From an uncultured Spirochaetota bacterium (GTDB lineage Bacteria; Spirochaetota; Spirochaetia; Treponematales; UBA12059): a DNA stretch of 60,739 bases. Numbering within the stretch: position 1 is the first letter of the stretch; every line of letters starts with the position of its first letter. Location: contig CALMRC010000103.1 of NCBI GenBank assembly GCA_937873275.1, forward strand, positions 1 through 60,739, in the 5' to 3' direction. The notes under the pieces are model-generated. The model saw only the letters and a program-made list of their open reading frames with translations, made no database searches and was not told the origin of the DNA. A program made the position numbers and the translations under genes. Below are positions 1-60,739 of this stretch, piece after piece.

Positions 1-615
1 TCGCTCGATGGCCTCGAGCATGAGTGCCTCGCCGACTTCCGAGGCGTCGCCCTCGACCATCGTGATCCCGTCCTTGGTGCCCGCCACGACGATCTCGAGC
101 TGGCTGCGGTCGATCTGGTCGAAGGTCGGGTTGATCACGAACTTGCCGTCCACGTGGCAGACCCGGACCGCCGCGATGGGACCCGCGAAGGGGATGTCCG
201 AGATGTGGACCGCGGCGCTGGCGGCGTTGATGCCGATGATGTCCGGCGGGTTCACCTGGTCCGTGGAGATGCAGGTCGGGACGACCTGGATCTCACGGCC
301 GAAGGCCTTGTCGAAGAGCGGGCGCATGGGACGGTCGATGAGACGGGAGACCAGGATCTCCTTGTCCTTGGGCCGGGTCTCCCGCTTGATGAAGCCGCCG
401 GGAATCTTGCCGGCGGCGTAGTACTTCTCGTTGTATTCCACCGTGAGGGGAACGAAATCGAGGCCCTCGGTGGCGGAGGAGGCGCAGCAGGCGGTGGCGA
501 TGACCGCCGAGCCGCCAAATTTCGCGAAGACCGCGCCGTTGGCCTGCTTGGCCATGTGCCCGGTTTCCAGGATCAGTTTGTCGCCGTTCACATCGTACGC
601 GACGGAATGTTTCAT
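1..615 (-). CDS. pnp: Polyribonucleotide nucleotidyltransferase (PNPase), N-terminal part, 3' end cut by window
   Basis: Phosphorolytic 3'-5' exoribonuclease of mRNA decay. Only the first 205 codons are present; the rest lies before base 1. The translation begins [11 protein letters not shown] and continues with typical first RNase PH domain sequence, including [27 protein letters not shown] and the [14 protein letters not shown] stretch that marks bacterial PNPases. The ATG at 615 is chosen because GGAG lies about 12 bases before it; an in-frame ATG at 633 would use up that site. The gene follows rpsO, the usual rpsO-pnp order, with a hairpin between them. Assignment is secure; nothing can be said of the KH and S1 domains. 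Confidence 0.97.
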
Positions 616-640
616 CGTAGGTTCTTTCTCCATTGTCCAA

Positions 641-674
641 AATAAAAGGGCCCGAACAACCATCCGTTCGGGCC
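641..674 (-). terminator. Intrinsic terminator / processing hairpin between rpsO and pnp
   Basis: A perfect 9-bp stem (649-657 with 666-674) with an 8-base loop. On the minus strand it is followed by a T-rich run (CTTTTATTTT). It sits just after rpsO and just before pnp. By form it is an intrinsic terminator. By position it matches the intercistronic hairpin that RNase III cuts in other rpsO-pnp operons. Partial read-through into pnp is likely, since no separate pnp promoter is obvious. Confidence 0.8.
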
Positions 675-689
675 TTCACGTCAGGTCCG

Positions 690-959
690 CTACTTGCGGA
701 TACCCAGTTTTTCGATGAGGGACCGATAACTCTGCAGGTTTTCGGCCTGAAGGTATTTCAGGAGTCTCCTGCGCTGTCCGACCAGCTGCAGCAGCCCCCG
801 GCGGGAATTGGTGTCCTTCTTGTTCGCCTTGAAGTGCTCCGTGAGGTACTTGATCCTCTCGGTGATGAGGGCGATCTGCACCTCCGTGGCTCCGGTGTTC
901 TTCTCGCCGGCGCCGTACTCGAGGACTATCCGGGCCTTGTCCTCTTTGGTCATTGCCAT
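690..959 (-). CDS. rpsO: 30S ribosomal protein S15
   Basis: Primary 16S rRNA-binding protein of the small-subunit platform. The 89-residue length is normal. The family core is clear: GATEVQIALITERIKYLTEH, then RRGLLQLVGQRRRLLKYL and a C-terminal YRSLIEKLGIRK. A good ribosome site (AAGGAG) precedes the ATG at 959. It lies 11 bases after ribF, so it is probably co-transcribed with the nusA-infB-truB-ribF genes, an order found in many bacteria. Possible autoregulation through its leader, as in E. coli, cannot be judged from the sequence. Confidence 0.98.
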   Translation of the reverse strand: MAMTKEDKARIVLEYGAGEKNTGATEVQIALITERIKYLTEHFKANKKDTNSRRGLLQLVGQRRRLLKYLQAENLQSYRSLIEKLGIRK

Positions 960-970
960 ACGTATACTCC

Positions 971-1771
971 TTACCTCTGCATCGCAATCCGTGTGTCGTT
1001 GAATCGAAGGAACCGGAGAGGGGTGCCCCCGGGGACCTCGATACGCGCGCTCTCACCGGAGAGCACGCTAGCGCCGGTTTCCAGCCAACCTTCCTCGGTC
1101 GACGCTTCCGCCGAGTATCGGCCGGGAGGCGGCAGGACCTGCCGAATCCCGTCGTACCGTACGGCGTTCCCTTCCTGCGAAGGAGACAGGCCTCGAAGAT
1201 CGATCACGTAGGGCCGGCCTAGCATGGCGAAGGCGTCCGGCATCCGTCCTTCCTGCACCGCCCGCCGGATCCGGCTGGAACTGACGGCTCGGCCGTGGTA
1301 CAGGACGGGGTCCACGATCTCGGTCTCCACGCCCATCGAAGCGGCGATGGATCGGACGCTCCCGGAATCCGTCGAGAGGCGGTGCCCGCAGCGGAAATCC
1401 GATCCGACGGCGAGGTACCGGGCTCCCCCCTGGATCGCGAGGGCGCTTAGAAACTCGGTCCCCGTCAGTTTACTGAAATTTCCGGAAAAGTCAATCAGGA
1501 CGCAGGTTCCTATTCCTGACTCCTCAAGGTTTTCCAGCTTCTGCGACAGGGTCAGGACCGCCCCGTGGAAGGTTTCCGGGTGCAAAAGTTCCTTGGGATT
1601 CTGCCGGAACGTGACGACCGTGGGTTCCAGGTTCCCGTCCCGGGATAGGATGCGGTCGATCAGGGCGCGGTGTCCGACGTGGACCCCGTCGAAGACGCCG
1701 ATCGTGACGGCCGCGGGGATCGCGGACTCCCCGGCACCGGAGATCCAGGTTTCCCAGTCCAGGACCCGCAT
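971..1771 (-). CDS. ribF: FAD synthetase RibF with degenerate riboflavin-kinase half
   Basis: The N-terminal ~185 residues form the adenylyltransferase (FMN to FAD) domain. It has the nucleotidyl-transferase signature GVFDGVHVGHRALI, the FRQNPKELL segment, GSDFRCGH, and the SSSRIRRAVQEG motif corresponding to the ISSTxIR motif of the family. The protein is 266 residues, against about 310 for bifunctional RibF. The C-terminal ~80 residues keep a GRPY start and a PPPGRYSAEA strand. However, the GFPTAN motif that binds Mg-ATP in riboflavin kinase is absent, and no kinase catalytic Glu segment is recognisable. FAD synthetase function is secure by family; kinase activity is doubtful. The gene abuts truB without a gap. 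Confidence 0.9.
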   Translation of the reverse strand: MRVLDWETWISGAGESAIPAAVTIGVFDGVHVGHRALIDRILSRDGNLEPTVVTFRQNPKELLHPETFHGAVLTLSQKLENLEESGIGTCVLIDFSGNFSKLTGTEFLSALAIQGGARYLAVGSDFRCGHRLSTDSGSVRSIAASMGVETEIVDPVLYHGRAVSSSRIRRAVQEGRMPDAFAMLGRPYVIDLRGLSPSQEGNAVRYDGIRQVLPPPGRYSAEASTEEGWLETGASVLSGESARIEVPGGTPLRFLRFNDTRIAMQR

Positions 1772-2662
1772 CTAGGAGCCTCCCAGCACGACCCGGTAGG
1801 AATACCGTCCGCCGCGGCTCTCGATGACTCCCAGGAAGGTTTCCTCGGAGGAAAACACGCCCAGGAAACCCTCTACGTCGGGGGCCTTCTCGAAGCGTCC
1901 CCGGGACAAAGGGCCGCCGCGGAGGAAGAACGGTTCCTGTCCCGGGGCGAGCCGGACCTGCGGGAGCCCCAGGGATTCGCAGAGCCCGGGGGCCAGGGTC
2001 CGCAGGGTGTCGGGCCCGGCAGATTCCGGAGGGACGCCCTCCCCGATCCGGAAAGGCCCCGAGGATTCCCGGACCAGGGTCTCCAGGTGGGCCCGGGAGC
2101 CGCAGGCCAGGGCGATGTCCCGGGCCAGGGATCGGATGTACGTGCCCTTGGAGCACCGCACCCTCAGCACGGCCAGACCGTCCTCGTAGGTCTCGAGCGC
2201 GAGATCTCGGATGGTGACCGGCCGGGGTTCCGGCTTTACGTCCTCCCCCGCCAAGGCCCGTTCGTAGGCCCGCTTCCCGTCGATGTGCACCGCGGAGAAG
2301 GCGGGCGGGGCCTGCAAGATATCCCCCCGGAACGAGGGAAGGGCCGCCTCCAAGGCGGAACGCTCCGGCAGGGGCCCCCGTGCCACGACCTGACCCTCCG
2401 GGTCCAGGGTGTCGGTCTCCGACCCGAAGCGGACCCCGGCGACGTAGACCTTCTCGGAGGCTGTGAAGTATTCGGAAAGCCGGGCGTATCGCCCCACCAG
2501 GGCCACCAGGACTCCCCGGGCGAACCGGTCCAGGGTGCCCGTGTGGCCGACCCGTCCGGTATCGAAGGCGCGCTTGACCGCCCCCAGGGCTTCGAAGGAC
2601 GTCACTCCGGGGGGCTTGTCCAGTACCAGGAAACCGTTCCAGACCGGGGATCGGCTCCTCAC
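1772..2662 (-). CDS. truB: tRNA pseudouridine(55) synthase TruB
   Basis: Makes pseudouridine 55 in the T-arm of elongator tRNAs. The 296-residue protein starts with the family block NGFLVLDKPPGVTSFEAL. The catalytic aspartate is D45 in GHTGTLDRFARGVL, where most TruB proteins have Pro-Leu after the Asp. Also visible are SAVHIDGKRAYERA and CSKGTYIRSLARDI, both normal. A short PUA-like C-terminal part follows. The ATG overlaps the rbfA stop by 4 bases (ATGA), so translation is likely coupled. It lies in the standard nusA-infB-rbfA-truB order. Confidence 0.96.
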   Translation of the reverse strand: MRSRSPVWNGFLVLDKPPGVTSFEALGAVKRAFDTGRVGHTGTLDRFARGVLVALVGRYARLSEYFTASEKVYVAGVRFGSETDTLDPEGQVVARGPLPERSALEAALPSFRGDILQAPPAFSAVHIDGKRAYERALAGEDVKPEPRPVTIRDLALETYEDGLAVLRVRCSKGTYIRSLARDIALACGSRAHLETLVRESSGPFRIGEGVPPESAGPDTLRTLAPGLCESLGLPQVRLAPGQEPFFLRGGPLSRGRFEKAPDVEGFLGVFSSEETFLGVIESRGGRYSYRVVLGGS

Positions 2663-3006
2663 GAAAAGAGGTCCTTGATCTTCTCGCCCATCTCGAAGCC
2701 CTTCCGGATGCCCTCGTCGGCCAGGAACTTCAGCTTGGGCGTCAACCGTAGCCGGATCTTCCGGCCCACCGCGGCCTGGATGAACCCGGCGGCGCTGTTC
2801 AGGCCCTCGACTCCGCGGACCAGGGCCTCCCCGTCCTCGAAGGTCGAGACGTGGACCCGGGCCGCGCTGGCGTCCCGGGATACTTCCACCCGGGTGATCG
2901 AGAGGAAGGCGTTGATGCGGGGATCCTTGATCTCCCCGGAGAGGATGAGGGAGGCGATCTCCGATCGGAGCTCCTCCTCCACCCTCTTCCTACGAATATC
3001 GTCCAT
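2659..3006 (-). CDS. rbfA: Ribosome-binding factor A
   Basis: Single KH-like domain protein that binds the immature 30S subunit and helps mature the 5' end of 16S rRNA. It has 115 residues, a normal length. The start MDDIRRKRVEEELRSEIASL is typical of RbfA, as are DPRINAFLSITRVEVSRD and the C-terminal LTPKLKFLADEGIRKGFEM stretch. It starts 4 bases after infB and overlaps truB by 4 bases, so it is part of one operon. Confidence 0.95.
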   Translation of the reverse strand: MDDIRRKRVEEELRSEIASLILSGEIKDPRINAFLSITRVEVSRDASAARVHVSTFEDGEALVRGVEGLNSAAGFIQAAVGRKIRLRLTPKLKFLADEGIRKGFEMGEKIKDLFS

Positions 3007-3010
3007 ACCG

Positions 3011-5827
3011 TCAGCTCAGCTTGCGCGTGACCTGGACCTGCTCGAAGATCTCCAGGATGTCCCCCACCTTGATGTCGGTGCATTTCTCGATGCCGATACC
3101 GCACTCGAACCCGGCGGCCACTTCCTTGGCGTCGTCCTTGAAGCGCTTGAGGGAGGAAAGTTTCCCGCTGAACACCTCGATGCCCTCCCGGATGACGCGT
3201 ACCCCGGCGTTCCGCTTGACCGTTCCCTCGGTGACCATGCAGCCCGCCACGACGCCGATCTTCGGGACGTGGAAGGTTTCCCGGACCTCCGCCTGGGCGA
3301 TGTCCTGCTCCTTGTACTCCGGAGCCAGCATGCCCTCCATGGCCTTCTCGATCTCCTCGACGGCCTTGTAGATGACGTTGTATTTCCGGATGTCCACCTT
3401 CTCCTGATCCGCCAGGAGCTTGGCCTTGGGGGTCGGCCGGACGTTGAAACCGATGATCAGGGCGTTGGAGGCGCTGGCCAGCATGATGTCGCTCTCGTGG
3501 ATGGCCCCCGCGCTGGCGTGGATGACGTTCAGGCGGACTTCCTTGGTCGAGAGCTTCTCCAGGGAGGACTTCAGGGCCTCCACGGATCCGTGGACGTCGC
3601 CTTTGATGACGACTTTGAGCTCCTGGACCGTGCCCTCGTGGATGGTGTCGTACAGGTTGTCCAGGGTGACCTTCTTGACCGTCTTGGCTTCCTCGTACCG
3701 CTTGAGCTCCTGGCGCTTGTCGGAGATCTGGCGGGCGAACTTCTCGTCCTCCACCGCCTCGAAGGGGTCTCCCGCGTTGGGCATGCCCTCGAACCCGATG
3801 ACTTCCACCGGGAAGGAGGGGGGAGCCTCATCCACCTTCTCCCCGTGGTCGTCGTACAGGGCCCGGACCTTTCCGGGATAGATGCCCGCCACGAAGGAGT
3901 CCCCCACGCGCAGGGTTCCGCGCTCGATGATGACCGTCGAGACGATGCCCCGGCCATGGTCGATCTTGGATTCCAGGACCTTCCCCTCGGCGCGGCAATC
4001 GTAGTTGGCGGTCAGTTCGAGAACCTCCGCCTGAAGGAGGATGGCGTCCAGGAGTTCCGATATGCCCTGTTTCTTGAGGGCGCTGATCTGGCAGAACATG
4101 GTGGTCCCGCCCCAGTCCTCGGCCACCAGTCCCTTCTCGGAGAGCTGGGTCTTGACCCGGTCGGGATTGGCGTCGGGCAGGTCGATCTTGTTCACCGCCA
4201 CGATGATGGGCACCCCGGCGGCCTTCGCGTGATCCAGGGCCTCCAGGGTCTGGGGCATGACGCCCTCGGTGGCCGCGACGACCAGGACCACGATGTCCGT
4301 GACCTGGGAACCTCGGGCCCGCATCATCGTGAAGGCCTCGTGGCCCGGGGTGTCCAGGAAGGTGATCTTTCCCTTGCCCGTGTCTACCTGGTAGGCTCCG
4401 ATGTGCTGGGTGATCCCGCCAAATTCCCCGGCCACCACGTCGGTCTTGCGGATGGCGTCCAGGAGCTTCGTCTTGCCGTGGTCGACGTGGCCCATGACCG
4501 TCACGATCGGCGGCCGGTGGGCCAAGTCCTCGGGCTTGTCCTTCTGCTTCTCGATGACCGTCTCGTCGTACAGGGACACGACCCGCACCTCGCAGCCGTA
4601 CTCGCCGGCGAGGATGGTGGCGGTGTCGGAATCGATCTGCTGGTTGATGGTGGCCATGAACCCCAGCTTCATGAGCTTTCCGATCAGTTCGCTGGGCTTC
4701 AGGTTCATCTTCCGGGCGAGCTCCGACACGGAGATGGTCTCGAGGATGTCGATCTTGGTCGGGATGGGATTCGCGATGGCTCCCTGCTTCTTCTTGGAGA
4801 GGTTGAGCTTCTGCGAAAATTCCTCTTCCCGATCCTTCTTGTTGTAGGTCGGCTTCTTGGACTTGATAAAGCGCTTGGGACCCTGGGGCCTCTTGTCCAG
4901 TCCCGGCGCCGGTCCCGAAGCGGGGCCTCGTCCGGGTCCGCCGGGACCCCGTCCTGGGCCGCCCTGGTATCCGCCGGGGCGTCCCTGGTAGCCGCCGGGC
5001 CGTCCCTGGTAGCCGCCGGTACCCTGTCCGGGGCCGCCCTGGTATCCGCCGGGGCGTCCCTGGTATCCGCCGGGCCGTCCCTGGTAGCCGCCGGTACCCT
5101 GTCCGGGGCCGCCTTGGTATCCGCCGGGCCTACCCTGGTATCCGCCGGAACCCTGACCGGGACCGCCCTGGTAACCCCCGGGCCGTCCCTGGTAGCCGCC
5201 GGAACCGCCCTGGTAGCCGCCGGAACCGCCGGAGCCGCCCTGATAGCCGCCCGGGCGTCCCTGGTAGCCGCCGGAGCCGCCCTGATAGCCGCCCGGGCGT
5301 CCCTGGTAGCCGCCGGAGCCGCCCTGATAGCCGCCGGAACCCTGTCCGGGACCGCCTTGGTAACCTCCGGGCCTGCCTTGGTAACCGCCCGGTCGTCCCT
5401 GGTAGCCGCCGGAGCCGGTGCCGCCCTGGTATCCGCCGGGCCGGCCGGCGGGAGGTGTGTAGGGTCTCGGGGCGCCGTCTTCCCGGCGCTCCGGAGCGGC
5501 GGGACGCGGACGGGAATCCGCCGCGGCCGCGGGGGCCGTGGAGGGAGCGGGCGCGGGCTTTTCCGCCGGCTTGGCCGGGACGGTACCCGTCGCGGGCCGT
5601 TCCGCCGGGGCCTCGGCCGCGGGCCGGTGATCCGGCACGGCCGCCTTGGGCTCCTCCTCGTGGCGGGCCACGACCCGCACCTGGGGCTTCTTGACGACCA
5701 CCTTCTTTTTGACGACGACCTTACGTTTCTCTCCGGAAACCGTCTCCGGCTGCTCCTCCGCGGGACGCGGTTTGGGCTGCTTTATGAGGGTCGCCTTCGA
5801 TTTCGGGTTCTCGTTGGTATCGGACAT
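3011..5827 (-). CDS. infB: Translation initiation factor IF-2 with long Gly-Tyr-Gln-rich N-terminal region
   Basis: GTPase that brings initiator tRNA to the 30S subunit. Order along its 938 residues: a basic and Ala/Pro-rich N-terminus (1-130); a repeat region 131-300 with about 20 GYQG units; a short IF-2 N-terminal helical domain (around 355-405, [17 protein letters not shown]); the G domain with [24 protein letters not shown] and NKIDLP; then domains II-IV. The repeat region is unusually regular (see separate entry). A small IF2_N domain directly before the G domain is normal. The gene lies 9 bases after nusA and 4 before rbfA. Confidence 0.97.
4928..5437 (-). repeat. In-frame DNA repeat coding for about 20 GYQG units in IF-2
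   Basis: Codons 131-300 of infB form a degenerate tandem array. The repeating unit is a 7-residue G-G-Y-Q-G-R-P or G-G-Y-Q-G-G-S/P, sometimes with a GQGS/T spacer. I count about 20 Tyr-Gln-Gly units. At DNA level the plus strand repeats the core CCCTGGTAGCCGCCGG with third-base changes. Synonymous variation shows that selection acts on the peptide, or that the array is old. Array length may vary between strains through slippage or recombination. Confidence 0.9.
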
Positions 5828-5836
5828 AGTCTCCCT

Positions 5837-7291
5837 TTACGATTCCTGGTCGTCTTCGTACTCGAAGCTGAGTTCGACGCCGCAGCTCGGGCAGTGCGTC
5901 ATCTCCGGCGTCACTCGGGCGCCGCAATCCGGACATTCATAGGCTTCCTCTTCCTCCACGGTTCCTTCCGCGGGAAGTTCCCCCTCCGGCTCCTCCTCCT
6001 CCTCGACCACTTCGACGTTCTCGTCGATGATCCGGCGGATGGACTCGAGGTCCTCGGCGGAGATGCCCTCCAGGGCCGCCTGCTGCTCCTCGGAGAGGGA
6101 AATGAACTCCTCGATGAGGTCGATCCCCCGTTCCTTGAGGGCGGCGACGGCCGCCTCGGGGACGCCCGGGAGCTCGGATAGCCGGGTGATCTCCTCTTCC
6201 TCCTCCGTGAAGAGTTCGGAGACCGCGCGCTTGAGGTCCACGGAGCGGTCCATCTGGTAGAACTGCTCCTCGGTCTTGACGTCGATGTTCCAGTCGCACA
6301 GGCGGTTGGCGAGGCGGACGTTGAGCCCCTGCTTGCCGATGGCCACGGAGAGCTGGTTGTCCGGCACGACCGCCAGGGCCATGCGCTTCGGCTCGTCCAG
6401 GACGAAGACTTCCTTCACGTCCGCCGGGGACAGGGCGTTCTTGATGAACCGCTTGGGGTCGATGTCGTACTTGAGGACGTCGATCTTCTCGCCCTCGAGT
6501 TCCCGGATGATGGACTGGATCCGGATGCCCTTGAGCCCCACGCAGGCGCCGACGGGGTCGACATCCTCCCGCTTGGAGAAGACCGCTATCTTGGTTCGGT
6601 ACCCGGGTTCCCGGACGATCTTGAAGACTTCCACGATGTTGTCGTAGATCTCCGGAACCTCGAGCTCCAGGATCTTGCGGACGAACTCGGCGTGGGTGCG
6701 GGACAGGACGATCTGGGGACCGGTCTTGGTCTTGTTCACCTCGACGATGTAAGCCTTGATCCGGTCGTTGGGATGGTAGGTCTCCCGGGGGGACTGGTAC
6801 TTCTTGGGAAGGACCCCTTCCACCCGGCCCAGGTCCACGTAGATGTTGCCGTTGCGGTCCCGCTGGTAGTACCCGATGATGATCTCCCCTACCTTGGATT
6901 TGTACTCCGCGTAGAGGGTATCCCGGGAGATCTCCCGGAGGTTCTGACGGGTGGTCTGCTTGGCCAGCATGACGGATTGGAGGTCGAATTCCCGGGGATC
7001 CACGGGCAGCTCGAGGATGTCCCCGACCTCGGCCTCCTCGCTGTAGGCCCGGGCCTCGTCGAGGGTGATCTCCAGGACCGGATCGTCGAGGTCCTCGACG
7101 ATGGTCTTCTTGGCGAAGATATCCACTCCCTCGTAGTTCTCCCGGAACCGGACGACGGCGTTCTCCGATGTCCCGTAGCGTTTCTTGTACGCCGCGAGGA
7201 GGGAGTCCTCGATCGTCTTAATCACGAGATCCTCGGAGATTCCCTTCTCGTAGATTAGCTGGCGTATCGCCTCGGCCATTTCTGAAGACAT
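5837..7291 (-). CDS. nusA: Transcription termination/antitermination factor NusA with C-terminal zinc ribbon
   Basis: RNA polymerase-associated factor that prolongs pausing and modulates termination. The 484 residues show the N-terminal domain (EMAEAIRQLIYEKGISED), an S1 domain, then two KH domains (DPVGACVGLKGIRIQSI and QLSVAIGKQGLNVRLA). A helical segment with one helix-hairpin-helix-like repeat follows (LSELPGVPEAAVAALKERGI). After an acidic stretch comes a zinc-ribbon-like tail, about residues 447-470, with two Cys pairs (CPDCG and CPSCG). Such a tail is not part of the usual NusA domain set. It lies 5 bases after rimP, in the classic rimP-nusA-infB order. Confidence 0.96.
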   Translation of the reverse strand: MSSEMAEAIRQLIYEKGISEDLVIKTIEDSLLAAYKKRYGTSENAVVRFRENYEGVDIFAKKTIVEDLDDPVLEITLDEARAYSEEAEVGDILELPVDPREFDLQSVMLAKQTTRQNLREISRDTLYAEYKSKVGEIIIGYYQRDRNGNIYVDLGRVEGVLPKKYQSPRETYHPNDRIKAYIVEVNKTKTGPQIVLSRTHAEFVRKILELEVPEIYDNIVEVFKIVREPGYRTKIAVFSKREDVDPVGACVGLKGIRIQSIIRELEGEKIDVLKYDIDPKRFIKNALSPADVKEVFVLDEPKRMALAVVPDNQLSVAIGKQGLNVRLANRLCDWNIDVKTEEQFYQMDRSVDLKRAVSELFTEEEEEITRLSELPGVPEAAVAALKERGIDLIEEFISLSEEQQAALEGISAEDLESIRRIIDENVEVVEEEEEPEGELPAEGTVEEEEAYECPDCGARVTPEMTHCPSCGVELSFEYEDDQES

Positions 7292-7296
7292 GGCGG

Positions 7297-7746
7297 TTAA
7301 GCTCCCTCCTGTGCGTAATCAAGCCGTGCTTTCGCGATGGACGCGTACTCGACGGTCCGTTCGCCCGAGGTCCCCCGAAGGGTCACCGTGGAGGGACCCG
7401 CCTGCACGATGCGGCCGGTAAGCCATTCGCCCCCCTCCTTGAGGAGGATCCGCACGCCCCGGCCCGCGAATATCGTATACTCCCGATCGGAACGGATCCA
7501 TCGATCCACCCCGGGGGAGGCGACTTCCAGGTGGAAGTCCTGTTCGGAAAGGAGGACCTGGAGCCTCGGCTGGATGAGCCGATGCGCCCGGGAGCACTCG
7601 TCGATCCCGGTTCCGGCGGGAGAATAGATCACCGCGCGGACCTGCACGGATCCGCGGTGCCGGCTCACGTTCAGCTCCACCAAAGAGAGCCCGGCGCCCG
7701 CGAGGAGTTCCTCCAAATCCTTCCTGTATATGTCGGTTTCCACCAT
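7297..7746 (-). CDS. rimP: Ribosome maturation factor RimP
   Basis: Binds free 30S subunits and is needed for their maturation. The ATG at 7746 gives a 149-residue protein starting MVETDIYRKDLEELL. The longer open frame upstream runs back through the promoter and a terminator hairpin and is rejected. The family motif DFHLEVASPGVDRWI is present (normally LEVSSPGxDRPL), together with an SM-like C-terminal half. GTAGGT stands next to the start codon as a weak ribosome site, directly behind the terminator T-run. First gene of the nusA-infB operon. Confidence 0.93.
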   Translation of the reverse strand: MVETDIYRKDLEELLAGAGLSLVELNVSRHRGSVQVRAVIYSPAGTGIDECSRAHRLIQPRLQVLLSEQDFHLEVASPGVDRWIRSDREYTIFAGRGVRILLKEGGEWLTGRIVQAGPSTVTLRGTSGERTVEYASIAKARLDYAQEGA

Positions 7747-7752
7747 ACCTAC

Positions 7753-7793
7753 AAAAAAAGAGTCGTGGGAACGACTCTTCTTATCCCTAAGAA
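7753..7793 (-). terminator. Leader hairpins and intrinsic terminator (attenuator candidate) before rimP
   Basis: On the minus strand the leader carries two hairpins in tandem. The first is a 6-bp stem (7788-7793 with 7778-7783) with a GGGA loop. The second is a 9-bp stem (7771-7779 with 7758-7766) with a TCCC loop, followed by a run of seven Ts that ends 7 bases before the rimP ATG. The second has the full form of an intrinsic terminator. The stems share two bases, so they compete at the junction, and the two loops are complementary. It lies between the rimP promoter and its start codon, so transcripts must pass it to express rimP-nusA-infB. Confidence 0.8.
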
Positions 7794-7814
7794 TAAGCTC
7801 TCTACGAAAGGTAT

Positions 7815-7842
7815 AGTATAGGAACGTCCTCCCCTTCGTCAA
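7815..7842 (-). promoter_or_regulatory. Sigma-70-type promoter of the rimP-nusA-infB operon
   Basis: On the minus strand TTGACG (7842-7837) and TATACT (7820-7815) are separated by 16 bases. Transcription would start near 7808, giving a leader of about 60 bases before rimP. This is one of the closest matches to consensus in the window. It points straight into the leader hairpins. Confidence 0.8.
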
Positions 7843-7929
7843 GCCGCGCCCGGGCAGGCGCCCCCCGGCCCGGCATTCCGGTATCCGGGACCCGACGGGG
7901 TCGCAAGGATCCCGCCGCGATCCGGGGAC

Positions 7930-8634
7930 TCAATCGGCCGCCAGGACGACCGCGTCCACCCTCCGCGCCCCGCCGGTCCGGAGGATCCGGGCGCACTCGG
8001 ACAGGGTAGCCCCGGTGGTGAGGACGTCGTCCAACAGGACGACCCTCTCCGGGACCCGGGAGCCCGGACGCGGTCGTATCCTGCCGGAAAGATTCGACAT
8101 CCGGGCCGAATAGTCCAGGGTCTTCTGGGAAGCCCCCTCCCCCCGCTCCAGACAGCGGACCGCCGCGGTCCCCCTCCGTTCCAGGATACGGACGATGTCC
8201 TCCACCTGGTCCCATCCCGCCTTCCGGAACTTGCTCCGCCGGAACGGGACGGGAACGACGGGGATCCCCGGATGGAGATCGTCCAGGACGTCCTTCACCC
8301 GGCCCGCGAAGAACGCCGCGAGACGCCGGTTGCCCCCGATCTTGTAGGAGATCAGGAGATCCTGGATGGAACCGGCATATTCCCAAAGGGGATATGCTGA
8401 ATCGAAGCTGAACATCCGGTCCCGGCACCGCATGCACGCGCCCAGCTCCGAGATGAGGGGTTTCCCGCAAACCGGGCACCGTTCCCCTCGAATCCGGGGC
8501 AGACCGGCCTCGCAGCGGCCGCAGAGGGGGTACCGACGGTCGGCCTCCTCCAGGAGACCCCGGCCGCACAGGACGCAGGCCCGGGGGAGGAGGATCTCAA
8601 AAAGGCGGGCCATCCGGGAAGGGAGCTTTTCCAT
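7930..8634 (-). CDS. comF: ComF-type phosphoribosyltransferase-fold protein
   Basis: Member of the ComFC/GntX family, related to phosphoribosyltransferases and linked to DNA uptake in competent bacteria. The 234-residue protein begins with a four-Cys zinc module (CVLCG, CGRC) and a second one (CPVCG, CMRC). Near residue 198 it has the PRPP-loop signature VVLLDDVLTTGATLSE. It lies 40 bases after mutS and is probably co-transcribed with it. Without other competence genes in view its role here is open; the family call is firm. The stretch 7843-7929 after it holds only GC-rich short palindromes and the upstream edge of the rimP promoter. Confidence 0.88.
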   Translation of the reverse strand: MEKLPSRMARLFEILLPRACVLCGRGLLEEADRRYPLCGRCEAGLPRIRGERCPVCGKPLISELGACMRCRDRMFSFDSAYPLWEYAGSIQDLLISYKIGGNRRLAAFFAGRVKDVLDDLHPGIPVVPVPFRRSKFRKAGWDQVEDIVRILERRGTAAVRCLERGEGASQKTLDYSARMSNLSGRIRPRPGSRVPERVVLLDDVLTTGATLSECARILRTGGARRVDAVVLAAD

Positions 8635-8674
8635 GACCCTACACCGCCCCCGCGGAGTCCCCGCGCTTGCCCGG

Positions 8675-11251
8675 CTAGAGCAGTTTCCTGAGCCGGGCCA
8701 GGCGGGAGAGGGCCTCCAGGGGGGTCATGCGGTCGGGATCCAGGGACCGCAGTTCCTCCAGCACGAGTTCCTCGTTGGAGAACAGGGCGGCCTGGGCCGG
8801 CTCGGCCGGACGGCGCACGGCGCCGGGCAGGTCCCGTTCCTTCCGGGCCAGGTTCTCCCGGACCTCCCGGGCCCGAGCCAGGACCGGGGCCGGGATTCCC
8901 GCGAGTCCCGCGACATGGAGCCCGTAGGAGCCCGCGGCGGGACCTTCCACGACCCGCTTCAGGAACACCACCTCCCCGGCGCTCTCCCGCACCGACAGGG
9001 ACCGGTTGACCAGTTTCGGGTGCTCCAGGGCGGTGAGCTCGTGGTAGTGGGTCGCGAAGAGGGTTCGACATCCCAGGGCATCGAGGAGGTACTCCGCGGC
9101 CGCCCAGGCGATGGCCAGCCCGTCCAGGGTTCCGGTCCCGCGCCCCACCTCGTCCATGATGACCAGGCTTCGGGGACCCGCGTTGTTCAAGATGTACGCG
9201 GTCTCGTGCATCTCCACCAGGAAGGTGCTTTCCCCCCGGGCCAGGTTGTCCTGGGCCCCGACCCGGCAGAAGATGCGGTCCACGACGCCGATCTGGGCCT
9301 CCCCGGCGGGCACGAAGGAACCGGCCTGGGCCAGGAGCACGATCAGGGCGGTCTGTCGGAGGTAGGTGGATTTCCCGGCCATGTTGGGCCCGGTGATCAG
9401 GGCGAAGGAGACTCCCCGGGAGTCCAGGGCCGCGTCGTTGGGCACGAAGTCGCCCCCCCCCAGGTTGGCCTCCACGACGGGGTGCCGGCCTTCCACGATC
9501 CGGAGGATCCCGGAATCCAGAACCACCGGCCGGGTATAGCCCCGGGCGGTGGCGGTATAGGCGAAGGACGCAAGGCAATCCACCCGCGCGCAGGCCCGGG
9601 CCGCTTCCAGGAGGCGGGGCACGGACTCCTTCACGGCCCCCCGGATTTCCAGGAAGCGTTCCCGCTCCCGCTCCACGATGCGCTCCTGGGCCCCGTTGAT
9701 CCTGGACTCCAGGTCCGCGAGCCGGTCGGTGGTATACCGTTCCCCGGTGGACAGGGACTGCCGTCGGATAAAGTGGGAAGGGACCTGGGAAAGACCTCCC
9801 TTGGTCACCTCGAGGTAGTACCCCAGGATGCGGTTGTACCGGATCTTGAGGTTCTGGATCCCCGTGGCCGCCCTCTCCTCCTCGAGGTAGTCTTCCAGGA
9901 CGGTTCGGGAGGAATCCCGGAGGTCCCGCAGGGCGTCGAGCTCCGGATCGAAGCCCGGCCGGATGAGGTTGCCCTCGGTCAGCAGGATAGAGGGTTCGTC
10001 CAGGATGGCCCGTCCGATGAGGTCCGCCGTGGCGCGAAGCCCGGCCTCCGTTTCCGGATCCAGCCCCAGGGCCAGTTCCGGAACCGACCGGGCCTCCTCC
10101 CGCAGGAGGGCCTCGGCGTCCCGGAGGGTATCCAGGGATACCTTGACCCCCAGGAGGTCCTTGGCGTGGGCCTTGTCCAGGGCGACCCGGGACGCGAGCC
10201 GCTCCAGGTCGAGACAGGCCCCCAGGCAGGCCCGCAGTTTTTCCAGGATCCGCTGGTTCCGGTACAGGCTCTCGACCGCGTCCAGGCGCCGACCGACGGC
10301 CTCCGCGTCCCGAAGGGGCCTCAGGAGCCACTGCTTCAGGAGGCGGGCGCCCATGGCCGTCCGGGTCGCGTCCACGACGTCCAGGAGGGTGAAGGCCCGG
10401 CCGCCGTCCTGGAGGTTCCGATCGATCTCCAGGTTCCTCTGGGCGGACTCGTCGATGTCCGCGTACGATTCCTCCCTCCGGGACCGCAGCCCTTCCAGGT
10501 AGGGAACGGCGCCCCCCAGGGCGTCTTCCAGGTATCGTACCAGGACCCCGGCCGGAGCCAGGGCCGGATCGTCGTCGGAAAAGCCGAACCCCTTTAGGGA
10601 GGCCACGCCGAACCGGGCTTTCAGGGTTCCAGCCGCCTCGGCCGTGTCGTAGCTCCAGTCCGGGAACCGGTTGAGGATGAGCCCCTCCTTCTCGTGCAGG
10701 ATCTGTGCGATCGCCGGATCGTCCAGCAGGGACTGCTGGACCAGGACTTCCCGGGGGGCCAGGCGGAACAGTTCCTTCCGGAGCCTCGAAGCCGGGTCAT
10801 CCGTAACGGAGAGGGCGCAGAACTCCCCGGTGGAAACGTCCACGTAGGCGATCCCCAGGACGTCCCGGGACCGGCCGATGGACACGAGGTAGTTGTTGGA
10901 CCGGCTGTCCAGATAGTCTTCCTCGACCGTGGTACCCGGCGTGATGATCTCCACGACCTCCCGCTCCATCAGGCCCCGGGCGATTCCGGGCGTCGACGTC
11001 TGCTCGCAGATCGCGACCTTGCGGCCCGCCTTGAGCAGGCGGGAGATATAGGAGTGGGCGGCGTGGTACGGGATCCCGCACATGGGCGCGTCCTGTCGCT
11101 TGGTCAGGGTCAGGTTGAGCAGGGCGCTGACCTCCAGGGCATCCCGCTCGAACATCTCGTAGAAATCCCCGAGCCGGAAGAAGAGGATCTCGTCCCGGTG
11201 GGCGCTCTTGATCCGTCGGTATTGTTCCATCAACGGCGTGGTATCGGCCAT
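8675..11251 (-). CDS. mutS: DNA mismatch repair ATPase MutS
   Basis: Recognises mismatches and starts repair. The start at 11251 (MADTTPLMEQYRRIK) gives 858 residues. The mismatch-reading Phe-x-Glu motif is FYE at residues 30-32. The P-loop TGPNMAGKST lies at about 620-629, Walker B with DEVGRGTGT at about 700, and the HYHEL switch at about 725. The C-terminus ends in a short helix-turn-helix-like tail. An earlier in-frame ATG adds 25 residues that do not resemble MutS and lies upstream of the predicted promoter. No Shine-Dalgarno precedes the ATG; the -10 box is 9 bases away, so the mRNA may be nearly leaderless. Confidence 0.97.
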   Translation of the reverse strand: MADTTPLMEQYRRIKSAHRDEILFFRLGDFYEMFERDALEVSALLNLTLTKRQDAPMCGIPYHAAHSYISRLLKAGRKVAICEQTSTPGIARGLMEREVVEIITPGTTVEEDYLDSRSNNYLVSIGRSRDVLGIAYVDVSTGEFCALSVTDDPASRLRKELFRLAPREVLVQQSLLDDPAIAQILHEKEGLILNRFPDWSYDTAEAAGTLKARFGVASLKGFGFSDDDPALAPAGVLVRYLEDALGGAVPYLEGLRSRREESYADIDESAQRNLEIDRNLQDGGRAFTLLDVVDATRTAMGARLLKQWLLRPLRDAEAVGRRLDAVESLYRNQRILEKLRACLGACLDLERLASRVALDKAHAKDLLGVKVSLDTLRDAEALLREEARSVPELALGLDPETEAGLRATADLIGRAILDEPSILLTEGNLIRPGFDPELDALRDLRDSSRTVLEDYLEEERAATGIQNLKIRYNRILGYYLEVTKGGLSQVPSHFIRRQSLSTGERYTTDRLADLESRINGAQERIVERERERFLEIRGAVKESVPRLLEAARACARVDCLASFAYTATARGYTRPVVLDSGILRIVEGRHPVVEANLGGGDFVPNDAALDSRGVSFALITGPNMAGKSTYLRQTALIVLLAQAGSFVPAGEAQIGVVDRIFCRVGAQDNLARGESTFLVEMHETAYILNNAGPRSLVIMDEVGRGTGTLDGLAIAWAAAEYLLDALGCRTLFATHYHELTALEHPKLVNRSLSVRESAGEVVFLKRVVEGPAAGSYGLHVAGLAGIPAPVLARAREVRENLARKERDLPGAVRRPAEPAQAALFSNEELVLEELRSLDPDRMTPLEALSRLARLRKLL

Positions 11252-11260
11252 GGCGGTTGC

Positions 11261-11290
11261 ATTATAGGCGGGAAGTCCGGTAGGATACAA
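11261..11290 (-). promoter_or_regulatory. Promoter of mutS, nearly leaderless layout
   Basis: On the minus strand TTGTAT (11290-11285) and TATAAT (11266-11261) with an 18-base spacer. The -10 ends 9 bases before the mutS ATG, so the 5' untranslated region would be about 0-3 bases. There is no purine-rich ribosome site in the gap (GCAACCGCC). Confidence 0.7.
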
Positions 11291-11342
11291 TGCTGAGGGC
11301 GTCGGTTCCGCCGGCGCCAACCGCATGCCAACGAGGGATCCC

Positions 11343-11840
11343 GTGGAAGAAGCCCTGTACGTAAAAGAATCCGCCCAGACGATCTACATCCGAGCCCAGG
11401 GGCACGTCACGGCGGCGCTTTGCTCGGACCTCAAGAGCCGTATCTTCGAACGTCTCGAGGCGAAGCCCCCGGTGGACAACGTCCTCGTGGACCTTTCGGG
11501 ATGCGACTACATGGACTCCACGTTCCTGGGCCTGCTGGTGGGCATCAACAAGCGGTTCCTCCGATTCGCCGAGCGACCCTTGACGGTTATCCGTCCCTCC
11601 CCGCCCTGCACGGACCTTCTTCGGACGATCGGCATACTTCGGATGGTCAAGGTCCTGGACCAGCCCGTGGCCTTCCCCGACGCGATGGAGGCCATCGTGC
11701 CGGCGGAGAAGGCTACCGCGGAATTCCTGCTGGACGTCCACGAAAACCTCATGGACCTTTCCGAGGAAAACCGCCGCAAGTTCTCCACTCTGTACACGGT
11801 CCTCAAGAGCCAGATCGGCAAGACCGGGGACGAACCGTGA
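11343..11840 (+). CDS. STAS-domain protein, anti-sigma-factor antagonist-like
   Basis: SpoIIAA/RsbV-like regulator. About 165 residues from the GTG at 11343, chosen because GAGGGA stands 6 bases before it; an ATG at 11325 lacks such a site. The STAS core is clear: DNVLVDLSGCDYMDSTFLGLLVGI, where the DS pair at the phosphorylation-site position is the hallmark. A ~60-residue C-terminal extension (FLLDVHENLMDLSEENRRKF) goes beyond the normal ~110-residue domain. No cognate anti-sigma kinase lies in the window. It diverges from mutS and converges on skp. The sigma factor it controls is unknown. Confidence 0.85.
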   Translation: MEEALYVKESAQTIYIRAQGHVTAALCSDLKSRIFERLEAKPPVDNVLVDLSGCDYMDSTFLGLLVGINKRFLRFAERPLTVIRPSPPCTDLLRTIGILRMVKVLDQPVAFPDAMEAIVPAEKATAEFLLDVHENLMDLSEENRRKFSTLYTVLKSQIGKTGDEP

Positions 11841-11910
11841 CCCCGGGGGCGTAGACCGTCCCGGCGGATCGCGTTCCCGGCCTCGCGCCATCGACCCCTG
11901 GAAACGAATA

Positions 11911-12007
11911 CGCCGAACCCGTACGGATTCGGCGACGTACCGGCGGCTCCTGAAATTCGCCGAAGCCTGCAGGCTTCGGCGCCGCCGAGGCGCTTCGCGC
12001 CTCGGCG
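11911..12007. terminator. Three tandem GC-rich hairpins between converging STAS and skp genes
   Basis: Three palindromes follow one another: 11911-11934 (7-bp stem), 11958-11981 (perfect 10-bp stem, TGCA loop) and 11983-12007 (perfect 11-bp stem, TTC loop). All three begin with CGCCGA and end with TCGGCG. The last ends directly at the skp stop codon. No T-run follows on either strand, so they are not classical intrinsic terminators. They may block transcription or exonucleases from both sides. The rest of 11841-11910 shows nothing recognisable. Confidence 0.6.
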
Positions 12008-12550
12008 CTACTGGGCCTTGCCGATCAGGGCCTGGATGACCTTGTCCGTGACGTCCACGGCGGGGCTGTACCAGATGATGGCGCTGGTGACGGACCCGGT
12101 CGAATGGCTGCTCAAGATCACGGAATACCCTTCCGCCTCCGCGATTCCCTGGATGGTCCGGTACACCAACTGGGAAAAGTCCGAGCTTTCCATGAGCCTC
12201 CGTGACCGGTCCTCCAGCTCCGACTGCTTGGCCTTGTAGTAATCCGAAAGGTATTGGGCCCGGCGGTAGATTTCCTGGTCCAGCCGCAGGATCTCGGCCT
12301 GGTCGGAGCGGGCCACCGCATCCGCCCGGCGTGCCTGGAGCTGCTTGATCTCGTTGGACATCCGGTCGATCTCCGACTGGACCTTGAGCTTGTCTTCCTC
12401 CAGCTTCCGGACCGCCGCGGAGTCCCGGGAATAGGTCAGGTAGACCTTCGCGAGGTCCACGACCGCCACCCGGGTGATCTGCTGGGCAGACAGGCCCGAC
12501 AGCGCGGCGACGGTCAGGAGGAATGCCAGGATCGTTCGCTTGGTGTTCAT
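12008..12550 (-). CDS. skp: Periplasmic chaperone Skp/OmpH family
   Basis: Holds unfolded outer-membrane proteins on their way to the BAM complex. The 180-residue protein has an N-terminal signal peptide (MNTKRTILAFLLTVAALSGLSA, cut before QQITRVAVVDL). The family start IxxVDLxKV and a long charged coiled-coil part (KLEEDKLKVQSEIDRMSNEI and onwards) follow, then a C-terminal segment resembling AEGYSVILSS of Skp/OmpH proteins. It follows bamA by 13 bases, the typical bamA-skp pairing, and ends the tamB-bamA-skp operon. Confidence 0.92.
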   Translation of the reverse strand: MNTKRTILAFLLTVAALSGLSAQQITRVAVVDLAKVYLTYSRDSAAVRKLEEDKLKVQSEIDRMSNEIKQLQARRADAVARSDQAEILRLDQEIYRRAQYLSDYYKAKQSELEDRSRRLMESSDFSQLVYRTIQGIAEAEGYSVILSSHSTGSVTSAIIWYSPAVDVTDKVIQALIGKAQ

Positions 12551-12563
12551 GTACGGCTCCTCG

Positions 12564-15095
12564 TCAGAGGGTGGTCTGGGTGATGCTGATGACGAACTCC
12601 ATGCCCTCGGTGGCCCATTCGAACCGCCCCGCCCCGTTCATGAAGAAGCGCTTGGCGAAGTAGAACCGGAAGGGGAACTGGGGGATCGTGAAGCGGAAGC
12701 CCGCCCCGAGGCTGAAGGCCAGGTTCTCCAGGCCCAGGTCGAAGAGGGACGTCTTGGCGGGATCCAAGCCGCCCGATACCCCGTCCTTGAAGGTCAGCAG
12801 ACCCTGGTCCGTGCGCACCGTGGCCGCGTCCAGGAACATGTCGAAGGCCAGGAACTGCTGGACCAGGGGCATCCGGATCTCGACCCAGTTCTCCCACAGG
12901 AGTGTCCCTCCGAAGGTCTCCTCCGTCAGGTCCCTCCATCCCCGGCCCACGAAGAACCCGTCGATGTACAGCTTGGAGTTACCCGTGACCGAAAGGGGGG
13001 TGCCGGGCTTGGGCAGGAGGACGGAGAGCCCCGTGTGCCCGCCGAGCACCCACTTGAGGGACCACTCCTCGCCGATCGGGATGTCGAAGAGGGTGACGTA
13101 ACCCTCGAGCTTCGTATCCGTTCGGATGAATTGATCCTGCTCGAAATCGAAGAGACCCGCCCAGGTCAGCTTCTCGCTGGCGAAGTATCCCTTGGAGGGA
13201 TCGTACCAGAGGTCCAGGGCGTTCATGTAGGTCCGGAATATCAGGCTGTTCGCGTTGACCCACTGCCCGGCGGAAGTCGCCAGGTCCTCGCTGAAGGGCC
13301 GTAAGAGACCCTGGTCGTAGGACTGGTTCGTGAGACCCAATCGTACTCCACCGGAAAGCCCCAGGGTTCCCTCGGGGAAGACGAACCGGTAGCCCAGGGA
13401 GAAGGTGAGGTAGATGTTCCAGTACTCGTAGTCCATGTAGTACTCGTCCGGCACCACGTAACCCGCGGCCTCGTATTCCGCCCAGGACGTGTAGGGATCC
13501 GGCACCGCCGCGGGGTCCCCGTAGTCGAAGACCGGCCCGAGGCTGTCCTGAAGGGCCGTCATGCCCTTGTGGACGAAGGAGAGCTCCACGGATCCGGTCA
13601 TCCGCTTGCCGAAAAGCCAGGGATCCGAGAAGCCCAGGGTGACCTCCTGGGTATCCGGGGAGGCGGTCAGGCCCACGGAGATGCTCTGGCCGTTGCCCAG
13701 GAAATTCCGGTCATTCCACTTGATGAGCCCGGAGATCGGGAACTCCGGGGTGCTGGCCCCGATGCCCGACAGGGTGAGTCCGAACTGGATGTCCGCGGAG
13801 CTCTGCTCCTCCACGGTGATGATGATGTCCATCAGGTTTTCCGCGCTTCCCGGCACCATCTCGGGGGTCAGGGCGGAGAAATACTGGAGGTTGTACAGGT
13901 TCCGGAGCCCCGTGATCACCTTGGTCTTGGAGAAGATGTCCCCGACCTCGAAGGGGAGCTCCCGGTAGATCACATGGTCCTTGGTCTTCTTGTTTCCCTT
14001 GATGATAACGTTCTCGATGTGGGCCCGGTCGCGCTCGACGATCTCCAGGGTATAGGCGATCACCTTCCGATCCTCGTCCCGGCGCTCCTTCATCTCGATG
14101 CGGTTGAAGATGTATCCGTTCTCGTAGTACAGGTCCTCGATCCGCTGCTTGTCCGCCAGGAGGGTCCGGTAGTTCAGGATGGCGCCTTCCTTGGATCGGA
14201 CCAGGGACCCCAGCTTTTCGCTGGTGAAGATGCGGTTCCCGCTGTACTCCAGGCCCCCGAAGCTGTACTGGTCCCCCTCGGAGATGACGAAGGTCAGGAT
14301 CAACCGGGTCTTCTGGGTTCCTTCCTCCCGGTTCAGTTCCCGGAGGACGTCCACGACCCGGGCGTCCACGTATCCCCGGCTCTGGTAGAGGTCCTCGATC
14401 TGGATCCGATCAGCCTCCAGCTTCTGCTCCTGGAAGAGCCCGGGCTGGAACAGCCCCTGCTCCTTCAGGCTCAACTTCGACTTGAGGGACGAGGCGGCCA
14501 AGGCTACGTTGCCCTCGAAGCGTATCTCCTGGATGGCGAGCTGGCTGCCCTCGGAGACCTGGAACACCAGGACCAGGGAGTTCTCGCCCCGGCCGGGTTC
14601 GGTGAAGCTCGACACGGTCGCGTCGGCGTACCCCTTCTCCACGTAGAGCTTGCGGATCGCGGTTTCGTCCGCCCGGGCCTTGGCCTGATTGTAGATGTCC
14701 CCGGACTTGAGGAGGGCGGCGTCCAGGATCTCCCCGGGCCGGAGCCCCCGGGAGCCTTCGACCCGGACGGTCTCGATCCAGGGCTTTTCGGTGACCGTGA
14801 ATTTGATGATCACCGTGGAGTACTCCGAATCCCCGGGGAGGGCGATGGGGCTGATCTCGTCGAAGTAATCCAGTTCGTAGACTGAGGCCTGCAGATCCAT
14901 CCACAGGGACTCGGTGAAAACCTTGCCCTTGTACGCCTGCACGACGGCGTCCAGCTCGTTCCGGTCCACCCGTTTGATGCCGGAGAACTCGATTTCCTTG
15001 ATGGACTTGCCCAGGTACCAGTCCGGGGCGGGCTGGGACGCGGCCCAGGATACCAGGACAGCCAAGAACAGGACGGCGCCGATGCTACGCTTCAT
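12564..15095 (-). CDS. bamA: Outer-membrane protein assembly factor BamA
   Basis: Central beta-barrel of the BAM complex, inserting proteins into the outer membrane. It has 843 residues. A signal peptide (MKRSIGAVLFLAVLVSWAA) is followed by about five POTRA repeats, visible as recurring blocks with G-N/S-x-x-F/I-T pattern (IRFEGNVALAASSLK, LEYSGNRIFTSEKLG, VIIKGNKKTKDHVIYREL). The last ~430 residues form the barrel. The VGRGWRDL loop resembles the VRGF/Y motif of strand 6-loop proteins. The C-terminus ends TQTTL rather than in an aromatic residue. It sits between tamB and skp. Family identity is secure. Confidence 0.96.
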   Translation of the reverse strand: MKRSIGAVLFLAVLVSWAASQPAPDWYLGKSIKEIEFSGIKRVDRNELDAVVQAYKGKVFTESLWMDLQASVYELDYFDEISPIALPGDSEYSTVIIKFTVTEKPWIETVRVEGSRGLRPGEILDAALLKSGDIYNQAKARADETAIRKLYVEKGYADATVSSFTEPGRGENSLVLVFQVSEGSQLAIQEIRFEGNVALAASSLKSKLSLKEQGLFQPGLFQEQKLEADRIQIEDLYQSRGYVDARVVDVLRELNREEGTQKTRLILTFVISEGDQYSFGGLEYSGNRIFTSEKLGSLVRSKEGAILNYRTLLADKQRIEDLYYENGYIFNRIEMKERRDEDRKVIAYTLEIVERDRAHIENVIIKGNKKTKDHVIYRELPFEVGDIFSKTKVITGLRNLYNLQYFSALTPEMVPGSAENLMDIIITVEEQSSADIQFGLTLSGIGASTPEFPISGLIKWNDRNFLGNGQSISVGLTASPDTQEVTLGFSDPWLFGKRMTGSVELSFVHKGMTALQDSLGPVFDYGDPAAVPDPYTSWAEYEAAGYVVPDEYYMDYEYWNIYLTFSLGYRFVFPEGTLGLSGGVRLGLTNQSYDQGLLRPFSEDLATSAGQWVNANSLIFRTYMNALDLWYDPSKGYFASEKLTWAGLFDFEQDQFIRTDTKLEGYVTLFDIPIGEEWSLKWVLGGHTGLSVLLPKPGTPLSVTGNSKLYIDGFFVGRGWRDLTEETFGGTLLWENWVEIRMPLVQQFLAFDMFLDAATVRTDQGLLTFKDGVSGGLDPAKTSLFDLGLENLAFSLGAGFRFTIPQFPFRFYFAKRFFMNGAGRFEWATEGMEFVISITQTTL

Positions 15096-15107
15096 GATCC
15101 ACCCTTT

Positions 15108-18100
15108 TCAGTAGGTCAGTTTCCATGTGAAACGGAAGGAGTTATCGCTTATGAAAAGATCCTCGGGATGCAGGAACGAAAGACTCCAATCGAACAGGAA
15201 GAACGGAGTCGTAAGCTCGAAACCGATCTCGGAGTCTAGCCTTAACGAGCTCCGGTTTACAAGAGGCTGGTCCTGCTGGAGCCGCAGGGCCCCCCGCACG
15301 AACACGTCGTCCCGGATGTACTTTCCCGCGAAGATGGAGGTGTTGTCCAGGTAATCCGCCAGGGTCACCCCTCCTCCGGAGGTGTCGTCCAGCCGGGCCA
15401 CGTCGAGAAGCCAACGCTGGACCAACTCGGTGCGCAGGTAGAACAGGTCCAGGCCCAGGAGTTGACGGGTGTTCCTCTCGAACACGGTTATGAAATTCAA
15501 CTGGGGCAGGATGTCCGTGGAGGCGATCAAGGTCCGGCGGATGTCCACGTCCGATCCGTCCGCCGAGGCGACCAGGTCGCTGCCCAGGAGCGCCGCGATC
15601 TCGGTCTGGCTCAGGGAGGGGGTGGATTCCAGGGTGGGCTGGAAGTTGAGGAGGCTCGCGTTCTCCGCCTTCAGGAGGATCTTGACCGTCTCGTCGCCCC
15701 GTCGGGTGCGGAGCTCCGCCTCCAGGGTCACCCGGGGATCGAAGGTGTACTGGTTCTCGTTGAAGACCATCCGTCCGTTCTTCAGGAAGAAATTACGCTG
15801 GATGTAAAAGAGGTTCCCGCCGCGGAGCACCGCGTTTCCCTTGAGGGCGTAGGATTGCTGGCTGTCGTCGTAGGAGACGGTAAGCCGGCTGGAGGGATCC
15901 GCCTGCCCGATGATGACGGGGAACTCCTTGGAGGGGAAGTAGACCGTGACTCCCTTCCCGATCCGGACCGCCAGGTCGATCCGGGTGTCCACGGTGGGCA
16001 CCCGGCCGTCCCCGGCGGCTCCGGCTTGCATGATCGAGGGGTCGATGACGATCTCGGCCCGGGGGATCGTCAGGGCGCCGGACAGGCTGAACTGTCCGTC
16101 CGAGGCCGCCAGGAAGATGTCCGCGTCCGCGGTGCCGGTGATGTTCATCCCCAAGAACCGCGTCTTGAGGGGGACCTGCGTGGATTCCAGGGACCGGGCG
16201 CGGAGGGAGAAGCTCCGGGGAATCCACTGGGACATCTCGAAGGAGAGACTGACCCCGGCCTTGGCGGTCGGTCCGACATCGACGGTCTGCTGGACCAGGG
16301 TCACCATGCGGCCGTTCGCCTCCAGAGGCGCCGTCACGGGACCGATCGCTCCGTTCACGTAGTTCGGCACCTCCAGGATGGCGTCCTGGAAGCGCAGGCT
16401 CCCGAATATCTCCGGGTCCGCAGAGGTGCCCCGGACCGAGAGGGATCCCGTCGCTATTCCGGACAGGAACCGGACTTCCGGGACCGGAATGATCGGCCAG
16501 AGGGTCGTCATCTCCAGCCGTATGTCCGATAGGTCCATGGAGATCTGCCGGTCCGCCACCTTCCCCACCACAAGGGCGGACAGGGGGAAGGGAGGGGCCG
16601 CCCGGGCCAGGAAGCTCCCGTCGTCCAGGATCCGCACCTGGACCTCCGAATCCGCGCCGCCCTGGAATACGAGGTCGCGTCCGTTCCTCTCGAGGGTGAA
16701 GGGCCAGGTGTCCGCGCGGTTCTGTCCCATGGAAAAATCCCGGATCCGGCCCTGCAATTTCAGGGTGTCCGCGATCCGGGAGAGTTCGGGGAACCCTCCG
16801 GAACCCTTCGGGACCGCGTTCAGGGTTCCCTGCACGTCGAACCGGAACCGGGCCACGGCGCCGGCCAGGAAACCGGCGTAGGCGCCCCCGACTTCCAGGA
16901 TTCCCGTCTCGAACCCCACGCGCCCCCGGACGGATTGCGCCTGATGTATCCCGAACCGGCCGGAGCCGTCCCGTACCTCCAGCCCCCGTCGATCCGCGGA
17001 GCCCTCCGCGGCCAGGGAGAAGGACCGGCCCCGGAACGAACCGTCCCGGAGGGCCAGGGAGAATTCGGCCCGGGGATCCGCCAAGGTCCCGGACACGGAT
17101 ACGGAACCGTCGATCCCCCCCGCGACCGGACCGCCGAAGAGTCCGGCGGGCGAGAAATTCTGCAGGTCAACCCGCCCTTCCACGGTCCCGTTGCCGTACC
17201 GCGCGATGGCCCGGATCCCCTCCCCCTTCCCTCCGGCCAGGCGGAGCTCCCCCCGGAGGGTGCCGGCCGGATCCCCTTCCACCGAATAGCTCGCGGAACC
17301 CGACAGCCGGGCCGCTCCCTCCCCGACGGAGACGTCCGGGAACTCCCCTCCCCCGGGTCCGCCGGCCCCGGCCAACCGAAGGGGAGGCAGGCGGCCCTTC
17401 AGTCCGCTGTCGGGGTCCAAGGCGAGGGAGGGAATGCGGAGGTTCCACTCCCGTACGGACCGAAACTCGCCGGTCGCGTCCCCGGTGGCCAGCACCACGC
17501 CGTCCCGGAGCGGCACGGGGAAGGACTTGAAGGATAGGAAGCCCCGGGCGCCGGGCTCCAGCAGGGTAGCCACCAGGGAAAAACCGTAGTCCCCCGTGAG
17601 GATGAGCCGCCGGTCCTCGAAGTCGCCCTGGACGGAATACGGGATGTCCCGAAGTGTCAGCTCCGACCGGAAGCCGAGCCGGGAGGGGCCGATCTCGGCG
17701 GTCAACCGGCCCTCGACCGGCACTCCCCGCAGGGAGGCGCTGAACCGGGTCACGGACAGTTCCTCCGCGGTGCCGGACAGGTTCAGAACCGCGAAGGTAG
17801 CCTCCCCGGCGGGCCCGGACGGGGATACCCGGAAATCCGAAGCGGAATAGGAGAACCGGGAAAAATCCGTGCTGAGGGATACCCTTCCGGAGACCGACAG
17901 GCTCGAGAGGAGGGAGGCGGCGGACGGTTCCAGGATGGAGACGAGGAGGGGTTCCAGGGCCGCGAGGGATAAGGGATCGATGAGGATCGAAGTCTCCAGG
18001 AAGGGCTTGGCGCCCGTCAGCATCGATCCCTCCCAGGAGAGCCGGGGAGCCTCGGTCCCCGGGGAAGATGCCTTTCCGCCCGGCTCCGTGGTCCCGCCTT

Positions 18101-19478
18101 CCGGCCCGGGGAGTTCGAGGTTCCCGCGGAAGTCCAGTGTACCCGACGACCGTTCCGCGGATACCGTGAAACGGTTGAAGCGGACACCGCCCAGCTCCGT
18201 GGATGGAGAGGTCAGGAACAGTTCCCGGCCCTCCCCGAGCAATTCGATCCGGGTCCGGAGGGGGATCTTTCCGTTCCGGGCCCGGTAATCGATGTCCGCG
18301 GAAATGTCCACGGAGGTCAGGTCCGGCCGGAACGCCCCCGTCGCCCGAGCCTCCCCGTACGGGGATCGCAGTTCCAAGGTGCGCAGGCGAATCCCCTCCG
18401 TACCTCCCTCGGCGGAAATACGGAACGAGAAATCGTCCCCCAGGAACCCGGGGGGAAGGAATCCCGATACGTCGGCTACGAGTCGGGGGGACTTCCCGGC
18501 ACCCCCGTATTGAAGGTTTACATGACCCGAGTAGGGTCTGCGGAACCAGGGGGCCCAGGTCTTCTGAAGGTTGCCCGTGGGACGACCGATCCTGGACAGG
18601 AGCAGGGACTCGAAATGGAAGTCCGTTTCCAGGGCTCCGGTGCGGGTGTCGTATCGGGCGTAGAGGTCGAAGGGGGCGTTGTCCCGGACCTTCCGGGCTT
18701 CCCAGATCCCGTCCCGGAGCAGGACCGAGAATTCCTGGCGTTCCAGGATTCCCGCGTCCGAACGCGCCGCGAGGGCCACGTTGAACCGGGCCGCCGAAAA
18801 GTCCCGGTTCGTGCTCCCCCGGATTCCGAGGGAAAGGGAAACCTTCGAGAAGGGGGATCGGGGATCCCGGACGGAACCGGACAAGGTGCCGTCCAGGACG
18901 ACCACGATCTCCCGGTCCGAGAGGAATAGGTCCAGGGATCGGATTTCCGCTAGCACCGAGGTTCCCCGGGCGGGGTCCCGCAGGTTCATCCGGACCCTGC
19001 GGGCGGAGAGTTCGACGCGTCCCATCGTCCCGGACCCTCCGGAGCCGGACCGGAGGGCGTTCCGTATCCGTTCCAGGAGCTCCGCATGCCGTTGGAGGTC
19101 CAGATCGATATCCACGTTCCGGAGGATGATCCGTTCCAGGGATCCCCCGGCCCCCGATCCCGACAGGAGCGAGGAAACCGCGGAGGCCACGTCGTATTCC
19201 GCTTCCAGTCGGTCGGCGTGCAGGACGTTCGAAGGTTCGGAGTCCGTGAGGCTCAGGGAGAAGACCCGCAGGCCCCCGAAGACGGAGGGAGAGGCGCGGT
19301 CATAGGATACGGCGACGCCCAGGAACCCTTCCGCCCGGGCCAGGAGCCCCGCCAAGGCGGCTTTCGCGCCCTTCGCCGCGAAGAGATCCAGAGGAAAGGC
19401 CGCAAGCGCGGCGCTAACGAGTACGGCCGTCAAGGCCCCCGCTCCGCGCGGAAGGCCTAAGTTCCTGCTCTTCTTCAC
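15108..19478 (-). CDS. tamB: TamB-like translocation/assembly module protein (DUF490)
   Basis: Very long periplasmic protein (1456 residues) anchored by one N-terminal hydrophobic segment (AGALTAVLVSAALAAFPLDL). The body is a repetitive beta-rich AsmA/TamB-like fold thought to bridge inner and outer membranes, for lipid transport or barrel assembly. The C-terminal ~350 residues match the TamB signature: GNAVLRGGNLFYIQRNFFL, then FDPRVTLEAELRTRRG, ending in a barrel-plug-like stretch. The start is GTG at 19478. It lies 12 bases before bamA and heads the tamB-bamA-skp operon. BamA here may serve as its outer-membrane partner, since no TamA is present. Confidence 0.9.
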   Translation of the reverse strand: MKKSRNLGLPRGAGALTAVLVSAALAAFPLDLFAAKGAKAALAGLLARAEGFLGVAVSYDRASPSVFGGLRVFSLSLTDSEPSNVLHADRLEAEYDVASAVSSLLSGSGAGGSLERIILRNVDIDLDLQRHAELLERIRNALRSGSGGSGTMGRVELSARRVRMNLRDPARGTSVLAEIRSLDLFLSDREIVVVLDGTLSGSVRDPRSPFSKVSLSLGIRGSTNRDFSAARFNVALAARSDAGILERQEFSVLLRDGIWEARKVRDNAPFDLYARYDTRTGALETDFHFESLLLSRIGRPTGNLQKTWAPWFRRPYSGHVNLQYGGAGKSPRLVADVSGFLPPGFLGDDFSFRISAEGGTEGIRLRTLELRSPYGEARATGAFRPDLTSVDISADIDYRARNGKIPLRTRIELLGEGRELFLTSPSTELGGVRFNRFTVSAERSSGTLDFRGNLELPGPEGGTTEPGGKASSPGTEAPRLSWEGSMLTGAKPFLETSILIDPLSLAALEPLLVSILEPSAASLLSSLSVSGRVSLSTDFSRFSYSASDFRVSPSGPAGEATFAVLNLSGTAEELSVTRFSASLRGVPVEGRLTAEIGPSRLGFRSELTLRDIPYSVQGDFEDRRLILTGDYGFSLVATLLEPGARGFLSFKSFPVPLRDGVVLATGDATGEFRSVREWNLRIPSLALDPDSGLKGRLPPLRLAGAGGPGGGEFPDVSVGEGAARLSGSASYSVEGDPAGTLRGELRLAGGKGEGIRAIARYGNGTVEGRVDLQNFSPAGLFGGPVAGGIDGSVSVSGTLADPRAEFSLALRDGSFRGRSFSLAAEGSADRRGLEVRDGSGRFGIHQAQSVRGRVGFETGILEVGGAYAGFLAGAVARFRFDVQGTLNAVPKGSGGFPELSRIADTLKLQGRIRDFSMGQNRADTWPFTLERNGRDLVFQGGADSEVQVRILDDGSFLARAAPPFPLSALVVGKVADRQISMDLSDIRLEMTTLWPIIPVPEVRFLSGIATGSLSVRGTSADPEIFGSLRFQDAILEVPNYVNGAIGPVTAPLEANGRMVTLVQQTVDVGPTAKAGVSLSFEMSQWIPRSFSLRARSLESTQVPLKTRFLGMNITGTADADIFLAASDGQFSLSGALTIPRAEIVIDPSIMQAGAAGDGRVPTVDTRIDLAVRIGKGVTVYFPSKEFPVIIGQADPSSRLTVSYDDSQQSYALKGNAVLRGGNLFYIQRNFFLKNGRMVFNENQYTFDPRVTLEAELRTRRGDETVKILLKAENASLLNFQPTLESTPSLSQTEIAALLGSDLVASADGSDVDIRRTLIASTDILPQLNFITVFERNTRQLLGLDLFYLRTELVQRWLLDVARLDDTSGGGVTLADYLDNTSIFAGKYIRDDVFVRGALRLQQDQPLVNRSSLRLDSEIGFELTTPFFLFDWSLSFLHPEDLFISDNSFRFTWKLTY

Positions 19479-19523
19479 CCGCTCAACCTTACCATAAAGA
19501 TAGCGCGGCGGTCATGAGGCCGC

Positions 19524-19552
19524 TTGATGCGGCGGGTCCGCCCGGATATCCT
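19524..19552 (+). promoter_or_regulatory. Promoter of tmk, leaderless layout
   Basis: TTGATG (19524-19529) and TATCCT (19547-19552) with a 17-base spacer. Only 6 bases (GGGGCC) separate the -10 from the tmk ATG. The expected start site is therefore the A of ATG. Confidence 0.65.
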
Positions 19553-19558
19553 GGGGCC

Positions 19559-20188
19559 ATGAAATCGGCACCGACCCAGACCCGGGAGGTCTGGAAGCGC
19601 TTCATCGTGTTCGAGGGAATCGACGGCACCGGAACGACCACCCAGAGGAACCTCCTGTCCGAAACCCTCAAGGGCAGATCCATTCCCTTCCACTCCACCG
19701 CGGAGCCGACGGATTCCGAGATCGGTCGACTCATCCGCCGGGTCCTCGCGGGAGACGTACGGGTCGGGCCCGAAACCCTGGCCTACCTGTACGCCGCCGA
19801 CCGGAATGAACACCTGTACGGATCGCGGGGGATCCGGGAACACCTCGATTCGGGGGAATTCGTGATCTGCGACCGATATATCTTCTCCTCCCTGGCGTAC
19901 CAGGGCTGTACGTGCGGCCCCGAGCTCCCGGCCCGCCTCAATCAAAGCTTCCCCCTTCCGTCCCTGCTCATCTACTTCGACCTTCCTCCCGAACGGGCGA
20001 TCTCCCGCATCTCGGGGCGGGGCGCTCCGGATCTGTTCGAACGAGGGGAATTCCTGTCCGAGGTATCCCGGGCCTACGAGGGGATCCTGGAACGATTCGA
20101 TGCCCAGGGCATGGAAATCCTCCGGGTGGACGGGTCCCGGTCGATCCCGGAAGTGGCGGAGGACATCCGCAGGGCCGTCCTTTCCTAG
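19559..20188 (+). CDS. tmk: Thymidylate kinase with altered P-loop
   Basis: Phosphorylates dTMP to dTDP. The ATG at 19559 gives 209 residues. Family blocks: FIVFEGIDGTGTTTQR (19-30), the DRYIFSSLAYQG motif around 105, and a LID-like RISGRGAPDLFERG. The P-loop normally reads GxxxxGK[ST]; here the lysine is replaced by threonine (T26), so ATP binding must differ from the standard pattern. Everything else is intact, and I infer an active enzyme. The adjacent exported protein gene is on the same strand 104 bases further on. Confidence 0.93.
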   Translation: MKSAPTQTREVWKRFIVFEGIDGTGTTTQRNLLSETLKGRSIPFHSTAEPTDSEIGRLIRRVLAGDVRVGPETLAYLYAADRNEHLYGSRGIREHLDSGEFVICDRYIFSSLAYQGCTCGPELPARLNQSFPLPSLLIYFDLPPERAISRISGRGAPDLFERGEFLSEVSRAYEGILERFDAQGMEILRVDGSRSIPEVAEDIRRAVLS

Positions 20189-20292
20189 GTCGAAGGGAAA
20201 ACAACGGCGGGCCGGGAAGGTTTCCGTCCGATTCGCGGACCGCGGAGCGGGTTGTCACGGATTTCGCCGGATCGTCCGATACTATATTCGGT

Positions 20293-20889
20293 ATGAAACG
20301 GTTTTTCCTTCTCCTTCTGCTATCCCTCGGTGTCGCCGCGGGCACCCTGGCGTATCCGGTCTATTTCAAGGAGCAGTATTACCGCCTCTTCCACACTCAC
20401 TATATCCAGTATCCGGACGATTCCATCGAGAACATATATTGGCTGGAGAAGGCGCGGTCGGCGGATTTCTGCAATCCTCTCTACGCCCTGGCAAAAATCG
20501 AGACGGAACGGCAGTGGGAACGGTACCGCTACCTCCTGAACATGCACCTGGAGCTCAAGCTGATCGAACAGCACTTGGCGTTGGGCTCGAAATACGACAA
20601 GCGTGTCGCCTACTTCTACAACGCCCCCTGGAAGGACCAGAATCTGGAGAGCCTCAAGATCGCCGAAACCGCCTACAAGGCCGCCCTGGCCTACTGGCCC
20701 ACCGCCGTGGAATGGGCCCGAAAGGCCGAGGGACTCCGGTTCGTTCGGCTGCCGGAGGTGCAGGCGTGGGAGGACCAGGCCTTCCGGATCGTGTCCGGGG
20801 ACCTCGACTACGCGGACATCATCGCCGACGAACTGGCCCGGCTGTCCCGGGTCCGGGCTTCCTTCGAAGCCATGTCGTTCACGTACTGA
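20293..20889 (+). CDS. Exported protein of unknown function next to tmk
   Basis: A 198-residue protein with a clear signal peptide (MKRFFLLLLLSLGVAAGTLA, likely cut before YPVYFKEQYY). The mature part is helical and rich in Tyr, Trp and charged residues, with spacing reminiscent of TPR-like helices (EKARSADFCNPLYALAKIE, IAETAYKAALAYWPTAVEW). I do not recognise the family with certainty. A hypothetical protein also follows tmk in Treponema as I remember it, so this may be a spirochaete-conserved pair. The ATG follows a short AT-rich patch without a strong ribosome site. Function unknown. Confidence 0.75.
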   Translation: MKRFFLLLLLSLGVAAGTLAYPVYFKEQYYRLFHTHYIQYPDDSIENIYWLEKARSADFCNPLYALAKIETERQWERYRYLLNMHLELKLIEQHLALGSKYDKRVAYFYNAPWKDQNLESLKIAETAYKAALAYWPTAVEWARKAEGLRFVRLPEVQAWEDQAFRIVSGDLDYADIIADELARLSRVRASFEAMSFTY

Positions 20890-21010
20890 TCCCGCGGAAA
20901 GCCCGAACCGGGCCGCTTTACCGATCGAGGAAGACCACGTCCTCCGAACGGGCGATACCCCGACCCGCCGGCCGATCCGGACCGGAAAACCTGCCGAGTC
21001 CTGCTGATAA

Positions 21011-21050
21011 TAAACGGAGCGCCCCTCGCGGTTAGCGACGGGGCGCTCCG
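21011..21050. terminator. Bidirectional terminator between converging genes
   Basis: An 11-bp GC stem (21015-21025 with 21040-21050) continues, after one bulged base, into a 4-bp TCGC/GCGA stem. On the minus strand it is followed by TTTATTAT, a good terminator tail for the RlpA-like gene. On the plus strand only TTCCC follows. The rest of 20890-21072 contains no gene that I can see. Confidence 0.8.
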
Positions 21051-21072
21051 TTCCCGGGACCTAGGACCTTCG

Positions 21073-22641
21073 TCAGTTCTTTAGGAAGGCTTCCTTGAAT
21101 CCCAGGGCCCGGACTCGAAGGAGGGCTACGCCCGTCTCGTCCCGTCCCAGGGGACCCACGAACAGCCGATACACCGGCCCGGATCCCGCCTGGACCGTAT
21201 CCACGGTTACCGGGAAGGTTTCCCTCAGCCGGGATACGGCCGCGTCGAGGGAGGGGGAGGACCGGAAGGCTCCGACTTGAATGTAGTACATTCCGGGAAG
21301 GAGGCCTTCCGCGGGGGGAATGGGTTCCGCCTTCGCCTCCGCGGGCTTGGCGGCGGGAGCCGACGGGGCCGCAGGTATCGTCGGTTTCACCGGGGCCGCC
21401 GCGACGGCCGGGCCGGGGGCGGGAACCGTCTCCGGGGCCGCCTGGGGCGGGCGGGGAGAGGCCGGTTCCAGACTCACCACGACTTCGGATTCCTCCGGCG
21501 CCCCGGGCTCCGCCGTCGCGGCGGGCTCCTCCGGGGAGGCCGGGGGAACCGGCTCCGCGGCGGCCACCGCGACCGGCTCCTCGAGTCCCACCTCCGGGGA
21601 GCGTTCCTCCGCGGGGGGCTCTCCGGGAGCCCGCGCGAGCGCCTCGGGTTTTCCGGAAGCGTCCATGCGAATTTCCAGGTCGGCCAGGGCCACCTGGGGT
21701 TCGGACTCCTCGGGCCAGGCCTTCCGGGTCAAGGCGGTTTCCGGCAGCTCGTCGGGCACCAATACCGGGTCCGCGAGGGCGGCTTCCACGGGAACCGAAG
21801 CGGACGCGGGCCGGTTCAGGCCGTGGACAAGGGCCTTCTCTTCGGGCCGGCGCTCCGGCTCCAGGGTTTCCGGCGGATCGATCGGCGCCGTCACGGGCGC
21901 CGAGGCCCCCGGGGCGACGACCGTCCGGGCGAGGACTTCGGGACGGGCCACCGGTGCTTCCCGAGGTTCGGGAATCGTGGTCCCGTTCATCCCGGCCTTC
22001 GGTACGGGGGTCAGGACGTCGGGCTCTTCGGCCGGAACCGGGGGTTTCGGCTCCTCCTCGACGGGTGGAGCCGCCGCGACCGAAGGTTCGAGTTCGGGTT
22101 CCGGTTCGACCGGTTTCGGTTCCTCCACCACCGGGGCGTCCTCCGGGGGGGTCTCGACGGCGAGGGCCGCTTCGGGCGCCGGTTCCGACGGAGCGGCGGG
22201 TACCGGCTCGGCGGCCTTCGGGGTCTCCGAGGGCCGGTACGCCCCGGATCGGGCCGCGAGCAGACTGGGATTGAAGTCGGGATCCCCGGAGGGCCCGGAG
22301 GCGGCCGGAGGGGCGTCCGCGATGTTCCGGGGTTCCGAGACGCGGACCCGGAATACCATGCCCGGTTCCATGGCGACCGCCTTCGCGGCCTCCGGCGACA
22401 GGAGGAGGAATATGCCGGGATTGTCGAGCCCCTTCGTGACGATGACGGTCACGGATTTTCCGTTCTCCAGGTTCACGACCTCCACGGCCGTGTTCCGGGG
22501 AAAGGAATTGCAGGCCGCGTAATACCCGGATTCCGGGAATTCTCCGTAGGCGCTCATCATGGCGCTGCCTTCCCAGGCGGAGGCTCCCGCCAGGGCGGCG
22601 GCGGAGAGGACGATACAGAGTGCCGTTATCCATCGCTTCAT
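21073..22641 (-). CDS. RlpA-like/SPOR-domain exported protein
   Basis: 522 residues. A signal peptide (MKRWITALCIVLSAAALAGASA) is followed by a double-psi beta-barrel region like RlpA lytic transglycosylase (GYYAACNSFPRNTAVEVVNLENG). A ~300-residue Pro/Glu/Ala-rich linker, surely disordered, comes next. The end is a SPOR domain (GMYYIQVGAFRSSPSLDAAVSRL to the C-terminus) that binds denuded peptidoglycan at division sites. The RlpA catalytic DRGPF motif is replaced by TKGLDNPG, so transglycosylase activity is doubtful. It is likely a septal wall-binding protein. The next exported protein gene lies 19 bases upstream in the same operon. Confidence 0.8.
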   Translation of the reverse strand: MKRWITALCIVLSAAALAGASAWEGSAMMSAYGEFPESGYYAACNSFPRNTAVEVVNLENGKSVTVIVTKGLDNPGIFLLLSPEAAKAVAMEPGMVFRVRVSEPRNIADAPPAASGPSGDPDFNPSLLAARSGAYRPSETPKAAEPVPAAPSEPAPEAALAVETPPEDAPVVEEPKPVEPEPELEPSVAAAPPVEEEPKPPVPAEEPDVLTPVPKAGMNGTTIPEPREAPVARPEVLARTVVAPGASAPVTAPIDPPETLEPERRPEEKALVHGLNRPASASVPVEAALADPVLVPDELPETALTRKAWPEESEPQVALADLEIRMDASGKPEALARAPGEPPAEERSPEVGLEEPVAVAAAEPVPPASPEEPAATAEPGAPEESEVVVSLEPASPRPPQAAPETVPAPGPAVAAAPVKPTIPAAPSAPAAKPAEAKAEPIPPAEGLLPGMYYIQVGAFRSSPSLDAAVSRLRETFPVTVDTVQAGSGPVYRLFVGPLGRDETGVALLRVRALGFKEAFLKN

Positions 22642-22660
22642 TATGGTTCTCCCGCGGGCG

Positions 22661-23164
22661 TCACCCGCGTTCCTTCCTCAATGCCTTCATCCAGGCATCC
22701 GCCAGGGAACGACCGAACCGGGTAAGCAGGTCCCGCCGCTCGTCGCCGGTCTTCGACTCGAGCCGGGGAGGCGCCGAGGACCCTTCCGCAAGGGCGGTCC
22801 CGTCCCGCACCCGGAGAAGTCTCCAATCCAGGGTTTCCGGAACGCGTTCCGGGGGTTCCGTAGGGGTATCCACGTATCGTACCCACACGAGGGCGACATA
22901 GTCCACATACCCTTCCCTCGCCGCCTTCAGGCCCAGATCGCCGGATTTGAAACCGGCCCGGTCGATCCGTCCGATCGCCTCGTTCGTCGCGATAAGACCC
23001 GCGTCAAAGAGGAGATCCAGGCAGCCGCCCACCAGGGCTTCGGACAGCTCCCGCCCTTCGGCACCCCCCGCGTCCTCGAGCAGGGCCACGGAGAATGTCT
23101 GGGCCCGGAGCGGAACGCCCAGGCATAGGGCGGCAAGGGCGACTATCGGCAACCTTCGATCCAC
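22661..23164 (-). CDS. Exported protein of unknown function
   Basis: 167 residues from a GTG start with an excellent ribosome site (AAAGGAG, about 5 bases upstream). It begins with a signal peptide (MDRRLPIVALAALCLGVPLRA, likely cut before QTFSVALLEDAGG). The mature part has a mix of beta strands and helices (VDYVALVWVRYVDTP) and ends in a basic helix. I do not recognise a family. It sits first in a two-gene operon with the RlpA/SPOR-like protein and diverges from the NusG-like gene, so a periplasmic or cell-wall role is plausible but unproven. Confidence 0.7.
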   Translation of the reverse strand: MDRRLPIVALAALCLGVPLRAQTFSVALLEDAGGAEGRELSEALVGGCLDLLFDAGLIATNEAIGRIDRAGFKSGDLGLKAAREGYVDYVALVWVRYVDTPTEPPERVPETLDWRLLRVRDGTALAEGSSAPPRLESKTGDERRDLLTRFGRSLADAWMKALRKERG

Positions 23165-23227
23165 GGATACTCCTTTCCGCCTTCCAATATCGGCCTTCCG
23201 GGCCTCCGGGCTTACCCCTTTTCCTCG

Positions 23228-23256
23228 TTGAACTGGAACGTTCCTCGTGGTATCGT
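23228..23256 (+). promoter_or_regulatory. Promoter of the NusG-like/sugar/hydroxylase operon
   Basis: TTGAAC (23228-23233) and TATCGT (23251-23256) with a 17-base spacer. Start expected near 23263, leaving a 17-base leader with an AGGGGG ribosome site directly before the ATG at 23280. The leader is too short to hold a structured RNA target upstream of the NusG-like gene. Confidence 0.6.
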
Positions 23257-23279
23257 GCGGTCGGAGGCACCGCAGGGGG

Positions 23280-23837
23280 ATGCAGTATTACGCCGTACAG
23301 GTCCGGTCCCGGGGCGAGGATGAGTACGTCCGCAGGCTTCGCTCCGACCCGTCCTTCGCAAGCGTCGAAATCCTGGTACCCAAGCGCACCGTGATTCTCC
23401 GGAAAGGCGGGATCAAGCGGCGGGGAACCGCCCCCGTGTTTCCGGGATATGTTTTCCTCGGGGTCGACGCGGTCGTGAGTCCGGACCTCCGGTGGCTCCT
23501 CCGGAGGATCCCGGATTTCTACCGGCTCCTTCCCTCCAACCAGGATCCCCTCCCCCTCGCCGGGCGGGACCTGGACCTGCTCAGCCACTTCATTTCCTTC
23601 GGGGAACGTGCCGATACCTCTAAGGTGACCTTCGACGAGAACGACCGGATCGTCGTGCTGGAAGGTCCCCTGAAAGGTCTCGAGGGCCTGATCGTGAAGG
23701 TGGATCGGCGCAAGGGCCGGGCGAAGGTCCGGCTCGACATGTGCCGGAACTCCTTCCTGATCGATCTGGCCTTCTCCGTCGTCGACCGCGCGGGGAAAGG
23801 ACAAACGGAACCCCATGGAGAATCGCGAGGAACCTAG
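23280..23837 (+). CDS. NusG-family specialised antitermination factor (LoaP/UpxY-like)
   Basis: 185 residues with an NGN domain (MQYYAVQVRSRGEDEYVRRL, then FPGYVFLGVD, the family's FPGYVF-type core) and a C-terminal KOW domain (VVLEGPLKGLEGLIVKVDRR). General NusG normally sits near secE and rplK, which are absent here. This copy leads an operon whose next genes are a sugar-nucleotide dehydratase and an aminotransferase, the usual position of UpxY or LoaP paralogues that help polymerase read long polysaccharide operons. The 23-base overlap with the next gene implies coupling. Specialised role is an inference from context. Confidence 0.85.
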   Translation: MQYYAVQVRSRGEDEYVRRLRSDPSFASVEILVPKRTVILRKGGIKRRGTAPVFPGYVFLGVDAVVSPDLRWLLRRIPDFYRLLPSNQDPLPLAGRDLDLLSHFISFGERADTSKVTFDENDRIVVLEGPLKGLEGLIVKVDRRKGRAKVRLDMCRNSFLIDLAFSVVDRAGKGQTEPHGESRGT

Positions 23838-25302
23838 GATCTACGTGATCGGCGCGGGATTCGCCGGTCAGTCCATAGCACGGGAGATCAAGGCCCGGGG
23901 CATCCTGGGCCGGGTCGTGGCCTTCCTGGACGACGATCCGGAGAAGATCGGCCGTCGCCTCTCGGACGTTCCCGTGCTGGGCCCCATACGGGACGTGGTG
24001 AACCTCCTGCGGAGGACTCCCGCGGACGAGGCCATCATCGCCATGCCCAGCGCATCCCGGGACTATCTCCGGGAACTGTACGCCCTGCTCAAGGCCGCGG
24101 GATTCTCCCGGATCCGGATCCTTCCCGGCATCGCCCAGATCGTGGAGGGCGACGCGCACCTGATCCAGGCCCGGGAAATCGATCCCCAGGACCTCCTGGG
24201 CCGGGGACCCGTGGTCATCGGCCTGGCGGAGAGCCTTTCCTACCTGAAGGACAAACGGGTACTGGTAACGGGAGCCGGGGGATCCATCGGTTCCGAACTG
24301 GCCCGTCAGCTCCTGTCCGCCGGGGTCCAACGGCTCTATCTCTTCGGACACGGGGAGAACTCCATCTACCAGATCGACCGGGAGCTCCGGCTGCTCCAGG
24401 CCGGCGGCGTCGGCGTCCGCACGGATATCGTCCCCGTGATCGGGGAACTCAAGGACCGGGCCTATACCGGCCATATCCTCAAGCGGCTGAAGGCGGACGT
24501 CGTGTTCCACGCGGCGGCCTACAAGCACGTTCCCCTGATGGAGGAGAACCCGGTCGCGGCGATCGAGAACAACGTCCTGGGTACCCGGAACCTCGTGGAA
24601 GCGGCCCGGGACGCGGGAACCCAGCGCTTCGTCCTGATCTCCACGGACAAGGCGGTGGATCCCGTCTGCGTCTACGGGGCCTCCAAGCTGATCTCCGAAC
24701 GGATCGTACGGGCGGCCCAGAAAAACGCGGGATCCGGACGCCGGTTCATGGTGGTCCGGTTCGGAAACGTTCTCGGCTCCCGAGGATCCATCCTGCCCTT
24801 GTTCCAGCGACAGATCGAGACGGGGGGTCCCGTCACCGTCACCGACCCCGAGGCCAGCCGCTACTTCATGACCATCCCCGAGGCCTGCTCCCTGGTGCTC
24901 AAGACCGGGGGCGTGGGGGACGGCGGGGAATCCTACCTCCTGGACATGGGGGAACCGGTCCGGATCAAGGACCTGGCGGAACAGCTCATCCGCTTCTACG
25001 GATTCGAGCCCGAGCGGGACATCCCGATCCGGTACATCGGGCTTCGGCCCGGTGAGCGGCGAATCGAGCGCCTACACAGCGAAAAGGAGACCCTGATCCC
25101 GACCACCTTCCCGCGGATCAACCGCCTGGTCCTGGAGGCCGAGGCGGACCTGCCGGTGGACTCCCTGCTGGAGGAGATCCTCCCGGTCTGCGTACCCGCG
25201 GCCGGCCGGGAGGGGGAGTACCGCAACCGGCGCCGGCTCCGGGACATCCTCCGGCGTTACATCCCGACCCTGGAGGCCCCGGACCATGAACCCGAGTACT
25301 GA
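23815..25302 (+). CDS. CapD/FlaA1-type UDP-N-acetylhexosamine 4,6-dehydratase, soluble form
   Basis: Short-chain dehydrogenase-type enzyme. 495 residues with two nucleotide-binding halves: an N-terminal CoA-binding-like Rossmann domain (IYVIGAGFAGQSIAREI) without the four membrane helices of WbpM/PglF, then the catalytic domain (VLVTGAGGSIGSELARQL, HAAAYKHVPLMEENP, ISTDKAVDPVCVYGASK). The active site reads Ser/Thr...YxxxK, whereas as I recall the large WbpM/PglF proteins carry Met at the Tyr position. The product would be a UDP-4-keto-6-deoxy-HexNAc, the substrate for the aminotransferase that follows with a 17-base overlap. Exact stereochemistry cannot be read from sequence. Confidence 0.88.
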   Translation: MENREEPRIYVIGAGFAGQSIAREIKARGILGRVVAFLDDDPEKIGRRLSDVPVLGPIRDVVNLLRRTPADEAIIAMPSASRDYLRELYALLKAAGFSRIRILPGIAQIVEGDAHLIQAREIDPQDLLGRGPVVIGLAESLSYLKDKRVLVTGAGGSIGSELARQLLSAGVQRLYLFGHGENSIYQIDRELRLLQAGGVGVRTDIVPVIGELKDRAYTGHILKRLKADVVFHAAAYKHVPLMEENPVAAIENNVLGTRNLVEAARDAGTQRFVLISTDKAVDPVCVYGASKLISERIVRAAQKNAGSGRRFMVVRFGNVLGSRGSILPLFQRQIETGGPVTVTDPEASRYFMTIPEACSLVLKTGGVGDGGESYLLDMGEPVRIKDLAEQLIRFYGFEPERDIPIRYIGLRPGERRIERLHSEKETLIPTTFPRINRLVLEAEADLPVDSLLEEILPVCVPAAGREGEYRNRRRLRDILRRYIPTLEAPDHEPEY

Positions 25303-26455
25303 CTTCGTTCCCTTCGCCCTCCCCTCCCTGGGCCGGGAGGAGGAAGATGCCGTGCTGGCGGTTCTCCGCTCCGGCTGGCTCACCACGGGATCCGTGGCCC
25401 TGGAGTTCGAGCGGGAGTTCGCCTCCTTCGTGGGGGCGGAACACGCCCTGGCCGTCAATTCCGCGACCAGCGGACTCCACCTGGCCCTGGAGGCCCTGGG
25501 AGTGGGGCCCGGGGACGTGGTGGTCACGAGCCCCTACACCTTCGCGTCCACCGCGGCGGTCGCCCGGCACCTGGGAGCCGAGGTCGCCTTCTGCGACGTG
25601 GTCCCCGGGGGCTACAACATGGATCCCGGCCGCCTCGAGACGGTGCTCAAGACCACCCGGAACGTGAAGGCCGTCCTTCCCGTCCACGTGGGGGGCCTCC
25701 CCTGCTCCATGGACGAGATCCTCGCCCTGGCCCGCCGGTACGGATGCGCGGTGGTCGAGGACGCGGCCCACGCCTTCCCCTCCCGCCTTCCGGGGGGATT
25801 CGCCGGTACCCTGGGCGACATCGGGGTCTACTCCTTCTACGCGACCAAGACGATCACCACCGGCGACGGCGGCATGGTCGTAACGGCGGATTCACGTCTG
25901 GCCAAACGCATGTCCACCATGCGCATGCACGGCATCGACCGGCCCGTATGGGACCGGTACACCTCGAAGACGGGGTCCTGGAGCTATTCCGTGGTGGAGG
26001 CCGGGTACAAGTACAACCTGCCGGACCTCCTGGCCGCCCTGGGGCGGGAACAGTTGAAGAAGGCCGACCGGTTCCTGGAGGAGCGCCGCCGCGTCGCGGG
26101 TATCTACGGCGAGGTCTTCCGGAGCCTGGATTTCGTGGATCCCCCTCCGGACGGGCCGGGGCACGCCTGGCACCTGTACTCCCTCCGGCTGCGTCCCGAC
26201 AGCCTGCGGATCGGCCGGGACGAGTTCGTGGACCTTCTCCGGGAGGCGGGGGTCGGTACCTCGGTGCACTTCATCCCCCTCCACACCATGCCCTATTGGG
26301 CGGAGCGTTACGATCTGACTCCGGACAGTTTCCCGGAGGCGTTGGCCTCCTTCCTCCGCACGATCTCCCTGCCGATCTGGCAGGGTATGGGCGAGGACCG
26401 GGCCCGCAGGGTGGCGCGGATCGTGGCCGAGACGGGCGCCCCCCGGTCGGTCTAG
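25286..26455 (+). CDS. DegT/DnrJ/EryC1-type PLP sugar aminotransferase
   Basis: 389 residues, normal length. The PLP-binding lysine is K188 in SFYATKTITTGDGG; other family blocks are LRSGWLTTGSVALEFE, NSATSGLHLALEALG, TSPYTFASTA, and VVEDAAHAFPS with D159 against the pyridine ring. These enzymes transaminate UDP-4-keto (or 3-keto) sugars. Coming right after a 4,6-dehydratase, it probably makes a UDP-4-amino-4,6-dideoxy-HexNAc. No glycosyltransferase or flippase follows; the operon continues into a hydroxylase instead. Overlaps capD-like by 17 bases. Confidence 0.92.
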   Translation: MNPSTDFVPFALPSLGREEEDAVLAVLRSGWLTTGSVALEFEREFASFVGAEHALAVNSATSGLHLALEALGVGPGDVVVTSPYTFASTAAVARHLGAEVAFCDVVPGGYNMDPGRLETVLKTTRNVKAVLPVHVGGLPCSMDEILALARRYGCAVVEDAAHAFPSRLPGGFAGTLGDIGVYSFYATKTITTGDGGMVVTADSRLAKRMSTMRMHGIDRPVWDRYTSKTGSWSYSVVEAGYKYNLPDLLAALGREQLKKADRFLEERRRVAGIYGEVFRSLDFVDPPPDGPGHAWHLYSLRLRPDSLRIGRDEFVDLLREAGVGTSVHFIPLHTMPYWAERYDLTPDSFPEALASFLRTISLPIWQGMGEDRARRVARIVAETGAPRSV

Positions 26456-26464
26456 GGAGTCCCG

Positions 26465-28561
26465 GTGCCGCGAGATCGAGGCGATTCCGCCGGAACGGTC
26501 CCCCTCTCGGATCTCCGGGAAGAGGGGATGATCCACGTCACGACCGTACGCTCCCCGGCCTGCCGGGGCGTCCTGGAGTCGATCGAGGCGCCCCACCTTC
26601 CCCGGGGCTACCGCGCGATTTACGCCGAGGACATACCCGGGGAAAATCGCCTGGCCATCCTGGGGTCGGAAATCCCCATCCTGGCCCGAGACCGTGTCGC
26701 GTACGCGGGGGAACCGGTTCTCCTCCTGGCGGGACCCGATCCCGGACGGCTCGCGGAACTACGGGACGCCGTGCGGGTGGTCGTCCGGGAGGAGGATCCC
26801 GTCCTGGAGTGGGAATCCTTCGATCCGGACCAAGTGGTGCTCCGGAGGAGCGCCGATTCGGGGGATCCGGACGAAGCCTTCGCCGCGGCCGCGAGCGTCC
26901 TGGAAGCCCGCTATCGCACGGAATCCCAGGACCACCTGTATCCGGAACCCCAGGGCGCCCTCGCGGTCTTCGATTACGACAAGCTCGTCGTGAAGTGCGC
27001 GACCCAGTGGCCCTTCCACGTCCGGGACTGCGTCCGGTCCGTGCTCGGGGTCAAACCCCAGGAGATCCTCGTCCTTCCGACCCCCCTGGGCATTCCCATG
27101 GACGGCCGACTCTGGTATCCCTCGGTGCTCGCCTGCCATGCCGCCCTCGCGGCCTATCTGTGCCGCAAGCCGGCCCGCATCCTCCTTTCCCGGGACGAGG
27201 ATTTCCGGTTCACCCCCAAGAAGGCCCGCTCCTCCGTCACGCTTCGAGCGGGACTGGACGCGGAGGGCGGCCTGACGGTCCTGGAGGCGCGGATCGTCCT
27301 CAACACCGGGGCCTACGCCCCCCTGGCGGCGGAACTCCTGGAACAGGCCTGCCTTCAGGTCACCGGATCCCTGTCGGTTCCGAACCTGCGGGTCCACGGT
27401 TACGCGGTTCGCACCAACACCCCTCCCCTGGGGGCGTTTTCCGGAATGGGGGCCGCGCACTCCGCGTTCGCCGCGGAAAGCCTGGCCAGCCGGATCGCCC
27501 GGGAACGGGAGGAGGATCCCCTGGAATGGCGGTCCCGGCATTTCCTGCGCAAGGGTTCCGTCTTGATCACCGGGGAACGTCTCCGAGAGAAGACCTCCTT
27601 CGAGGAGATCGGCCGGATGCTCCGGGCCTCCAGCGACTTCGCCCGGAAGCACGGGAGCTACGAACTCATCCGCAAGCGGAGGTCCGCTATCCGGAGCGAG
27701 GAATCCCCCCGGGGAATCGGTATCGCCTTCGGGTACCAGGCGAACGGCGCCGCCTTCGCGGCCCTCGCCGCCGATTCCTTTTCCGTGGAAAGCACGCTGA
27801 ACAAGGACCTGTCCCTGGCGATCTCGACCAGCGCCATCGCGGGGGACGAGGGGATCCGGGCCATCTGGAGATCCACCGCGGCCGGCATCCTGGGCATTCC
27901 CGCCGGAAAGGTCTACTTCCCCGCCGTGAGCACCGCGGCGGTTCCCGATTCCGGGCCGTCCGTCCTGTCCCGAAACGTGGCCGTCATAAACCGGCTGATC
28001 GAACGCAGCTGCGTCGCCATCCGGGGACGCCGGTTCCGGTCCCCCCTGCCCATCTCTTCCCGGGCGGTCCACCGGGCCCGAAACCCGCTCCGATGGGAAG
28101 GGGATGTGGTCCGGGGCTATCCCTTCGAATCCCTGTCCTGCTGCGGGGCCGTGGTGGAGCTGGAGCTGAATCCCTGGAGCCTGGAGCCCCGGGTCCTGGG
28201 GGTCTGGATCTGCGTCGACGGTGGACGCATCGCGTCCGAGCGCTTCGCCCGGAGCGCCCTTTCGACCTCCGCGATCGCGGCCCTGGGTCAATGCATCCGG
28301 GAGAGGCTGCCCCTGGAAGGCGGCCGGGTACCCGAGGACGGGTACCGGGAATACGGGGTCCTGTCCCTTGCGGAGACGCCCCCCGTCGCGATAGAGTTCC
28401 TGCCTTGGGACGACGGCGATCCCCTGAAAGGGATCGGCGAGCTCCCCTTCCTGTGCGTTCCCGCGGCGTTTTCCGCCGCCGCCGCCCAGGCCTCGGACCT
28501 GAACGCCGACCGACTCCCCTTCGAAGGCGGGGAACCCCTAGCCGGAATGGACGGCCTATGA
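26465..28561 (+). CDS. Xanthine-dehydrogenase-family molybdopterin-binding subunit, divergent
   Basis: Large catalytic subunit (CoxL/XdhA-like) of a molybdenum hydroxylase. 698 residues from a GTG with GGGAG 5 bases upstream. The aldehyde-oxidase/xanthine-dehydrogenase a/b hammerhead (DRVAYAGEPVLLLAG) and the molybdopterin domains are visible. The C-terminal KGIGELPFLCVPA block carries the catalytic Glu. Changes: the GAFRGFGxPQ motif is GAFSGMGAAH, lacking the arginine, and the GQG segment that contacts the cofactor is not found (ISTSAIAGDEG stands near its place). The substrate is therefore probably not a purine, and activity is uncertain. Overlaps the 2Fe-2S gene by 4 bases. Confidence 0.82.
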   Translation: MPRDRGDSAGTVPLSDLREEGMIHVTTVRSPACRGVLESIEAPHLPRGYRAIYAEDIPGENRLAILGSEIPILARDRVAYAGEPVLLLAGPDPGRLAELRDAVRVVVREEDPVLEWESFDPDQVVLRRSADSGDPDEAFAAAASVLEARYRTESQDHLYPEPQGALAVFDYDKLVVKCATQWPFHVRDCVRSVLGVKPQEILVLPTPLGIPMDGRLWYPSVLACHAALAAYLCRKPARILLSRDEDFRFTPKKARSSVTLRAGLDAEGGLTVLEARIVLNTGAYAPLAAELLEQACLQVTGSLSVPNLRVHGYAVRTNTPPLGAFSGMGAAHSAFAAESLASRIAREREEDPLEWRSRHFLRKGSVLITGERLREKTSFEEIGRMLRASSDFARKHGSYELIRKRRSAIRSEESPRGIGIAFGYQANGAAFAALAADSFSVESTLNKDLSLAISTSAIAGDEGIRAIWRSTAAGILGIPAGKVYFPAVSTAAVPDSGPSVLSRNVAVINRLIERSCVAIRGRRFRSPLPISSRAVHRARNPLRWEGDVVRGYPFESLSCCGAVVELELNPWSLEPRVLGVWICVDGGRIASERFARSALSTSAIAALGQCIRERLPLEGGRVPEDGYREYGVLSLAETPPVAIEFLPWDDGDPLKGIGELPFLCVPAAFSAAAAQASDLNADRLPFEGGEPLAGMDGL

Positions 28562-29046
28562 AACTGGATTTCATCCTGAACGGAGAGGACGTCTCGTGCC
28601 AGGCCGAGGCGGGCGACCGCCTTTCGGAAATCCTACGGGATCGGTTCTCCCTCCTGGGAGTCAAGAGCGATTGCCGGTCCGGCCATTGCGGGCTCTGCCT
28701 GGTTTCCCTGAACGGACGGACGGTCCCCGCCTGCCTGGTGCCCGCGTTCCGGGTAAGGGGATCGGAGGTCATCACCATCGAGGGATTCGAGCAGACCGAC
28801 GAGTATTCGGACCTTCGGGAGGGCTTCCGGAAGTCCGGAGCGGAGCCCTGCGAGTTCTGCCGGGGCGCCCTTCTCCTAGCCGCGGCGTCCCTCCTGGAGG
28901 AGCGGCCCCGGCCGGAAGCCCAGGAAATCCTGGAGCGGCTGTCCACGGTATTCTGCCGCTGCCACGACCCGGCCGCCCTGGTGCGGGGTGTCCAGACGGC
29001 CGCCGAGCTGAGGGCCCGGAGGATGTATTTCCGTGCTCATCGATGA
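28558..29046 (+). CDS. 2Fe-2S subunit of the molybdenum-hydroxylase-like enzyme
   Basis: 162 residues, the CoxS/XdhC-type electron-transfer subunit. The N-terminal ferredoxin domain has C39, C44, C47 and C59 (SDCRSGHCGLC ... VPAC). The C-terminal helical domain has the second cluster ligands C98, C101, C133 and C135 (EPCEFCRG and VFCRC). All eight cysteines are present, so both clusters should form even though the large subunit is divergent. It starts inside the large-subunit stop (ATGA) and overlaps the FAD-subunit gene by 14 bases. Confidence 0.92.
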   Translation: MKLDFILNGEDVSCQAEAGDRLSEILRDRFSLLGVKSDCRSGHCGLCLVSLNGRTVPACLVPAFRVRGSEVITIEGFEQTDEYSDLREGFRKSGAEPCEFCRGALLLAAASLLEERPRPEAQEILERLSTVFCRCHDPAALVRGVQTAAELRARRMYFRAHR

Positions 29047-29878
29047 GGTGATCGTCCCCTCCACCCTGAGCGAAACCCTCACGGCGCTCAAGCGGAATCC
29101 CGAGGCCGTCCTGTGCGCCGGCGGCACGGAGCTCTTTTCCGAGGAATCCGCGGGACGATCCGGACCGGCGCGGTCCTTGATCTCCCTCCATTCCGTGCCG
29201 GAGCTTCGTCACGTCTCCCGCACGGACCACTATGTGGAAGTGGGATCCGCGACCACCCTCTCCGAACTGCTGGCGTTGAAGGAAGGGTTTCTCCCGGATC
29301 CCCTGCGGGACGTGGTCCGGGGGATCGGTACCTTCGCGGTCCGGAACCTGGCCACCCTGGGGGGCAACCTGTCCTGCCCCGGAAGGTTCCGGGACTGCTT
29401 CCCCATCCTCGCGTGCATGGACGCCCTGGCGGAGTACCGGCAGGGGACCGCGGCCCGTTGGGTGAACCTCAACCGCCTCATCGGCACCGGGGGTACGCCG
29501 GACATACCGCGAGGGGAACTCCTGACCCGGATCCGCATACCCCTCGGGGAATGGAGCCTGGGTATCGCCCACAAGATCGGCTTTCCGAGGATCAACTCCC
29601 GATCCTCGAGCCTCTTCGTCTTCCTCGCCCGGACGGAAAAGCGGGTGCTTTCGAGCATCCGCCTGATCTTCTCCGGTGACCAAGCCGTGCGGAGTCGGGA
29701 GATCGAGGCATCCCTGGTCGGGAAGAAGATCCCCCTCTCCGCCCGGGAAACGGAAACCGCCCTCGGAGCCTTCGCCGCCCACTGCGCCCAGGCCGGCGTT
29801 CCCGATTCCTCCGCGACCCGGTTCCTCGGCCTGGTCCGCCGGGCCATCGGTCAACTGAACGAGGGGGCTCCGTCGTGA
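29033..29878 (+). CDS. FAD-binding subunit of the molybdenum-hydroxylase-like enzyme
   Basis: CoxM/XdhB-like medium subunit of 281 residues from a GTG with GGAGG in front. The FAD-binding motifs are VLCAGGTELF (usually AGGTDL) and ATLGGNLSCPGRFRDCFPIL (usually ATxGGNxxxASPxxDxxPxL). A CO-dehydrogenase-flavoprotein C-terminal domain follows. With the two preceding genes it completes a three-subunit enzyme of the xanthine dehydrogenase family. The gene order large-FeS-FAD differs from the common FAD-FeS-large order. Electron acceptor unknown. It overlaps the next gene by 4 bases (GTGA). Confidence 0.9.
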   Translation: MLIDEVIVPSTLSETLTALKRNPEAVLCAGGTELFSEESAGRSGPARSLISLHSVPELRHVSRTDHYVEVGSATTLSELLALKEGFLPDPLRDVVRGIGTFAVRNLATLGGNLSCPGRFRDCFPILACMDALAEYRQGTAARWVNLNRLIGTGGTPDIPRGELLTRIRIPLGEWSLGIAHKIGFPRINSRSSSLFVFLARTEKRVLSSIRLIFSGDQAVRSREIEASLVGKKIPLSARETETALGAFAAHCAQAGVPDSSATRFLGLVRRAIGQLNEGAPS

Positions 29879-30744
29879 CGGAACCGGGGCGCCTCTTCCT
29901 CGTCCCCGCCCCCCTGGGGAACGGGGATCCCCTCCGGATTCTCTCCCCGGAGGTCGTGGACACCATTCGGGGTTTGCGGCACTTCGTGGTGGAGTCCGAG
30001 CGATCCGCCCTGCGGCTCCTGTCCGGCATCCTTCCCCCGGAATCCCTCCGGGAATCCTCCTTTTCTGTCCTCGACGAGCATACGGACCCCCGGGAGGTTC
30101 CCCGCCTCCTGGAGCCCGCACGGGCGGGGCACGACCTCGGGATGCTTTCCGAGGGGGGATGCCCCTGCGTGGCCGACCCGGGAGCGGACCTGGCCGCGGA
30201 GGCGCACCGCCGGGGAATCCGGGTGATCCCCCTGGCCGGCCCGTCCGCGATCCTGCAGGCCCTCATGGCCTCCGGGTTTTCCGGCCAGCGGTTCGAATTC
30301 CTGGGGTATCTCCCGGCCCGGGCCGAGGAGAGACGATCTTCCCTGAAACGGTTGGAGCGGGAAGCCGCCCGGGACGGAGCGACCCGGATCTTCATCGAGG
30401 CGCCCTATCGAGGCCGGGCCCTCCTGTCGGACGCCCTGGACGTCCTGGATCCGGAGACCCGGCTCTGCGTCGCCGCGTCCCTGGGGGGACCGGAGGAGCG
30501 GATCCGGTCCCTGGAGATTCGAGCCTGGCGGACCGCGGACTTCCGGTTGGAAAAGGAACTCGCGGTGTTCCTGCTGGCGGTCTCGGGGGAACCCGGCGTT
30601 CTGATCGGCCGACCCTCCGGTACGGTCCGCGGTTCGGCGAACGCAGTCCCGGTGCCGGCCGCCGCCGGGACGCCGGGACGGCGGCGGGACGGACGGCGCA
30701 AGCCCGATCGGGAGAGGCCGTCCCGGAATCCCGGGGACGCTTGA
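29875..30744 (+). CDS. RsmI-like SAM-dependent methyltransferase (tetrapyrrole-methylase fold)
   Basis: 289 residues. The tetrapyrrole-methylase fold is shown by GRLFLVPAPLGNG, the glycine loop LSEGGCPCVADPGADLA, and VIPLAGPSAILQALMASG plus FEFLGYLP, all as in RsmI (16S rRNA 2'-O-methylation of C1402) and its short paralogue group. It is probably an rRNA or small-molecule methyltransferase, but the target is not certain; GGCPCVADPG deviates from the RsmI GTPxISDPG motif. The last ~45 residues are Arg/Pro-rich and disordered. It is the last gene of the operon that begins with the NusG-like gene. Confidence 0.8.
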   Translation: MTEPGRLFLVPAPLGNGDPLRILSPEVVDTIRGLRHFVVESERSALRLLSGILPPESLRESSFSVLDEHTDPREVPRLLEPARAGHDLGMLSEGGCPCVADPGADLAAEAHRRGIRVIPLAGPSAILQALMASGFSGQRFEFLGYLPARAEERRSSLKRLEREAARDGATRIFIEAPYRGRALLSDALDVLDPETRLCVAASLGGPEERIRSLEIRAWRTADFRLEKELAVFLLAVSGEPGVLIGRPSGTVRGSANAVPVPAAAGTPGRRRDGRRKPDRERPSRNPGDA

Positions 30745-30768
30745 CGGGAACGGGGGTTCCGCTACAAT
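30741..30768 (+). promoter_or_regulatory. Promoter of the PilZN3 protein gene, nearly leaderless
   Basis: TTGACG (30741-30746) and TACAAT (30763-30768), spacer 16. The -10 ends 9 bases before the ATG at 30778, so the leader is at most about 3 bases. The -35 overlaps the stop codon of the previous gene. Confidence 0.7.
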
Positions 30769-30777
30769 GGACGGCGT

Positions 30778-31587
30778 ATGGCTAAAACGGATAAGATAAC
30801 TTTTTCGGACACCTACGGCGACGCCGTCGTATCCCTCAGCCCCTTCGCCCTGAAAAAACTGGGCATCGTCTCCAACCAGACCATCCTGAAGGTGGATACC
30901 TACAACCTCGTCTGCGTGCCCTTCCGGCTGTCCATGAAGGGGGCGGTTCTGCTGGGATCCTTTTCCCGGGACGAGATCGTCTTCTTCCAGCGGTTCAAGG
31001 GCGCCCTGGCCGGACTGAACCTGGTCATCCAGCCCGGGGACTCCCCCGCCCCCCGGAAGGTCTTCTGCCGCTGCTCCCTCAGCCAGATCTCCCCCATGAA
31101 GGGCCGCGATTCCGTGGGCCTTCTGTCCGTGGAATTCCGCCCCTGCCCGCCGGACCTCGAGAACCTGATCGGGAACTACATGATGCTCATGGACCGCCTG
31201 AAAGCGGACTACAAGGACCTTTCCGGCAAGACGGTCCCCATCAATCCGGATACCGCGCGGATCCTGGGGTTCAACAACTACGCCACCCTGAGCGCCGATC
31301 CCGTCGTGACCAAGCTCGCCCTCTTCTCCCTGGGGGTGGACCGCCTGGTCTTCCTGGCGCCCATGCAGACCCCGGATCTCCGGCCGGGCCAGGAGGCTTC
31401 CCTGCGCCTGTTCTTCCAGAAATACCAGTTCAACGTGGCCGGCAGGATCTCGGAGGCGACCCGCCTGCCCACGGGGGTTCAGAAGGGATCGGTGGAGTTG
31501 AATTTCGCCCCGGAGCTGGTGGACCTGCTGGACATGTACTACCTCCAGGCCAAGCTCGGCGCGCGGGTCTCGAAGCCCGTGACGTGA
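30778..31587 (+). CDS. PilZ-like (PilZN3-type) spirochaete protein
   Basis: 269 residues, soluble, starting MAKTDKITFSDTYGDAVVSL. It resembles the spirochaete proteins with a PilZN3 N-terminal domain and a PilZ-related beta-barrel C-terminal half (GQEASLRLFFQKYQFNVAGRISEATR). The canonical c-di-GMP motif RxxxR...DxSxxG is not seen, so nucleotide binding is doubtful. It is monocistronic, with its own promoter and a probably leaderless mRNA. Role possibly in motility or envelope, by family association only. It converges on queA with 34 bases between; no good hairpin is seen there. Confidence 0.7.
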   Translation: MAKTDKITFSDTYGDAVVSLSPFALKKLGIVSNQTILKVDTYNLVCVPFRLSMKGAVLLGSFSRDEIVFFQRFKGALAGLNLVIQPGDSPAPRKVFCRCSLSQISPMKGRDSVGLLSVEFRPCPPDLENLIGNYMMLMDRLKADYKDLSGKTVPINPDTARILGFNNYATLSADPVVTKLALFSLGVDRLVFLAPMQTPDLRPGQEASLRLFFQKYQFNVAGRISEATRLPTGVQKGSVELNFAPELVDLLDMYYLQAKLGARVSKPVT

Positions 31588-31621
31588 CGAGGGGGCGCCG
31601 TACCGGCCCGTTTTCCCCGCC

Positions 31622-32638
31622 CTACAGGATCAACATCGCGTCCCCGTAGCTGAAGAACCGGTACCGGAGCCGGACGGCTTCCTCGTAGGCCCGGAGGATC
31701 AGGTCCTTTCCCGCGAACGCGGAGACCAGCATGAGCAGGGTGGACTCGGGGGTGTGGAAATTGGTGAACAGGGCGTCCACGACCCGGAATTCCCGGCCGG
31801 GATACAGGAAGATCCGGGTCGAGCCGGGTCCGGGCCGGAGGTTTCCGTCCGCCCAGGCGCTTTCCAGGGTGCGCACGCTGGTGGTGCCCACAGCCACGAC
31901 GGGGCGGCCCTCCCGGCGGGCCCGGCGGACGGCCTCCGCGGTGGAGTCCGGGACGCTGTACTCCTCCTCGTGCATCACGTGGTCCTCGATCCGCTCCGCC
32001 CGGACGGGCAGGAAGGTTCCCAGACCCACGTGGAGGGTGACCGCGGCGGTCTCCATGCCGGCCTCGCGCAGGGAGGCCAGGATCTCCTCGGTGAAATGGA
32101 GCCCCGCGGTCGGGGCGGCCACGGAACCGACGGCCCGGGAGTACACGGTCTGGTACCTCTCGGCGTCGAAGCCGTCGTCCGTTCGGCGGATGTAGGGCGG
32201 CAGGGGGATGTGACCCCAGCGGTCCAGGTAGACGTCGTCCACGGGCCGGTCCAGTTCCAGGATCCGGAGGTCCTCCTCGATCCCGACGATCCGGCCCCGG
32301 ACCCCGCCCGGGAACAGGTACCCCTTCCCGGGCACCTGCTTCCTCGCCTTGGTGGTCATGACAAGCCATTCCCGCTCTCCCCGACGCCGGAGGAGGAGGA
32401 ATTCCACCCGTCCCCCGGAATCGGACGTCCCGTACACGCGGGCCTTGCGGACCTTGGAGTCGTTGAAGACCAGGAGGGAACCCGTCGGCAGGTGCCGGGC
32501 AAGGTCCGAGACCCGGGAGTGGACGAAGGATCCCGTGGACCGGTCCAGGACGAAGAGCCGGGAGGCCCCCCGTTCGGCGGCCGGCCGCTGGGCGATCAGG
32601 TCCTCGGGAAGGTCAAAAAAGAAGTCTTTCGTCCGCAT
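31622..32638 (-). CDS. queA: S-adenosylmethionine:tRNA ribosyltransferase-isomerase
   Basis: Makes epoxyqueuosine in tRNA from the preQ1 base and SAM. 338 residues, full length. Family blocks: [75 protein letters not shown] and [12 protein letters not shown]; the end [15 protein letters not shown] is also typical. It overlaps ruvB by 26 bases, a common ruvB-queA arrangement. Other queuosine genes are not in the window. Confidence 0.97.
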
Positions 32639-33653
32639 GTCCCGTCCGGTAGCCCAGGTGTTCGTAGGCCAGGGGGGCGGCGACCCGCCCCCGGGGGGTC
32701 CTCTGCAGGAAACCCGCCTGGATCAGGTAGGGCTCGCAGTAGTCCTCCAGGGTCTCCACGGATTCACCCACCGAGATGGCCAGGGTTTCCGCTCCCACGG
32801 GCCCGCCTCCGTATTTCTCGATCACCGAGCGGAGGATTTCCCGGTCGTGCCTCTCCAGTCCGAACCGGTCCACCTCCAGCCGATCGAGTCCCTCCCGGAC
32901 GACCTCCTCGGTCACCCTCCCCGCCCCGAAGACCTGGGCGAAGTCCCGCATGCGCCGAAGAAGCCGGTTGGCGACCCGGGGAGTGCCCCGGCTGGAGGCC
33001 GCCAGCAGGCGGGCCGCCTCGGGACTCAGCTCCACGCCCAGGATGGCCGCGGAGCGGTTCAGGATGAGGATGATTTCCCCGGGCTCGTAGAACCCGAAGC
33101 GCAGGGAGATACCGAAGCGGCTGACCAGCGGACTGGAGACCATGCCGGCCTTCGTCGTCGCCCCCACCAGGGTGAAGGGCGGCAGGGGTATCCGCACCGT
33201 CCGCGCGGCGGGGCCCTGGCCGATGATCCAGTCCAGCTCGAAGTCCTCCATGGCGATGTACAGCATCTCCTCGATGGCGGGTTTCAGGCGGTGGATCTCG
33301 TCGATGAAGAATACCGTCCGTTCCGTGACGGTGGTGAGGATGCCCGCCAGGTCCTTGGGCTTGTCCAGGGCCGGGGCGCTGGTCACTTTGAAGTCCACCC
33401 CGAGCTCCCGGCTGACGATTCCGGCCAGGGTGGTCTTTCCCAAGCCCGGTGGGCCCAGGAGGAAGACGTGGTCCAGGGCTTCGCCCCGTTCCCGGGCGGC
33501 CCGGATGAAGACGGACAGATTGTCCTTGATGCGGTCCTGCCCCAGGAACTCGGACAGGCGCTGGGGCCGCAGGACCGCCTCCTTCTCGTCCTCGGAACCG
33601 AGGAAGCCCGGATCCAGGACGCCCCGGGGATCGCGCTCCGTCTCGGCGCTCAC
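32613..33653 (-). CDS. ruvB: Holliday junction helicase motor RuvB
   Basis: Hexameric AAA+ motor that drives branch migration with RuvA. 346 residues. Walker [12 protein letters not shown], Walker [10 protein letters not shown], sensor and RuvB-specific [15 protein letters not shown] and [12 protein letters not shown] are all present, followed by the winged-helix domain with [16 protein letters not shown] near the C-terminus. The start overlaps the ruvA stop by 4 bases. Part of the yebC-ruvC-ruvA-ruvB-queA run. Confidence 0.98.
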
Positions 33654-34234
33654 GTGGACAGCTCCAGGATGGCCCGTCGGAAGAGCTCCTGCTCGGCCTC
33701 GGGGCCGCCGCCGGTTCCCAGGTCGCCGGAAAGCCGGGCCACGGCCTCGGCGGCCCGCTTGCGATCGTAGCCCATGTCCGCCAGGGCCTGGACCACGTCT
33801 GCCCAGGGGCCCCGGGAGGCCGGGGGAACGGCCCCGGGAATCTTGCCCTTAAGGGCGAAGACCAGCTTCTGGGCCGTCTTGGCTCCCAGGCCGGGCACCT
33901 GCTGGAGCCGGGCCAGGTTCTCGGAATCCAGGGCCGCCTCGAGCTCCGCCGGAGAGATCCCGGAAAGGATCTTGACCGCCTGGCGGGGACCGATGCCCTC
34001 GACCTTTAGAAGCTCCAGGAAGAGGCCCCGTTCCCTCTCCGAGGGGAATCCGAACAGGCGCATCTGATCCTCCCGGTGCACCAGGTGGATATAGACCTTC
34101 GTCCGGGCGCCCAGGGTCCCGAATTCGTCGATGGATCGGGCGGGGACCGAGAATTCCCATTCGAGTCCATGGTTCTCGACCCGGAGGACGTCGAACCTCT
34201 TTTCCGTGATGGTTCCCTGGAGGGAATTGAACAT
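33650..34234 (-). CDS. ruvA: Holliday junction-binding protein RuvA
   Basis: Tetrameric junction binder that loads RuvB. The ATG at 34234 gives 194 residues beginning [15 protein letters not shown], an OB-fold domain. Two helix-hairpin-helix motifs follow ([18 protein letters not shown] and [16 protein letters not shown]), then a flexible linker and the C-terminal RuvB-binding domain ([19 protein letters not shown]). The reading frame is open further upstream, but the sequence there is not RuvA-like. There is no ribosome site before the ATG; a -10 box lies 6 bases upstream, suggesting an own leaderless transcript besides read-through from ruvC. Confidence 0.96.
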
Positions 34235-34240
34235 GCCGGG

Positions 34241-34270
34241 AGTATACCCCGCCCGGGCCGGGCCCTTCAA
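34241..34270 (-). promoter_or_regulatory. Internal promoter of ruvA, leaderless layout
   Basis: On the minus strand TTGAAG (34270-34265) and TATACT (34246-34241), spacer 18. Exactly 6 bases (CCCGGC) separate the -10 from the ruvA ATG, so the predicted start site is the A of ATG. The -35 overlaps the end of ruvC. Confidence 0.65.
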
Positions 34271-34764
34271 CCTGGAGCGGTTCCGGGAAGCCGGGCCGGG
34301 AACCACCGGTTGTGGGCATGGCAGACCGCCGCCGCCAGGGCGTCCGCCGCGTGGTCGGGCCGGGGAATCTCCGGGAGCCCCAGGATCATGCGCACGAATT
34401 CCTGGACCTGGGCCTTCTCCGCCCGGCCCTGCCCCACCAGGGACTGTTTGATCGCCCCGGGCCCGTACTCGACCAAGGCCAACCCCGCGAGGCGGCAGGT
34501 CAGGCGGAGGACACCCTTGGCCTCCGAGACGGACAGGGCGCTGGTGACGTTCTTGGCGAAATACAGGGCCTCCATGGCCCCTTCGGAGGGGCCGTAGCGG
34601 ACCAGGATGTCCCGGAGAGCCTCGTGGATGGTCAGGAGCCTGCTGTCGAGGGAGGCGGAGGGAGGAGTACTTATACAGCCGTGGGCGATGTAGCGTACGC
34701 CGCCGGGCCGGGCGTCCAGGACGCCCCAACCCGTGGAAGCCAGGCCCGGATCGAGTCCCAGCAC
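34267..34764 (-). CDS. ruvC: Holliday junction resolvase RuvC
   Basis: Endonuclease that cuts Holliday junctions after RuvAB migration. 165 residues from a GTG (GGAG about 7 bases before). The metal-binding acidic residues are seen: D5 in LGLDPG, E65 in MEALYF, and D137/D141 with H138 in RPDHAADAL. The AEKAQVQEFVRMILGL block is typical. It is separated from ruvA by 32 bases that hold a promoter and from yebC by 58 bases. Confidence 0.96.
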   Translation of the reverse strand: MLGLDPGLASTGWGVLDARPGGVRYIAHGCISTPPSASLDSRLLTIHEALRDILVRYGPSEGAMEALYFAKNVTSALSVSEAKGVLRLTCRLAGLALVEYGPGAIKQSLVGQGRAEKAQVQEFVRMILGLPEIPRPDHAADALAAAVCHAHNRWFPARLPGTAPG

Positions 34765-34822
34765 GCGGACGCTCCCTCCCGGGGCCGGAGCCGCCGGGAG
34801 GATGGAGTGCGCCCCTTCGGGC

Positions 34823-35560
34823 TCACTCCTCGGCGTCTTCGGGGATGTTCGCGTTGTGGTAGACGTTCTGGACGTCGTCGCATTCCTCGAGCTTTTCGAT
34901 GAGCTTGTTGATCTTGCCGCCCGCGTCCTTGTCCACGTCGATGTAGCTCTCGGGGATCATCGAGACCTCGGCGCCGTCGGTCTCCATCTGCTTGGCCGTG
35001 ACCGCGTTGTAGACGGTCTCGAAGGCGTCCGGGGCCGTATATACCACGATCTCCCCGTCCTCGTTCTGGATGTCGTCCGCGCCGGCGTCCAGGGCCACCT
35101 CCATGACCTCGTCCTCGGTGTACTTCTCCCCGTCCAGGGAGATGACGCCCTTGCGGTTGAACAGGCGGAGGACCGCGTTGGACGTGGCCAGGGAGCCGCC
35201 CGCCCGGGTCAGGATGTTTCGGACTTCCGCGGCCGCCCGGTTCTTGTTGTCCGTCAGGACCTCGATGAGGATGGCGACTCCGCCGGGGGCGTACGCCTCG
35301 TACACGAGCTCCTCGTAGTTCACTCCCTCGAGCTCGCCGGTGCCCTTCTTGATGGCCCGGTCGATGTTGTCCTTGGGCATGTTGGCGCCCCGGGCCTTGA
35401 GCACCGCGGTGCGGAGCCGGGGATTCCCCTCGGGATCGCCGCCGCCCATGCGCGCCGCTATGGATATTTCCTTGATGAGCTTGGTGAACATCTGGCCGCG
35501 CTTCGCGTCCGCGGCACCTTTCTTGTGCTTGATCGTCGCCCATTTGCTATGGCCGGACAT
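34823..35560 (-). CDS. yebC: YebC/TACO1-family protein
   Basis: 245 residues, full-length YebC_I-type member. It begins MSGHSKWATIKHKKGAADAKRG, the family hallmark, and has the acidic middle part (VALDAGADDIQNEDGEIVVY) and the C-terminal DADDVQNVYHN-like block (EECDDVQNVYHNANIP). Proteins of this family act as transcription regulators in some bacteria; YebC-type proteins have also been linked to easing ribosome stalls on prolines. A good ribosome site (AAAGGAG) precedes the ATG. First gene of the ruv run, a frequent arrangement. Confidence 0.95.
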   Translation of the reverse strand: MSGHSKWATIKHKKGAADAKRGQMFTKLIKEISIAARMGGGDPEGNPRLRTAVLKARGANMPKDNIDRAIKKGTGELEGVNYEELVYEAYAPGGVAILIEVLTDNKNRAAAEVRNILTRAGGSLATSNAVLRLFNRKGVISLDGEKYTEDEVMEVALDAGADDIQNEDGEIVVYTAPDAFETVYNAVTAKQMETDGAEVSMIPESYIDVDKDAGGKINKLIEKLEECDDVQNVYHNANIPEDAEE

Positions 35561-35688
35561 GTTGGCTCCTTTATACGAATGGAATTTCAGCCGGGACCGA
35601 ACGGAACGGATACCCGACGGGCTCCCGGGCGCATACCTGCGGTTGTACGGTTATCGCGGAAGCGGCGGAGGGTGAAGTCTCCGGTAAA

Positions 35689-35718
35689 ACCATATCATAT
35701 AATGAGGAACGATGTCAA
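35689..35718 (-). promoter_or_regulatory. Promoter of yebC-ruv genes
   Basis: On the minus strand TTGACA (35718-35713) and TATGGT (35694-35689), spacer 18. Start near 35682, giving about 120 bases of leader before yebC. The -10 sits in a clear AT-rich island (35684-35704) in otherwise GC-rich sequence. The same island holds TATAAT on the plus strand, but no -35 fits it. Confidence 0.65.
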
Positions 35719-35911
35719 GAAATGGAGAAGTCGGACATTTTCGGCGGGGGAGGACCGTGGGGTGCGGTTTCATTCCAAGCGGTAACCTCAACGCGGTGAC
35801 CGCCGGCTCGGGACAGGCGGAATCCCCTGCGACGGGTTCCGCCGCAGGGTTCCTCCGACGCTGCCGGATCTCGGCATCGAGCGAATTCCCGAGGTTCCGG
35901 TCCGGCCCGGC
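35719..35911. other. Intergenic region without recognisable gene
   Basis: Between the yebC promoter and the small zinc protein gene. A 7-bp inverted repeat (CCCTGCG ... CGCAGGG, about 35836-35860) lies before the stop of the minus-strand zinc protein gene and may act as a weak terminator, without a T-run. Nothing else is recognisable. Confidence 0.5.
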
Positions 35912-36154
35912 CTACCGGGCGCGCTTGATCTCGATCCGACCCTTCTGGACGCCCTGCTTGAGCAGCTGCATCCGGAGGTCGTCGTACCAGGTGAAGTCGA
36001 ACGGGGATTTCTGCCGCACGGTGTCCTTCAACGCCGTGTTCAGCTCATCCCGGCAGGTCTCGCAGACGCTGATGTGGGCGAAGTCGAAAAAAGAGAATTC
36101 GGGAATGGGATTTGAGACTTCCTTCTTGCAAACGTCACAGTAGATGTGTTGCAT
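35912..36154 (-). CDS. Small protein with two Cys pairs (zinc-binding candidate)
   Basis: 80 residues from the ATG at 36154, chosen because AAGGAG lies 8-9 bases upstream; the frame is open slightly further. It begins MQHIYCDVCKKEV and has a second pair in SVCETCRDELN, so one zinc site of the C4 type is likely. The rest is a basic helical tail (KDTVRQKSPFDFTWYDDLR). I do not recognise a named family; small proteins of this kind occur in other spirochaetes as far as I recall. It stands alone between yebC and the NeuB-like gene. Function unknown. Confidence 0.75.
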   Translation of the reverse strand: MQHIYCDVCKKEVSNPIPEFSFFDFAHISVCETCRDELNTALKDTVRQKSPFDFTWYDDLRMQLLKQGVQKGRIEIKRAR

Positions 36155-36284
36155 CCTTGCATCTCCTTGTGTAGACACCGGGTCCGCCCTCCGCGGATCC
36201 GCATGCAGGCCGTTTCCGGCGCCGAAGGCATTCCGGCTTTCCGGGAACCAGTTTATATGATAGCGTGGCGGTTGTCGAGGGTCG

Positions 36285-37436
36285 ATGGAAAAAAGCGAGG
36301 AGGGGCCGGTGGGATCCTACAGTTTCGACGTGGACGGGATTTCCTATCATCCCGGAAACCCGCTCGTGATCGCGGAAATCGGGACCGGCCACGGGGGGGA
36401 TCCGGCGAAGGCCGCCGAGCTCCTGCACGCCGCCCGGGAAGCCGGGGCGGGGTGCGCCAAATTCCAGCACGTCTACGCCCGGGAGATCCTGCATCCCCGG
36501 ACGGGATTCGTACCCCTGCCGGGCGGTTCCATCCCCCTGTTCGACCGGTTCCGGGCCCTGGAGACCGGTCCGGACTTCTTCGCGGACCTGAAGGAACGGG
36601 CGGAATCCCTGGGGCTTCTCTTCCTCTGCACCCCCTTCGGGACCCGGAGCGCCCGGGAATTGGCGGATATCGGCGTCCGGGCCCTGAAGGTCGCAAGCCC
36701 GGAACTCAACCACGCCGAACTCCTGGACGAGGTCGCCCGCCGGGCCCTCCCCACCATCCTCTCCTCCGGGGTCTCCACCCTGGGGGACATCGAACGCGCC
36801 CTGGATCGTCTCCGTGTCCCCGCCGGCGGGATTCCCTCCCGAGCCCTCCTCCATTGCGTGACCGCCTACCCGGCGCCGGAGGAGGAATACAATCTGCGGA
36901 TCCTGGATCCCCTTTCCCGGCTTCTCGGCCTCGCCGTCGGGGTATCCGACCACTCCCGGGATCCCGTCCTGGTCCCGGCCCTGGCGGTCTGCGCCGGTGC
37001 CTCCATCGTGGAAAAGCACATCTGCCTGTCCCGCTCGGACCCCGGCCTTGACGATCCCATCGCCCTGCCCCCGGAGGAATTCCTCCGGATGACCCGGGCC
37101 GTGCGGGCCGCCGCGGAGGATCCCTCGTCGGCCCGGGAGGCCTTGGACCGGGAATACGGTTCCGTCCGGGTGGAGTCTGTCCTGGGGGACGGCCGCAAGC
37201 GCCTGGCCCCCAGCGAGCGGGCCGCCTACGGCCGGACCAACCGAAGCCTCCATGCCCTGGCGCCGATCGCACGGGGAGAACCCTTCACCCGGGACAACGT
37301 CGCCGCCCTCCGGACGGAAAAGATCCTCCGACCCGGCCTGGGCCCGGAATTCCTGGACGTCCTCCTGGGCCGGAAGGCCGCCCGGGACATCCCCGACGGG
37401 GAAGGAATCGAGTGGGAGGATGTGGGTGGACCGTGA
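36285..37436 (+). CDS. NeuB/SpsE-family nonulosonate synthase-like enzyme
   Basis: 383 residues. An N-terminal TIM barrel of the N-acetylneuraminate/legionaminate/pseudaminate synthase family (VIAEIGTGHGGDPAKA, CAKFQHVYA, FLCTPFGTRSA, ALKVASPELNH, LSSGVSTLGDIERAL, LLHCVTAYPAPEEEYNL, VGVSDHSRDP, IVEKHICLSR) plus a C-terminal SAF domain (APIARGEPFTRDNV, RPGLGPEFLDVLLG). These enzymes condense PEP with a 6-carbon amino sugar. The GPDH segment of typical members is DPGLDD here, so substrate and metal coordination may differ. A GAGG ribosome site precedes the ATG, and a TATGAT at 36256 could be its -10. No cytidylyltransferase gene is nearby. Confidence 0.85.
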   Translation: MEKSEEGPVGSYSFDVDGISYHPGNPLVIAEIGTGHGGDPAKAAELLHAAREAGAGCAKFQHVYAREILHPRTGFVPLPGGSIPLFDRFRALETGPDFFADLKERAESLGLLFLCTPFGTRSARELADIGVRALKVASPELNHAELLDEVARRALPTILSSGVSTLGDIERALDRLRVPAGGIPSRALLHCVTAYPAPEEEYNLRILDPLSRLLGLAVGVSDHSRDPVLVPALAVCAGASIVEKHICLSRSDPGLDDPIALPPEEFLRMTRAVRAAAEDPSSAREALDREYGSVRVESVLGDGRKRLAPSERAAYGRTNRSLHALAPIARGEPFTRDNVAALRTEKILRPGLGPEFLDVLLGRKAARDIPDGEGIEWEDVGGP

Positions 37437-37534
37437 AGAGTGGACGGAGGACGGGAGGAATGCGATGGATTCGGAATATGGATGCCCAGAAATGGACTCT
37501 GTCTTCCTTCAGTCCACGGTTCACCGTCCGCCGT

Positions 37535-39904
37535 TCACTTTAGATGCACCACCGTCTTCCCGAAGCCGCCCTCCTCGGGGCGGGCGAAGTAGTAGTCCCG
37601 CACGGCGGGGTGGGACTTGAGCAGCTCGTGGATGCCGCGTCCCAGGATCCCCTCCCCGGTGCCGTGGATTATGGAGAACAGGCTCAGGGACGCCAGGCTT
37701 GCGGCTTCCACCTGGTCCTCCACGGCCTTGAGGGCTTCGGCGAGTCGATAGCCCCGTAGGTCCAGTTCGAAGACGGCCTTGGAGCCCCGGCCGACCCCGG
37801 GATCGACGAGGACCTTGGGCGGAGGGGGGGCCTCCTCCCGGCAGGCCGTCAGGTCCTCCTCCGGGACGGTGAGCCGCAGGGAACCGGCTTCGACCAGCCA
37901 GAAACCCTTCTTGGCCCGACGGATCAGGCGGCCCCGCTGTCGGGCGGATCCGACCAGGACGGGAGCTCCTTCCCGCAGGCCCGCCTCAAGGGCGTCCGGA
38001 GTCCCCGGACCCGCGGCCTCCCGGGCCGCCTTGCGGCGTCCTTCCTCGTAGCGCTCCTCCTGGGCCGCCACCTCGCTCTCCAGGCCCCCCAGGAATTCCT
38101 TCACGGCCTTCGTCTTCTCGGGGGTAAGCTCCCCCTCCCGGATCTCCCGAACGAGGTTCTCGAGTCCCCGGCGGCTCTCCGCCAACAGGCGCTTCAGCTC
38201 CCCGATCCCCTGTTCCCGGAGCTCCGATTCCCGCTGCCGGAGCTGGAGGGCCCGGAGGTCCGCCTTGCGCTGCTCCTCCTTGGCGGCCTGTATGCGGCGC
38301 TTCTGCTCCTCCTCGAGTCCCTCCAGCTCCTTCCGCTTTTCGGAGAGGCCCTGGATCATGGCGGCCACGTCGGTCCTCTCCTCGGCCAGGTACCTGCGGG
38401 CCCCGGAGACGATGCCGTCGGGAAGGCCGTTCCGGGCCGCGACGTCCAGGGCGCGGCTTTCGCCGGGGATCCCCATGAGGATCCGGTAAGTCGGGGAGAG
38501 GGTGTTCTTGTCGAACTCCGCGGAGGCGTTCAGGACCCCGGGACGGGTGTACCCGTAGTTCTTGAGAATCCCGTGGTGGGTGGTCACGATGGTGAGGCAT
38601 CCGGTCTCGATGAAGTGGTCCAGCAGGGACATGGCGATGGCGCAGCCCTCCTCCGGGTCCGTGCCGCTTCCCAGCTCGTCCAGGAGCACCAGGCTCCGGC
38701 CCGTCGCGGCGGCCACGATGCCGGACACCGCCTTCATGTGGCCGGAGAACGTGGAGAGGGACTGGTCGATGGACTGCTCGTCCCCGATATCCGCGAAGAC
38801 CCCGTCCAGGACGGGCAGCCGCGTGCCTTCGTCGGCGGGAACGGCCAGGCCGAACTGGTTCATGAGGCACAGAAGCCCCACGGTCTTCAGGCTCACCGTC
38901 TTGCCGCCGGTATTGGGCCCCGTGATGACCAGGGTGCGGACCCCCTCCGGGATCTCGAGGTCGATGGGCACCGCCTTGGAACCCAGCATGGGATGCCGGG
39001 CTTGCCGCAGGGCCAGTCCCGTCCCGGCGGGCAGGGCGAAGGTGCCCCGGGACAGGTGGGAATACCGGGCCCGGGCCCAGATGTCGTCGAAGTACGAGCA
39101 GACGTCTCGGGCCTGCTGGATCTCCTCCAGCCGGGCGGCGACTTTCGCGGTGGTCTCCTTCAGGATGCGGAAGACCTCCTGCCGGTACTTCGCCTCCGCC
39201 TCCACGAGCTCGTTGTTCTTCCGGACCAGGGCCTCGGGTTCGATGAAGACCGTGCGGCCCGTGTCGGACACCTCGTGGACGATCCCGCGGATCTTGGCCT
39301 TGAAGTTGGCCCGGACGGCCAGGACCGTGCGTCCGTCCCGTTGGGTGGGAAGGTCCGACTGGAGCATGGACCGCAGCTCCCCGTCCTGGAAGAAGGACGA
39401 GGTGACGCGCTCTATCTCGGCATGGACCTTCCGGATCCGGGACTGGGCTTCCCTCAGCTCCGGCAGGTCCGCCAGGCTTCCGTCCCGGGCCAGGATGCGG
39501 AACACGATGCGGGGAATCTCCCCCAAATCCGGGGCCGCCGCGGCCTGGGCGGCCAGGTCCGGGTGATCGGCCCGGGCCAGGAACGCCTTGAGCTCGCCGT
39601 AGGCCTCCGCCCAGAGGGCCAGGGCGTAGAGCTCCTCCTGGTCCAGGCAGGTGCCCTCCTTGGACAGGACGGGCAGGAAGTCCGCGATCGGGGGGAAGGT
39701 CCCGCCCGGCAGGGGCAGCCCCTCCTCGAAGAGGGCTCCGACCGCCCGGGACCGGGCCTTGACGTCCTCGACCCGCCCGGGATCCGCCGCGGGCAGGGCT
39801 TCCAGGACCGCGGTCCGTCCCTCGTCGGAGCGGCAGTAGTCCGCGACGGCCTCCCGGATACGGCCGAATTCCAGGAGGTCCAGGGTCCGGTCACTCGTCG
39901 TCAT
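37535..39904 (-). CDS. mutS2: MutS2/RqcU-type ATPase with Smr domain
   Basis: 789 residues from the ATG at 39904 (MTTSDRTLDLLEFGRIREA). The MutS-like ATPase core has the P-loop TGPNTGGKTVSLKTVGL and Walker B VLLDELGSGTDPEEG. A long coiled-coil follows, then a KOW-like part, and a C-terminal Smr nuclease-like domain (ELDLRGYRLAEAL ... IIHGTGEGILGRGI). MutS2 lacks the mismatch-binding domain; in Bacillus it splits collided ribosomes. It overlaps rsgA by 14 bases and is the last gene of the zinc ribbon-murI-rsgA-mutS2 operon, next to another ribosome factor. Confidence 0.96.
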   Translation of the reverse strand: MTTSDRTLDLLEFGRIREAVADYCRSDEGRTAVLEALPAADPGRVEDVKARSRAVGALFEEGLPLPGGTFPPIADFLPVLSKEGTCLDQEELYALALWAEAYGELKAFLARADHPDLAAQAAAAPDLGEIPRIVFRILARDGSLADLPELREAQSRIRKVHAEIERVTSSFFQDGELRSMLQSDLPTQRDGRTVLAVRANFKAKIRGIVHEVSDTGRTVFIEPEALVRKNNELVEAEAKYRQEVFRILKETTAKVAARLEEIQQARDVCSYFDDIWARARYSHLSRGTFALPAGTGLALRQARHPMLGSKAVPIDLEIPEGVRTLVITGPNTGGKTVSLKTVGLLCLMNQFGLAVPADEGTRLPVLDGVFADIGDEQSIDQSLSTFSGHMKAVSGIVAAATGRSLVLLDELGSGTDPEEGCAIAMSLLDHFIETGCLTIVTTHHGILKNYGYTRPGVLNASAEFDKNTLSPTYRILMGIPGESRALDVAARNGLPDGIVSGARRYLAEERTDVAAMIQGLSEKRKELEGLEEEQKRRIQAAKEEQRKADLRALQLRQRESELREQGIGELKRLLAESRRGLENLVREIREGELTPEKTKAVKEFLGGLESEVAAQEERYEEGRRKAAREAAGPGTPDALEAGLREGAPVLVGSARQRGRLIRRAKKGFWLVEAGSLRLTVPEEDLTACREEAPPPPKVLVDPGVGRGSKAVFELDLRGYRLAEALKAVEDQVEAASLASLSLFSIIHGTGEGILGRGIHELLKSHPAVRDYYFARPEEGGFGKTVVHLK

Positions 39905-40871
39905 CTTGATAATCCCTCCGGGGCCTGCCCGGCTTCTTGGCGTACTCCGCGGTCTGGTCCAGCTCCGCCCGCACCCGAAGGTAGCTTTCGTACCGGTCGG
40001 GGTGTACGAGCCCCTCCTCCACCCCCCGCCGGACACGGCAGCCGGATTCGTCCTGGTGTCCGCAGGCTAGGCCGAATTCGCAGGCCTCCGCCAGGTTCCG
40101 CATCTCCGGAAAGCAGGCGACCAGGGAATCCCGGGGGATTCCCCGGACGGCCAGGCGCCGGAAGCCCGGTGTATCCACGATGCGGGTGCGGCCGTCTCCC
40201 AGGGTGACCATGACGGACCGGGTCGTCGTGTGCCGTCCCCGCTCGTACTTCTCGGAAACCTCGCCGACCCGCTCGTCCAGGCCCGGCTCCAGGGCGTTCA
40301 GGAGGGAGCTCTTGCCGACTCCGGACTGCCCCACGAAGGCCGACGTACCGCCCTCGATCCGGGACCGGAGTTCCCCGATCCCCCGGCCGTCCCGGACCGA
40401 GCAGACCAGGACCTCGTAGCCGATGCGGCGGTAATCCGCCAACCGGTCCTCGACCTCGGGATCCGTCCCCAGGTCGGACTTGTTCATCACGATGAGGAGG
40501 GGGAGCCCCTCGAGCTCCGCGGTCAGAGCCACCCGATCCACGAACCGGGGACGGAACGGGGGAAGGCGCCCGGAGGAGACGCAGACGACCCGGTCCAGGT
40601 TGGCCGCGATGGCCTGGATCGACTTGCCCTTCTCGTTCCAGCGCCAGAACAGGTTGCGCCGTTCCTCCATCCCCAGGATGGTACCTTGGTCCGGGCGGAA
40701 CGCGTCGGGCTCCAGGCGGACGAGATCCCCGGGGGCCAAGGAATTGTAATACCCTTCCAAGGTCCGGAGGATCTTTCCCTTGATGACGCAGCGACGCAGG
40801 GTCCCGTCCGGGGTTTCCACCAGGAAACTATTGTTGGACCCCGTGACGACCACGCCGACCGGGGGCGTCAC
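39891..40871 (-). CDS. rsgA: Ribosome small-subunit-dependent GTPase RsgA
   Basis: Circularly permuted GTPase acting late in 30S maturation. 326 residues from a GTG at 40871 (GTGA overlap with murI). An N-terminal OB fold is followed by the G motifs in permuted order: MNKSDL (G4), then GQSGVGKSSLLNAL (G1) and DTPGFRRL (G3). A C-terminal zinc site follows with CEFGLACGHQDESGC (C-x6-C-x-H-x5-C). All expected parts are present. The open frame continues upstream but overlaps murI and is not RsgA-like. Confidence 0.96.
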   Translation of the reverse strand: MTPPVGVVVTGSNNSFLVETPDGTLRRCVIKGKILRTLEGYYNSLAPGDLVRLEPDAFRPDQGTILGMEERRNLFWRWNEKGKSIQAIAANLDRVVCVSSGRLPPFRPRFVDRVALTAELEGLPLLIVMNKSDLGTDPEVEDRLADYRRIGYEVLVCSVRDGRGIGELRSRIEGGTSAFVGQSGVGKSSLLNALEPGLDERVGEVSEKYERGRHTTTRSVMVTLGDGRTRIVDTPGFRRLAVRGIPRDSLVACFPEMRNLAEACEFGLACGHQDESGCRVRRGVEEGLVHPDRYESYLRVRAELDQTAEYAKKPGRPRRDYQDDDE

Positions 40872-41671
40872 AGGGCTCCCCCGAAGGCCAGGCCGAACCG
40901 CTCCGCGAAGCCCTCCAGGCCGGCCCAGGTTTTCGGAGTCCCGGTGGCGTAGAGCACGCCCGGGAGTCCCGGGGTACCCCCAGAGACCGAATCCGGATCC
41001 GTCCCGAGGATCTCCGCGGCCCTCCGCGCGACGCCTTCCCGGGAATCGACGATCCCGACCTCCGGCCCGGCGGCCCGGGCGATGTACGGGGCGACGTGCA
41101 GGAAGTGGGTGCAGGCCAGGACGATGCGGTCCGCGCCGGAATCCCGCAGGGGCTCCAGGGCCTCCCGGCACGCCTCGAGCCGCCGTTCCTCGGAGGCGTC
41201 CAGGAATTCCCGTTCCACGAATTCCACCAGGGACTGGGCTCCCACCCGAAGGACCCGGGCGCCCGAGGCCCATCGCTCCACCAGGGAATCGAGGTAGGGA
41301 TCCACGGCGGCCCGGGCCGTGGAGAGGACCGCGACGACGCGGGTCCGGCTGGACTGTGCCGCGGGTTTGACCGCCGGCACGGTGCCCACGAAGGAGATCC
41401 CGGGGAACCTCGCTCGGGCGGAATCCAGGCCCGCCTGGCTGGCGGTGTTGCAGGCCAGGACGACCAGGCGCGGGGAGAACCGGACGGCGATCCGTTCCAT
41501 CCGGTCCAGGACGAGGGAACACACCTCGTCCCGGGTCTTCCGGCCGTAGGGAAATCCCGCCCGGTCCGCGACGTAGACGTAGGAGGCCCCGGGAATCCGG
41601 ACCCTCAGGGCCTCGAGGTACGGCAGGCCGCCGACTCCGGAATCGAATACGACGATCCGTTCCCCCGTCAT
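40868..41671 (-). CDS. murI: Glutamate racemase
   Basis: Supplies D-glutamate for peptidoglycan. 267 residues from the ATG at 41671. Both catalytic cysteines are in place: C74 in VVLACNTASQAG and a second in RIVLACTHFLHV. D10-S11 in IVVFDSGVGGLPYLEAL and YVADRAGFPYG are typical. The longer open frame upstream is rejected because it overlaps the zinc-ribbon gene. It starts 1 base after that gene's stop, so coupled translation is likely. Confidence 0.95.
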   Translation of the reverse strand: MTGERIVVFDSGVGGLPYLEALRVRIPGASYVYVADRAGFPYGRKTRDEVCSLVLDRMERIAVRFSPRLVVLACNTASQAGLDSARARFPGISFVGTVPAVKPAAQSSRTRVVAVLSTARAAVDPYLDSLVERWASGARVLRVGAQSLVEFVEREFLDASEERRLEACREALEPLRDSGADRIVLACTHFLHVAPYIARAAGPEVGIVDSREGVARRAAEILGTDPDSVSGGTPGLPGVLYATGTPKTWAGLEGFAERFGLAFGGAL

Positions 41672-41672
41672 A

Positions 41673-41960
41673 TCAGGGCTTGAAGAGGTCCTCGAAGGAA
41701 GAACGGGCCTTCGTGGAGGCGTCGGCGGACCCGGCGAGACCTCGGCCCGCATCCGGGGAGAGGGCGAACCACTCGCAGAAGTTGGCCTTCTCCTTGTCCG
41801 CCACGAGCTCGCTCACGGTCTCCGCGCAGTCCCAGTGGGCTCCGGGGCGGTAGAAGCGGCAGTTGCGGCAGACGTGGACGGGCCGCCCGCAGTCGGGGCA
41901 GACATCCCGAAAGCCGATTCGTTCCCGGGTCGGCACCTTCGTCCCGCAGGCGTAACACAT
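41673..41960 (-). CDS. Small zinc-ribbon protein heading the murI-rsgA-mutS2 operon
   Basis: 95 residues. It opens MCYACGTKVPTRERIGFRDVCPDCG and goes on with HVCRNCRFYRPGAHWDCAE and NFCEWFAL, giving eight cysteines in CxxC-type pairs; two zinc sites are likely. Small proteins of this kind are known in many bacteria without assigned function. The C-terminal part is Ala/Ser-rich. The ATG has no ribosome site; a -10 (TAGCAT) ends exactly 6 bases upstream, so the transcript is probably leaderless. It may be tied to the wall or ribosome functions of the operon. Confidence 0.8.
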   Translation of the reverse strand: MCYACGTKVPTRERIGFRDVCPDCGRPVHVCRNCRFYRPGAHWDCAETVSELVADKEKANFCEWFALSPDAGRGLAGSADASTKARSSFEDLFKP

Positions 41961-41966
41961 GGCGGC

Positions 41967-41996
41967 ATGCTACCCCGAATTCCCGAGGCTTGGCAA
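41967..41996 (-). promoter_or_regulatory. Leaderless promoter of the zinc-ribbon-murI-rsgA-mutS2 operon
   Basis: On the minus strand TTGCCA (41996-41991) and TAGCAT (41972-41967), spacer 18. Six bases (GCCGCC) separate the -10 from the ATG at 41960. The -35 shares its core with the divergent promoter of the pentapeptide gene. Confidence 0.6.
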
Positions 41997-42018
41997 TGCC
42001 GCGTCTTGGGTATACCCT
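41990..42018 (+). promoter_or_regulatory. Divergent promoter of the pentapeptide gene
   Basis: TTGGCA (41990-41995), with either TATACC (42011-42016, spacer 15) or TACCCT (42013-42018, spacer 17). The ATG at 42026 follows after 7-9 bases without a ribosome site. The near-palindromic TTGGCAA serves as -35 core for both directions. Confidence 0.5.
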
Positions 42019-42025
42019 GTCCCGC

Positions 42026-42628
42026 ATGTACTCCTTCCAACGTTGCGGAATCCCGGGCTGCGGAGCAGCCGCCTTGACCGGGCGGGATACCTGCGCAGTC
42101 CACGCCCCCGATCCCGGAGCCTGCGCGGCCGAACTGGCGGGCCGGATCTCCGCGGAGCAGACCATCAAGGACAGCAACCTTACCGGCCTCTCCTTCGAGG
42201 GCCTGGATTTCGGCAAGCGCCATTTCTACGGATGCAATTTTTCCCGGACCCTGATCCGGAACGTGCTCTTCACGGGAGCCGTCTTTCGGATGTGCTTCTT
42301 CGACTTCGCGGTCCTGGATTCCTGCGACTTTTCCGGATCCGACATCCAGTTCTGCTCCTTCGCGGGCTGCCGGGTCTCCAACAGCTCCTTCGAGAATTCC
42401 GAATTCGTGCACAACAACTTCAACGGGGCGCATACCCGGGAATGCACCTTCAACTACAGCAATCTCTACAACTCCAGGTTCATTCGGTCCGAGTTCGACT
42501 CCACGGACTTCGTGGACTGCAACATGAAGAAGGCCTATTTCCTCCGGACCAAGGAGAGCGACGTCTCCTTTAAATTCTCCAACACCCAGGAAGCGGTGTT
42601 CGACATCGAGCTGGAGGAGGAGACGTGA
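42026..42628 (+). CDS. Pentapeptide-repeat-like protein with N-terminal Cys/His module
   Basis: 200 residues from the ATG at 42026. The first ~35 residues carry a C-x4-C-x11-C-x2-H pattern (RCGIPGCGAAALTGRDTCAVH), possibly a small zinc site. From about residue 60 on come repeated five-residue units with Phe/Leu at the centre (SNLTGLSFEGLDF, DFSGSDIQFCSFAGC, SSFENSEFVHNNF, STDFVDCNM), forming a right-handed beta-helix of pentapeptide type. Such folds can mimic DNA or act as scaffolds; the target is unknown. It overlaps the following hydrolase gene by 4 bases (GTGA), so the two proteins are made together. Confidence 0.8.
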   Translation: MYSFQRCGIPGCGAAALTGRDTCAVHAPDPGACAAELAGRISAEQTIKDSNLTGLSFEGLDFGKRHFYGCNFSRTLIRNVLFTGAVFRMCFFDFAVLDSCDFSGSDIQFCSFAGCRVSNSSFENSEFVHNNFNGAHTRECTFNYSNLYNSRFIRSEFDSTDFVDCNMKKAYFLRTKESDVSFKFSNTQEAVFDIELEEET

Positions 42629-43233
42629 AGGTATTCTTCCATTACTCCCTGTACGGCTTTTCCAACGTCTACCTGGTGGGCAACGAATCCAGCGGGGACG
42701 CCCTGCTGGTGGATCCGGCGGAGTTCACCGAGAATCTCCTCAACTTCATAGAATCCAACGGTTTCTACGTCCGGGCCGTCCTGATCACCCACAACCACAT
42801 CCACCACGTCCGGGGCTTGTCCACCCTCCTCCGGATCTACGACGCCCAGGTTTTCTCCAGCAACGGGGAAGTCCGGGACATTCCCTGCACGGTGGTCCAC
42901 GACGGGGATGTGATCGACGTCTGCGGCATGCGGGTCGAGGCCCTCTCCGTGCCCGGCCATTCCTCGGATTCCATCGTCTACCGGGTGGACAAGCTCCTGT
43001 TCACCGGAGACACCCTCGAGGCCGGCATGATCGGCCATACCCTGAGCCGCTACGGGAACGCCCTTCTCCGGGAAGGGATCGACCGACGGATCCTGTCCCA
43101 GTCCGAGGATTGCCTGATCCTGCCCGGCCACGGTCCGCCCAGCACCGTGGGAGCCGAACGGCTCTTCAACCTGGGAATGGCCGAGGAAGCCGCGGCGGAC
43201 CTCCTTTCGGACCGCTACGAGCTCTTCGTCTGA
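42625..43233 (+). CDS. Metallo-beta-lactamase-fold hydrolase with altered metal motif
   Basis: 202 residues from a GTG. A small glyoxalase II-like MBL domain: N-terminal strands (NVYLVGNESSGDALLVDPAE), then the metal motif THNHIHHVRG (H56, H58, H60, H61), VPGHSSDSIVY, LFTGDTLEAG and the final PGHGPPSTVG. The canonical motif is HxHxDH; here the aspartate that ligates the second metal is a histidine. Either one metal site is lost or a His takes over. Substrate unknown, possibly a thioester or lactone. Translation is coupled to the pentapeptide protein. Confidence 0.82.
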   Translation: MKVFFHYSLYGFSNVYLVGNESSGDALLVDPAEFTENLLNFIESNGFYVRAVLITHNHIHHVRGLSTLLRIYDAQVFSSNGEVRDIPCTVVHDGDVIDVCGMRVEALSVPGHSSDSIVYRVDKLLFTGDTLEAGMIGHTLSRYGNALLREGIDRRILSQSEDCLILPGHGPPSTVGAERLFNLGMAEEAAADLLSDRYELFV

Positions 43234-43257
43234 CCGGCACCGGATCCGTCCGAACGC

Positions 43258-43286
43258 TTTACTTTTCGGAAACGCCGCCCTATACT
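43258..43286 (+). promoter_or_regulatory. Promoter of the DUF2147 gene
   Basis: TTTACT (43258-43263) and TATACT (43281-43286), spacer 17. Start near 43293 and a leader of about 50 bases with AAGGAGA before the ATG at 43346. Unlike several other promoters in the window this one gives a normal leader. Confidence 0.65.
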
Positions 43287-43345
43287 CGGCCGGAACCCGG
43301 CTGAAATCGACACCTTCGGCCGATATGTCACGAAAGGAGAGACGC

Positions 43346-43876
43346 ATGCGCCGTTCCCGATGGATCCTCGCCCTCGCCGCGGCCTTCTACGCCCTGACGA
43401 TCGCGGCCCCCGCATTCGCAGCGGACGATGTCCGCGGCCTCTGGAAGATCATCGACGACAAGACCGGCAAACCCCGGGGGTACGTCCTTCTGTACCTCTT
43501 CGACGGCAAGCTCTTCGGGAGGATGGTCGCCACCATCGACAAGGAATCGGGAACCATCAAGGATACCCTGGAGAAGAGGACCGAGAAGGCGGACAAGCTC
43601 GCCGGGGACCCCTTCTTCGCGGGACTCGATTTCGTCTACCGCCTGGAGGACAAGGGCAAGGAATGGAGGGGCCAGATCCTGGACCCCGAGTCCGGGGACG
43701 AGTACGACTGCCGCCTTTGGAAGGACGGGGACAAGCTCGTCGTGCGCGGCCAGCTGAAGGGACTGGGATTCCTGGGCAGGAACCAGACGTGGATGCGGGC
43801 CGCGAACACCGAACTCGGGGGCTTCTCGGTCCCGGATCCCCAGACCTTCAATCCCGTGATCCCCAAGAAGAAGTGA
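43346..43876 (+). CDS. Exported DUF2147-family protein
   Basis: 176 residues from the ATG at 43346, which has a strong ribosome site (AAGGAGA); an in-frame ATG 21 bases upstream lacks one. A signal peptide (RRSRWILALAAAFYALTI, cut after AFA) is followed by a compact beta-rich domain: GLWKIIDDKTGKPRGYVLLY, GQILDPESGDEYDCRLW, VRGQLKGLGFLGRNQTW. This matches the DUF2147 family of periplasmic proteins of unknown function, whose WxxxDxxTG and GxxGRTQxW-like motifs are kept. Monocistronic, ending at a bidirectional hairpin. Confidence 0.88.
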   Translation: MRRSRWILALAAAFYALTIAAPAFAADDVRGLWKIIDDKTGKPRGYVLLYLFDGKLFGRMVATIDKESGTIKDTLEKRTEKADKLAGDPFFAGLDFVYRLEDKGKEWRGQILDPESGDEYDCRLWKDGDKLVVRGQLKGLGFLGRNQTWMRAANTELGGFSVPDPQTFNPVIPKKK

Positions 43877-43885
43877 CCGAACCTT

Positions 43886-43919
43886 CGGAGGGCCGGCCGG
43901 TACGACCGGCGTCCCTCCG
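43886..43919. terminator. Bidirectional hairpin between converging DUF2147 and pdxY genes
   Basis: A 7-bp outer stem (CGGAGGG 43886-43892 with CCCTCCG 43913-43919) encloses an inner CCGGT/ACCGG stem with a three-base loop. It lies between two gene ends 57 bases apart. No T-run on either side, so termination strength is uncertain. Confidence 0.6.
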
Positions 43920-43933
43920 GAGCGATCTCCCTC

Positions 43934-44788
43934 CTACACCCGGATCGCGGTGAACCCCCGGCCGGGAACCGCGATCCGGTCCTGGCATTGGACAAGGCGA
44001 AGTTCCCGGGAGCCGTCCCGGACGGTCCGCTCCAGGACGTGGAACACGGTATCCGCCATGAGTTCCAGGGCATCCTGGGCGTCCCGGGTGCGAAGGTAGT
44101 GTCCCAGGAAGAGGGCCGCGGTCAGGTCCCCCGCCCCGACCAGGGGGGGGTGCAGGGGAAGCTCCGGGGTCGTCAGGACCCAGGCCCCCTCCGGGCCGCT
44201 CAGGAAGAGGGAGATGGATCCGTCCGCGGCCGAATCGGGCTTGAAGCTCGTGACCAGGACCAGCCGGGGGCCCCTCCCGTGAAGGACCTCCGCCGCCCGC
44301 ATCGCGTCCTCGGGACTCCGGATCCGAAGGCCCGAGAGGATCTCCGCCTCGAACTGGTTCGGGGTAAGGATGTCCGCCACCTCGACCGCCCGGGTCCGGA
44401 GGAACTCCGGAATCCCCGGATGCACCGTAGCCCCCCGGTCGTAGTCACCCATGACCGGATCGCAGCAGTACAAGGCCCCGGGGTTGGCCCGCTTGACGGT
44501 CCGGGCGGCGTCCAGGATGACCCCCCCGATGTCCGGGGCGCCCAGAAAGCCGGAGAGCACGGCGGAGCATTCCGGCAGGACACCCCGATCCTCGATGCCC
44601 CGGAAGACCCGGGCGATGTGGTCCGCCGGGAAGACGTCCCCGCCCCATCCGCCGTAGCCCATGTGGTTGGAGAACTGGACGGTGTTGATCGGCCAGACGT
44701 CGAATCCCAGGCGCTGGAGCGGGAAGACCGCCGCCCGGTTTCCGGCGAAGCCGTAGGAGACGTGGGACTGGATCGAGAGTATGCTCAC
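43934..44788 (-). CDS. pdxY: Pyridoxal kinase PdxY-like
   Basis: Phosphorylates pyridoxal in vitamin B6 salvage. 284 residues from a GTG at 44788 (overlapping the hemW stop). Ribokinase-fold signatures: LSIQSHVSYGFAGNRAAVFPLQ, TVQFSNHMGYGGW, CDPVMGDYDRG, ILTPNQFEAEIL and, near the C-terminus, the catalytic VGAGDLTAALFLGH with the DxxxA-type loop typical of PdxY/PdxK. The pattern favours pyridoxal rather than hydroxymethylpyrimidine kinases. Last gene of the lepB-hemW-pdxY operon. Without de novo B6 genes in view, salvage is the likely role. Confidence 0.92.
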   Translation of the reverse strand: MSILSIQSHVSYGFAGNRAAVFPLQRLGFDVWPINTVQFSNHMGYGGWGGDVFPADHIARVFRGIEDRGVLPECSAVLSGFLGAPDIGGVILDAARTVKRANPGALYCCDPVMGDYDRGATVHPGIPEFLRTRAVEVADILTPNQFEAEILSGLRIRSPEDAMRAAEVLHGRGPRLVLVTSFKPDSAADGSISLFLSGPEGAWVLTTPELPLHPPLVGAGDLTAALFLGHYLRTRDAQDALELMADTVFHVLERTVRDGSRELRLVQCQDRIAVPGRGFTAIRV

Positions 44789-45996
44789 AGGGGACCTCCG
44801 GGGCCGTGCGGAATGCCCGCGGCCCTGCGTTCCATTTCGGACATGCAATCCAGCAGGAAGGGATTCAGGACGTCGAGCAGCCGGTCCGAGGGCGCGGGCC
44901 CCCGGGGGCCGGATTCCAGGAGGTCCTTCCACTTGGCGAGGGTCTCGGGAAGGAGATCCTCCGGGGAAACCCCGAACCGGGACCGGAAGGCCCCGGAGTC
45001 CAGGCCCTCCCGGGTCCGGAAGGCGGTCATCACGATCTCGAAGGCCGCCGTGCCCGGCGGGACCCTCTCCTCCTCGGCGAAGGCCTCGGGATCCCGGAGG
45101 TACTCCCCGTGATCCCGGGTCTCCTGGATCCTCAGGGTCCCCCCGTCCGGCAACGGCGCGGAGGAGACCGCGGAAGGTCCGGCTCCGATCCAGACCCCTC
45201 CCTTCCAGTAGTTCCGGTTGTGAAGGCACTCCGCCCCGGGACGGGCCCAGCTCGAAACCTCGTAGCGAAGGTGACCCGAGGCTCCGCAGGCCTCCCGGAC
45301 CGCGGCCCAGAGTTCCGCCTCCTCGTCCTCGGAGGGCAGGCGGACGGCGCCCTCCCGGACCGCCGTCTCCAGGGGCGTACCCTCCTCCACCGTGAGCTGG
45401 TAGATCGAAAGGTGGTCCGCCCCGGCGGCCGCGGCCCGTGCGATGTCCGCCTCCAGCCCCCGGGGATCCTGTCCGGGGAGGCCCACCATCAGGTCCACCG
45501 AAAGCCGTCCCCCCCAGGACGCGCAGGTCTCCAGGGCGCGGATTCCCGCGGTGACCCCCGCGTTCCGCCCCGCCCTCCGGAGGGGGTCCGGCTGACCTCC
45601 CTGGAATCCCAGGCTGATCCTATCCACCCCCGCGTCCCCGAGGATGCCGAGGGTGTCCGGGTCGAGGGATTCCGGGTTCGCCTCCACGGTCCATTCGGCG
45701 AACCCTCCCCGGGCGGCCAGATCCCGCATGCCCGAAAGCAGGGACATCAGGACCGGCGAGGGAAGGGCCGTGGGGGTCCCTCCCCCGACGTAGGCCGTGG
45801 AAAACTCCCGCACCCCGAACCGCTCCGCCAGGGACCGGGCGCGGCGAAGGGCCGCCTCCGTAATCCGTTCCGGCTCCCGGGCCGGGCAGAGCCCCAGGGG
45901 CCGGGAATGGAAGGCGCAATACCCGCATTTGCCCGCGCAGTAGGGCACGTGCACGTAGAGTCCGGGGCCGTGGGGCGCGAGTTCCGGAGGGTTCAA
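44785..45996 (-). CDS. hemW: HemW-type radical SAM heme chaperone
   Basis: 403 residues. The TTG at 45996 is chosen as start because it overlaps the lepB stop (TTGA) and lies 12 residues before the conserved YVHVPYC block; no ATG or GTG is found in between except GTG codons within that block. The 4Fe-4S ligands are C20, C24 and C27 (CAGKCGYC). Other blocks: YVGGGTPTALP, TVEANPESL, RISLGFQ, DLMVGLPGQ, HLSIYQLTVEEGT, HNRNYWKGGVWIGAGPSA. HemW proteins insert heme; their older HemN annotation as oxygen-independent coproporphyrinogen oxidase is usually wrong. Confidence 0.9.
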   Translation of the reverse strand: MNPPELAPHGPGLYVHVPYCAGKCGYCAFHSRPLGLCPAREPERITEAALRRARSLAERFGVREFSTAYVGGGTPTALPSPVLMSLLSGMRDLAARGGFAEWTVEANPESLDPDTLGILGDAGVDRISLGFQGGQPDPLRRAGRNAGVTAGIRALETCASWGGRLSVDLMVGLPGQDPRGLEADIARAAAAGADHLSIYQLTVEEGTPLETAVREGAVRLPSEDEEAELWAAVREACGASGHLRYEVSSWARPGAECLHNRNYWKGGVWIGAGPSAVSSAPLPDGGTLRIQETRDHGEYLRDPEAFAEEERVPPGTAAFEIVMTAFRTREGLDSGAFRSRFGVSPEDLLPETLAKWKDLLESGPRGPAPSDRLLDVLNPFLLDCMSEMERRAAGIPHGPGGPL

Positions 45997-46724
45997 GGGA
46001 TTCCGAAGGAGCCGAGGGGCCAGTATCGCAGGAGGACCCGGGCCCGGAACCGGCTCCGGTCCACGGGACCGTAGGCCCGGGAGTCCAGGGCGCCCGCCCG
46101 GTTGTCCCCCAGGACGAAGTACTGTCCCTCGCCGAGGGTGGTCTCCGGCACGGCCCCCGAGAGCGGGAGGAAGTCCGGCCATCCCTCCGGAGGACTTCCC
46201 GTTTCCGCCTCGTACACCCTCCCGGAGACCTCGTACTCCGTCAGGTAATGGGAGCTTCCGGCCGCCCGGATGTAGACCTCGTTGCCCTTCATGTACAGGG
46301 AGTCCCCGGGCACGCCCACGACGCGTTTGACGGAAACCGAACTCAAGCGATCCCGCGAGGAGGATACGGACAGCCGCTGGAAGGTGAAGAACCGGACGAG
46401 GGAATCCGCGGCCTCCCGGTACCAGGGGTCCCGCTCGTGGAAGGGAGCCTCCACCACGACCAGGTCCCCCCTGCGGGGATCCGAGATTCCCCGGAGCGGA
46501 TTTCGGAAAAAGATCGGCCGGGGACCGAAGGCCAGAGGCGAGGCCAGGACGAGATCCCCGGGCGAAAGGGTCGGGGACATCGAGACGGACTCCACCCGAT
46601 AGGGTGTCAGCAGGATGCCGGTGACGCCCGCGTAGGCGAGGTACAGCAGGAACAGCACGCCCAGGCGCCGCTTCAAGGTCAGACGCTTGATCCGTTGTTC
46701 CGAGTACGGTGTCGTTCTGCGCAT
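45993..46724 (-). CDS. lepB: Signal peptidase I
   Basis: Removes signal peptides at the outer face of the inner membrane. 243 residues with one N-terminal membrane segment (LGVLFLLYLAYAGVTGILL, 21-39). The Ser/Lys dyad is S48 in RVESVSMSPTL and K133 in SVSVKRVVGVPGDSLYM. The conserved box with GDNRAGALDSRAYGPV is near the C-terminus. Overlaps hemW by 4 bases. It diverges from smpB, with promoters back to back. Confidence 0.95.
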   Translation of the reverse strand: MRRTTPYSEQRIKRLTLKRRLGVLFLLYLAYAGVTGILLTPYRVESVSMSPTLSPGDLVLASPLAFGPRPIFFRNPLRGISDPRRGDLVVVEAPFHERDPWYREAADSLVRFFTFQRLSVSSSRDRLSSVSVKRVVGVPGDSLYMKGNEVYIRAAGSSHYLTEYEVSGRVYEAETGSPPEGWPDFLPLSGAVPETTLGEGQYFVLGDNRAGALDSRAYGPVDRSRFRARVLLRYWPLGSFGIP

Positions 46725-46790
46725 TCAGTCCCCCGCCGATCCGTCCGCGACCGGTTCGAGGACCCTGATATGGAGGGCGTTCACGGCCGA

Positions 46791-46819
46791 ACGGTAGCAT
46801 CTTTCGCCCGCGTTGACAA
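46791..46819 (-). promoter_or_regulatory. Promoter of lepB-hemW-pdxY, sharing its -35 core with smpB
   Basis: On the minus strand TTGTCA (46819-46814) and TACCGT (46796-46791), spacer 17. The -35 overlaps the TTGACA of the plus-strand smpB promoter, so both polymerases would contact the same bases. Leader of about 60 bases to lepB. Confidence 0.5.
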
Positions 46820-46842
46820 GGCTTCGGGCGGGTTCCTATAAT
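46813..46842 (+). promoter_or_regulatory. Strong promoter of smpB
   Basis: TTGACA (46813-46818) and TATAAT (46837-46842), both perfect consensus, spacer 18. Start expected at about 46849, next to the ATG of a 10-codon ORF that precedes smpB. Confidence 0.85.
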
Positions 46843-46850
46843 CCTCGGAC

Positions 46851-46883
46851 ATGCCGCACCCTACTCCCGGACCGGTGGACTGA
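46851..46883 (+). CDS. Possible 10-codon leader ORF before smpB
   Basis: ATG at 46851, 8 bases behind the TATAAT box, reads M-P-H-P-T-P-G-P-V-D and stops at 46881-46883. That is one base before the smpB ATG (46885), in another frame. If the transcript is leaderless, ribosomes would read this ORF first and end on top of the smpB start. Four of ten residues are Pro, a composition prone to slow peptide bond formation. There is no direct evidence of translation; the ORF is short enough to be chance. Confidence 0.35.
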   Translation: MPHPTPGPVD

Positions 46884-46884
46884 T

Positions 46885-47349
46885 ATGGACGGACCCGGAA
46901 CCAAGCTGATCGCCCTCAACCGCAAAGCCCGCTTCAATTACGAGGTCGAGGAAGACCTGGAATGCGGCATCGAGCTCGTGGGAAGCGAGGTGAAGTCCTT
47001 CCGGCTGGGGAAGATTTCCTTTCCCGACGCCTTCGCGGTCATCGAGGACGGGGAGGTCTGGATTCGGAACCTCCACGTCGCGGAATACGTGTTTTCCTCG
47101 ATCTTCAACCACGATCCCGACCGGAAGCGCAAGCTCCTCCTGCACAAGCAGGAGATCAAGCGGCTCAAGCGCAAGGTGGACGAGCGGGGATATACCTTGG
47201 TTCCCCTGTCCTTCTACTTCAAGAACGGCCGGGTCAAGGTGAACCTGGGGCTCTGCAAGGGCAAGAAGGCCGCGGACAAACGGGCCTCCATCAAGGAGCG
47301 GGACGTGGACCGCGATACCCGGCGGGAACTCCGGGAGAGGAACCGGTGA
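46885..47349 (+). CDS. smpB: SsrA-binding protein SmpB
   Basis: Partner of tmRNA in rescue of stalled ribosomes. 154 residues. Start MDGPGTKLIALNRKARFNYEVEEDLECGI is typical, as are LVGSEVKSFRLGKISFPDAFAVIEDGE, LHVAEYVF, KRKLLLHKQEI and LVPLSFYFKNGRVKVNLGLCKGKKAADKR-type blocks, ending in the basic C-terminal tail. GGTGGA lies 6-10 bases before the ATG. The tmRNA gene ssrA is not in the window. Confidence 0.97.
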   Translation: MDGPGTKLIALNRKARFNYEVEEDLECGIELVGSEVKSFRLGKISFPDAFAVIEDGEVWIRNLHVAEYVFSSIFNHDPDRKRKLLLHKQEIKRLKRKVDERGYTLVPLSFYFKNGRVKVNLGLCKGKKAADKRASIKERDVDRDTRRELRERNR

Positions 47350-47416
47350 TTCCGGTCCCGGGCGTAAGCCGCCGAAACCTCGGACCGGGTATCCCCGGGG
47401 ATTCCGGGGGGCCGTC

Positions 47417-47974
47417 GTGCGGATAACCGGAGGAACCCTCAAGGGACGGACGGTCTCCGTGCCCCGGGGCAGCCTGGAGATCCGGCCCGCGATGGACCGG
47501 ATGCGGGAGTCCGTATTCGCGGTCCTGGGAGACCTGTCCGGCCGGTCCTTCCTGGATCTGTTTTCGGGCTCCGGGATCCTCGCCCTGGAAGCCGCGAGCC
47601 GGGGAGCCGATCCCGTCGTTTGCGTGGAAAAGGACCCGGATAAGTTCCCCCTCCTCCTCCGGAACGTATCCTTGGCGGAGCGCCGCGTACCCTGCCACCG
47701 CATGGCCGCGGAGCTGTACCTGAAGCGCACGAAGGACCGGTTTTCCGTGATCTTCCTGGATCCGCCCTTCCCGTACGGACATAGGGCGGCACTCCTTTCG
47801 GTCATCGCGGAGCGGAATCTCCTGGAGCCCGGGGGCCTCGTCCTCCTGCATTACCCCGAGGAGGATCTCCCGCCGGATCGGACGGGATCCCTGGAGACCG
47901 AGGACGAGCGCCGGTACGGCCGGTCCCGGGTCCGGTTCTACCGGAACGCGGCCATCCCGGACCCGGCGGGATGA
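47417..47974 (+). CDS. rsmD: 16S rRNA (guanine-966-N2)-methyltransferase RsmD family
   Basis: 185 residues from a GTG at 47417 (MRITGGTLKGRTVSVPRG). The Rossmann methyltransferase core shows RPAMDRMRESVFAVL, FLDLFSGSGILALEAASRGA, VCVEKD and the catalytic IFLDPPFPYG (DPPF motif). Length and motifs fit RsmD, which methylates G966 in the 30S P site. It follows smpB by 67 bases and is likely co-transcribed. Confidence 0.93.
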   Translation: MRITGGTLKGRTVSVPRGSLEIRPAMDRMRESVFAVLGDLSGRSFLDLFSGSGILALEAASRGADPVVCVEKDPDKFPLLLRNVSLAERRVPCHRMAAELYLKRTKDRFSVIFLDPPFPYGHRAALLSVIAERNLLEPGGLVLLHYPEEDLPPDRTGSLETEDERRYGRSRVRFYRNAAIPDPAG

Positions 47975-47990
47975 GGATAGACCGGAGAAC

Positions 47991-48182
47991 CTAGCGGTCC
48001 AGACCCCGCAGGTAGGTCCGCAGCCGCCGTCCCCGGCGGAGGTCGGGAAAGGCCTGCCCGGAATTCCGGCACGGGTCCGGAAGGGAGTCTCCGGGGAAGC
48101 GGAGACCCCCCGGGAACCCGGGTACGACGGATTCCTCCTGCACGTTCAAGGTTTCCGGCCGCCGATCCGTCTCGTCCATCAT
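47991..48182 (-). CDS. Possible small protein of unknown function
   Basis: Up to 63 residues from the ATG at 48182 (MMDETDRRPETLNVQEE), which has a good ribosome site (GGAGGG, 5-7 bases before). The protein ends in a basic stretch (DLRRGRRLRTYLRGLDR). No family is recognised. The open frame continues to 48251, but an upstream start has no ribosome site. It converges on rsmD with 16 bases between. The ribosome site makes it more credible than a random frame, but it is short and GC-rich genomes produce such frames often. Confidence 0.4.
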   Translation of the reverse strand: MMDETDRRPETLNVQEESVVPGFPGGLRFPGDSLPDPCRNSGQAFPDLRRGRRLRTYLRGLDR

Positions 48183-48272
48183 CGGTCCCTCCGGGATTCC
48201 GTGGTTCATGCTATAAGACCATACCGCGGTCGGTTCGGAATTTCTGGACAAATTGGATATCGTTCCAGGATG

Positions 48273-48301
48273 TTGATTCTTGAGTCACTTTTCAGTATAG
48301 T
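48273..48301 (+). promoter_or_regulatory. Promoter of the TPR operon, very short leader
   Basis: TTGATT (48273-48278) and TATAGT (48296-48301), spacer 17, within an AT-rich island. The ATG at 48314 follows after 12 bases (AAAAAATTGATC) without a ribosome site, so the leader is about 6 bases. Confidence 0.75.
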
Positions 48302-48313
48302 AAAAAATTGATC

Positions 48314-48670
48314 ATGGTTAAAAAAGAGTTCGAACGGTTCCCCGAGGAAGGCCTGATCAAGACGACGGACGCTCCCCGGGACGACCTGGAAACCGCCAAC
48401 AAGGTGCAGCTCAACCGTCGGGGCAACGAACTGTTCAACGCGGGTGAAATAGAGCAGGCCCGCCGGCTCTTCCAGACCACCGGCTACTCGGACGGGTTGA
48501 TCCGGGTAGGCGACTGGTACCGCGTGAACCACAAGCCCGTAGAGGCCCTCAAGATGTACAAACTGGCGCGGGACGACAAGCGGAGCGAGGCCTTGATCGA
48601 GAAAATGGCCCAGGTAGTTCAAAACTTACTCCACGAAGAGGATCAAGATGACCAATCATCCCGATCATGA
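48314..48670 (+). CDS. Small TPR-like protein
   Basis: 118 residues from the ATG at 48314 (MVKKEFERFPEEGLIKTTD); a TTG two codons earlier is also possible. The middle part reads like two degenerate TPR units (NRRGNELFNAGEIEQARRLFQTTGYSDGLIRVGDWYRVNHKPVEALKMYKLA shortened here to its pattern: helix pairs with A/G at packing positions). The C-terminus is acidic. It overlaps the next, larger TPR gene by 23 bases, so the two are translated together and probably work together. No enzymatic motif is seen. Confidence 0.75.
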   Translation: MVKKEFERFPEEGLIKTTDAPRDDLETANKVQLNRRGNELFNAGEIEQARRLFQTTGYSDGLIRVGDWYRVNHKPVEALKMYKLARDDKRSEALIEKMAQVVQNLLHEEDQDDQSSRS

Positions 48671-49796
48671 GAATTCCGGCGCCGATCCCGTCGAAACCCC
48701 CTCCGGTTCCCAGCCTCCCGAGCTTGTCGAGATCTCCGAACTCTCCAAGAAGGGATACCAATACCTGAAAGAAAACCGGGTCCGGGACGCGGAGGAATGT
48801 TTCCGGAAGATCCTCGAGAAGGAACCGGAGAACAACTACGCCCTGGTCGGAATCGGGGATGCCGCCCGCAAGCGGGGAACCTACCGGGAGGCCGTCGATT
48901 CCTACAAGAAGTGCCTAGTGTACCACCCGGGCAACAACTACGCCCTATTCGGCCTGGCGGACTGCTACAAGGCCCTGAACCAGTACCAGATGGCCATCGA
49001 GATCTGGGAACAATACCTCCTCCACGACAACAAGAACATCACCGTCCTTACCCGGGTGGCCGACGCCTACCGAAAGGTGCGCGATTTCCGGAAGTCCAAA
49101 GCCATTTATCTCCGGGTCCTCGAGATGGAGGCGGACAATCCCTACGCCCTGATCGGCCTGGGCCACCTGCACTATGATTTCAAGGAATACAAGGACGCCC
49201 TCCAGTACTGGCAGAGGATGGTGGATCTCCAGGGTTCTGCGGTGGACATCCGGGTCCTGACCTCCATCGGGAACTGCTATCGGAAGCTCAAGCAGTTCGA
49301 CCGGGGGGTGCCCTACTTCGAGCAGGCCCTGGAAAAGGAACCGGGTAATTTCTACGCCCTCTTCGGCCTGGCGGATTGTTTCCGGGGCACCGGGGATTCC
49401 GAGAAGAGCCTGGAGCACTGGGACCGCATCTTGGCCCAGGATCCCCGGAACAAGGTGATCCTGACCCGGGCGGGAGACGCGTACCGGGCCCTCGGGGATT
49501 ACCCCCGGGCCACGGAGTACTACGAGCGGGCCCTGAACATCGAGTTCGACGTGTACGCGGTGCTCGGATTGGCGGTGATAGCCCGCCTCCAGGGCAAGAC
49601 CGAGGACGCCATCGAATCCCTGCACAAGCTCATCGGGAACGATCCCAAGAACTATCGGCTCTACCTCGAACTGGGACAGTGTTACCTGGCCAAGGGCGAG
49701 AAGCAGAAAGCCCTGGACACCCTCGCGGAGTTCCAGCGCCTGGGGATACGGAATCCCTATATCCAGGATCTCATCGCGAGGATACAGCGCGGCTAG
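48648..49796 (+). CDS. TPR-repeat protein
   Basis: 382 residues, soluble, no signal peptide. After an acidic ~28-residue start it consists almost entirely of TPR units of 34 residues (about nine): YLKENRVRDAEECFRKIL, ALVGIGDAARKRGTYREAVDSY, ALFGLADCYKALNQYQMAIEIW, VLTRVADAYRKVRDFRKSKAIY, ALIGLGHLHYDFKEYKDALQYW and so on. It is a protein-interaction scaffold. Treponema has, as I recall, a TPR protein of the same length. Partner unknown; the upstream small TPR-like protein is a candidate. Confidence 0.85.
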   Translation: MTNHPDHENSGADPVETPSGSQPPELVEISELSKKGYQYLKENRVRDAEECFRKILEKEPENNYALVGIGDAARKRGTYREAVDSYKKCLVYHPGNNYALFGLADCYKALNQYQMAIEIWEQYLLHDNKNITVLTRVADAYRKVRDFRKSKAIYLRVLEMEADNPYALIGLGHLHYDFKEYKDALQYWQRMVDLQGSAVDIRVLTSIGNCYRKLKQFDRGVPYFEQALEKEPGNFYALFGLADCFRGTGDSEKSLEHWDRILAQDPRNKVILTRAGDAYRALGDYPRATEYYERALNIEFDVYAVLGLAVIARLQGKTEDAIESLHKLIGNDPKNYRLYLELGQCYLAKGEKQKALDTLAEFQRLGIRNPYIQDLIARIQRG

Positions 49797-49798
49797 CC

Positions 49799-50824
49799 GT
49801 GGAACGTCCCCTTTCCGGGCTCCTGCCCCGCGAGATCGCCGCCGAATGCGGGTTCGACCGGCCTTTCCGGGGAACCCAGGTGTTCAAGTGGATCGCCGCG
49901 GGGGCCCAGTCCTTCCAGGACATGACCAATATTCCGGCTCCGGAGCGGGAGAGCTTGTCCGCACGGTTCCCCTCCCTCCTGGGTACGACCGTGGACGGCC
50001 GGTTCCGGGACGAGGACGGTACCGTCAAACTGCGGCTCCGCCTCCCGGACGGCGCGGCCGTCGAGACCGTCCTCCTCACGGACATCGAGGGACGGAAGAC
50101 CGCCTGCATCTCCACCCAGGTGGGCTGCCCCATGGGCTGCGCCTTCTGCAAGACCGGAACCTTGGGATTCCTGCGGAACCTCGAAGCCTTCGAGATCGTG
50201 GAGCAGTACCTGCACCTGACCCGGATGTTCGGACGACCTTCGAACCTGGTCTTCATGGGCATGGGGGAACCCCTGCTCAACCTGGCCCAGGTCCGCAGGA
50301 GCGTCGAGGTTCTCGCCCATCCGGAAGGGATCGGCCTGTCCCTCCGGAAGATCACGATCTCCACCTGCGGCCTCACGGAAGGCATCCGGGACCTCGCGGA
50401 CTCCGGCCCCCACGTGAGGCTCGCGGTCTCCCTCACCTCCGCGGTCGAGGAGACCCGGAGCGGACTCATGCCCGTCAATCGGACCCGGGGTCTCGCGGAC
50501 CTTCGGGACGCCCTCGAATACTACCAGGGAAAGACGGGCGACCGGATCACCCTGGAGGCGGTCCTGATCGGGGGGGTCAACGACCGGTCCGAGGATATTC
50601 AGGCCATCGCGGACTGGTCCCGGCCCCTCAAGGTCCAGGTGAACCTGATTCCCTGGAACCCCGTGCCCGACCTGCCCTTCCGGGAACCCGCCCGGCGGGC
50701 CGTCGAGGACGCGGTCACCCTGCTGGAATCCGCGGGCATCCCGGTCACCCGGCGGATGCGCCGGGGCCGGGGCGTCCTGGGAGCCTGCGGCCAGCTGGGG
50801 GATACCCTCCGGGCCCCGGACTAG
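49799..50824 (+). CDS. rlmN: Dual-specificity RNA methyltransferase RlmN
   Basis: Radical SAM enzyme making m2A2503 in 23S rRNA and m2A37 in some tRNAs. 341 residues from a GTG at 49799, directly after the TPR gene. The cluster cysteines are C110, C114 and C117 (GCPMGCAFCKTG). The two mechanistic cysteines fit the STQVGC region context and RRGRGVLGACGQL near the C-terminus. GMGEPLLN and AVSLTSAVEETRSGLMPVN are typical. It is translationally close to the TPR genes (2 bases apart). Confidence 0.94.
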   Translation: MERPLSGLLPREIAAECGFDRPFRGTQVFKWIAAGAQSFQDMTNIPAPERESLSARFPSLLGTTVDGRFRDEDGTVKLRLRLPDGAAVETVLLTDIEGRKTACISTQVGCPMGCAFCKTGTLGFLRNLEAFEIVEQYLHLTRMFGRPSNLVFMGMGEPLLNLAQVRRSVEVLAHPEGIGLSLRKITISTCGLTEGIRDLADSGPHVRLAVSLTSAVEETRSGLMPVNRTRGLADLRDALEYYQGKTGDRITLEAVLIGGVNDRSEDIQAIADWSRPLKVQVNLIPWNPVPDLPFREPARRAVEDAVTLLESAGIPVTRRMRRGRGVLGACGQLGDTLRAPD

Positions 50825-50891
50825 CCGCGATTCCGCCGGCGGGACCTTCGTATATCCGGCCGGTCACGACCCTCCCCTGCCCGATTCCCCG

Positions 50892-52571
50892 TCAACCGGC
50901 CATCGTCCCCCGCACCTTCGAGAGGGTCCGGTCCCGGACGACCCGGGCCTCCGCCGCCCGGGCTTCCGCCTCGGAGCGTATCCGGTCCGCCCACTCCCGG
51001 TCCTCGATGGATCCCAGGTTGATCAGGACGTTGAGCACCGCTCCCTCGGCGCCCGCCGCGGCCAACAGGGCCCCGACCCCGGCGTCCGTCACGGAGGCCT
51101 TGTTGCCCAGGTCCGCCGCGATTTCCGAAACCCGGGCGGCCTCCAGGCAGGCCTCGGCGGTGGACAGGGGAACCAGGGTCGCGCTGCGGTAGCCCGCCTG
51201 GACGGCCTCCGCCCGGGTCCGCTTTTCCTCCTCGGTCCCCTTCGGGAGCTTTTGGGCCGCCAGCACGTCGTTGAAGGCGGCGGTATCCTCGTCCACCGCC
51301 CGAAGGAGACGTTCCTTAACTCCCTGGGCCCTCAAGGCCAGGGCGTCCAGGTCCTTCCAGGCGTCCTCGTACCCCTTCTTGCCGACCGTGAGGTTGGCGA
51401 CCATGGCGGCCAGGGCGGCTCCCAGGCCTCCCGCGAGGGCGGCCACCGAACCGCCCCCGGGTGCGGGGGATTCCGCGGACACCTCGTCCGCGAAGGACGT
51501 CACCGTGCGGGAGACCAGGGGCGACGGGACGCGGACCGCGTACTCCACCACCTTCTTCCCGGCGTCGAAGGGGGCCACGGAATCGAGACCCAGGGTCTGC
51601 ACCGCGGTCTCCACCAGGTCCGACTCCGGGGCTCCCCCGCTCTTTCCGGCCCGGCGCAGGTAGAACCGCCCGGCCTCCACCAGGGGCTCCAGGGGCAGGA
51701 GACCCACGACCTCGCTTCCCGTGACCGCCAGGCCCAGCTTTTCCGCCTCCTCCCGGACGGTCTCGTAGACGACGTGCAGGGGCGTCGCGTGGTAGTCCGT
51801 CAGGTTGATGGACACTTGGGCCCTGCGGTAGGAGTCGATGTACCAGCCGATGGCCCGGACATGGTTGAGCCGGCCGGGAGTCTTGACCAGGTTCCCCTGG
51901 GCGTCCCGGAGGGAGGCGCCGTCGGGGCCCTTGGCCGCGCGGCCCCCTTCCCGGATGTTCAGGGCGATTTCGTGGGCGAGCTTCCGGTCCCGGGTGTTGA
52001 GGTTAACGTTGTAGGCGATCAGGAACTGCCGGGCGCCCACGACCGTGGCGCCCCATCGGGGGTCGAACGCCGCGGGACCGAAATCCGGCGCCCACTCGGG
52101 CTTCTTGAGTTTTTCCGGCAGGGCCTCGTATTCCCCGGACCGGATGTCCGCGAGGCTTCTCCGCTCGGGCCGGGACGCCGCGGCTTCGTACAGATAGACC
52201 GGAATCCCGAGCTCCTCCGCGAGGCGCCTCCCCGTGTCCCGGGCGAGGTCCGCGCACTCCTCCATCGTCATCCCGCTCACCGGCACGAAGGGGCAGACGT
52301 CCAGGGCTCCCATGCGGGGATGGGCCCCCGCGTGGCGGCGCATGTCGATCAATTCTCGGGCGGTCCGGGCGGCCGCCAAGGCGGCCTCCGCGACCTCCGC
52401 CGGGGGTCCCGCGAAGGTATAGACCGTGCGGTTCGTGTCCGCCCCGGGATCCACGTCCAGGATCTTCACCCCCGCCACTCCCGAAATCGCCTGGGCGATC
52501 GCGTCGATGATTCCCTTGTCGCGCCCCTCCGAGAAATTCGGTACGCATTCGACGATCCTGGATTCCGCCAT
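50892..52571 (-). CDS. ftcD: Fused glutamate formimidoyltransferase / formimidoyl-THF cyclodeaminase
   Basis: 559 residues in two parts. Residues 1 to about 340 are the formimidoyltransferase (ECVPNFSEGRDKGIID, DPGADTNRTVYTFAG, RHAGAHPRMGALDVCPF, AYNVNLNTRD). About 355-559 is the cyclodeaminase (SFADEVSAESPAPGGGSVAALAGGLGAALA, VDEDTAAFNDV). It moves a formimino group from N-formimidoyl-glutamate to tetrahydrofolate and releases ammonia, giving methenyl-THF. Many bacteria have separate ftcD and fchA; the fused form resembles the vertebrate enzyme. No histidine-degradation genes are adjacent, so the donor could come from histidine or purine breakdown. SD AGGGAGAGGG precedes the ATG. Confidence 0.95.
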   Translation of the reverse strand: MAESRIVECVPNFSEGRDKGIIDAIAQAISGVAGVKILDVDPGADTNRTVYTFAGPPAEVAEAALAAARTARELIDMRRHAGAHPRMGALDVCPFVPVSGMTMEECADLARDTGRRLAEELGIPVYLYEAAASRPERRSLADIRSGEYEALPEKLKKPEWAPDFGPAAFDPRWGATVVGARQFLIAYNVNLNTRDRKLAHEIALNIREGGRAAKGPDGASLRDAQGNLVKTPGRLNHVRAIGWYIDSYRRAQVSINLTDYHATPLHVVYETVREEAEKLGLAVTGSEVVGLLPLEPLVEAGRFYLRRAGKSGGAPESDLVETAVQTLGLDSVAPFDAGKKVVEYAVRVPSPLVSRTVTSFADEVSAESPAPGGGSVAALAGGLGAALAAMVANLTVGKKGYEDAWKDLDALALRAQGVKERLLRAVDEDTAAFNDVLAAQKLPKGTEEEKRTRAEAVQAGYRSATLVPLSTAEACLEAARVSEIAADLGNKASVTDAGVGALLAAAGAEGAVLNVLINLGSIEDREWADRIRSEAEARAAEARVVRDRTLSKVRGTMAG

Positions 52572-52624
52572 GTCCCTCTCCCTGGATGAATTCCGATAAC
52601 GCCGCCGGCCGCCCGGCGGCGCAT

Positions 52625-52652
52625 TGTATATCGGCTATTCGCTTTTTCTCAA
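52625..52652 (-). promoter_or_regulatory. Promoter of the ftcD gene
   Basis: On the minus strand TTGAGA (52652-52647) and TATACA (52630-52625), spacer 16 (TACAAT with spacer 18 also fits). Start near 52618, inside a 9-bp GC stem (52600-52608 with 52613-52621). Leader about 45 bases. Confidence 0.6.
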
Positions 52653-52671
52653 GGACCGGTTGTGGTAGAAT
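52643..52671 (+). promoter_or_regulatory. Leaderless promoter of the PilZ gene
   Basis: TAGAAT (52666-52671) ends exactly 6 bases before the ATG at 52678. The -35 is weak (TTTTTC, 52643-52648, spacer 17) and overlaps the -35 of the divergent ftcD promoter. Confidence 0.45.
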
Positions 52672-52677
52672 CGAGCC

Positions 52678-53451
52678 ATGGCTGACATGGATTTCCAATT
52701 CGGGAAAAAGGTGTTCTTCCTGAATCCCCCTGGAGTGCTATCCGACGTTGCCGCCGTTCTCAGCGCCCACGAGTTCGAGGTGTACCTGGTGTATAACCAC
52801 TCGAACCTGGCCCGGTACCTGAAGAAGGAGCCCCATGCCCTCGTCTTCGTCAACCTCGATGAGGGCATGACCGAGCCGGAATGGGAAATCTGGATCCGCG
52901 GCCTTCAGGCGGACCCGGAGACCGCCTCCGTGGGCATCGGGGTGGTCACCATGCTGGGGGATCCGGAGATTTCCCGGAAGTACCTTCTGGACGTCGGGAT
53001 CACCTGCGGCTTCGTGACCCTCAAGATCGGGGCGGCCAAGACGGCGGACATCCTGCTCAAGACCCTGGAGGCCAACGAGGCCCGGGGCCGCCGGAAATTC
53101 GTCCGGGTAGCCTGCCCCCCGGGCACGGCGGAACTTTCCGCGCCCTTCCAGGACTCCGTTCTCCGCGGAACGGTCCATGACCTGTCCACCGCGGGTATGG
53201 CCGCCTGGTTCGATACGGCGACGGACGTGCCGGTGGGATTCCGGGTGAAGGACCTGCAGCTGACCCTTCGGGGAGCCCGGATCCTCCTGAACGGCATCGT
53301 CGTGGGTCGGCGCGACGATGCGGACGGGCCCGCCGTCCGGGTCGTCATGTTCGAGCCGGGATCCCTCTCGGACGAAAAGCGGGACAAGATACGGACCTAC
53401 ATCCGCAGGACCCTGCAGGACGAGGTCAACCGACGGCTGGAATCCTCGTAG
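52678..53451 (+). CDS. PilZ-domain protein with N-terminal receiver-like domain
   Basis: 257 residues. Residues 1 to about 130 look like a degenerate response-regulator or flavodoxin-like fold (VFFLNPPGVLSDVAAVLSAH, LVFVNLDEG, VGIGVVTMLGDPEI) without a clear phosphoacceptor triad. Residues 138-250 are a canonical PilZ domain: RxxxR at R139-R143 (RRKFVRV) and DxSxxG at 168-173 (DLSTAG). Both c-di-GMP motifs are intact, so it should bind the messenger. Output is unknown; in spirochaetes PilZ proteins affect motility and virulence. A leaderless transcript is likely. Confidence 0.88.
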   Translation: MADMDFQFGKKVFFLNPPGVLSDVAAVLSAHEFEVYLVYNHSNLARYLKKEPHALVFVNLDEGMTEPEWEIWIRGLQADPETASVGIGVVTMLGDPEISRKYLLDVGITCGFVTLKIGAAKTADILLKTLEANEARGRRKFVRVACPPGTAELSAPFQDSVLRGTVHDLSTAGMAAWFDTATDVPVGFRVKDLQLTLRGARILLNGIVVGRRDDADGPAVRVVMFEPGSLSDEKRDKIRTYIRRTLQDEVNRRLESS

Positions 53452-53504
53452 ACCGGAGACCCAAGACCGCGGACCGTAAAGCAAACCTTAGCCAGGGAGG
53501 CGTC

Positions 53505-54023
53505 ATGAATCTTGAAGAAGCCTTTGCCGGAGCGTTGAAGTACGAGACCAAGGTGCGGGACATCTACCGGGACGCGGCGGCGGGAACCCGGGAACCCGAA
53601 GCCCGGGCCCTCTACGAAGTCCTGGGCCGGGACGAGCAGTCCCACGTCGACTACCTGAATCATATCCGGGAGCGGTGGCGGAAGGACGGGAGCCTGGACT
53701 CCCGAGGACCGGAAACGGCGCTTCCGACCCGGGATCGGCTGGAGGCGGCGATGAGCCGGGCCGCGGCCTCCCTTTCGGCGTCCTCCTCGGGGTCCGACGA
53801 GGGAGGTGAGCGGGCCGCCCTGACCCGCGCCCTGGCGGCGGAGGAGGAGACGAGCGCCTTCTACCGGTCCCTGGTCTCCACCCTTCCGGAGGAGGCCCGG
53901 GGAATCTTCCGGCGCTTCGTGGAGATCGAGGACGGGCACACGAGCATCGTGCGGGCCCAGCTCGACCTGGTCAGCCGGACCGGGTATTGGTTCGACGTCC
54001 GCGAGTTCGACCTGGAGGACTGA
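53505..54023 (+). CDS. Ferritin-like di-iron protein (rubrerythrin-type)
   Basis: 172 residues. A four-helix bundle of the ferritin-like superfamily. Di-iron ligands are visible in two halves: E14 in LKYETKVRDIY, E44/H47 in GRDEQSHVDYL, then E in AAEEETSAFYRSL and EIEDGHTSIV. No rubredoxin domain is attached. It may scavenge peroxide, oxidise iron or protect other functions. A strong ribosome site (GGGAGG) precedes the ATG. The 3' end overlaps the convergent DEAD-box gene by 53 bases. Confidence 0.85.
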   Translation: MNLEEAFAGALKYETKVRDIYRDAAAGTREPEARALYEVLGRDEQSHVDYLNHIRERWRKDGSLDSRGPETALPTRDRLEAAMSRAAASLSASSSGSDEGGERAALTRALAAEEETSAFYRSLVSTLPEEARGIFRRFVEIEDGHTSIVRAQLDLVSRTGYWFDVREFDLED

Positions 54024-55788
54024 AACCTCCCCGGTCCCGGGGACCCCGATCCCCGGTCGGGGGCCTCGGTCCCGGCGCCCCCCGTCGCGGTGCCGGTCCG
54101 TCCTTCGGGAAGGCCATCTTCACGACGGGACCGTTTCCCGATTTCCGGGCCTCCGCGATGGTCCGTTCCGCGGCCTCGAAGGGCACGGTCACGAAGGAGA
54201 AGGAATCGTAGACCTCCACCCCTCCGACCAGCCGGTCCGGCAGTCCCGTCAGGTCCTTGACGTAGGACGCTATGGCTCGCCGGTCCGCCCGGTCCCGACG
54301 CCCGATCCCGATGAAGAGCCGGGTCGTGGCCTCCCGGTCCAGGAAGTCCGTCCGGACGTCCCCGTACCGGCCCGGATCGAGCTCGTCGGAATAGGCCGCG
54401 GCCAACGCGGCCGCCAGGGCGTCCAGGGGATCCAGTCCCTCGGACAATTCCCGGGCCAGGGCCTTCCAGCGCTCCCGGACCTTCCCGTCGGGTTCCGCGG
54501 CCCCGGACCCCTCGGCCGGCCGGGCCGCCCCCTCGGCGGGGGCCGCATTCGCCGGGGATGAAGGTTCCTCCTCCGGCCGGGTCTCCGACAGGAAGCCCAG
54601 GTCCGATGCGGCCGAGAACACCCGTCCCCGGATCCTCTGCCGCTTGGCCTCCAGCACCTCGTCCACCTCCGGAACGGCCCCCTTCTTGAGAGCCGCCCCC
54701 GCCGTCCTGCGGAGGAAGAAGATACGCCGGTACTCGTCCGGGGTGACCAGGGTGACGGCGGTTCCGGAGTTGCCGGCCCGGCCGGTGCGGCCGATCCGGT
54801 GGGTGTAGGAATCCGGGTCGTGGGGAAGGGAGAAGTTCACCACGTGGGTCAGCCGGTCGATGTCGATCCCCCGGGCGGCCACGTCCGTGGCCGTTAGGAT
54901 GGTCGTCCTCTTGGACCGGAACCGCCGGAGGACCTTCTCCCGCTCCGCCTGGGACAAGTCCCCGTGCAGGGCCTCCGCGCCGTAGCCCCGCTCCCCCAGG
55001 TTCTTCGCCAGGACGTCGGCGTCCACCTTGGTGGCGCAGAAGACGATCCCGTAGAACTCGTCCTCCTTGTCCACCAGGCGGCATAGGACCTCGAGCTTGT
55101 CCGACTCCCGGACCTCGATCCAGATCTGGTCCGTGAGCCCCGTCTCCACGGGACCGGAGTCGTCCGCGACGATCTCGTACTCCCCCAGGCGGGTCTTGGC
55201 GATCCGGAGGATCTCCTTGGGCATGGTCGCCGAGAAGAGCAGGACCCGGCGGTCCGGGGGCGCCTTCTCGAAGATCCACTCGATGTCCTCCAGGAAGCCC
55301 ATGTCGAGCATCTCGTCCGCCTCGTCCAGGACGAAGTACTCCAGGGACTCCAGGGACAGGCTCCCCCGCTCGATGTGGTCCTTCACGCGGCCGGGGGTTC
55401 CCACGACCACCTCGACCCCCCGGGCCAGGCGGCGGAACTGCTCCCCGTAGGAGGCTCCCCCGTAGATCGGCGCTACCCGGGGATAGTCCCCCTGGGGCCG
55501 GAGGGAGGCGATCTCCCCGGTGACCTGGAGGGCAAGTTCCCGGGTGGGAACGAGGACCAGGGCCCGCACAGCCCCGGTGGGTATGCGAAGGCCCTGGATG
55601 AGGGGCAGACCGAAGGCCGCGGTCTTGCCGGTGCCCGTGCGGGCCCGGGCGACCAGGTTGGCGCCCCCGGACAGGAGCCGGGGGATGGCGAGGGCCTGGA
55701 TGGGGGTGGGTTCCTCGAAGCCTTTGCGCTTCAGGGCTTCCAGGATCTCGGGCTCCAGTCCAAGGGATTCAAACGTGACGGTTTCCAT
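53971..55788 (-). CDS. DEAD-box RNA helicase of the DeaD/CsdA type
   Basis: 605 residues. Q motif (FEEPTPIQALAIPRLLSG), Walker A ARTGTGKTAAFG (49-60), VLVPTREL, TPGRV, VLDEADEMLDMGF with DEAD at 155-158, SATMP, TDVAARGIDI and HRIGRTGRAG are all present. The C-terminal part has a DbpA-type RNA-binding domain (RLFIGIGRRDRADRRAI ... VGGVEVYDSFSFVTVPFEAAE) and a Gly/Arg/Pro-rich tail. This fits cold-shock or ribosome-assembly helicases. Start at ATG with AGGAAC upstream. Its last 53 bases overlap the convergent ferritin-like gene, so the tail coding region is shared antisense. Confidence 0.92.
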   Translation of the reverse strand: METVTFESLGLEPEILEALKRKGFEEPTPIQALAIPRLLSGGANLVARARTGTGKTAAFGLPLIQGLRIPTGAVRALVLVPTRELALQVTGEIASLRPQGDYPRVAPIYGGASYGEQFRRLARGVEVVVGTPGRVKDHIERGSLSLESLEYFVLDEADEMLDMGFLEDIEWIFEKAPPDRRVLLFSATMPKEILRIAKTRLGEYEIVADDSGPVETGLTDQIWIEVRESDKLEVLCRLVDKEDEFYGIVFCATKVDADVLAKNLGERGYGAEALHGDLSQAEREKVLRRFRSKRTTILTATDVAARGIDIDRLTHVVNFSLPHDPDSYTHRIGRTGRAGNSGTAVTLVTPDEYRRIFFLRRTAGAALKKGAVPEVDEVLEAKRQRIRGRVFSAASDLGFLSETRPEEEPSSPANAAPAEGAARPAEGSGAAEPDGKVRERWKALARELSEGLDPLDALAAALAAAYSDELDPGRYGDVRTDFLDREATTRLFIGIGRRDRADRRAIASYVKDLTGLPDRLVGGVEVYDSFSFVTVPFEAAERTIAEARKSGNGPVVKMAFPKDGPAPRRGAPGPRPPTGDRGPRDRGGFSPPGRTRGRRTNTRSG

Positions 55789-56017
55789 TGCGTTCCTATT
55801 CGGGCGCGCGTGCGGCGCCTCGGAATCCCGCGGTAAGGTACGGCGGGCGGAAACGCGAATTGCGCGCGGACGGGGATTTCGTGAAGGCGCTCGGGATGTC
55901 GGACTCGTCGGCGGGCGATCACGGGATACAGCATCATATCGGACCGGGGCCGCCGGGGTCTAGCGGGCCTCGGCGGTTCCCGGGTCGCTTCATCGCCCTC
56001 CGCCGTTCCGCGATTCG
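55789..56017. other. Intergenic region between the helicase gene and the tup promoter
   Basis: About 230 bases without a credible gene. On the minus strand a TATGAT (around 55934-55939) could be a -10 for the helicase with a long leader, as cold-shock helicases often have, but no matching -35 is seen. Otherwise nothing recognisable. Confidence 0.4.
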
Positions 56018-56046
56018 TTGACAATTCCGGGTTCCTGACCTATTCT
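56018..56046 (+). promoter_or_regulatory. Promoter of the tungstate/molybdopterin operon
   Basis: TTGACA (56018-56023, perfect) and TATTCT (56041-56046), spacer 17. Start expected near 56053. This gives a leader of about 190 bases to the first ATG, much longer than other leaders here, as expected for a riboswitch. Confidence 0.8.
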
Positions 56047-56052
56047 GTCCCC

Positions 56053-56069
56053 GGCCGCCGTGGGCGGCC
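56053..56069 (+). other. 5'-terminal hairpin of the tup leader
   Basis: A perfect 7-bp stem GGCCGCC/GGCGGCC with a GTG loop, beginning right at the predicted transcript start. It could protect the 5' end from decay. It precedes the riboswitch candidate and does not overlap its closing stem. Confidence 0.55.
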
Positions 56070-56078
56070 TACATACCA

Positions 56079-56243
56079 TGGTCTCCGACCCGTCTCCGCC
56101 TAACCTTCCCGAACCGGGATCCAGGGCGAGCGGGCGGTGCCGGGCGGCTGGAGCCGAACCCTATCCGGGATTCCGCGCTCCGTTCGACCGGCCGAGGGTC
56201 CGGGGAGAAATCCCCGAGCCTCCCGTTCGGAAAGGAGAAACCA
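56079..56243 (+). promoter_or_regulatory. Moco/Tuco-type riboswitch candidate
   Basis: The 3' part (56192-56237) reads like the 3' part of the E. coli moaA leader. An outer 4-bp stem CCGA/TCGG (56192-56195 with 56227-56230) encloses a hairpin with a purine-rich AGAAAT loop (GGGG 56202-56205 with CCCC 56212-56215). It is followed by the conserved GCCTCCCG and then GGAAAGG. A closing stem pairs 56079-56086 (TGGTCTCC) with 56234-56243 (GGAGAAACCA), 8 bp with a 2-base bulge. This would bury the AAGGAG ribosome site (56232-56237). Further hairpins lie inside (TCCCG/CGGGA near 56107-56119; TCCAG/CTGGA 56120-56152). Ligand class and the fit of the 5' half to the Rfam model need checking. Context (tungstate transport, moaA, moaC) supports it strongly. 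Confidence 0.75.
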
Positions 56244-56245
56244 CG

Positions 56246-56338
56246 ATGACTCACCTCCCCATCCCTTCCAGGACAGACTCGGAATCGACTCCTCCGGGCC
56301 CCTCGGACCTCGACCGAACCCCGGGAGGAGAACGATGA
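56246..56338 (+). CDS. 30-codon leader ORF coupled to tupA
   Basis: ATG at 56246 has the best ribosome site in the leader (AAAGGAG, 8 bases upstream), the one the riboswitch stem would hide. The peptide begins MTHLPIPSRTDSESTPPG and ends in GGER; its stop overlaps the tupA start (ATGA at 56335). It has no signal peptide or known motif and is Pro/Ser-rich. Its role may be to carry the riboswitch decision to tupA by translational coupling, although tupA also has its own GGGAGGAG. No homologue is known to me. Confidence 0.5.
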   Translation: MTHLPIPSRTDSESTPPGPSDLDRTPGGER

Positions 56339-57159
56339 ACCGAAAAGCCCTGGTCCTCGCCCTGGCCGCCCTCTGCGCGGCCTCCGCCTTCGCGATGGGC
56401 GGCAAGGAAGCCGCCGCCCCGGCCAATCCCCGCATCAAGCTGGCCACCACCACCAGCACCGAGAATTCCGGCCTCCTCGGATACCTCCTGCCCCTCTTCG
56501 AGGCGAAGACCGGGTACAAGGTGGACGTCGTGGCCGTGGGCACCGGGGCGGCTCTCAAGCTCGGGGAGAACGGGGACGCCGACGTGGTCCTGGTGCACGC
56601 CCGGGCCCAGGAGGACGCCTTCGTGGCCGCAGGTCACGGAGTGGACCGCCGGGACGTCATGTACAACGACTTCATCATCCTGGGTCCCGCCTCGGATCCC
56701 GCCGGGATCGGAGCCGCCAAGTCCGCGGTCGACGCGTTCACCAGGATAGCGGGCGCGGGCGCGACCTTCGTTTCCCGGGGGGACAAGTCCGGGACCCACG
56801 TGAAGGAGCTGGACATCTGGAAGGCCGCCGGGATAAGCCCCGCCGGTGCCTGGTACAAGGAGGCCGGCCAGGGCATGGAGCAGGTCATCCTCATGGCCGA
56901 CGGCATGCCCGGGTACACCCTCGCGGACCGGGGGACCTGGCTGGCGGTCAAGGACAAGACCACCCTGAAGATCTGCTTCGAGGGCGACAAGGGCCTGTTC
57001 AATCCCTACGGGATCATCGCCGTGAATCCCGCGAAGTGGCCGGCCGCAAATACCGAGGGGGCCAAGGCCCTGATCGAGTGGATCACCAGCAAGGAAGGCC
57101 TTAAGGCCATCGAATCCTTCAAGCTGAACGGCGAGCAGCTCTTCTTCACGTACAAGTGA
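56335..57159 (+). CDS. tupA: Tungstate ABC transporter substrate-binding protein TupA
   Basis: 274 residues. Signal peptide MNRKALVLALAALCAASAFA; an FAMGGKE sequence after it has no lipobox Cys, so it is probably periplasmic rather than a lipoprotein. The mature protein starts with the TupA signature: IKLATTTSTENSGLL, with TTTST binding the oxyanion. VVAVGTGAALKLGENGDADVVLVHA and NDFIILGP follow. This distinguishes TupA from ModA and WtpA. It should deliver tungstate (tight) or molybdate (weaker). GGGAGGAG precedes the ATG. First protein of the operon after the leader ORF. Confidence 0.93.
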   Translation: MNRKALVLALAALCAASAFAMGGKEAAAPANPRIKLATTTSTENSGLLGYLLPLFEAKTGYKVDVVAVGTGAALKLGENGDADVVLVHARAQEDAFVAAGHGVDRRDVMYNDFIILGPASDPAGIGAAKSAVDAFTRIAGAGATFVSRGDKSGTHVKELDIWKAAGISPAGAWYKEAGQGMEQVILMADGMPGYTLADRGTWLAVKDKTTLKICFEGDKGLFNPYGIIAVNPAKWPAANTEGAKALIEWITSKEGLKAIESFKLNGEQLFFTYK

Positions 57160-57839
57160 TGAATCCGTTCCTGGGAGCCCTGGAGTTGATCCTGTCGGGG
57201 GATCGCGAGATCTTCCTGATCGCGGGCACGACCCTGCGGTTTTCCTTCTGGTCCACCGCCTTCTCCACGCTCCCGGGGCTGGCCCTGGGAATCCTCCTGG
57301 CGAACCACCGGTTCCCGGGCCGCCGGGCCGCCGCCGCGGTGGTGTCGAGCCTGACGGCCCTGCCCACCGTGGTGATCGGCCTGGCCGTGTACTCCCTCAT
57401 CTCCCGATCCGGCCCCCTGGGCCGCCTGGGATGGCTCTTCGCCCCCCCGGGGGTCGTGCTCGGCCAGACCCTCCTGGCCCTGCCCATCGTGGTGAGCCTG
57501 GTCTACACGGGGCTCTCCAAGCTGGACGCCCGGTTCACGGAAACCCTGGTGACCCTCGGGGCCGGCCGGCTCCGGCGCCTGGCCTCCACCCTCTTCGAGG
57601 CCAAGTACGTCCTGGCCTCGGCCCTGCTTAACGCCTTCGGGCGCGTCACCGGGGAGGTCGGGGTGTCCATGATGCTGGGAGGGAACATCCGGTGGTATAC
57701 CCGGACCATGACCACGACGATCGCCCTGGACACGAGCAAGGGGGAGTTCGAGCGGGCCCTGTCCCTGGGCATCCTCCTCCTGACCATATCCCTGGCCATC
57801 AACGCCCTCGTGCACGCGGCGGTGAAGCATGAGGAGTGA
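57159..57839 (+). CDS. tupB: Tungstate ABC transporter permease TupB
   Basis: 226 residues from the ATG at 57159, overlapping the tupA stop by one base; a GTG one codon earlier is an alternative. About five membrane segments: FLIAGTTLRFSFWSTAF, LPGLALGILLANH, VVSSLTALPTVVIGLAVY, VVLGQTLLALPIVVSLVY and LGILLLTISLAINALVH. The EAA loop facing the ATPase is seen as ETLVTLGAGRLRRL. Typical TupB size and sequence. It overlaps tupC by 11 bases. Confidence 0.92.
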   Translation: MNPFLGALELILSGDREIFLIAGTTLRFSFWSTAFSTLPGLALGILLANHRFPGRRAAAAVVSSLTALPTVVIGLAVYSLISRSGPLGRLGWLFAPPGVVLGQTLLALPIVVSLVYTGLSKLDARFTETLVTLGAGRLRRLASTLFEAKYVLASALLNAFGRVTGEVGVSMMLGGNIRWYTRTMTTTIALDTSKGEFERALSLGILLLTISLAINALVHAAVKHEE

Positions 57840-58539
57840 CGCCATCCTCTCGATCCGGAACCTCCTGTTCTCGTACGGAACCCGGGAGGTCCTCTCCATA
57901 CCGGAGCTGGACGTCCGGGCCGGGGAAACCTTGGCCCTGGTGGGTCCCAACGGATCCGGGAAGACCACCCTGCTCAAGCTCCTCAACGACCTGATCCGTC
58001 CCTCGTCCGGCTCGATCCGGTTCGAGGGAAGGCCCGCGGCGGGGGACCCGGGACTCCGGGCGCGGTCCGTCTACGTCCACCAGTCCCCCTTCCCCCTGGC
58101 GGGCACCGTGTACCGGAACGTGGCCTACGGCCTCCGGGTCCGGCGCGTCCCGGAGCCCGAGATCCGCCGCCGGACGGAGGGCGCCCTGGAGCTCCTGGGC
58201 CTGTCCGGCTTCGCCCGCCGGGACGCCAAGCGCCTGTCCGGGGGGGAGACCCAGAGGGTCGCCCTGGCCCGGGCCCTCGTCCTGGAGCCGGAAGTCCTGT
58301 TCCTGGACGAGCCCACGGCCCAGACGGACCGGGCCTCGGGGGACCGGATACGGACGGTCCTGGCGGACATCGCCGCCCGGGGCGGAACCACCATCGTCTT
58401 TTCCTCCCACGACGGGGCCTTCGCGGAGGCCCTGGCCGACCGCGCGGCCTTCCTGGAAGAGGGCCGCCTTCTCCGAATCGAAGCCGGCCGAGCCCGCCGC
58501 CCGGCCCCGAAATCCCACGCTCCGGAGTTCCCCGCATGA
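57829..58539 (+). CDS. tupC: Tungstate ABC transporter ATP-binding protein TupC
   Basis: 236 residues. Walker A GPNGSGKTT (39-47), Q-loop YVHQSPFPLAGTVYRNV, signature LSGGETQRVALARAL, Walker B VLFLDEPTAQTDR and the H-loop FSSHD are all present. No regulatory C-terminal TOBE domain as found in some ModC proteins. Completes TupABC. Overlaps moeA by 4 bases (ATGA), so transport and cofactor synthesis are translated in a chain. Confidence 0.93.
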   Translation: MRSDAILSIRNLLFSYGTREVLSIPELDVRAGETLALVGPNGSGKTTLLKLLNDLIRPSSGSIRFEGRPAAGDPGLRARSVYVHQSPFPLAGTVYRNVAYGLRVRRVPEPEIRRRTEGALELLGLSGFARRDAKRLSGGETQRVALARALVLEPEVLFLDEPTAQTDRASGDRIRTVLADIAARGGTTIVFSSHDGAFAEALADRAAFLEEGRLLRIEAGRARRPAPKSHAPEFPA

Positions 58540-59708
58540 CGCACCCCGACGAAGCCCTCGCCCTCATCGCCCGGCAGGAGGTGGACCTCCTGCCCGAGGA
58601 CCCCGACGAAGTCCCCCTGCACGGGGCCCTGGGCCGGGTCCTGGCCCGGGACCTGTACGCTCGGGTCGACCAGCCCCCCTTCGACAAGTCCGCCATGGAC
58701 GGATTCGCCTGGGGCGGGAAGCCCGCGGACTTCCTCCGGATCGTCCGGACCCTTCCGGCGGGGACCGTCACGGACCGGCCCCTGGCCCCCGGGGAATGCG
58801 CCCGGATCATGACCGGGGCCCCCCTGCCCCCGGGAGCCGATCGCGTCCAGCGGGTGGAGTGGACCGAGGAGGCGGACGGGCGGGTCCGGTTCACGAAGGC
58901 CGAGTCCGCGGACAACGTGATCCGCCGGGGGGAGAACCAGAAGGCCGGGGACCTCCTTTTGGGCCGCAGGCTCCTGCGGCCGGCGGACATCGGGATCCTG
59001 GCGTCCTCGGGGTACGACCGGGTGCCCGTCCAGCGGAAGCCCGTCGTCGGCATCCTCTCCACGGGGGACGAGCTCCGGACCTCCGGGGAGCCCCTGGAAC
59101 CGGGGACCATCTACGACTCCAACGGGCCCCAGTTGGCGGCCCAGGCCGCGGCGGCGGGCTGCGAGGTCCTCTTTTACGGCCGCTTCCCGGACCTCCCGGA
59201 ACCCCTCGAGGCCGCCGTGCGAACGGCCCTCTCGGAATGCGACCTGGTTCTCCTGTCCGGCGGGGTCTCCATGGGGGACTTCGACTACGTTCCCGAGGTC
59301 CTGGCCCGGTGCGGCGTTGAGAAGATCTTCCACAACCTGGCCATGAAGCCCGGGAAGCCCACCTTCCTGGGGCGGCGGGAGAACGTCTTCGTCCTGGGGC
59401 TGCCCGGGAACCCCGTCTCCACCTTCGTGAACTTCGAGATCCTGGGAAAGGCCGTGCTGGCCCGGCTCCGGGGACTGCCTCCGGACGTCCCCGCCGTGCG
59501 GGCCCGGCTCGCGGCGGGGATATCCCGGCGGGACGCCGAGCGGGTCGAGTTCCTGCCCGCCCGGTATTCCGGGGGAGAGATCCGGGTCTTGCGGTACTCG
59601 GGATCCTCCATGCTGAGCGTGTTGTCCGGGGCGAACGCCCTCATCCGGCTGGAGATCGGGCAAAAATCCCGGGAACCGGGAGAGGATATTGATGCGCGAC
59701 TCCTTTGA
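58536..59708 (+). CDS. moeA: Molybdopterin molybdenumtransferase MoeA
   Basis: Inserts molybdate or tungstate into adenylated molybdopterin. 390 residues, all four domains expected. Blocks: VDQPPFDKSAMDGFAW, GECARIMTGAPLPPGADRVQRVE, VIRRGENQKAGD, VGILSTGDELRTSGEPL, IYDSNGPQLAAQA, LLSGGVSMGDFDYV and FVLGLPGNPVSTFVNFEI. No fused C-terminal periplasmic-binding domain. Next to TupABC it may insert tungsten. It overlaps moaA by 17 bases. Confidence 0.94.
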   Translation: MTHPDEALALIARQEVDLLPEDPDEVPLHGALGRVLARDLYARVDQPPFDKSAMDGFAWGGKPADFLRIVRTLPAGTVTDRPLAPGECARIMTGAPLPPGADRVQRVEWTEEADGRVRFTKAESADNVIRRGENQKAGDLLLGRRLLRPADIGILASSGYDRVPVQRKPVVGILSTGDELRTSGEPLEPGTIYDSNGPQLAAQAAAAGCEVLFYGRFPDLPEPLEAAVRTALSECDLVLLSGGVSMGDFDYVPEVLARCGVEKIFHNLAMKPGKPTFLGRRENVFVLGLPGNPVSTFVNFEILGKAVLARLRGLPPDVPAVRARLAAGISRRDAERVEFLPARYSGGEIRVLRYSGSSMLSVLSGANALIRLEIGQKSREPGEDIDARLL

Positions 59709-60489
59709 CCGGACCATCGACTACCTCCGGATCTCGGTCACGGACCGGTGCAACCTCCGCTGCGTCTACTGCATGCCCGCCGAGGGGGTTCCCCTGCTTC
59801 GGCACGAGGACATCCTCAGCCTGGAGGAGATCGTCCGGGTGGCCCGGGCGGCGGCGGGGCTCGGGATCCGCAAGATCCGCCTGACCGGCGGGGAGCCCCT
59901 GGTCCGCAAGGGCATCCTGGACCTGGTCTCCCTCCTCCGGCCCATCCCCGGCCTGGAGATCCTGGGGATGACCACGAACGGCACCCTCCTGGCCCCCGTG
60001 GCCCGGGAGCTCCGCGATCGGGGCCTGGACTCGGTGAACATCTCCCTGGACACCCTGGACCCCGGGCGCTTCTCCGCCCTGACCCGGGGCGGCCGCCTGG
60101 CGGACGCCCTCGCGGGCATCGACGCCGCGGTCCGGGCGGGCATCCCGGTGAAGATCAACACCGTGGTCTCCGACGGGGATCCCGAGGGCGACCTGGAGCG
60201 GGTCGCCGCCTTCTGCGCGGAGCGGGGATTGGGGCATCAGCGGATCCGTCATTACGACCTGGCGGGGCAGAAGCAGGACCAGGACGATTTCGAGCGGCCG
60301 CCCCGGTGCGGGGACTGCAACCGGATCCGCCTCCTGGCGGACGGGACCCTGAAACCCTGCCTGCACACGGACCTCGCGGTTCCGGTGGATTTCTCGGACA
60401 TCGAAGGGAGCCTGCGCGAGTGCGTGCGGGCCAAGCCGGGCCGCGGCGCGGCCTGCACGACCCTGGCGGTCGGACAGATCGGAGGATAG
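59692..60489 (+). CDS. moaA: GTP 3',8-cyclase MoaA, compact form
   Basis: First enzyme of molybdopterin synthesis. 265 residues from the ATG at 59692 (GAGG about 7 bases before). N-terminal cluster C20, C24, C27 ([11 protein letters not shown]), [36 protein letters not shown] and VKINTVV are normal. C-terminal cluster C206, C209, C223 ([19 protein letters not shown]), with the substrate-binding Arg pair in CNRIR, and the final GG are intact. Missing are about 60 residues that usually lie between the INTVV strand and CNRxR, including the RFIExMP block. The usual length is about 325-340. I infer an active but trimmed enzyme. Confidence 0.88.
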
Positions 60490-60490
60490 G

Positions 60491-60739
60491 ATGGCGGAAA
60501 CGGACAGGTTGACCCACGTGGACGGGTCGGGACAGGCCCGGATGGTGGACGTCTCGGGCAAGCCCCGCGTGCGGCGCACGGCCCGGGCGGAGGGTTTCGT
60601 GCTCCTGGCGCCCGGGACCGTCCGTCTGGTGCGGGAGAACGCTCTGGCCAAGGGAGACGTCCTGGCCGCGGCCCGCCTGGCGGGCATCCTGGGCGCGAAG
60701 CGCACGGCGGACCTCATCCCCCTGTGCCACAACATCGAG
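60491..60739 (+). CDS. moaC: Cyclic pyranopterin monophosphate synthase MoaC, N-terminal part, cut by window end
   Basis: 83 codons are visible from the ATG at 60491 (GGAGG just before). The translation reads [24 protein letters not shown] and goes on to [29 protein letters not shown], all classical MoaC sequence, including the LCH motif at the active site. MoaC turns the MoaA product into cyclic pyranopterin monophosphate. The gene begins 1 base after moaA. The rest lies beyond the window. Confidence 0.96.

Follow-up and report, generated by a model that had tools for sequence, protein, structure and literature searches.

Organization of the rimP leader region

The DNA analyzed here (the window) is a stretch of 60,739 nucleotides whose minus strand carries, according to Pfam, the genes for RimP, then NusA and then IF-2, with the leader under study lying directly 5′ of rimP in this rimP-nusA-infB operon (Table 1). 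Upstream of the leader there is a gene on the same strand that we take to be comF, as well as a mutS gene (Pfam), also on the minus strand. The deduced IF-2 contains long N-terminal repeats of the GGYQG(R/G)PGG type ahead of its conserved domains, and a Moco riboswitch (RF01055; 49.6 bits, exceeding the gathering score) is found elsewhere in the window (positions 56071–56253, plus strand).

Table 1. Predicted elements of the rimP leader and adjacent genes in the window.
Feature	Position	Strand	Details
-35 element	7837..7842	-	TTGACG; from sequence
-10 element	7815..7820	-	TATACT; spacer of 16 bases; from sequence
Antiterminator hairpin (putative)	7773..7798	-	5′ arm 7798–7788; GNRA tetraloop GGGA 7787–7784; 3′ arm 7783–7773
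Intrinsic terminator (predicted)	7753..7779	-	5′ arm 7779–7771; loop UCCC 7770–7767; 3′ arm 7766–7758; U-tract 7759–7753
rimP	7297..7746	-	First gene of the putatively controlled operon; 149 aa; ATG at 7746; Pfam RimP_N, E 9e-13
nusA	5837..7291	-	484 aa; C-terminal zinc ribbon; Pfam
infB (IF-2)	3011..5827	-	938 aa; Pfam
Upstream gene, ComF-like phosphoribosyltransferase	7930..8634	-	Pfam DZR_2 and Pribosyltran; outside the device

The initial annotation placed here a strong promoter, a small hairpin with loop GGGA and a full intrinsic terminator with loop TCCC and seven Ts, and all three were found, on the minus strand, which it had not stated. The promoter (7842–7815) is near-consensus, TTGACG and TATACT together matching 10 of 12 positions. 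The small hairpin is TTCTTA-GGGA-TAAGAA (7793–7778) and the terminator hairpin is AAGAGTCGT-TCCC-ACGACTCTT (7779–7758), with the seven Ts at 7759–7753; as described, both stems have two bases in common (7779–7778). The distance between the last T and the start codon of rimP is 6 bases, one fewer than given originally. From the spacing of the promoter, transcription is predicted to start at about position 7808, which would produce a leader of about 55 bases. A generic terminator scan of the window missed this terminator, probably because the scan lets the stem extend into the T-run.

An arrangement of promoter and terminator within 15–80 bases occurs at a single site in the 60.7-kb window, and in none of 100 dinucleotide shuffles. 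The fold of the leader had a z of -2.07 against its own shuffles, with 7 of 200 being equally good, and the plus-strand fold of the exact 90 bases first annotated gave a z of only -1.31.

Conservation of the terminator within the order

Of 58 related genomes from five families, 57 yielded a rimP gene, and we read the upstream DNA of all 57. A terminator precedes rimP in 55 of the 57 loci (53 of 56 by automatic scan, with L004 unscanned, plus L004 and L038 by inspection), so the conservation test proposed in the initial annotation, in which relatives lacking the stem or the T-run would have counted against it, did not go against it. As to the other two loci, G036 contains a decayed copy of the terminator and G032 (locus L056, from a 1.1-Mb genome) has none, which indicates that the leader terminator is dispensable in some lineages; two congeners of G032 (L125 and L126) keep it. 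In one of these loci, from G312, there is also a TD-2 RNA (RF03162, 57.2 bits; L125, 119–233, minus strand) 5′ of the rimP leader and on the other strand. All these counts come from related genomes, several of them incomplete metagenome bins, and are therefore not independent events.

An alignment of 55 terminators, 45 of them distinct (L028 and L056 excluded), showed pairing in 93.8% of the cells and 29 double-change cells, vs. 7.5 in shuffles and no more than eight in slid controls. Changes in the core stem include swaps of A-U and G-C in pair 2, of G-C to C-G or U-G in pair 3, and of U-A to C-G or U-G in pair 4; the second core pair is AU in 35 of the 45 distinct terminators, GC in eight and GU in two.

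In raw scan counts, 52 of the 54 leaders examined in the order have a promoter-like pair 5′ of the terminator, and in 51 of these 52 the -10 element is separated from the stem by 29–48 bases. No riboswitch or T-box aptamer or specifier was found by Rfam matching, and the 29–48 bases between the -10 and the terminator (51/54 leaders) are the only room for one. The terminator of G045 is 408 bases away from rimP and lacks a promoter. Likewise, the terminator of G022 (L011) is located directly 3′ of the upstream stop codon and no promoter was found; this locus looks as if the promoter and the antiterminator arm had possibly been deleted, with an assembly fault as the alternative. The orientation of the upstream gene, as deduced from the longest frame (same strand in 41 and opposite in 13 of 54 loci), is unreliable in G+C-rich DNA and was not used.

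A stem signature that marks rimP in Spirochaetota

The stem in the window is GAGUCG..CGACUC, and the spirochaete signature can be written as GAGUC(G)..(C)GACUC. The pattern GAGTCGN{1,6}CGRCTCTTTTT gave 32 matches in 31 of the 58 genomes, all of them at the rimP leader (one is the same site on the other strand); the terminator pattern is unique within the genome of the window. With a covariance model of the terminator, the rimP leader had the top rank in most of these genomes; in G053 and G026 another site scores higher, and G014 has additional good sites.

A stricter exact pattern retrieved at least 119 stretches from a wider collection of genome contigs. Among the matches listed, 24 of 25 loci with a spirochaete title precede rimP, the 25th ending 42 bases downstream, vs. 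none of 88 loci from other phyla (four with less than 700 bases downstream), and one of six loci without a phylum in the title. Judging from these listed matches, the GAGUC stem is a mark of rimP in Spirochaetota and an ordinary terminator elsewhere.

A phylum sample comprised another 40 regions 5′ of rimP, mostly one from each family, together with two from the genus of G032, and a terminator was found in 32. Classified by eye, the stems were GAGUC/AAGUC in 16 regions, GAGUGG/AAGUGG in ten and of another type in six, with none in eight; the pair following GAGU thus flips from C-G to G-C between groups. Additionally, some genomes of the order show GGG..CCC forms of the stem.

A competing hairpin in three families

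The initial annotation overlooked that the small hairpin forms the upper part of a longer one, of 11 pairs, that extends into the terminator, and that its GGGA loop is a GNRA tetraloop. This putative antiterminator shares seven bases (7779–7773) with the terminator, so that both hairpins use one common arm and are mutually exclusive.

For 56 leaders we scored the gapless pairing of the 11 bases ending in the terminator GAGUC with the best upstream 11-mer, obtaining 11 pairs in 13 leaders, ten in six and nine in five. These 24 leaders all belong to families f1, f2, and f4 (35 leaders), with none among the 21 from f3 and f5. Since 11 of the 35 leaders of the first three families and all 21 of the other two have a weak antiterminator or none, it is not essential to the device. 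Most leaders with 10–11 pairs were equalled by three or fewer of 500 shuffles (nine for L022 and 18 for L028). The leader in the window has nine gapless pairs, a value reached by 41 of 500 shuffles and not significant alone; alternatively, one bulged A allows ten pairs (-5.5 kcal/mol).

The 23 leaders with at least nine pairs (L028 excluded), together with L026 (eight pairs), were aligned, and 92.4% of the cells were paired vs. 52–59% in slid versions. The alignment contains seven double-change cells vs. 2.9 in shuffles, but one slid version has ten, so that covariation is modest. The 5′ arm (variants GAUUCU, GAUUUU, and GGUUUU) stays complementary to GAGUC in the terminator arm, and all ten four-base loops among the 24 leaders are GNRA (GGGA, GGAA, GCGA, GUGA, or GAAA). 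Eleven held-out leaders from unused genomes could all form at least ten of the 11 pairs, and GNRA was also the type of all eight four-base loops among them, although this sample is biased because it was found with a model that included the antiterminator hairpin.

Outside families f1, f2, and f4, raw counts of the same pairing test ranged from four to nine of 11 in 29 leaders (27 from other orders and classes of the phylum, and two from f3). Five of the 25 leaders from the scan of genome contigs, among the matches listed, clearly beat their shuffles (six or fewer of 500); of these five, L166 is new and the others had been sampled before.

Two further features were considered and set aside. The complementarity of the loops claimed in the initial annotation holds in the window (GGGA/UCCC), but it is not conserved: among the leaders compared, the loop pair occurs only in G000 and G001, and kissing of the loops was rejected as a conserved feature. 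The loop match is thus accidental to this genus, and what is conserved is the longer stem overlapping the terminator arm. A leader peptide was likewise rejected as a general mechanism, since by eye none is present in L016, L055, the genus of the window, or f4. In several leaders of genus g5, ATGGTTTTTCTT opens a frame almost at the predicted transcription start (by eye). The antiterminator arm begins with ATGGT(T/A)TTTCTT near the predicted start in L008, L009, L010, L013, L015, and L026 (genus g5 and G007), and a nearly leaderless short peptide is thus possible there.

Folding and proposed mechanism

The computed energies for 12 leaders were -4.6 to -10.6 kcal/mol for the antiterminator and -11.5 to -12.9 kcal/mol for the terminator. 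In growing-chain folding of four leaders, the antiterminator formed first and the terminator last; in L019, the antiterminator was still preferred until the first Us were made.

Conservation, covariation and the placement before rimP lend strong support to the attenuator-like leader proposed in the initial annotation, as far as sequence comparison goes. We consider it rather probable, by these comparisons and by analogy, that the leader is a promoter-proximal transcription attenuator of rimP-nusA-infB with NusA as the likeliest signal. Polymerase would start at about position 7808 and meet a strong intrinsic terminator after about 55 bases, and the operon mRNA would be made only by those polymerases that read through. 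In the genus of the window and in most relatives from three families, the 11-pair antiterminator would fold first and occupy the first arm of the terminator. Termination would be the default, because the terminator is more stable than the antiterminator, and the lifetime of the latter would set the level of read-through. About 55 bases after the start, NusA is only just joining the polymerase. From what is seen in Bacillus subtilis and E. coli, free NusA joining soon after the start would favor the terminator hairpin, so that ample NusA would favor termination and NusA would limit its own operon. This feedback by NusA is a plausible and the likeliest control, given the precedent of B. subtilis, for which the primary paper on termination in the nusA leader is reportedly that of Mondal in 2016. 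A counterpoint to NusA is that the terminator looks strong, with an uninterrupted U-tract; the NusA-dependent terminators of Bacillus are typically weak.

Four other readings were weighed. It is conceivable, if unlikely, that the attenuator is real but that read-through is set by a factor other than NusA that holds or melts the antiterminator; candidates would be RimP, IF-2, an RNA chaperone of the cold-shock type, and temperature itself. GNRA tetraloops often serve as contact sites, and the energies of antiterminator and terminator are close in some relatives (-10.6 vs. -12.1 in L030). Additionally, the E. coli operon, with terminators before rimP, is described as rising on cold stress in PMC6511841, whose text cites Bae 2000 on antitermination by the CspA family. 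There is, however, no conserved element besides the two hairpins, and leaders without a visible antiterminator still conserve the terminator sequence, so that the target of the common signal is probably the terminator or the polymerase.

The narrow spacing between promoter and terminator and the many lineages without antiterminator would also fit a fixed damper, in which the terminator would reduce the yield of a strong promoter to a constant fraction, without regulation. This we regard as improbable, because a weaker promoter would suffice for this purpose and because an unregulated device hardly accounts for the strongly conserved stem sequence and for a hairpin dedicated to competition.

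Less probable still is that the upstream hairpin serves not as an antiterminator but as a pause hairpin, stabilized by NusA and holding up polymerase within the terminator. Its distance from the terminator loop, about 11 bases on the upstream side, is typical of pause hairpins, but its pairing continues into the terminator arm over GAGUC, to which the 5′ arm is kept complementary, and a pause hairpin has no need of this. Lastly, an ordinary terminator of the gene on the comF side, insulating rimP, would agree with the upstream gene being on the same strand and with the arrangement in G022, where the terminator follows the stop codon without a promoter, but is very improbable given the promoter-like pair in 52 of 54 loci and a stem pattern that is confined to this site in these genomes and tracks rimP across the phylum.

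A further reading, conceivable if unlikely, is a phylum-wide change of the recognition code: the spirochaete polymerase and NusA might read the GAGUC stem in a sequence-specific manner some 40 bases after the -10, timing the joining of NusA, and the GNRA-capped antiterminator of some families might tune this timer. As the reader of the GAGUC stem, we considered the zinc ribbon of NusA (CPDCGA..CPSCGVELSFEYEDD), which occurs in the window, in L001–L030, in L247–L266 and in many spirochaete NusA proteins, including those of most GAGUC-bearing relatives examined. It is absent from NusA in the four GAGUGG/AAGUGG genomes examined (G103, G137, G172, and G238), but also in three GAGUC families (G100, G175, and G243), and G032 and G296 keep it yet have no signature. 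The presence of the ribbon follows phylogeny, and its link with the stem is unsupported.

The biological effect would be modest if this were merely one more feedback loop. What the rimP-leader senses and why the sequence of its stem is conserved are questions on which this variant may bear: a phylum with another signature, and families with or without the competing hairpin, are natural variants for the study of sequence recognition by NusA. The variant also yields a search model that can be used in Spirochaetota; the Rfam model matched nothing in the loci searched.

Comparison with known leaders of the operon

Premature terminators before rimP in other phyla, invoked in the initial annotation, are indeed described: the rimP-leader is the first-ranked and most ubiquitous predicted attenuator in the text of Naville and Gautheret (2010; PMC2965389), where its general form has a GGGc..gCCC stem and no visible antiterminator, with NusA named as the most promising candidate. 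The main text of that paper contains neither Spirochaet nor Treponema as a word. Our literature search retrieved no paper on a spirochaete rimP leader (subscription papers were mostly outside its coverage), and the main text of a map of Borrelia 3′ ends (PMC10319736) mentions neither rimP nor infB. A comparison with the Rfam rimP leader model, suggested in the initial annotation, gave no match: the covariance search with RF01770 was negative at every threshold tried, including relaxed E-values. RF01770 is presented as the gammaproteobacterial form of the rimP-leader in the text of PMC5955585, and agrees with our device in the gene, in its position and in being based on a terminator.

Two known leaders of the same operon differ from this one in their layout. 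The leader of the B. subtilis nusA operon also has a premature intrinsic terminator before the same operon, and according to a review (PMC12288461) NusA controls its own synthesis there by stimulating termination in that leader; the leader is about 180 bases long as given in PMC2965389, vs. the about 55 predicted here. In E. coli, as outlined in PMC6511841, the terminators t1 and t2 precede rimP in metY-rimP-nusA-infB, and NusA regulates its own operon. There too the terminators lie upstream of rimP, but in a long leader that contains a tRNA and several promoters, whereas the spirochaete leader is compact, with one promoter and one terminator.

The likeness to the rimP-leader, as characterized in the text of PMC2965389, is closer. 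Both consist of an intrinsic terminator with a conserved stem and a U-tract in the leader of rimP-nusA-infB, without a riboswitch-like aptamer. The rimP-leader is located 4–130 bases before the gene, a range that includes the 6 bases of the window and is exceeded by several relatives, to about 250 bases, and by the 408 of G045. In both, the signature is restricted to the rimP leader, here in 31 genomes and in the spirochaete loci listed, and outside the phylum it occurs at other terminators. Conversely, the window lacks the strict GGGc..gCCC motif and has GAGUCG..CGACUC instead, with GAGUGG..CCACUC in other spirochaete groups; since A-U and G-C replace each other at the second pair across relatives, the GAG and GGG forms of the stem are interchangeable. 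Additionally, and unlike in the general form, an antiterminator is visible here in families f1, f2, and f4 of the order, and not in f3 and f5. On the evidence of sequence comparison, the device is a Spirochaetota variant of the rimP-leader, that is, a known kind of switch with its own stem signature and a competing hairpin.

Follow-up and report, generated by a model that had tools for sequence, protein, structure and literature searches.

Here, we present an analysis of a riboswitch leader in a 60.7-kb stretch of DNA, which in its full length is referred to as the window. The leader contains an RNA of the Moco RNA motif family (RF01055) that has a P3 stem and lies upstream of an operon for tungstate transport and cofactor synthesis. 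Based on its sequence, the RNA is a certain member of the Moco/Tuco riboswitch class; this class is already known, and what sets the window RNA apart is the association of P3 with a tungstate-transport operon and an upstream open reading frame (uORF) between the riboswitch and tupA. The occurrence of P3 together with tup genes is the unusual point and was missed in the original prediction, which had instead singled out the pairing of Tup with cofactor genes; the latter is not unusual, as P3-lacking RNAs had already been tied to tungsten-using organisms in PMC2408646, and we find RF01055 RNAs in 44 tup leaders within the phylum and before seven tup operons of other phyla. We modestly favor that this P3-bearing RNA functions as a translational OFF switch for tupABC-moeA-moaA-moaC, with Moco as the most likely ligand.

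Using cmscan, we found that the RF01055 match extends from 56071 to 56253 on the forward strand (49.6 bits, E 7e-9 for the window; gathering cut-off, 36 bits), covers the full length of the model (positions 1-135), and is the sole match of any Rfam family over cut-off in the whole window. It encloses the interval 56079-56243 for which a Moco/Tuco riboswitch had been predicted and a covariance-model search had been proposed as a check. Based on the sequence and the cmscan alignment, the RF01055 core is entirely present, i.e., CUCCGA (56083-56088), AGGG (56195-56198), CCUCCCG (56219-56225), GGAAAGG, and the GAAA loop on P4, with GGAAAGGAG at 56229-56237; the motifs named in the original prediction are all present. 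The CCUAA strand of the P2-bulge tetraloop receptor is located at 56099-56103, while the opposite strand is CCAGG and not UAUGG. Also, as is typical for RF01055 members, the RNA sits before genes for Mo/W transport and cofactor synthesis. The relatives with names that a TupA search recovered belong to the Spirochaetes, a phylum absent from the text of Regulski 2008 (PMC2408646). The window's genome contains a second RF01055 copy (L032; G000:C92:2746-2906, 48.6 bits), which is P3+ and precedes a YdhY/YdhV-type operon that also encodes FdhD and TatC; in this copy, no ATG follows at once after the Shine-Dalgarno (SD) sequence in P1, and its expression platform differs from that of the window RNA.

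As originally claimed, the leader is preceded by a promoter, which is of the sigma-70 type (TTGACA-17-TATTCT; 56018-56046, forward strand) with a -35 element at 56018-56023, a -10 element at 56041-56046, and a score of 10/12; two sites of such a score were found in a 601-bp scan versus 0.1 in shuffled sequences. The two congeneric genomes, G002 and G001, retain TTGACA and have TATCCT/TATTCT as the -10 element. The predicted transcript carries at its 5' end a perfect 7-bp hairpin (GGCCGCC-GTG-GGCGGCC; 56053-56069), which in G001 has one compensatory pair (GTCCGCC-GTG-GGCGGAC). In P1, the 5' strand GGUCUCC (56080-56086; supported by the cmscan alignment and P1 covariation) contributes UCUCC (56082-56086), which pairs with GGAGA (56234-56238), and GG (56080-56081), which pairs with CC (56241-56242), and an AA bulge splits the stem into 5 bp and 2 bp. 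The SD sequence AAAGGAG (56231-56237), located 8 nt 5' of the uORF ATG, has its GGAG within the 3' strand of P1 (56234-56242); the closing stem, therefore, pairs with a ribosome site as had been predicted, but over 7 rather than 8 bp. P2 spans about 56090-56137 based on segment folding, its exact register being ambiguous, as cmscan takes a neighboring register. P3 is extended (~54 nt; 56139-56192), as supported by anchored folding and arm complementarity in relatives, and occurs in each of the genus's three genomes, its distal part being highly diverged. Based on cmscan, P4 (56196-56221) is a hairpin with the GAAA tetraloop at 56207-56210, and the P5 segment CCCGUUCGG is at 56222-56230; all of these features are on the forward strand. 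No intrinsic terminator that could serve as the expression platform was found in the window leader. Many RNAs from the window's family (L041, L053, L059, L064, and others; genera g3 and g5) have a larger P5 loop owing to an additional hairpin between CCUCCCG and GGAAAGG.

Covariation in related leaders, the second check that had been proposed, is seen for both P1 and P3. Among 106 RNAs, and with shuffled 3' letters (column shuffles) as the null, P1 pairs 5 and 6 were complementary at frequencies of 0.61 versus 0.36 and 0.48 versus 0.35 in the shuffles, respectively (p 0.001 each); the inner pairs 1-3 were indistinguishable from the shuffles because the SD sequence is held in those pairs. The P3 arms of 27 P3+ RNAs were complementary at 5.4 of 6 nt versus 2.9 with the arms swapped between RNAs; because the arms were located by folding, some of this excess is built in, yet arms obtained by that folding and then swapped fall short of 5.4 of 6. 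In an unconstrained fold of the window leader, which is mildly stable (z -1.6 versus shuffles), P1 is not formed, and this counts against an OFF switch.

The original prediction placed a hidden ribosome site in front of the tup and cofactor operon. While there is an SD sequence in P1 and the operon is present, this site serves a 30-codon uORF (56246-56338, forward strand) and not tupA. The uORF stop and the tupA start share bases (ATGA), and a separate SD sequence for tupA (GGGAGGAG; 56323-56330) lies within the uORF. Because the site sequestered in P1 is that of the uORF, control of tupA must run via translational coupling or act otherwise. In each of the three genomes of the genus, the uORF is 30 codons long, and in G002 and G001 it likewise runs into the tupA start (ATGA/GTGA). 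By contrast, its peptide has diverged in G001 (MTHLPIPSRTDSESTPPGPSDLDRTPGGER versus MLHLLIPYRKAPDIPLPGLSDNIVLRGGNP), and we see no selection acting on the peptide because the differences between G000 and G002 all alter residues. Judging from these comparisons, it is the layout of the uORF rather than its peptide that is conserved, which suggests translational coupling to tupA.

From this architecture, we infer ligand identity, control direction, and coupling as follows. An abundant cofactor, most likely Moco, would stabilize P1, and the stabilized P1 would sequester the AAAGGAG that starts the uORF; with the uORF untranslated, tupA would be silent by loss of translational coupling. When the cofactor is scarce, P1 would open, the uORF would be translated, and ribosomes would reach tupA. 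In the E. coli moaA leader, P1 and the SD sequence overlap and Moco represses (PMC2408646). It is improbable, in our estimate, that the aptamer is real and tupA nevertheless escapes it, such that the uORF alone is controlled, tupA uses its own SD sequence, and the element is a relic. The strong GGGAGGAG before tupA would fit such an escape, as would the confinement of the uORF to the window genus, tupA lying directly after P1 in the other genera examined. However, uORF length and the stop/start overlap are exact in all three genomes despite the diverged sequence, as expected if coupling matters, and the aptamer core is fully conserved. We notice that with a good SD sequence of its own, tupA could be translated without coupling, which counts against coupling.

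The operon begins with tupA (56335-57159), for which the NCBIfam TupA model (NF041772) is the only matching model, yet below its cut-off (238 versus 400 bits); the best PDB relative of the encoded tungstate-binding protein is the Geobacter tungstate-binding protein 3lr1 (E 4e-90). TupA relatives prefer tungstate, which we count against Moco as the ligand. The following genes, likewise on the forward strand, are tupB for the permease (57156-57839; NF041773, 184 bits versus 74 for ModB), tupC for the ATPase (57829-58539; profile match and operon position), moeA (58536-59708; profile match), a short form of moaA encoding 266 aa (59689-60489; TIGR02666, 248 bits), and moaC (60491-60739; TIGR00581), which is cut off by the window end; the starts of moeA, moaA, and moaC overlap or adjoin the preceding genes. 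In the window's genome, no ModA was found, while genes for enzymes of the Mo type (five PF02738, i.e., Mo-hydroxylase type, and three PF00384) and of the W type (five of the AOR family) are present. Because Mo-hydroxylase-type genes are present and ModA is absent, Tup may be a molybdate route as well. For the same reasons, and with Tup as the known oxyanion importer, sensing of Moco would be sensible if P3 marks Moco. We assign only a small probability to the idea that one RNA senses both metal forms, Tup being the only recognized Mo/W importer and the operon making pterin for both cofactors: the lack of ModA and the coexistence of both enzyme types speak for it, but in E. coli the related RNA discriminates against Tuco (PMC2408646), and our importer search covered ModA, so that further oxyanion transporters (WtpA or MolA types) may exist. 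A gene for a xanthine-dehydrogenase-family molybdopterin-binding subunit (PF02738) lies at 26831-27538 (forward strand) in the window without a riboswitch.

The only published rule that relates P3 to the metal is that of Regulski 2008 (PMC2408646), in which P3+ RNAs are linked with Moco or pterin genes only, and P3-lacking RNAs with tungsten use, i.e., with tungsten-using organisms recognized by tupA and tupB; this rule rests on correlation, and we found no paper that settles it. The window RNA carries P3, the Moco-type mark of these subgroups, and not the Tuco-type mark, which is the lack of P3. Therefore, we consider Moco a likelier ligand than Tuco, and the original suggestion of the tungsten cofactor as natural ligand is not supported. 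However, the first gene controlled is tupA, as in 21 other P3+ leaders, which departs from an association with Moco or pterin genes only. P3 in front of tupABC implies that either the rule is not general or tungstate transporters can be run by a molybdenum signal.

To survey P3, we read the segment between P2 and P4 in an anchored fold and by eye and assigned targets by tblastn; a core regex over 80 TupA loci was used solely to locate tup leaders outside the order. Left out were G010 and G017, which are unclassified, and G036_C105, which at 27.7 bits is below cut-off and was set aside; the tup leaders of the former two (L047 in G010:C21 and L057 in G017:C502) have short, weak RF01055 matches (31 and 26 bits, respectively) in which P2/P3 are not parseable. 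With counts that are non-independent, leaders of one operon being related by descent, tup leaders within the phylum were split into 22 P3+ (including the window leader) and 22 P3-; P3 was present in 13 of 14 YdhV-type operons (4Fe-4S protein, YdhV, FdhD; one P3-) and lacking before canonical AOR (0/6), pruA (0/12), and SBP_bac_8/Oxidored_molyb operons (0/13), i.e., in 0/31 together. Outside the phylum, none of seven tup and none of four AOR leaders was P3+ versus six of six gamma-proteobacterial moaA leaders, which house known Moco RNAs, and these counts carry the same dependence. In G056, the tup and ydhV leaders are P3+ and the pruA and Oxidored_molyb leaders are P3-, while in G020 only the ydhV leader is P3+ and the tup, pruA, and Oxidored_molyb leaders are P3-. 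P3, thus, partitions targets within single genomes, and it is the tup operons that break the rule that P3+ RNAs control Moco genes only.

On the TupA tree, the P3 state has changed at least five times, and three of these changes are forced by well-supported (starred) branches. In genus g16, Rfam's own alignment shows a P3 in G580 and its deletion in G610. Compared with L248 (G610), L249 (G580) and L278 (G606) have gained P3 as a short hairpin inserted between CGA and GAG, with the remaining aptamer nearly unchanged. Tup leaders can, then, acquire P3 through a small insertion inside a single genus, and such an insertion may leave the ligand unchanged. The presence of ModA or AOR genes showed no pattern with P3 in tup leaders among 22 genomes. 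It is possible, if rather doubtful, that the ligand of the same OFF switch is the tungsten cofactor and that P3 is a late stabilizing insertion with no role in metal specificity. The even split of orthologous tup leaders in the phylum with its repeated changes, the variation inside one genus with the rest of the aptamer alike, and the lack of P3 in tup leaders elsewhere are in line with this, as is the tungstate specificity of Tup in characterized cases. Moreover, deletion of P3 alone abolished regulation and did not switch specificity (PMC2408646). On the other hand, sorting of P3 by target in G056 and G020 is not readily given by neutral insertion, and the E. coli P3+ RNA gives no response to Tuco (PMC2408646).

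Moco as the ligand also receives some backing from the YdhV-type operons. E. coli YdhV is a molybdoenzyme that prefers Mo (PMC9103625), and the YdhV-type proteins of the relatives share 51-53% identity with it; for that reason, we rejected YdhV-type AOR leaders as plain tungsten targets that would refute the P3 rule. By this analogy, the association of P3 with YdhV leans toward P3 as a Moco mark. It does not settle the ligand because a Class V enzyme of a Tup-bearing bacterium took mostly W, Class V being able to take either metal (PMC13328260), and because a ModABC operon (G484) and molybdopterin-domain genes have P3- RNAs in front of them.

We tentatively speculate that within the phylum the tup-moe-moa operon switched repeatedly between Tuco and Moco sensing via gain or loss of P3, with an otherwise constant aptamer, and that in the window genus the readout also came to pass through the length-conserved coupling uORF. 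If so, these leaders would amount to a series of natural mutants in which to ask how a single RNA distinguishes molybdenum from tungsten. Should P3 not be a Moco mark, the 2008 rule would break down in the window's operon. In either case, closely related leaders of one and the same operon with and without P3, and both kinds in one genome, provide matched pairs for the question of P3 and Mo versus W.

Among the closest known systems, the Moco riboswitch of E. coli moaA (RF01055, P3+) shares with the window RNA the five-stem aptamer, the GAAA loop, P3, the SD sequence in the 3' strand of P1, and a cofactor-synthesis operon downstream. However, the E. coli RNA controls moaA directly, whereas in the window a uORF comes first and the tungstate transporter heads the operon; moreover, the P2-P3 joint of the phylum's tup leaders, with GA or GGU preceding P3, is longer than that of the E. 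coli RNA. Tuco-type tup leaders (e.g., Desulforudis L212, Halanaerobium L217, and Syntrophomonadaceae L215) precede tupABC as in the window but lack P3. P3+ tup leaders in the same order (G001, G002, G008, G025, G068, and others) share the P3+ aptamer and the tupABC-moeA-moaA order with the window, and among them only G001 and G002, of the window's genus, have the uORF.

Several other RF01055 targets were observed. In 12 leaders of the order (G011:C21:17892, G016:C17:239676, G006:C152:7822, and nine more, including L048, L072, and L042), a P3-lacking RNA lies directly before pruA, whose product, L-glutamate gamma-semialdehyde dehydrogenase, matches TIGR01236 at 752 bits. Placing an NAD enzyme that does not depend on W under a cofactor riboswitch resembles isozyme switching; we found no paper on a link between RF01055 and pruA. 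In another phylum, an ORF for a succinate-semialdehyde-type NAD(P) aldehyde dehydrogenase is located ~150 nt 3' of a P3-lacking RNA (L220, Desulfuromonadaceae). Thirteen P3-lacking RNAs (L074, L088, L082, L079, L062, and others) precede an operon for an SBP_bac_8 protein, an Oxidored_molyb-domain protein, and an ABC permease, and in one of these operons the Oxidored_molyb-domain protein has a CxxCH motif. Two P3+ RNAs of family f3 (L267 and L255; G298 and G556) lie before genes for a FecCD-type ABC permease and an ATPase, possibly a MolBC-like molybdate importer. Finally, a 6-kb stretch at L251 (G484:C264) contains three P3-lacking RNAs, the downstream targets being an iron-type alcohol dehydrogenase gene, a ModABC operon, and a tup operon.
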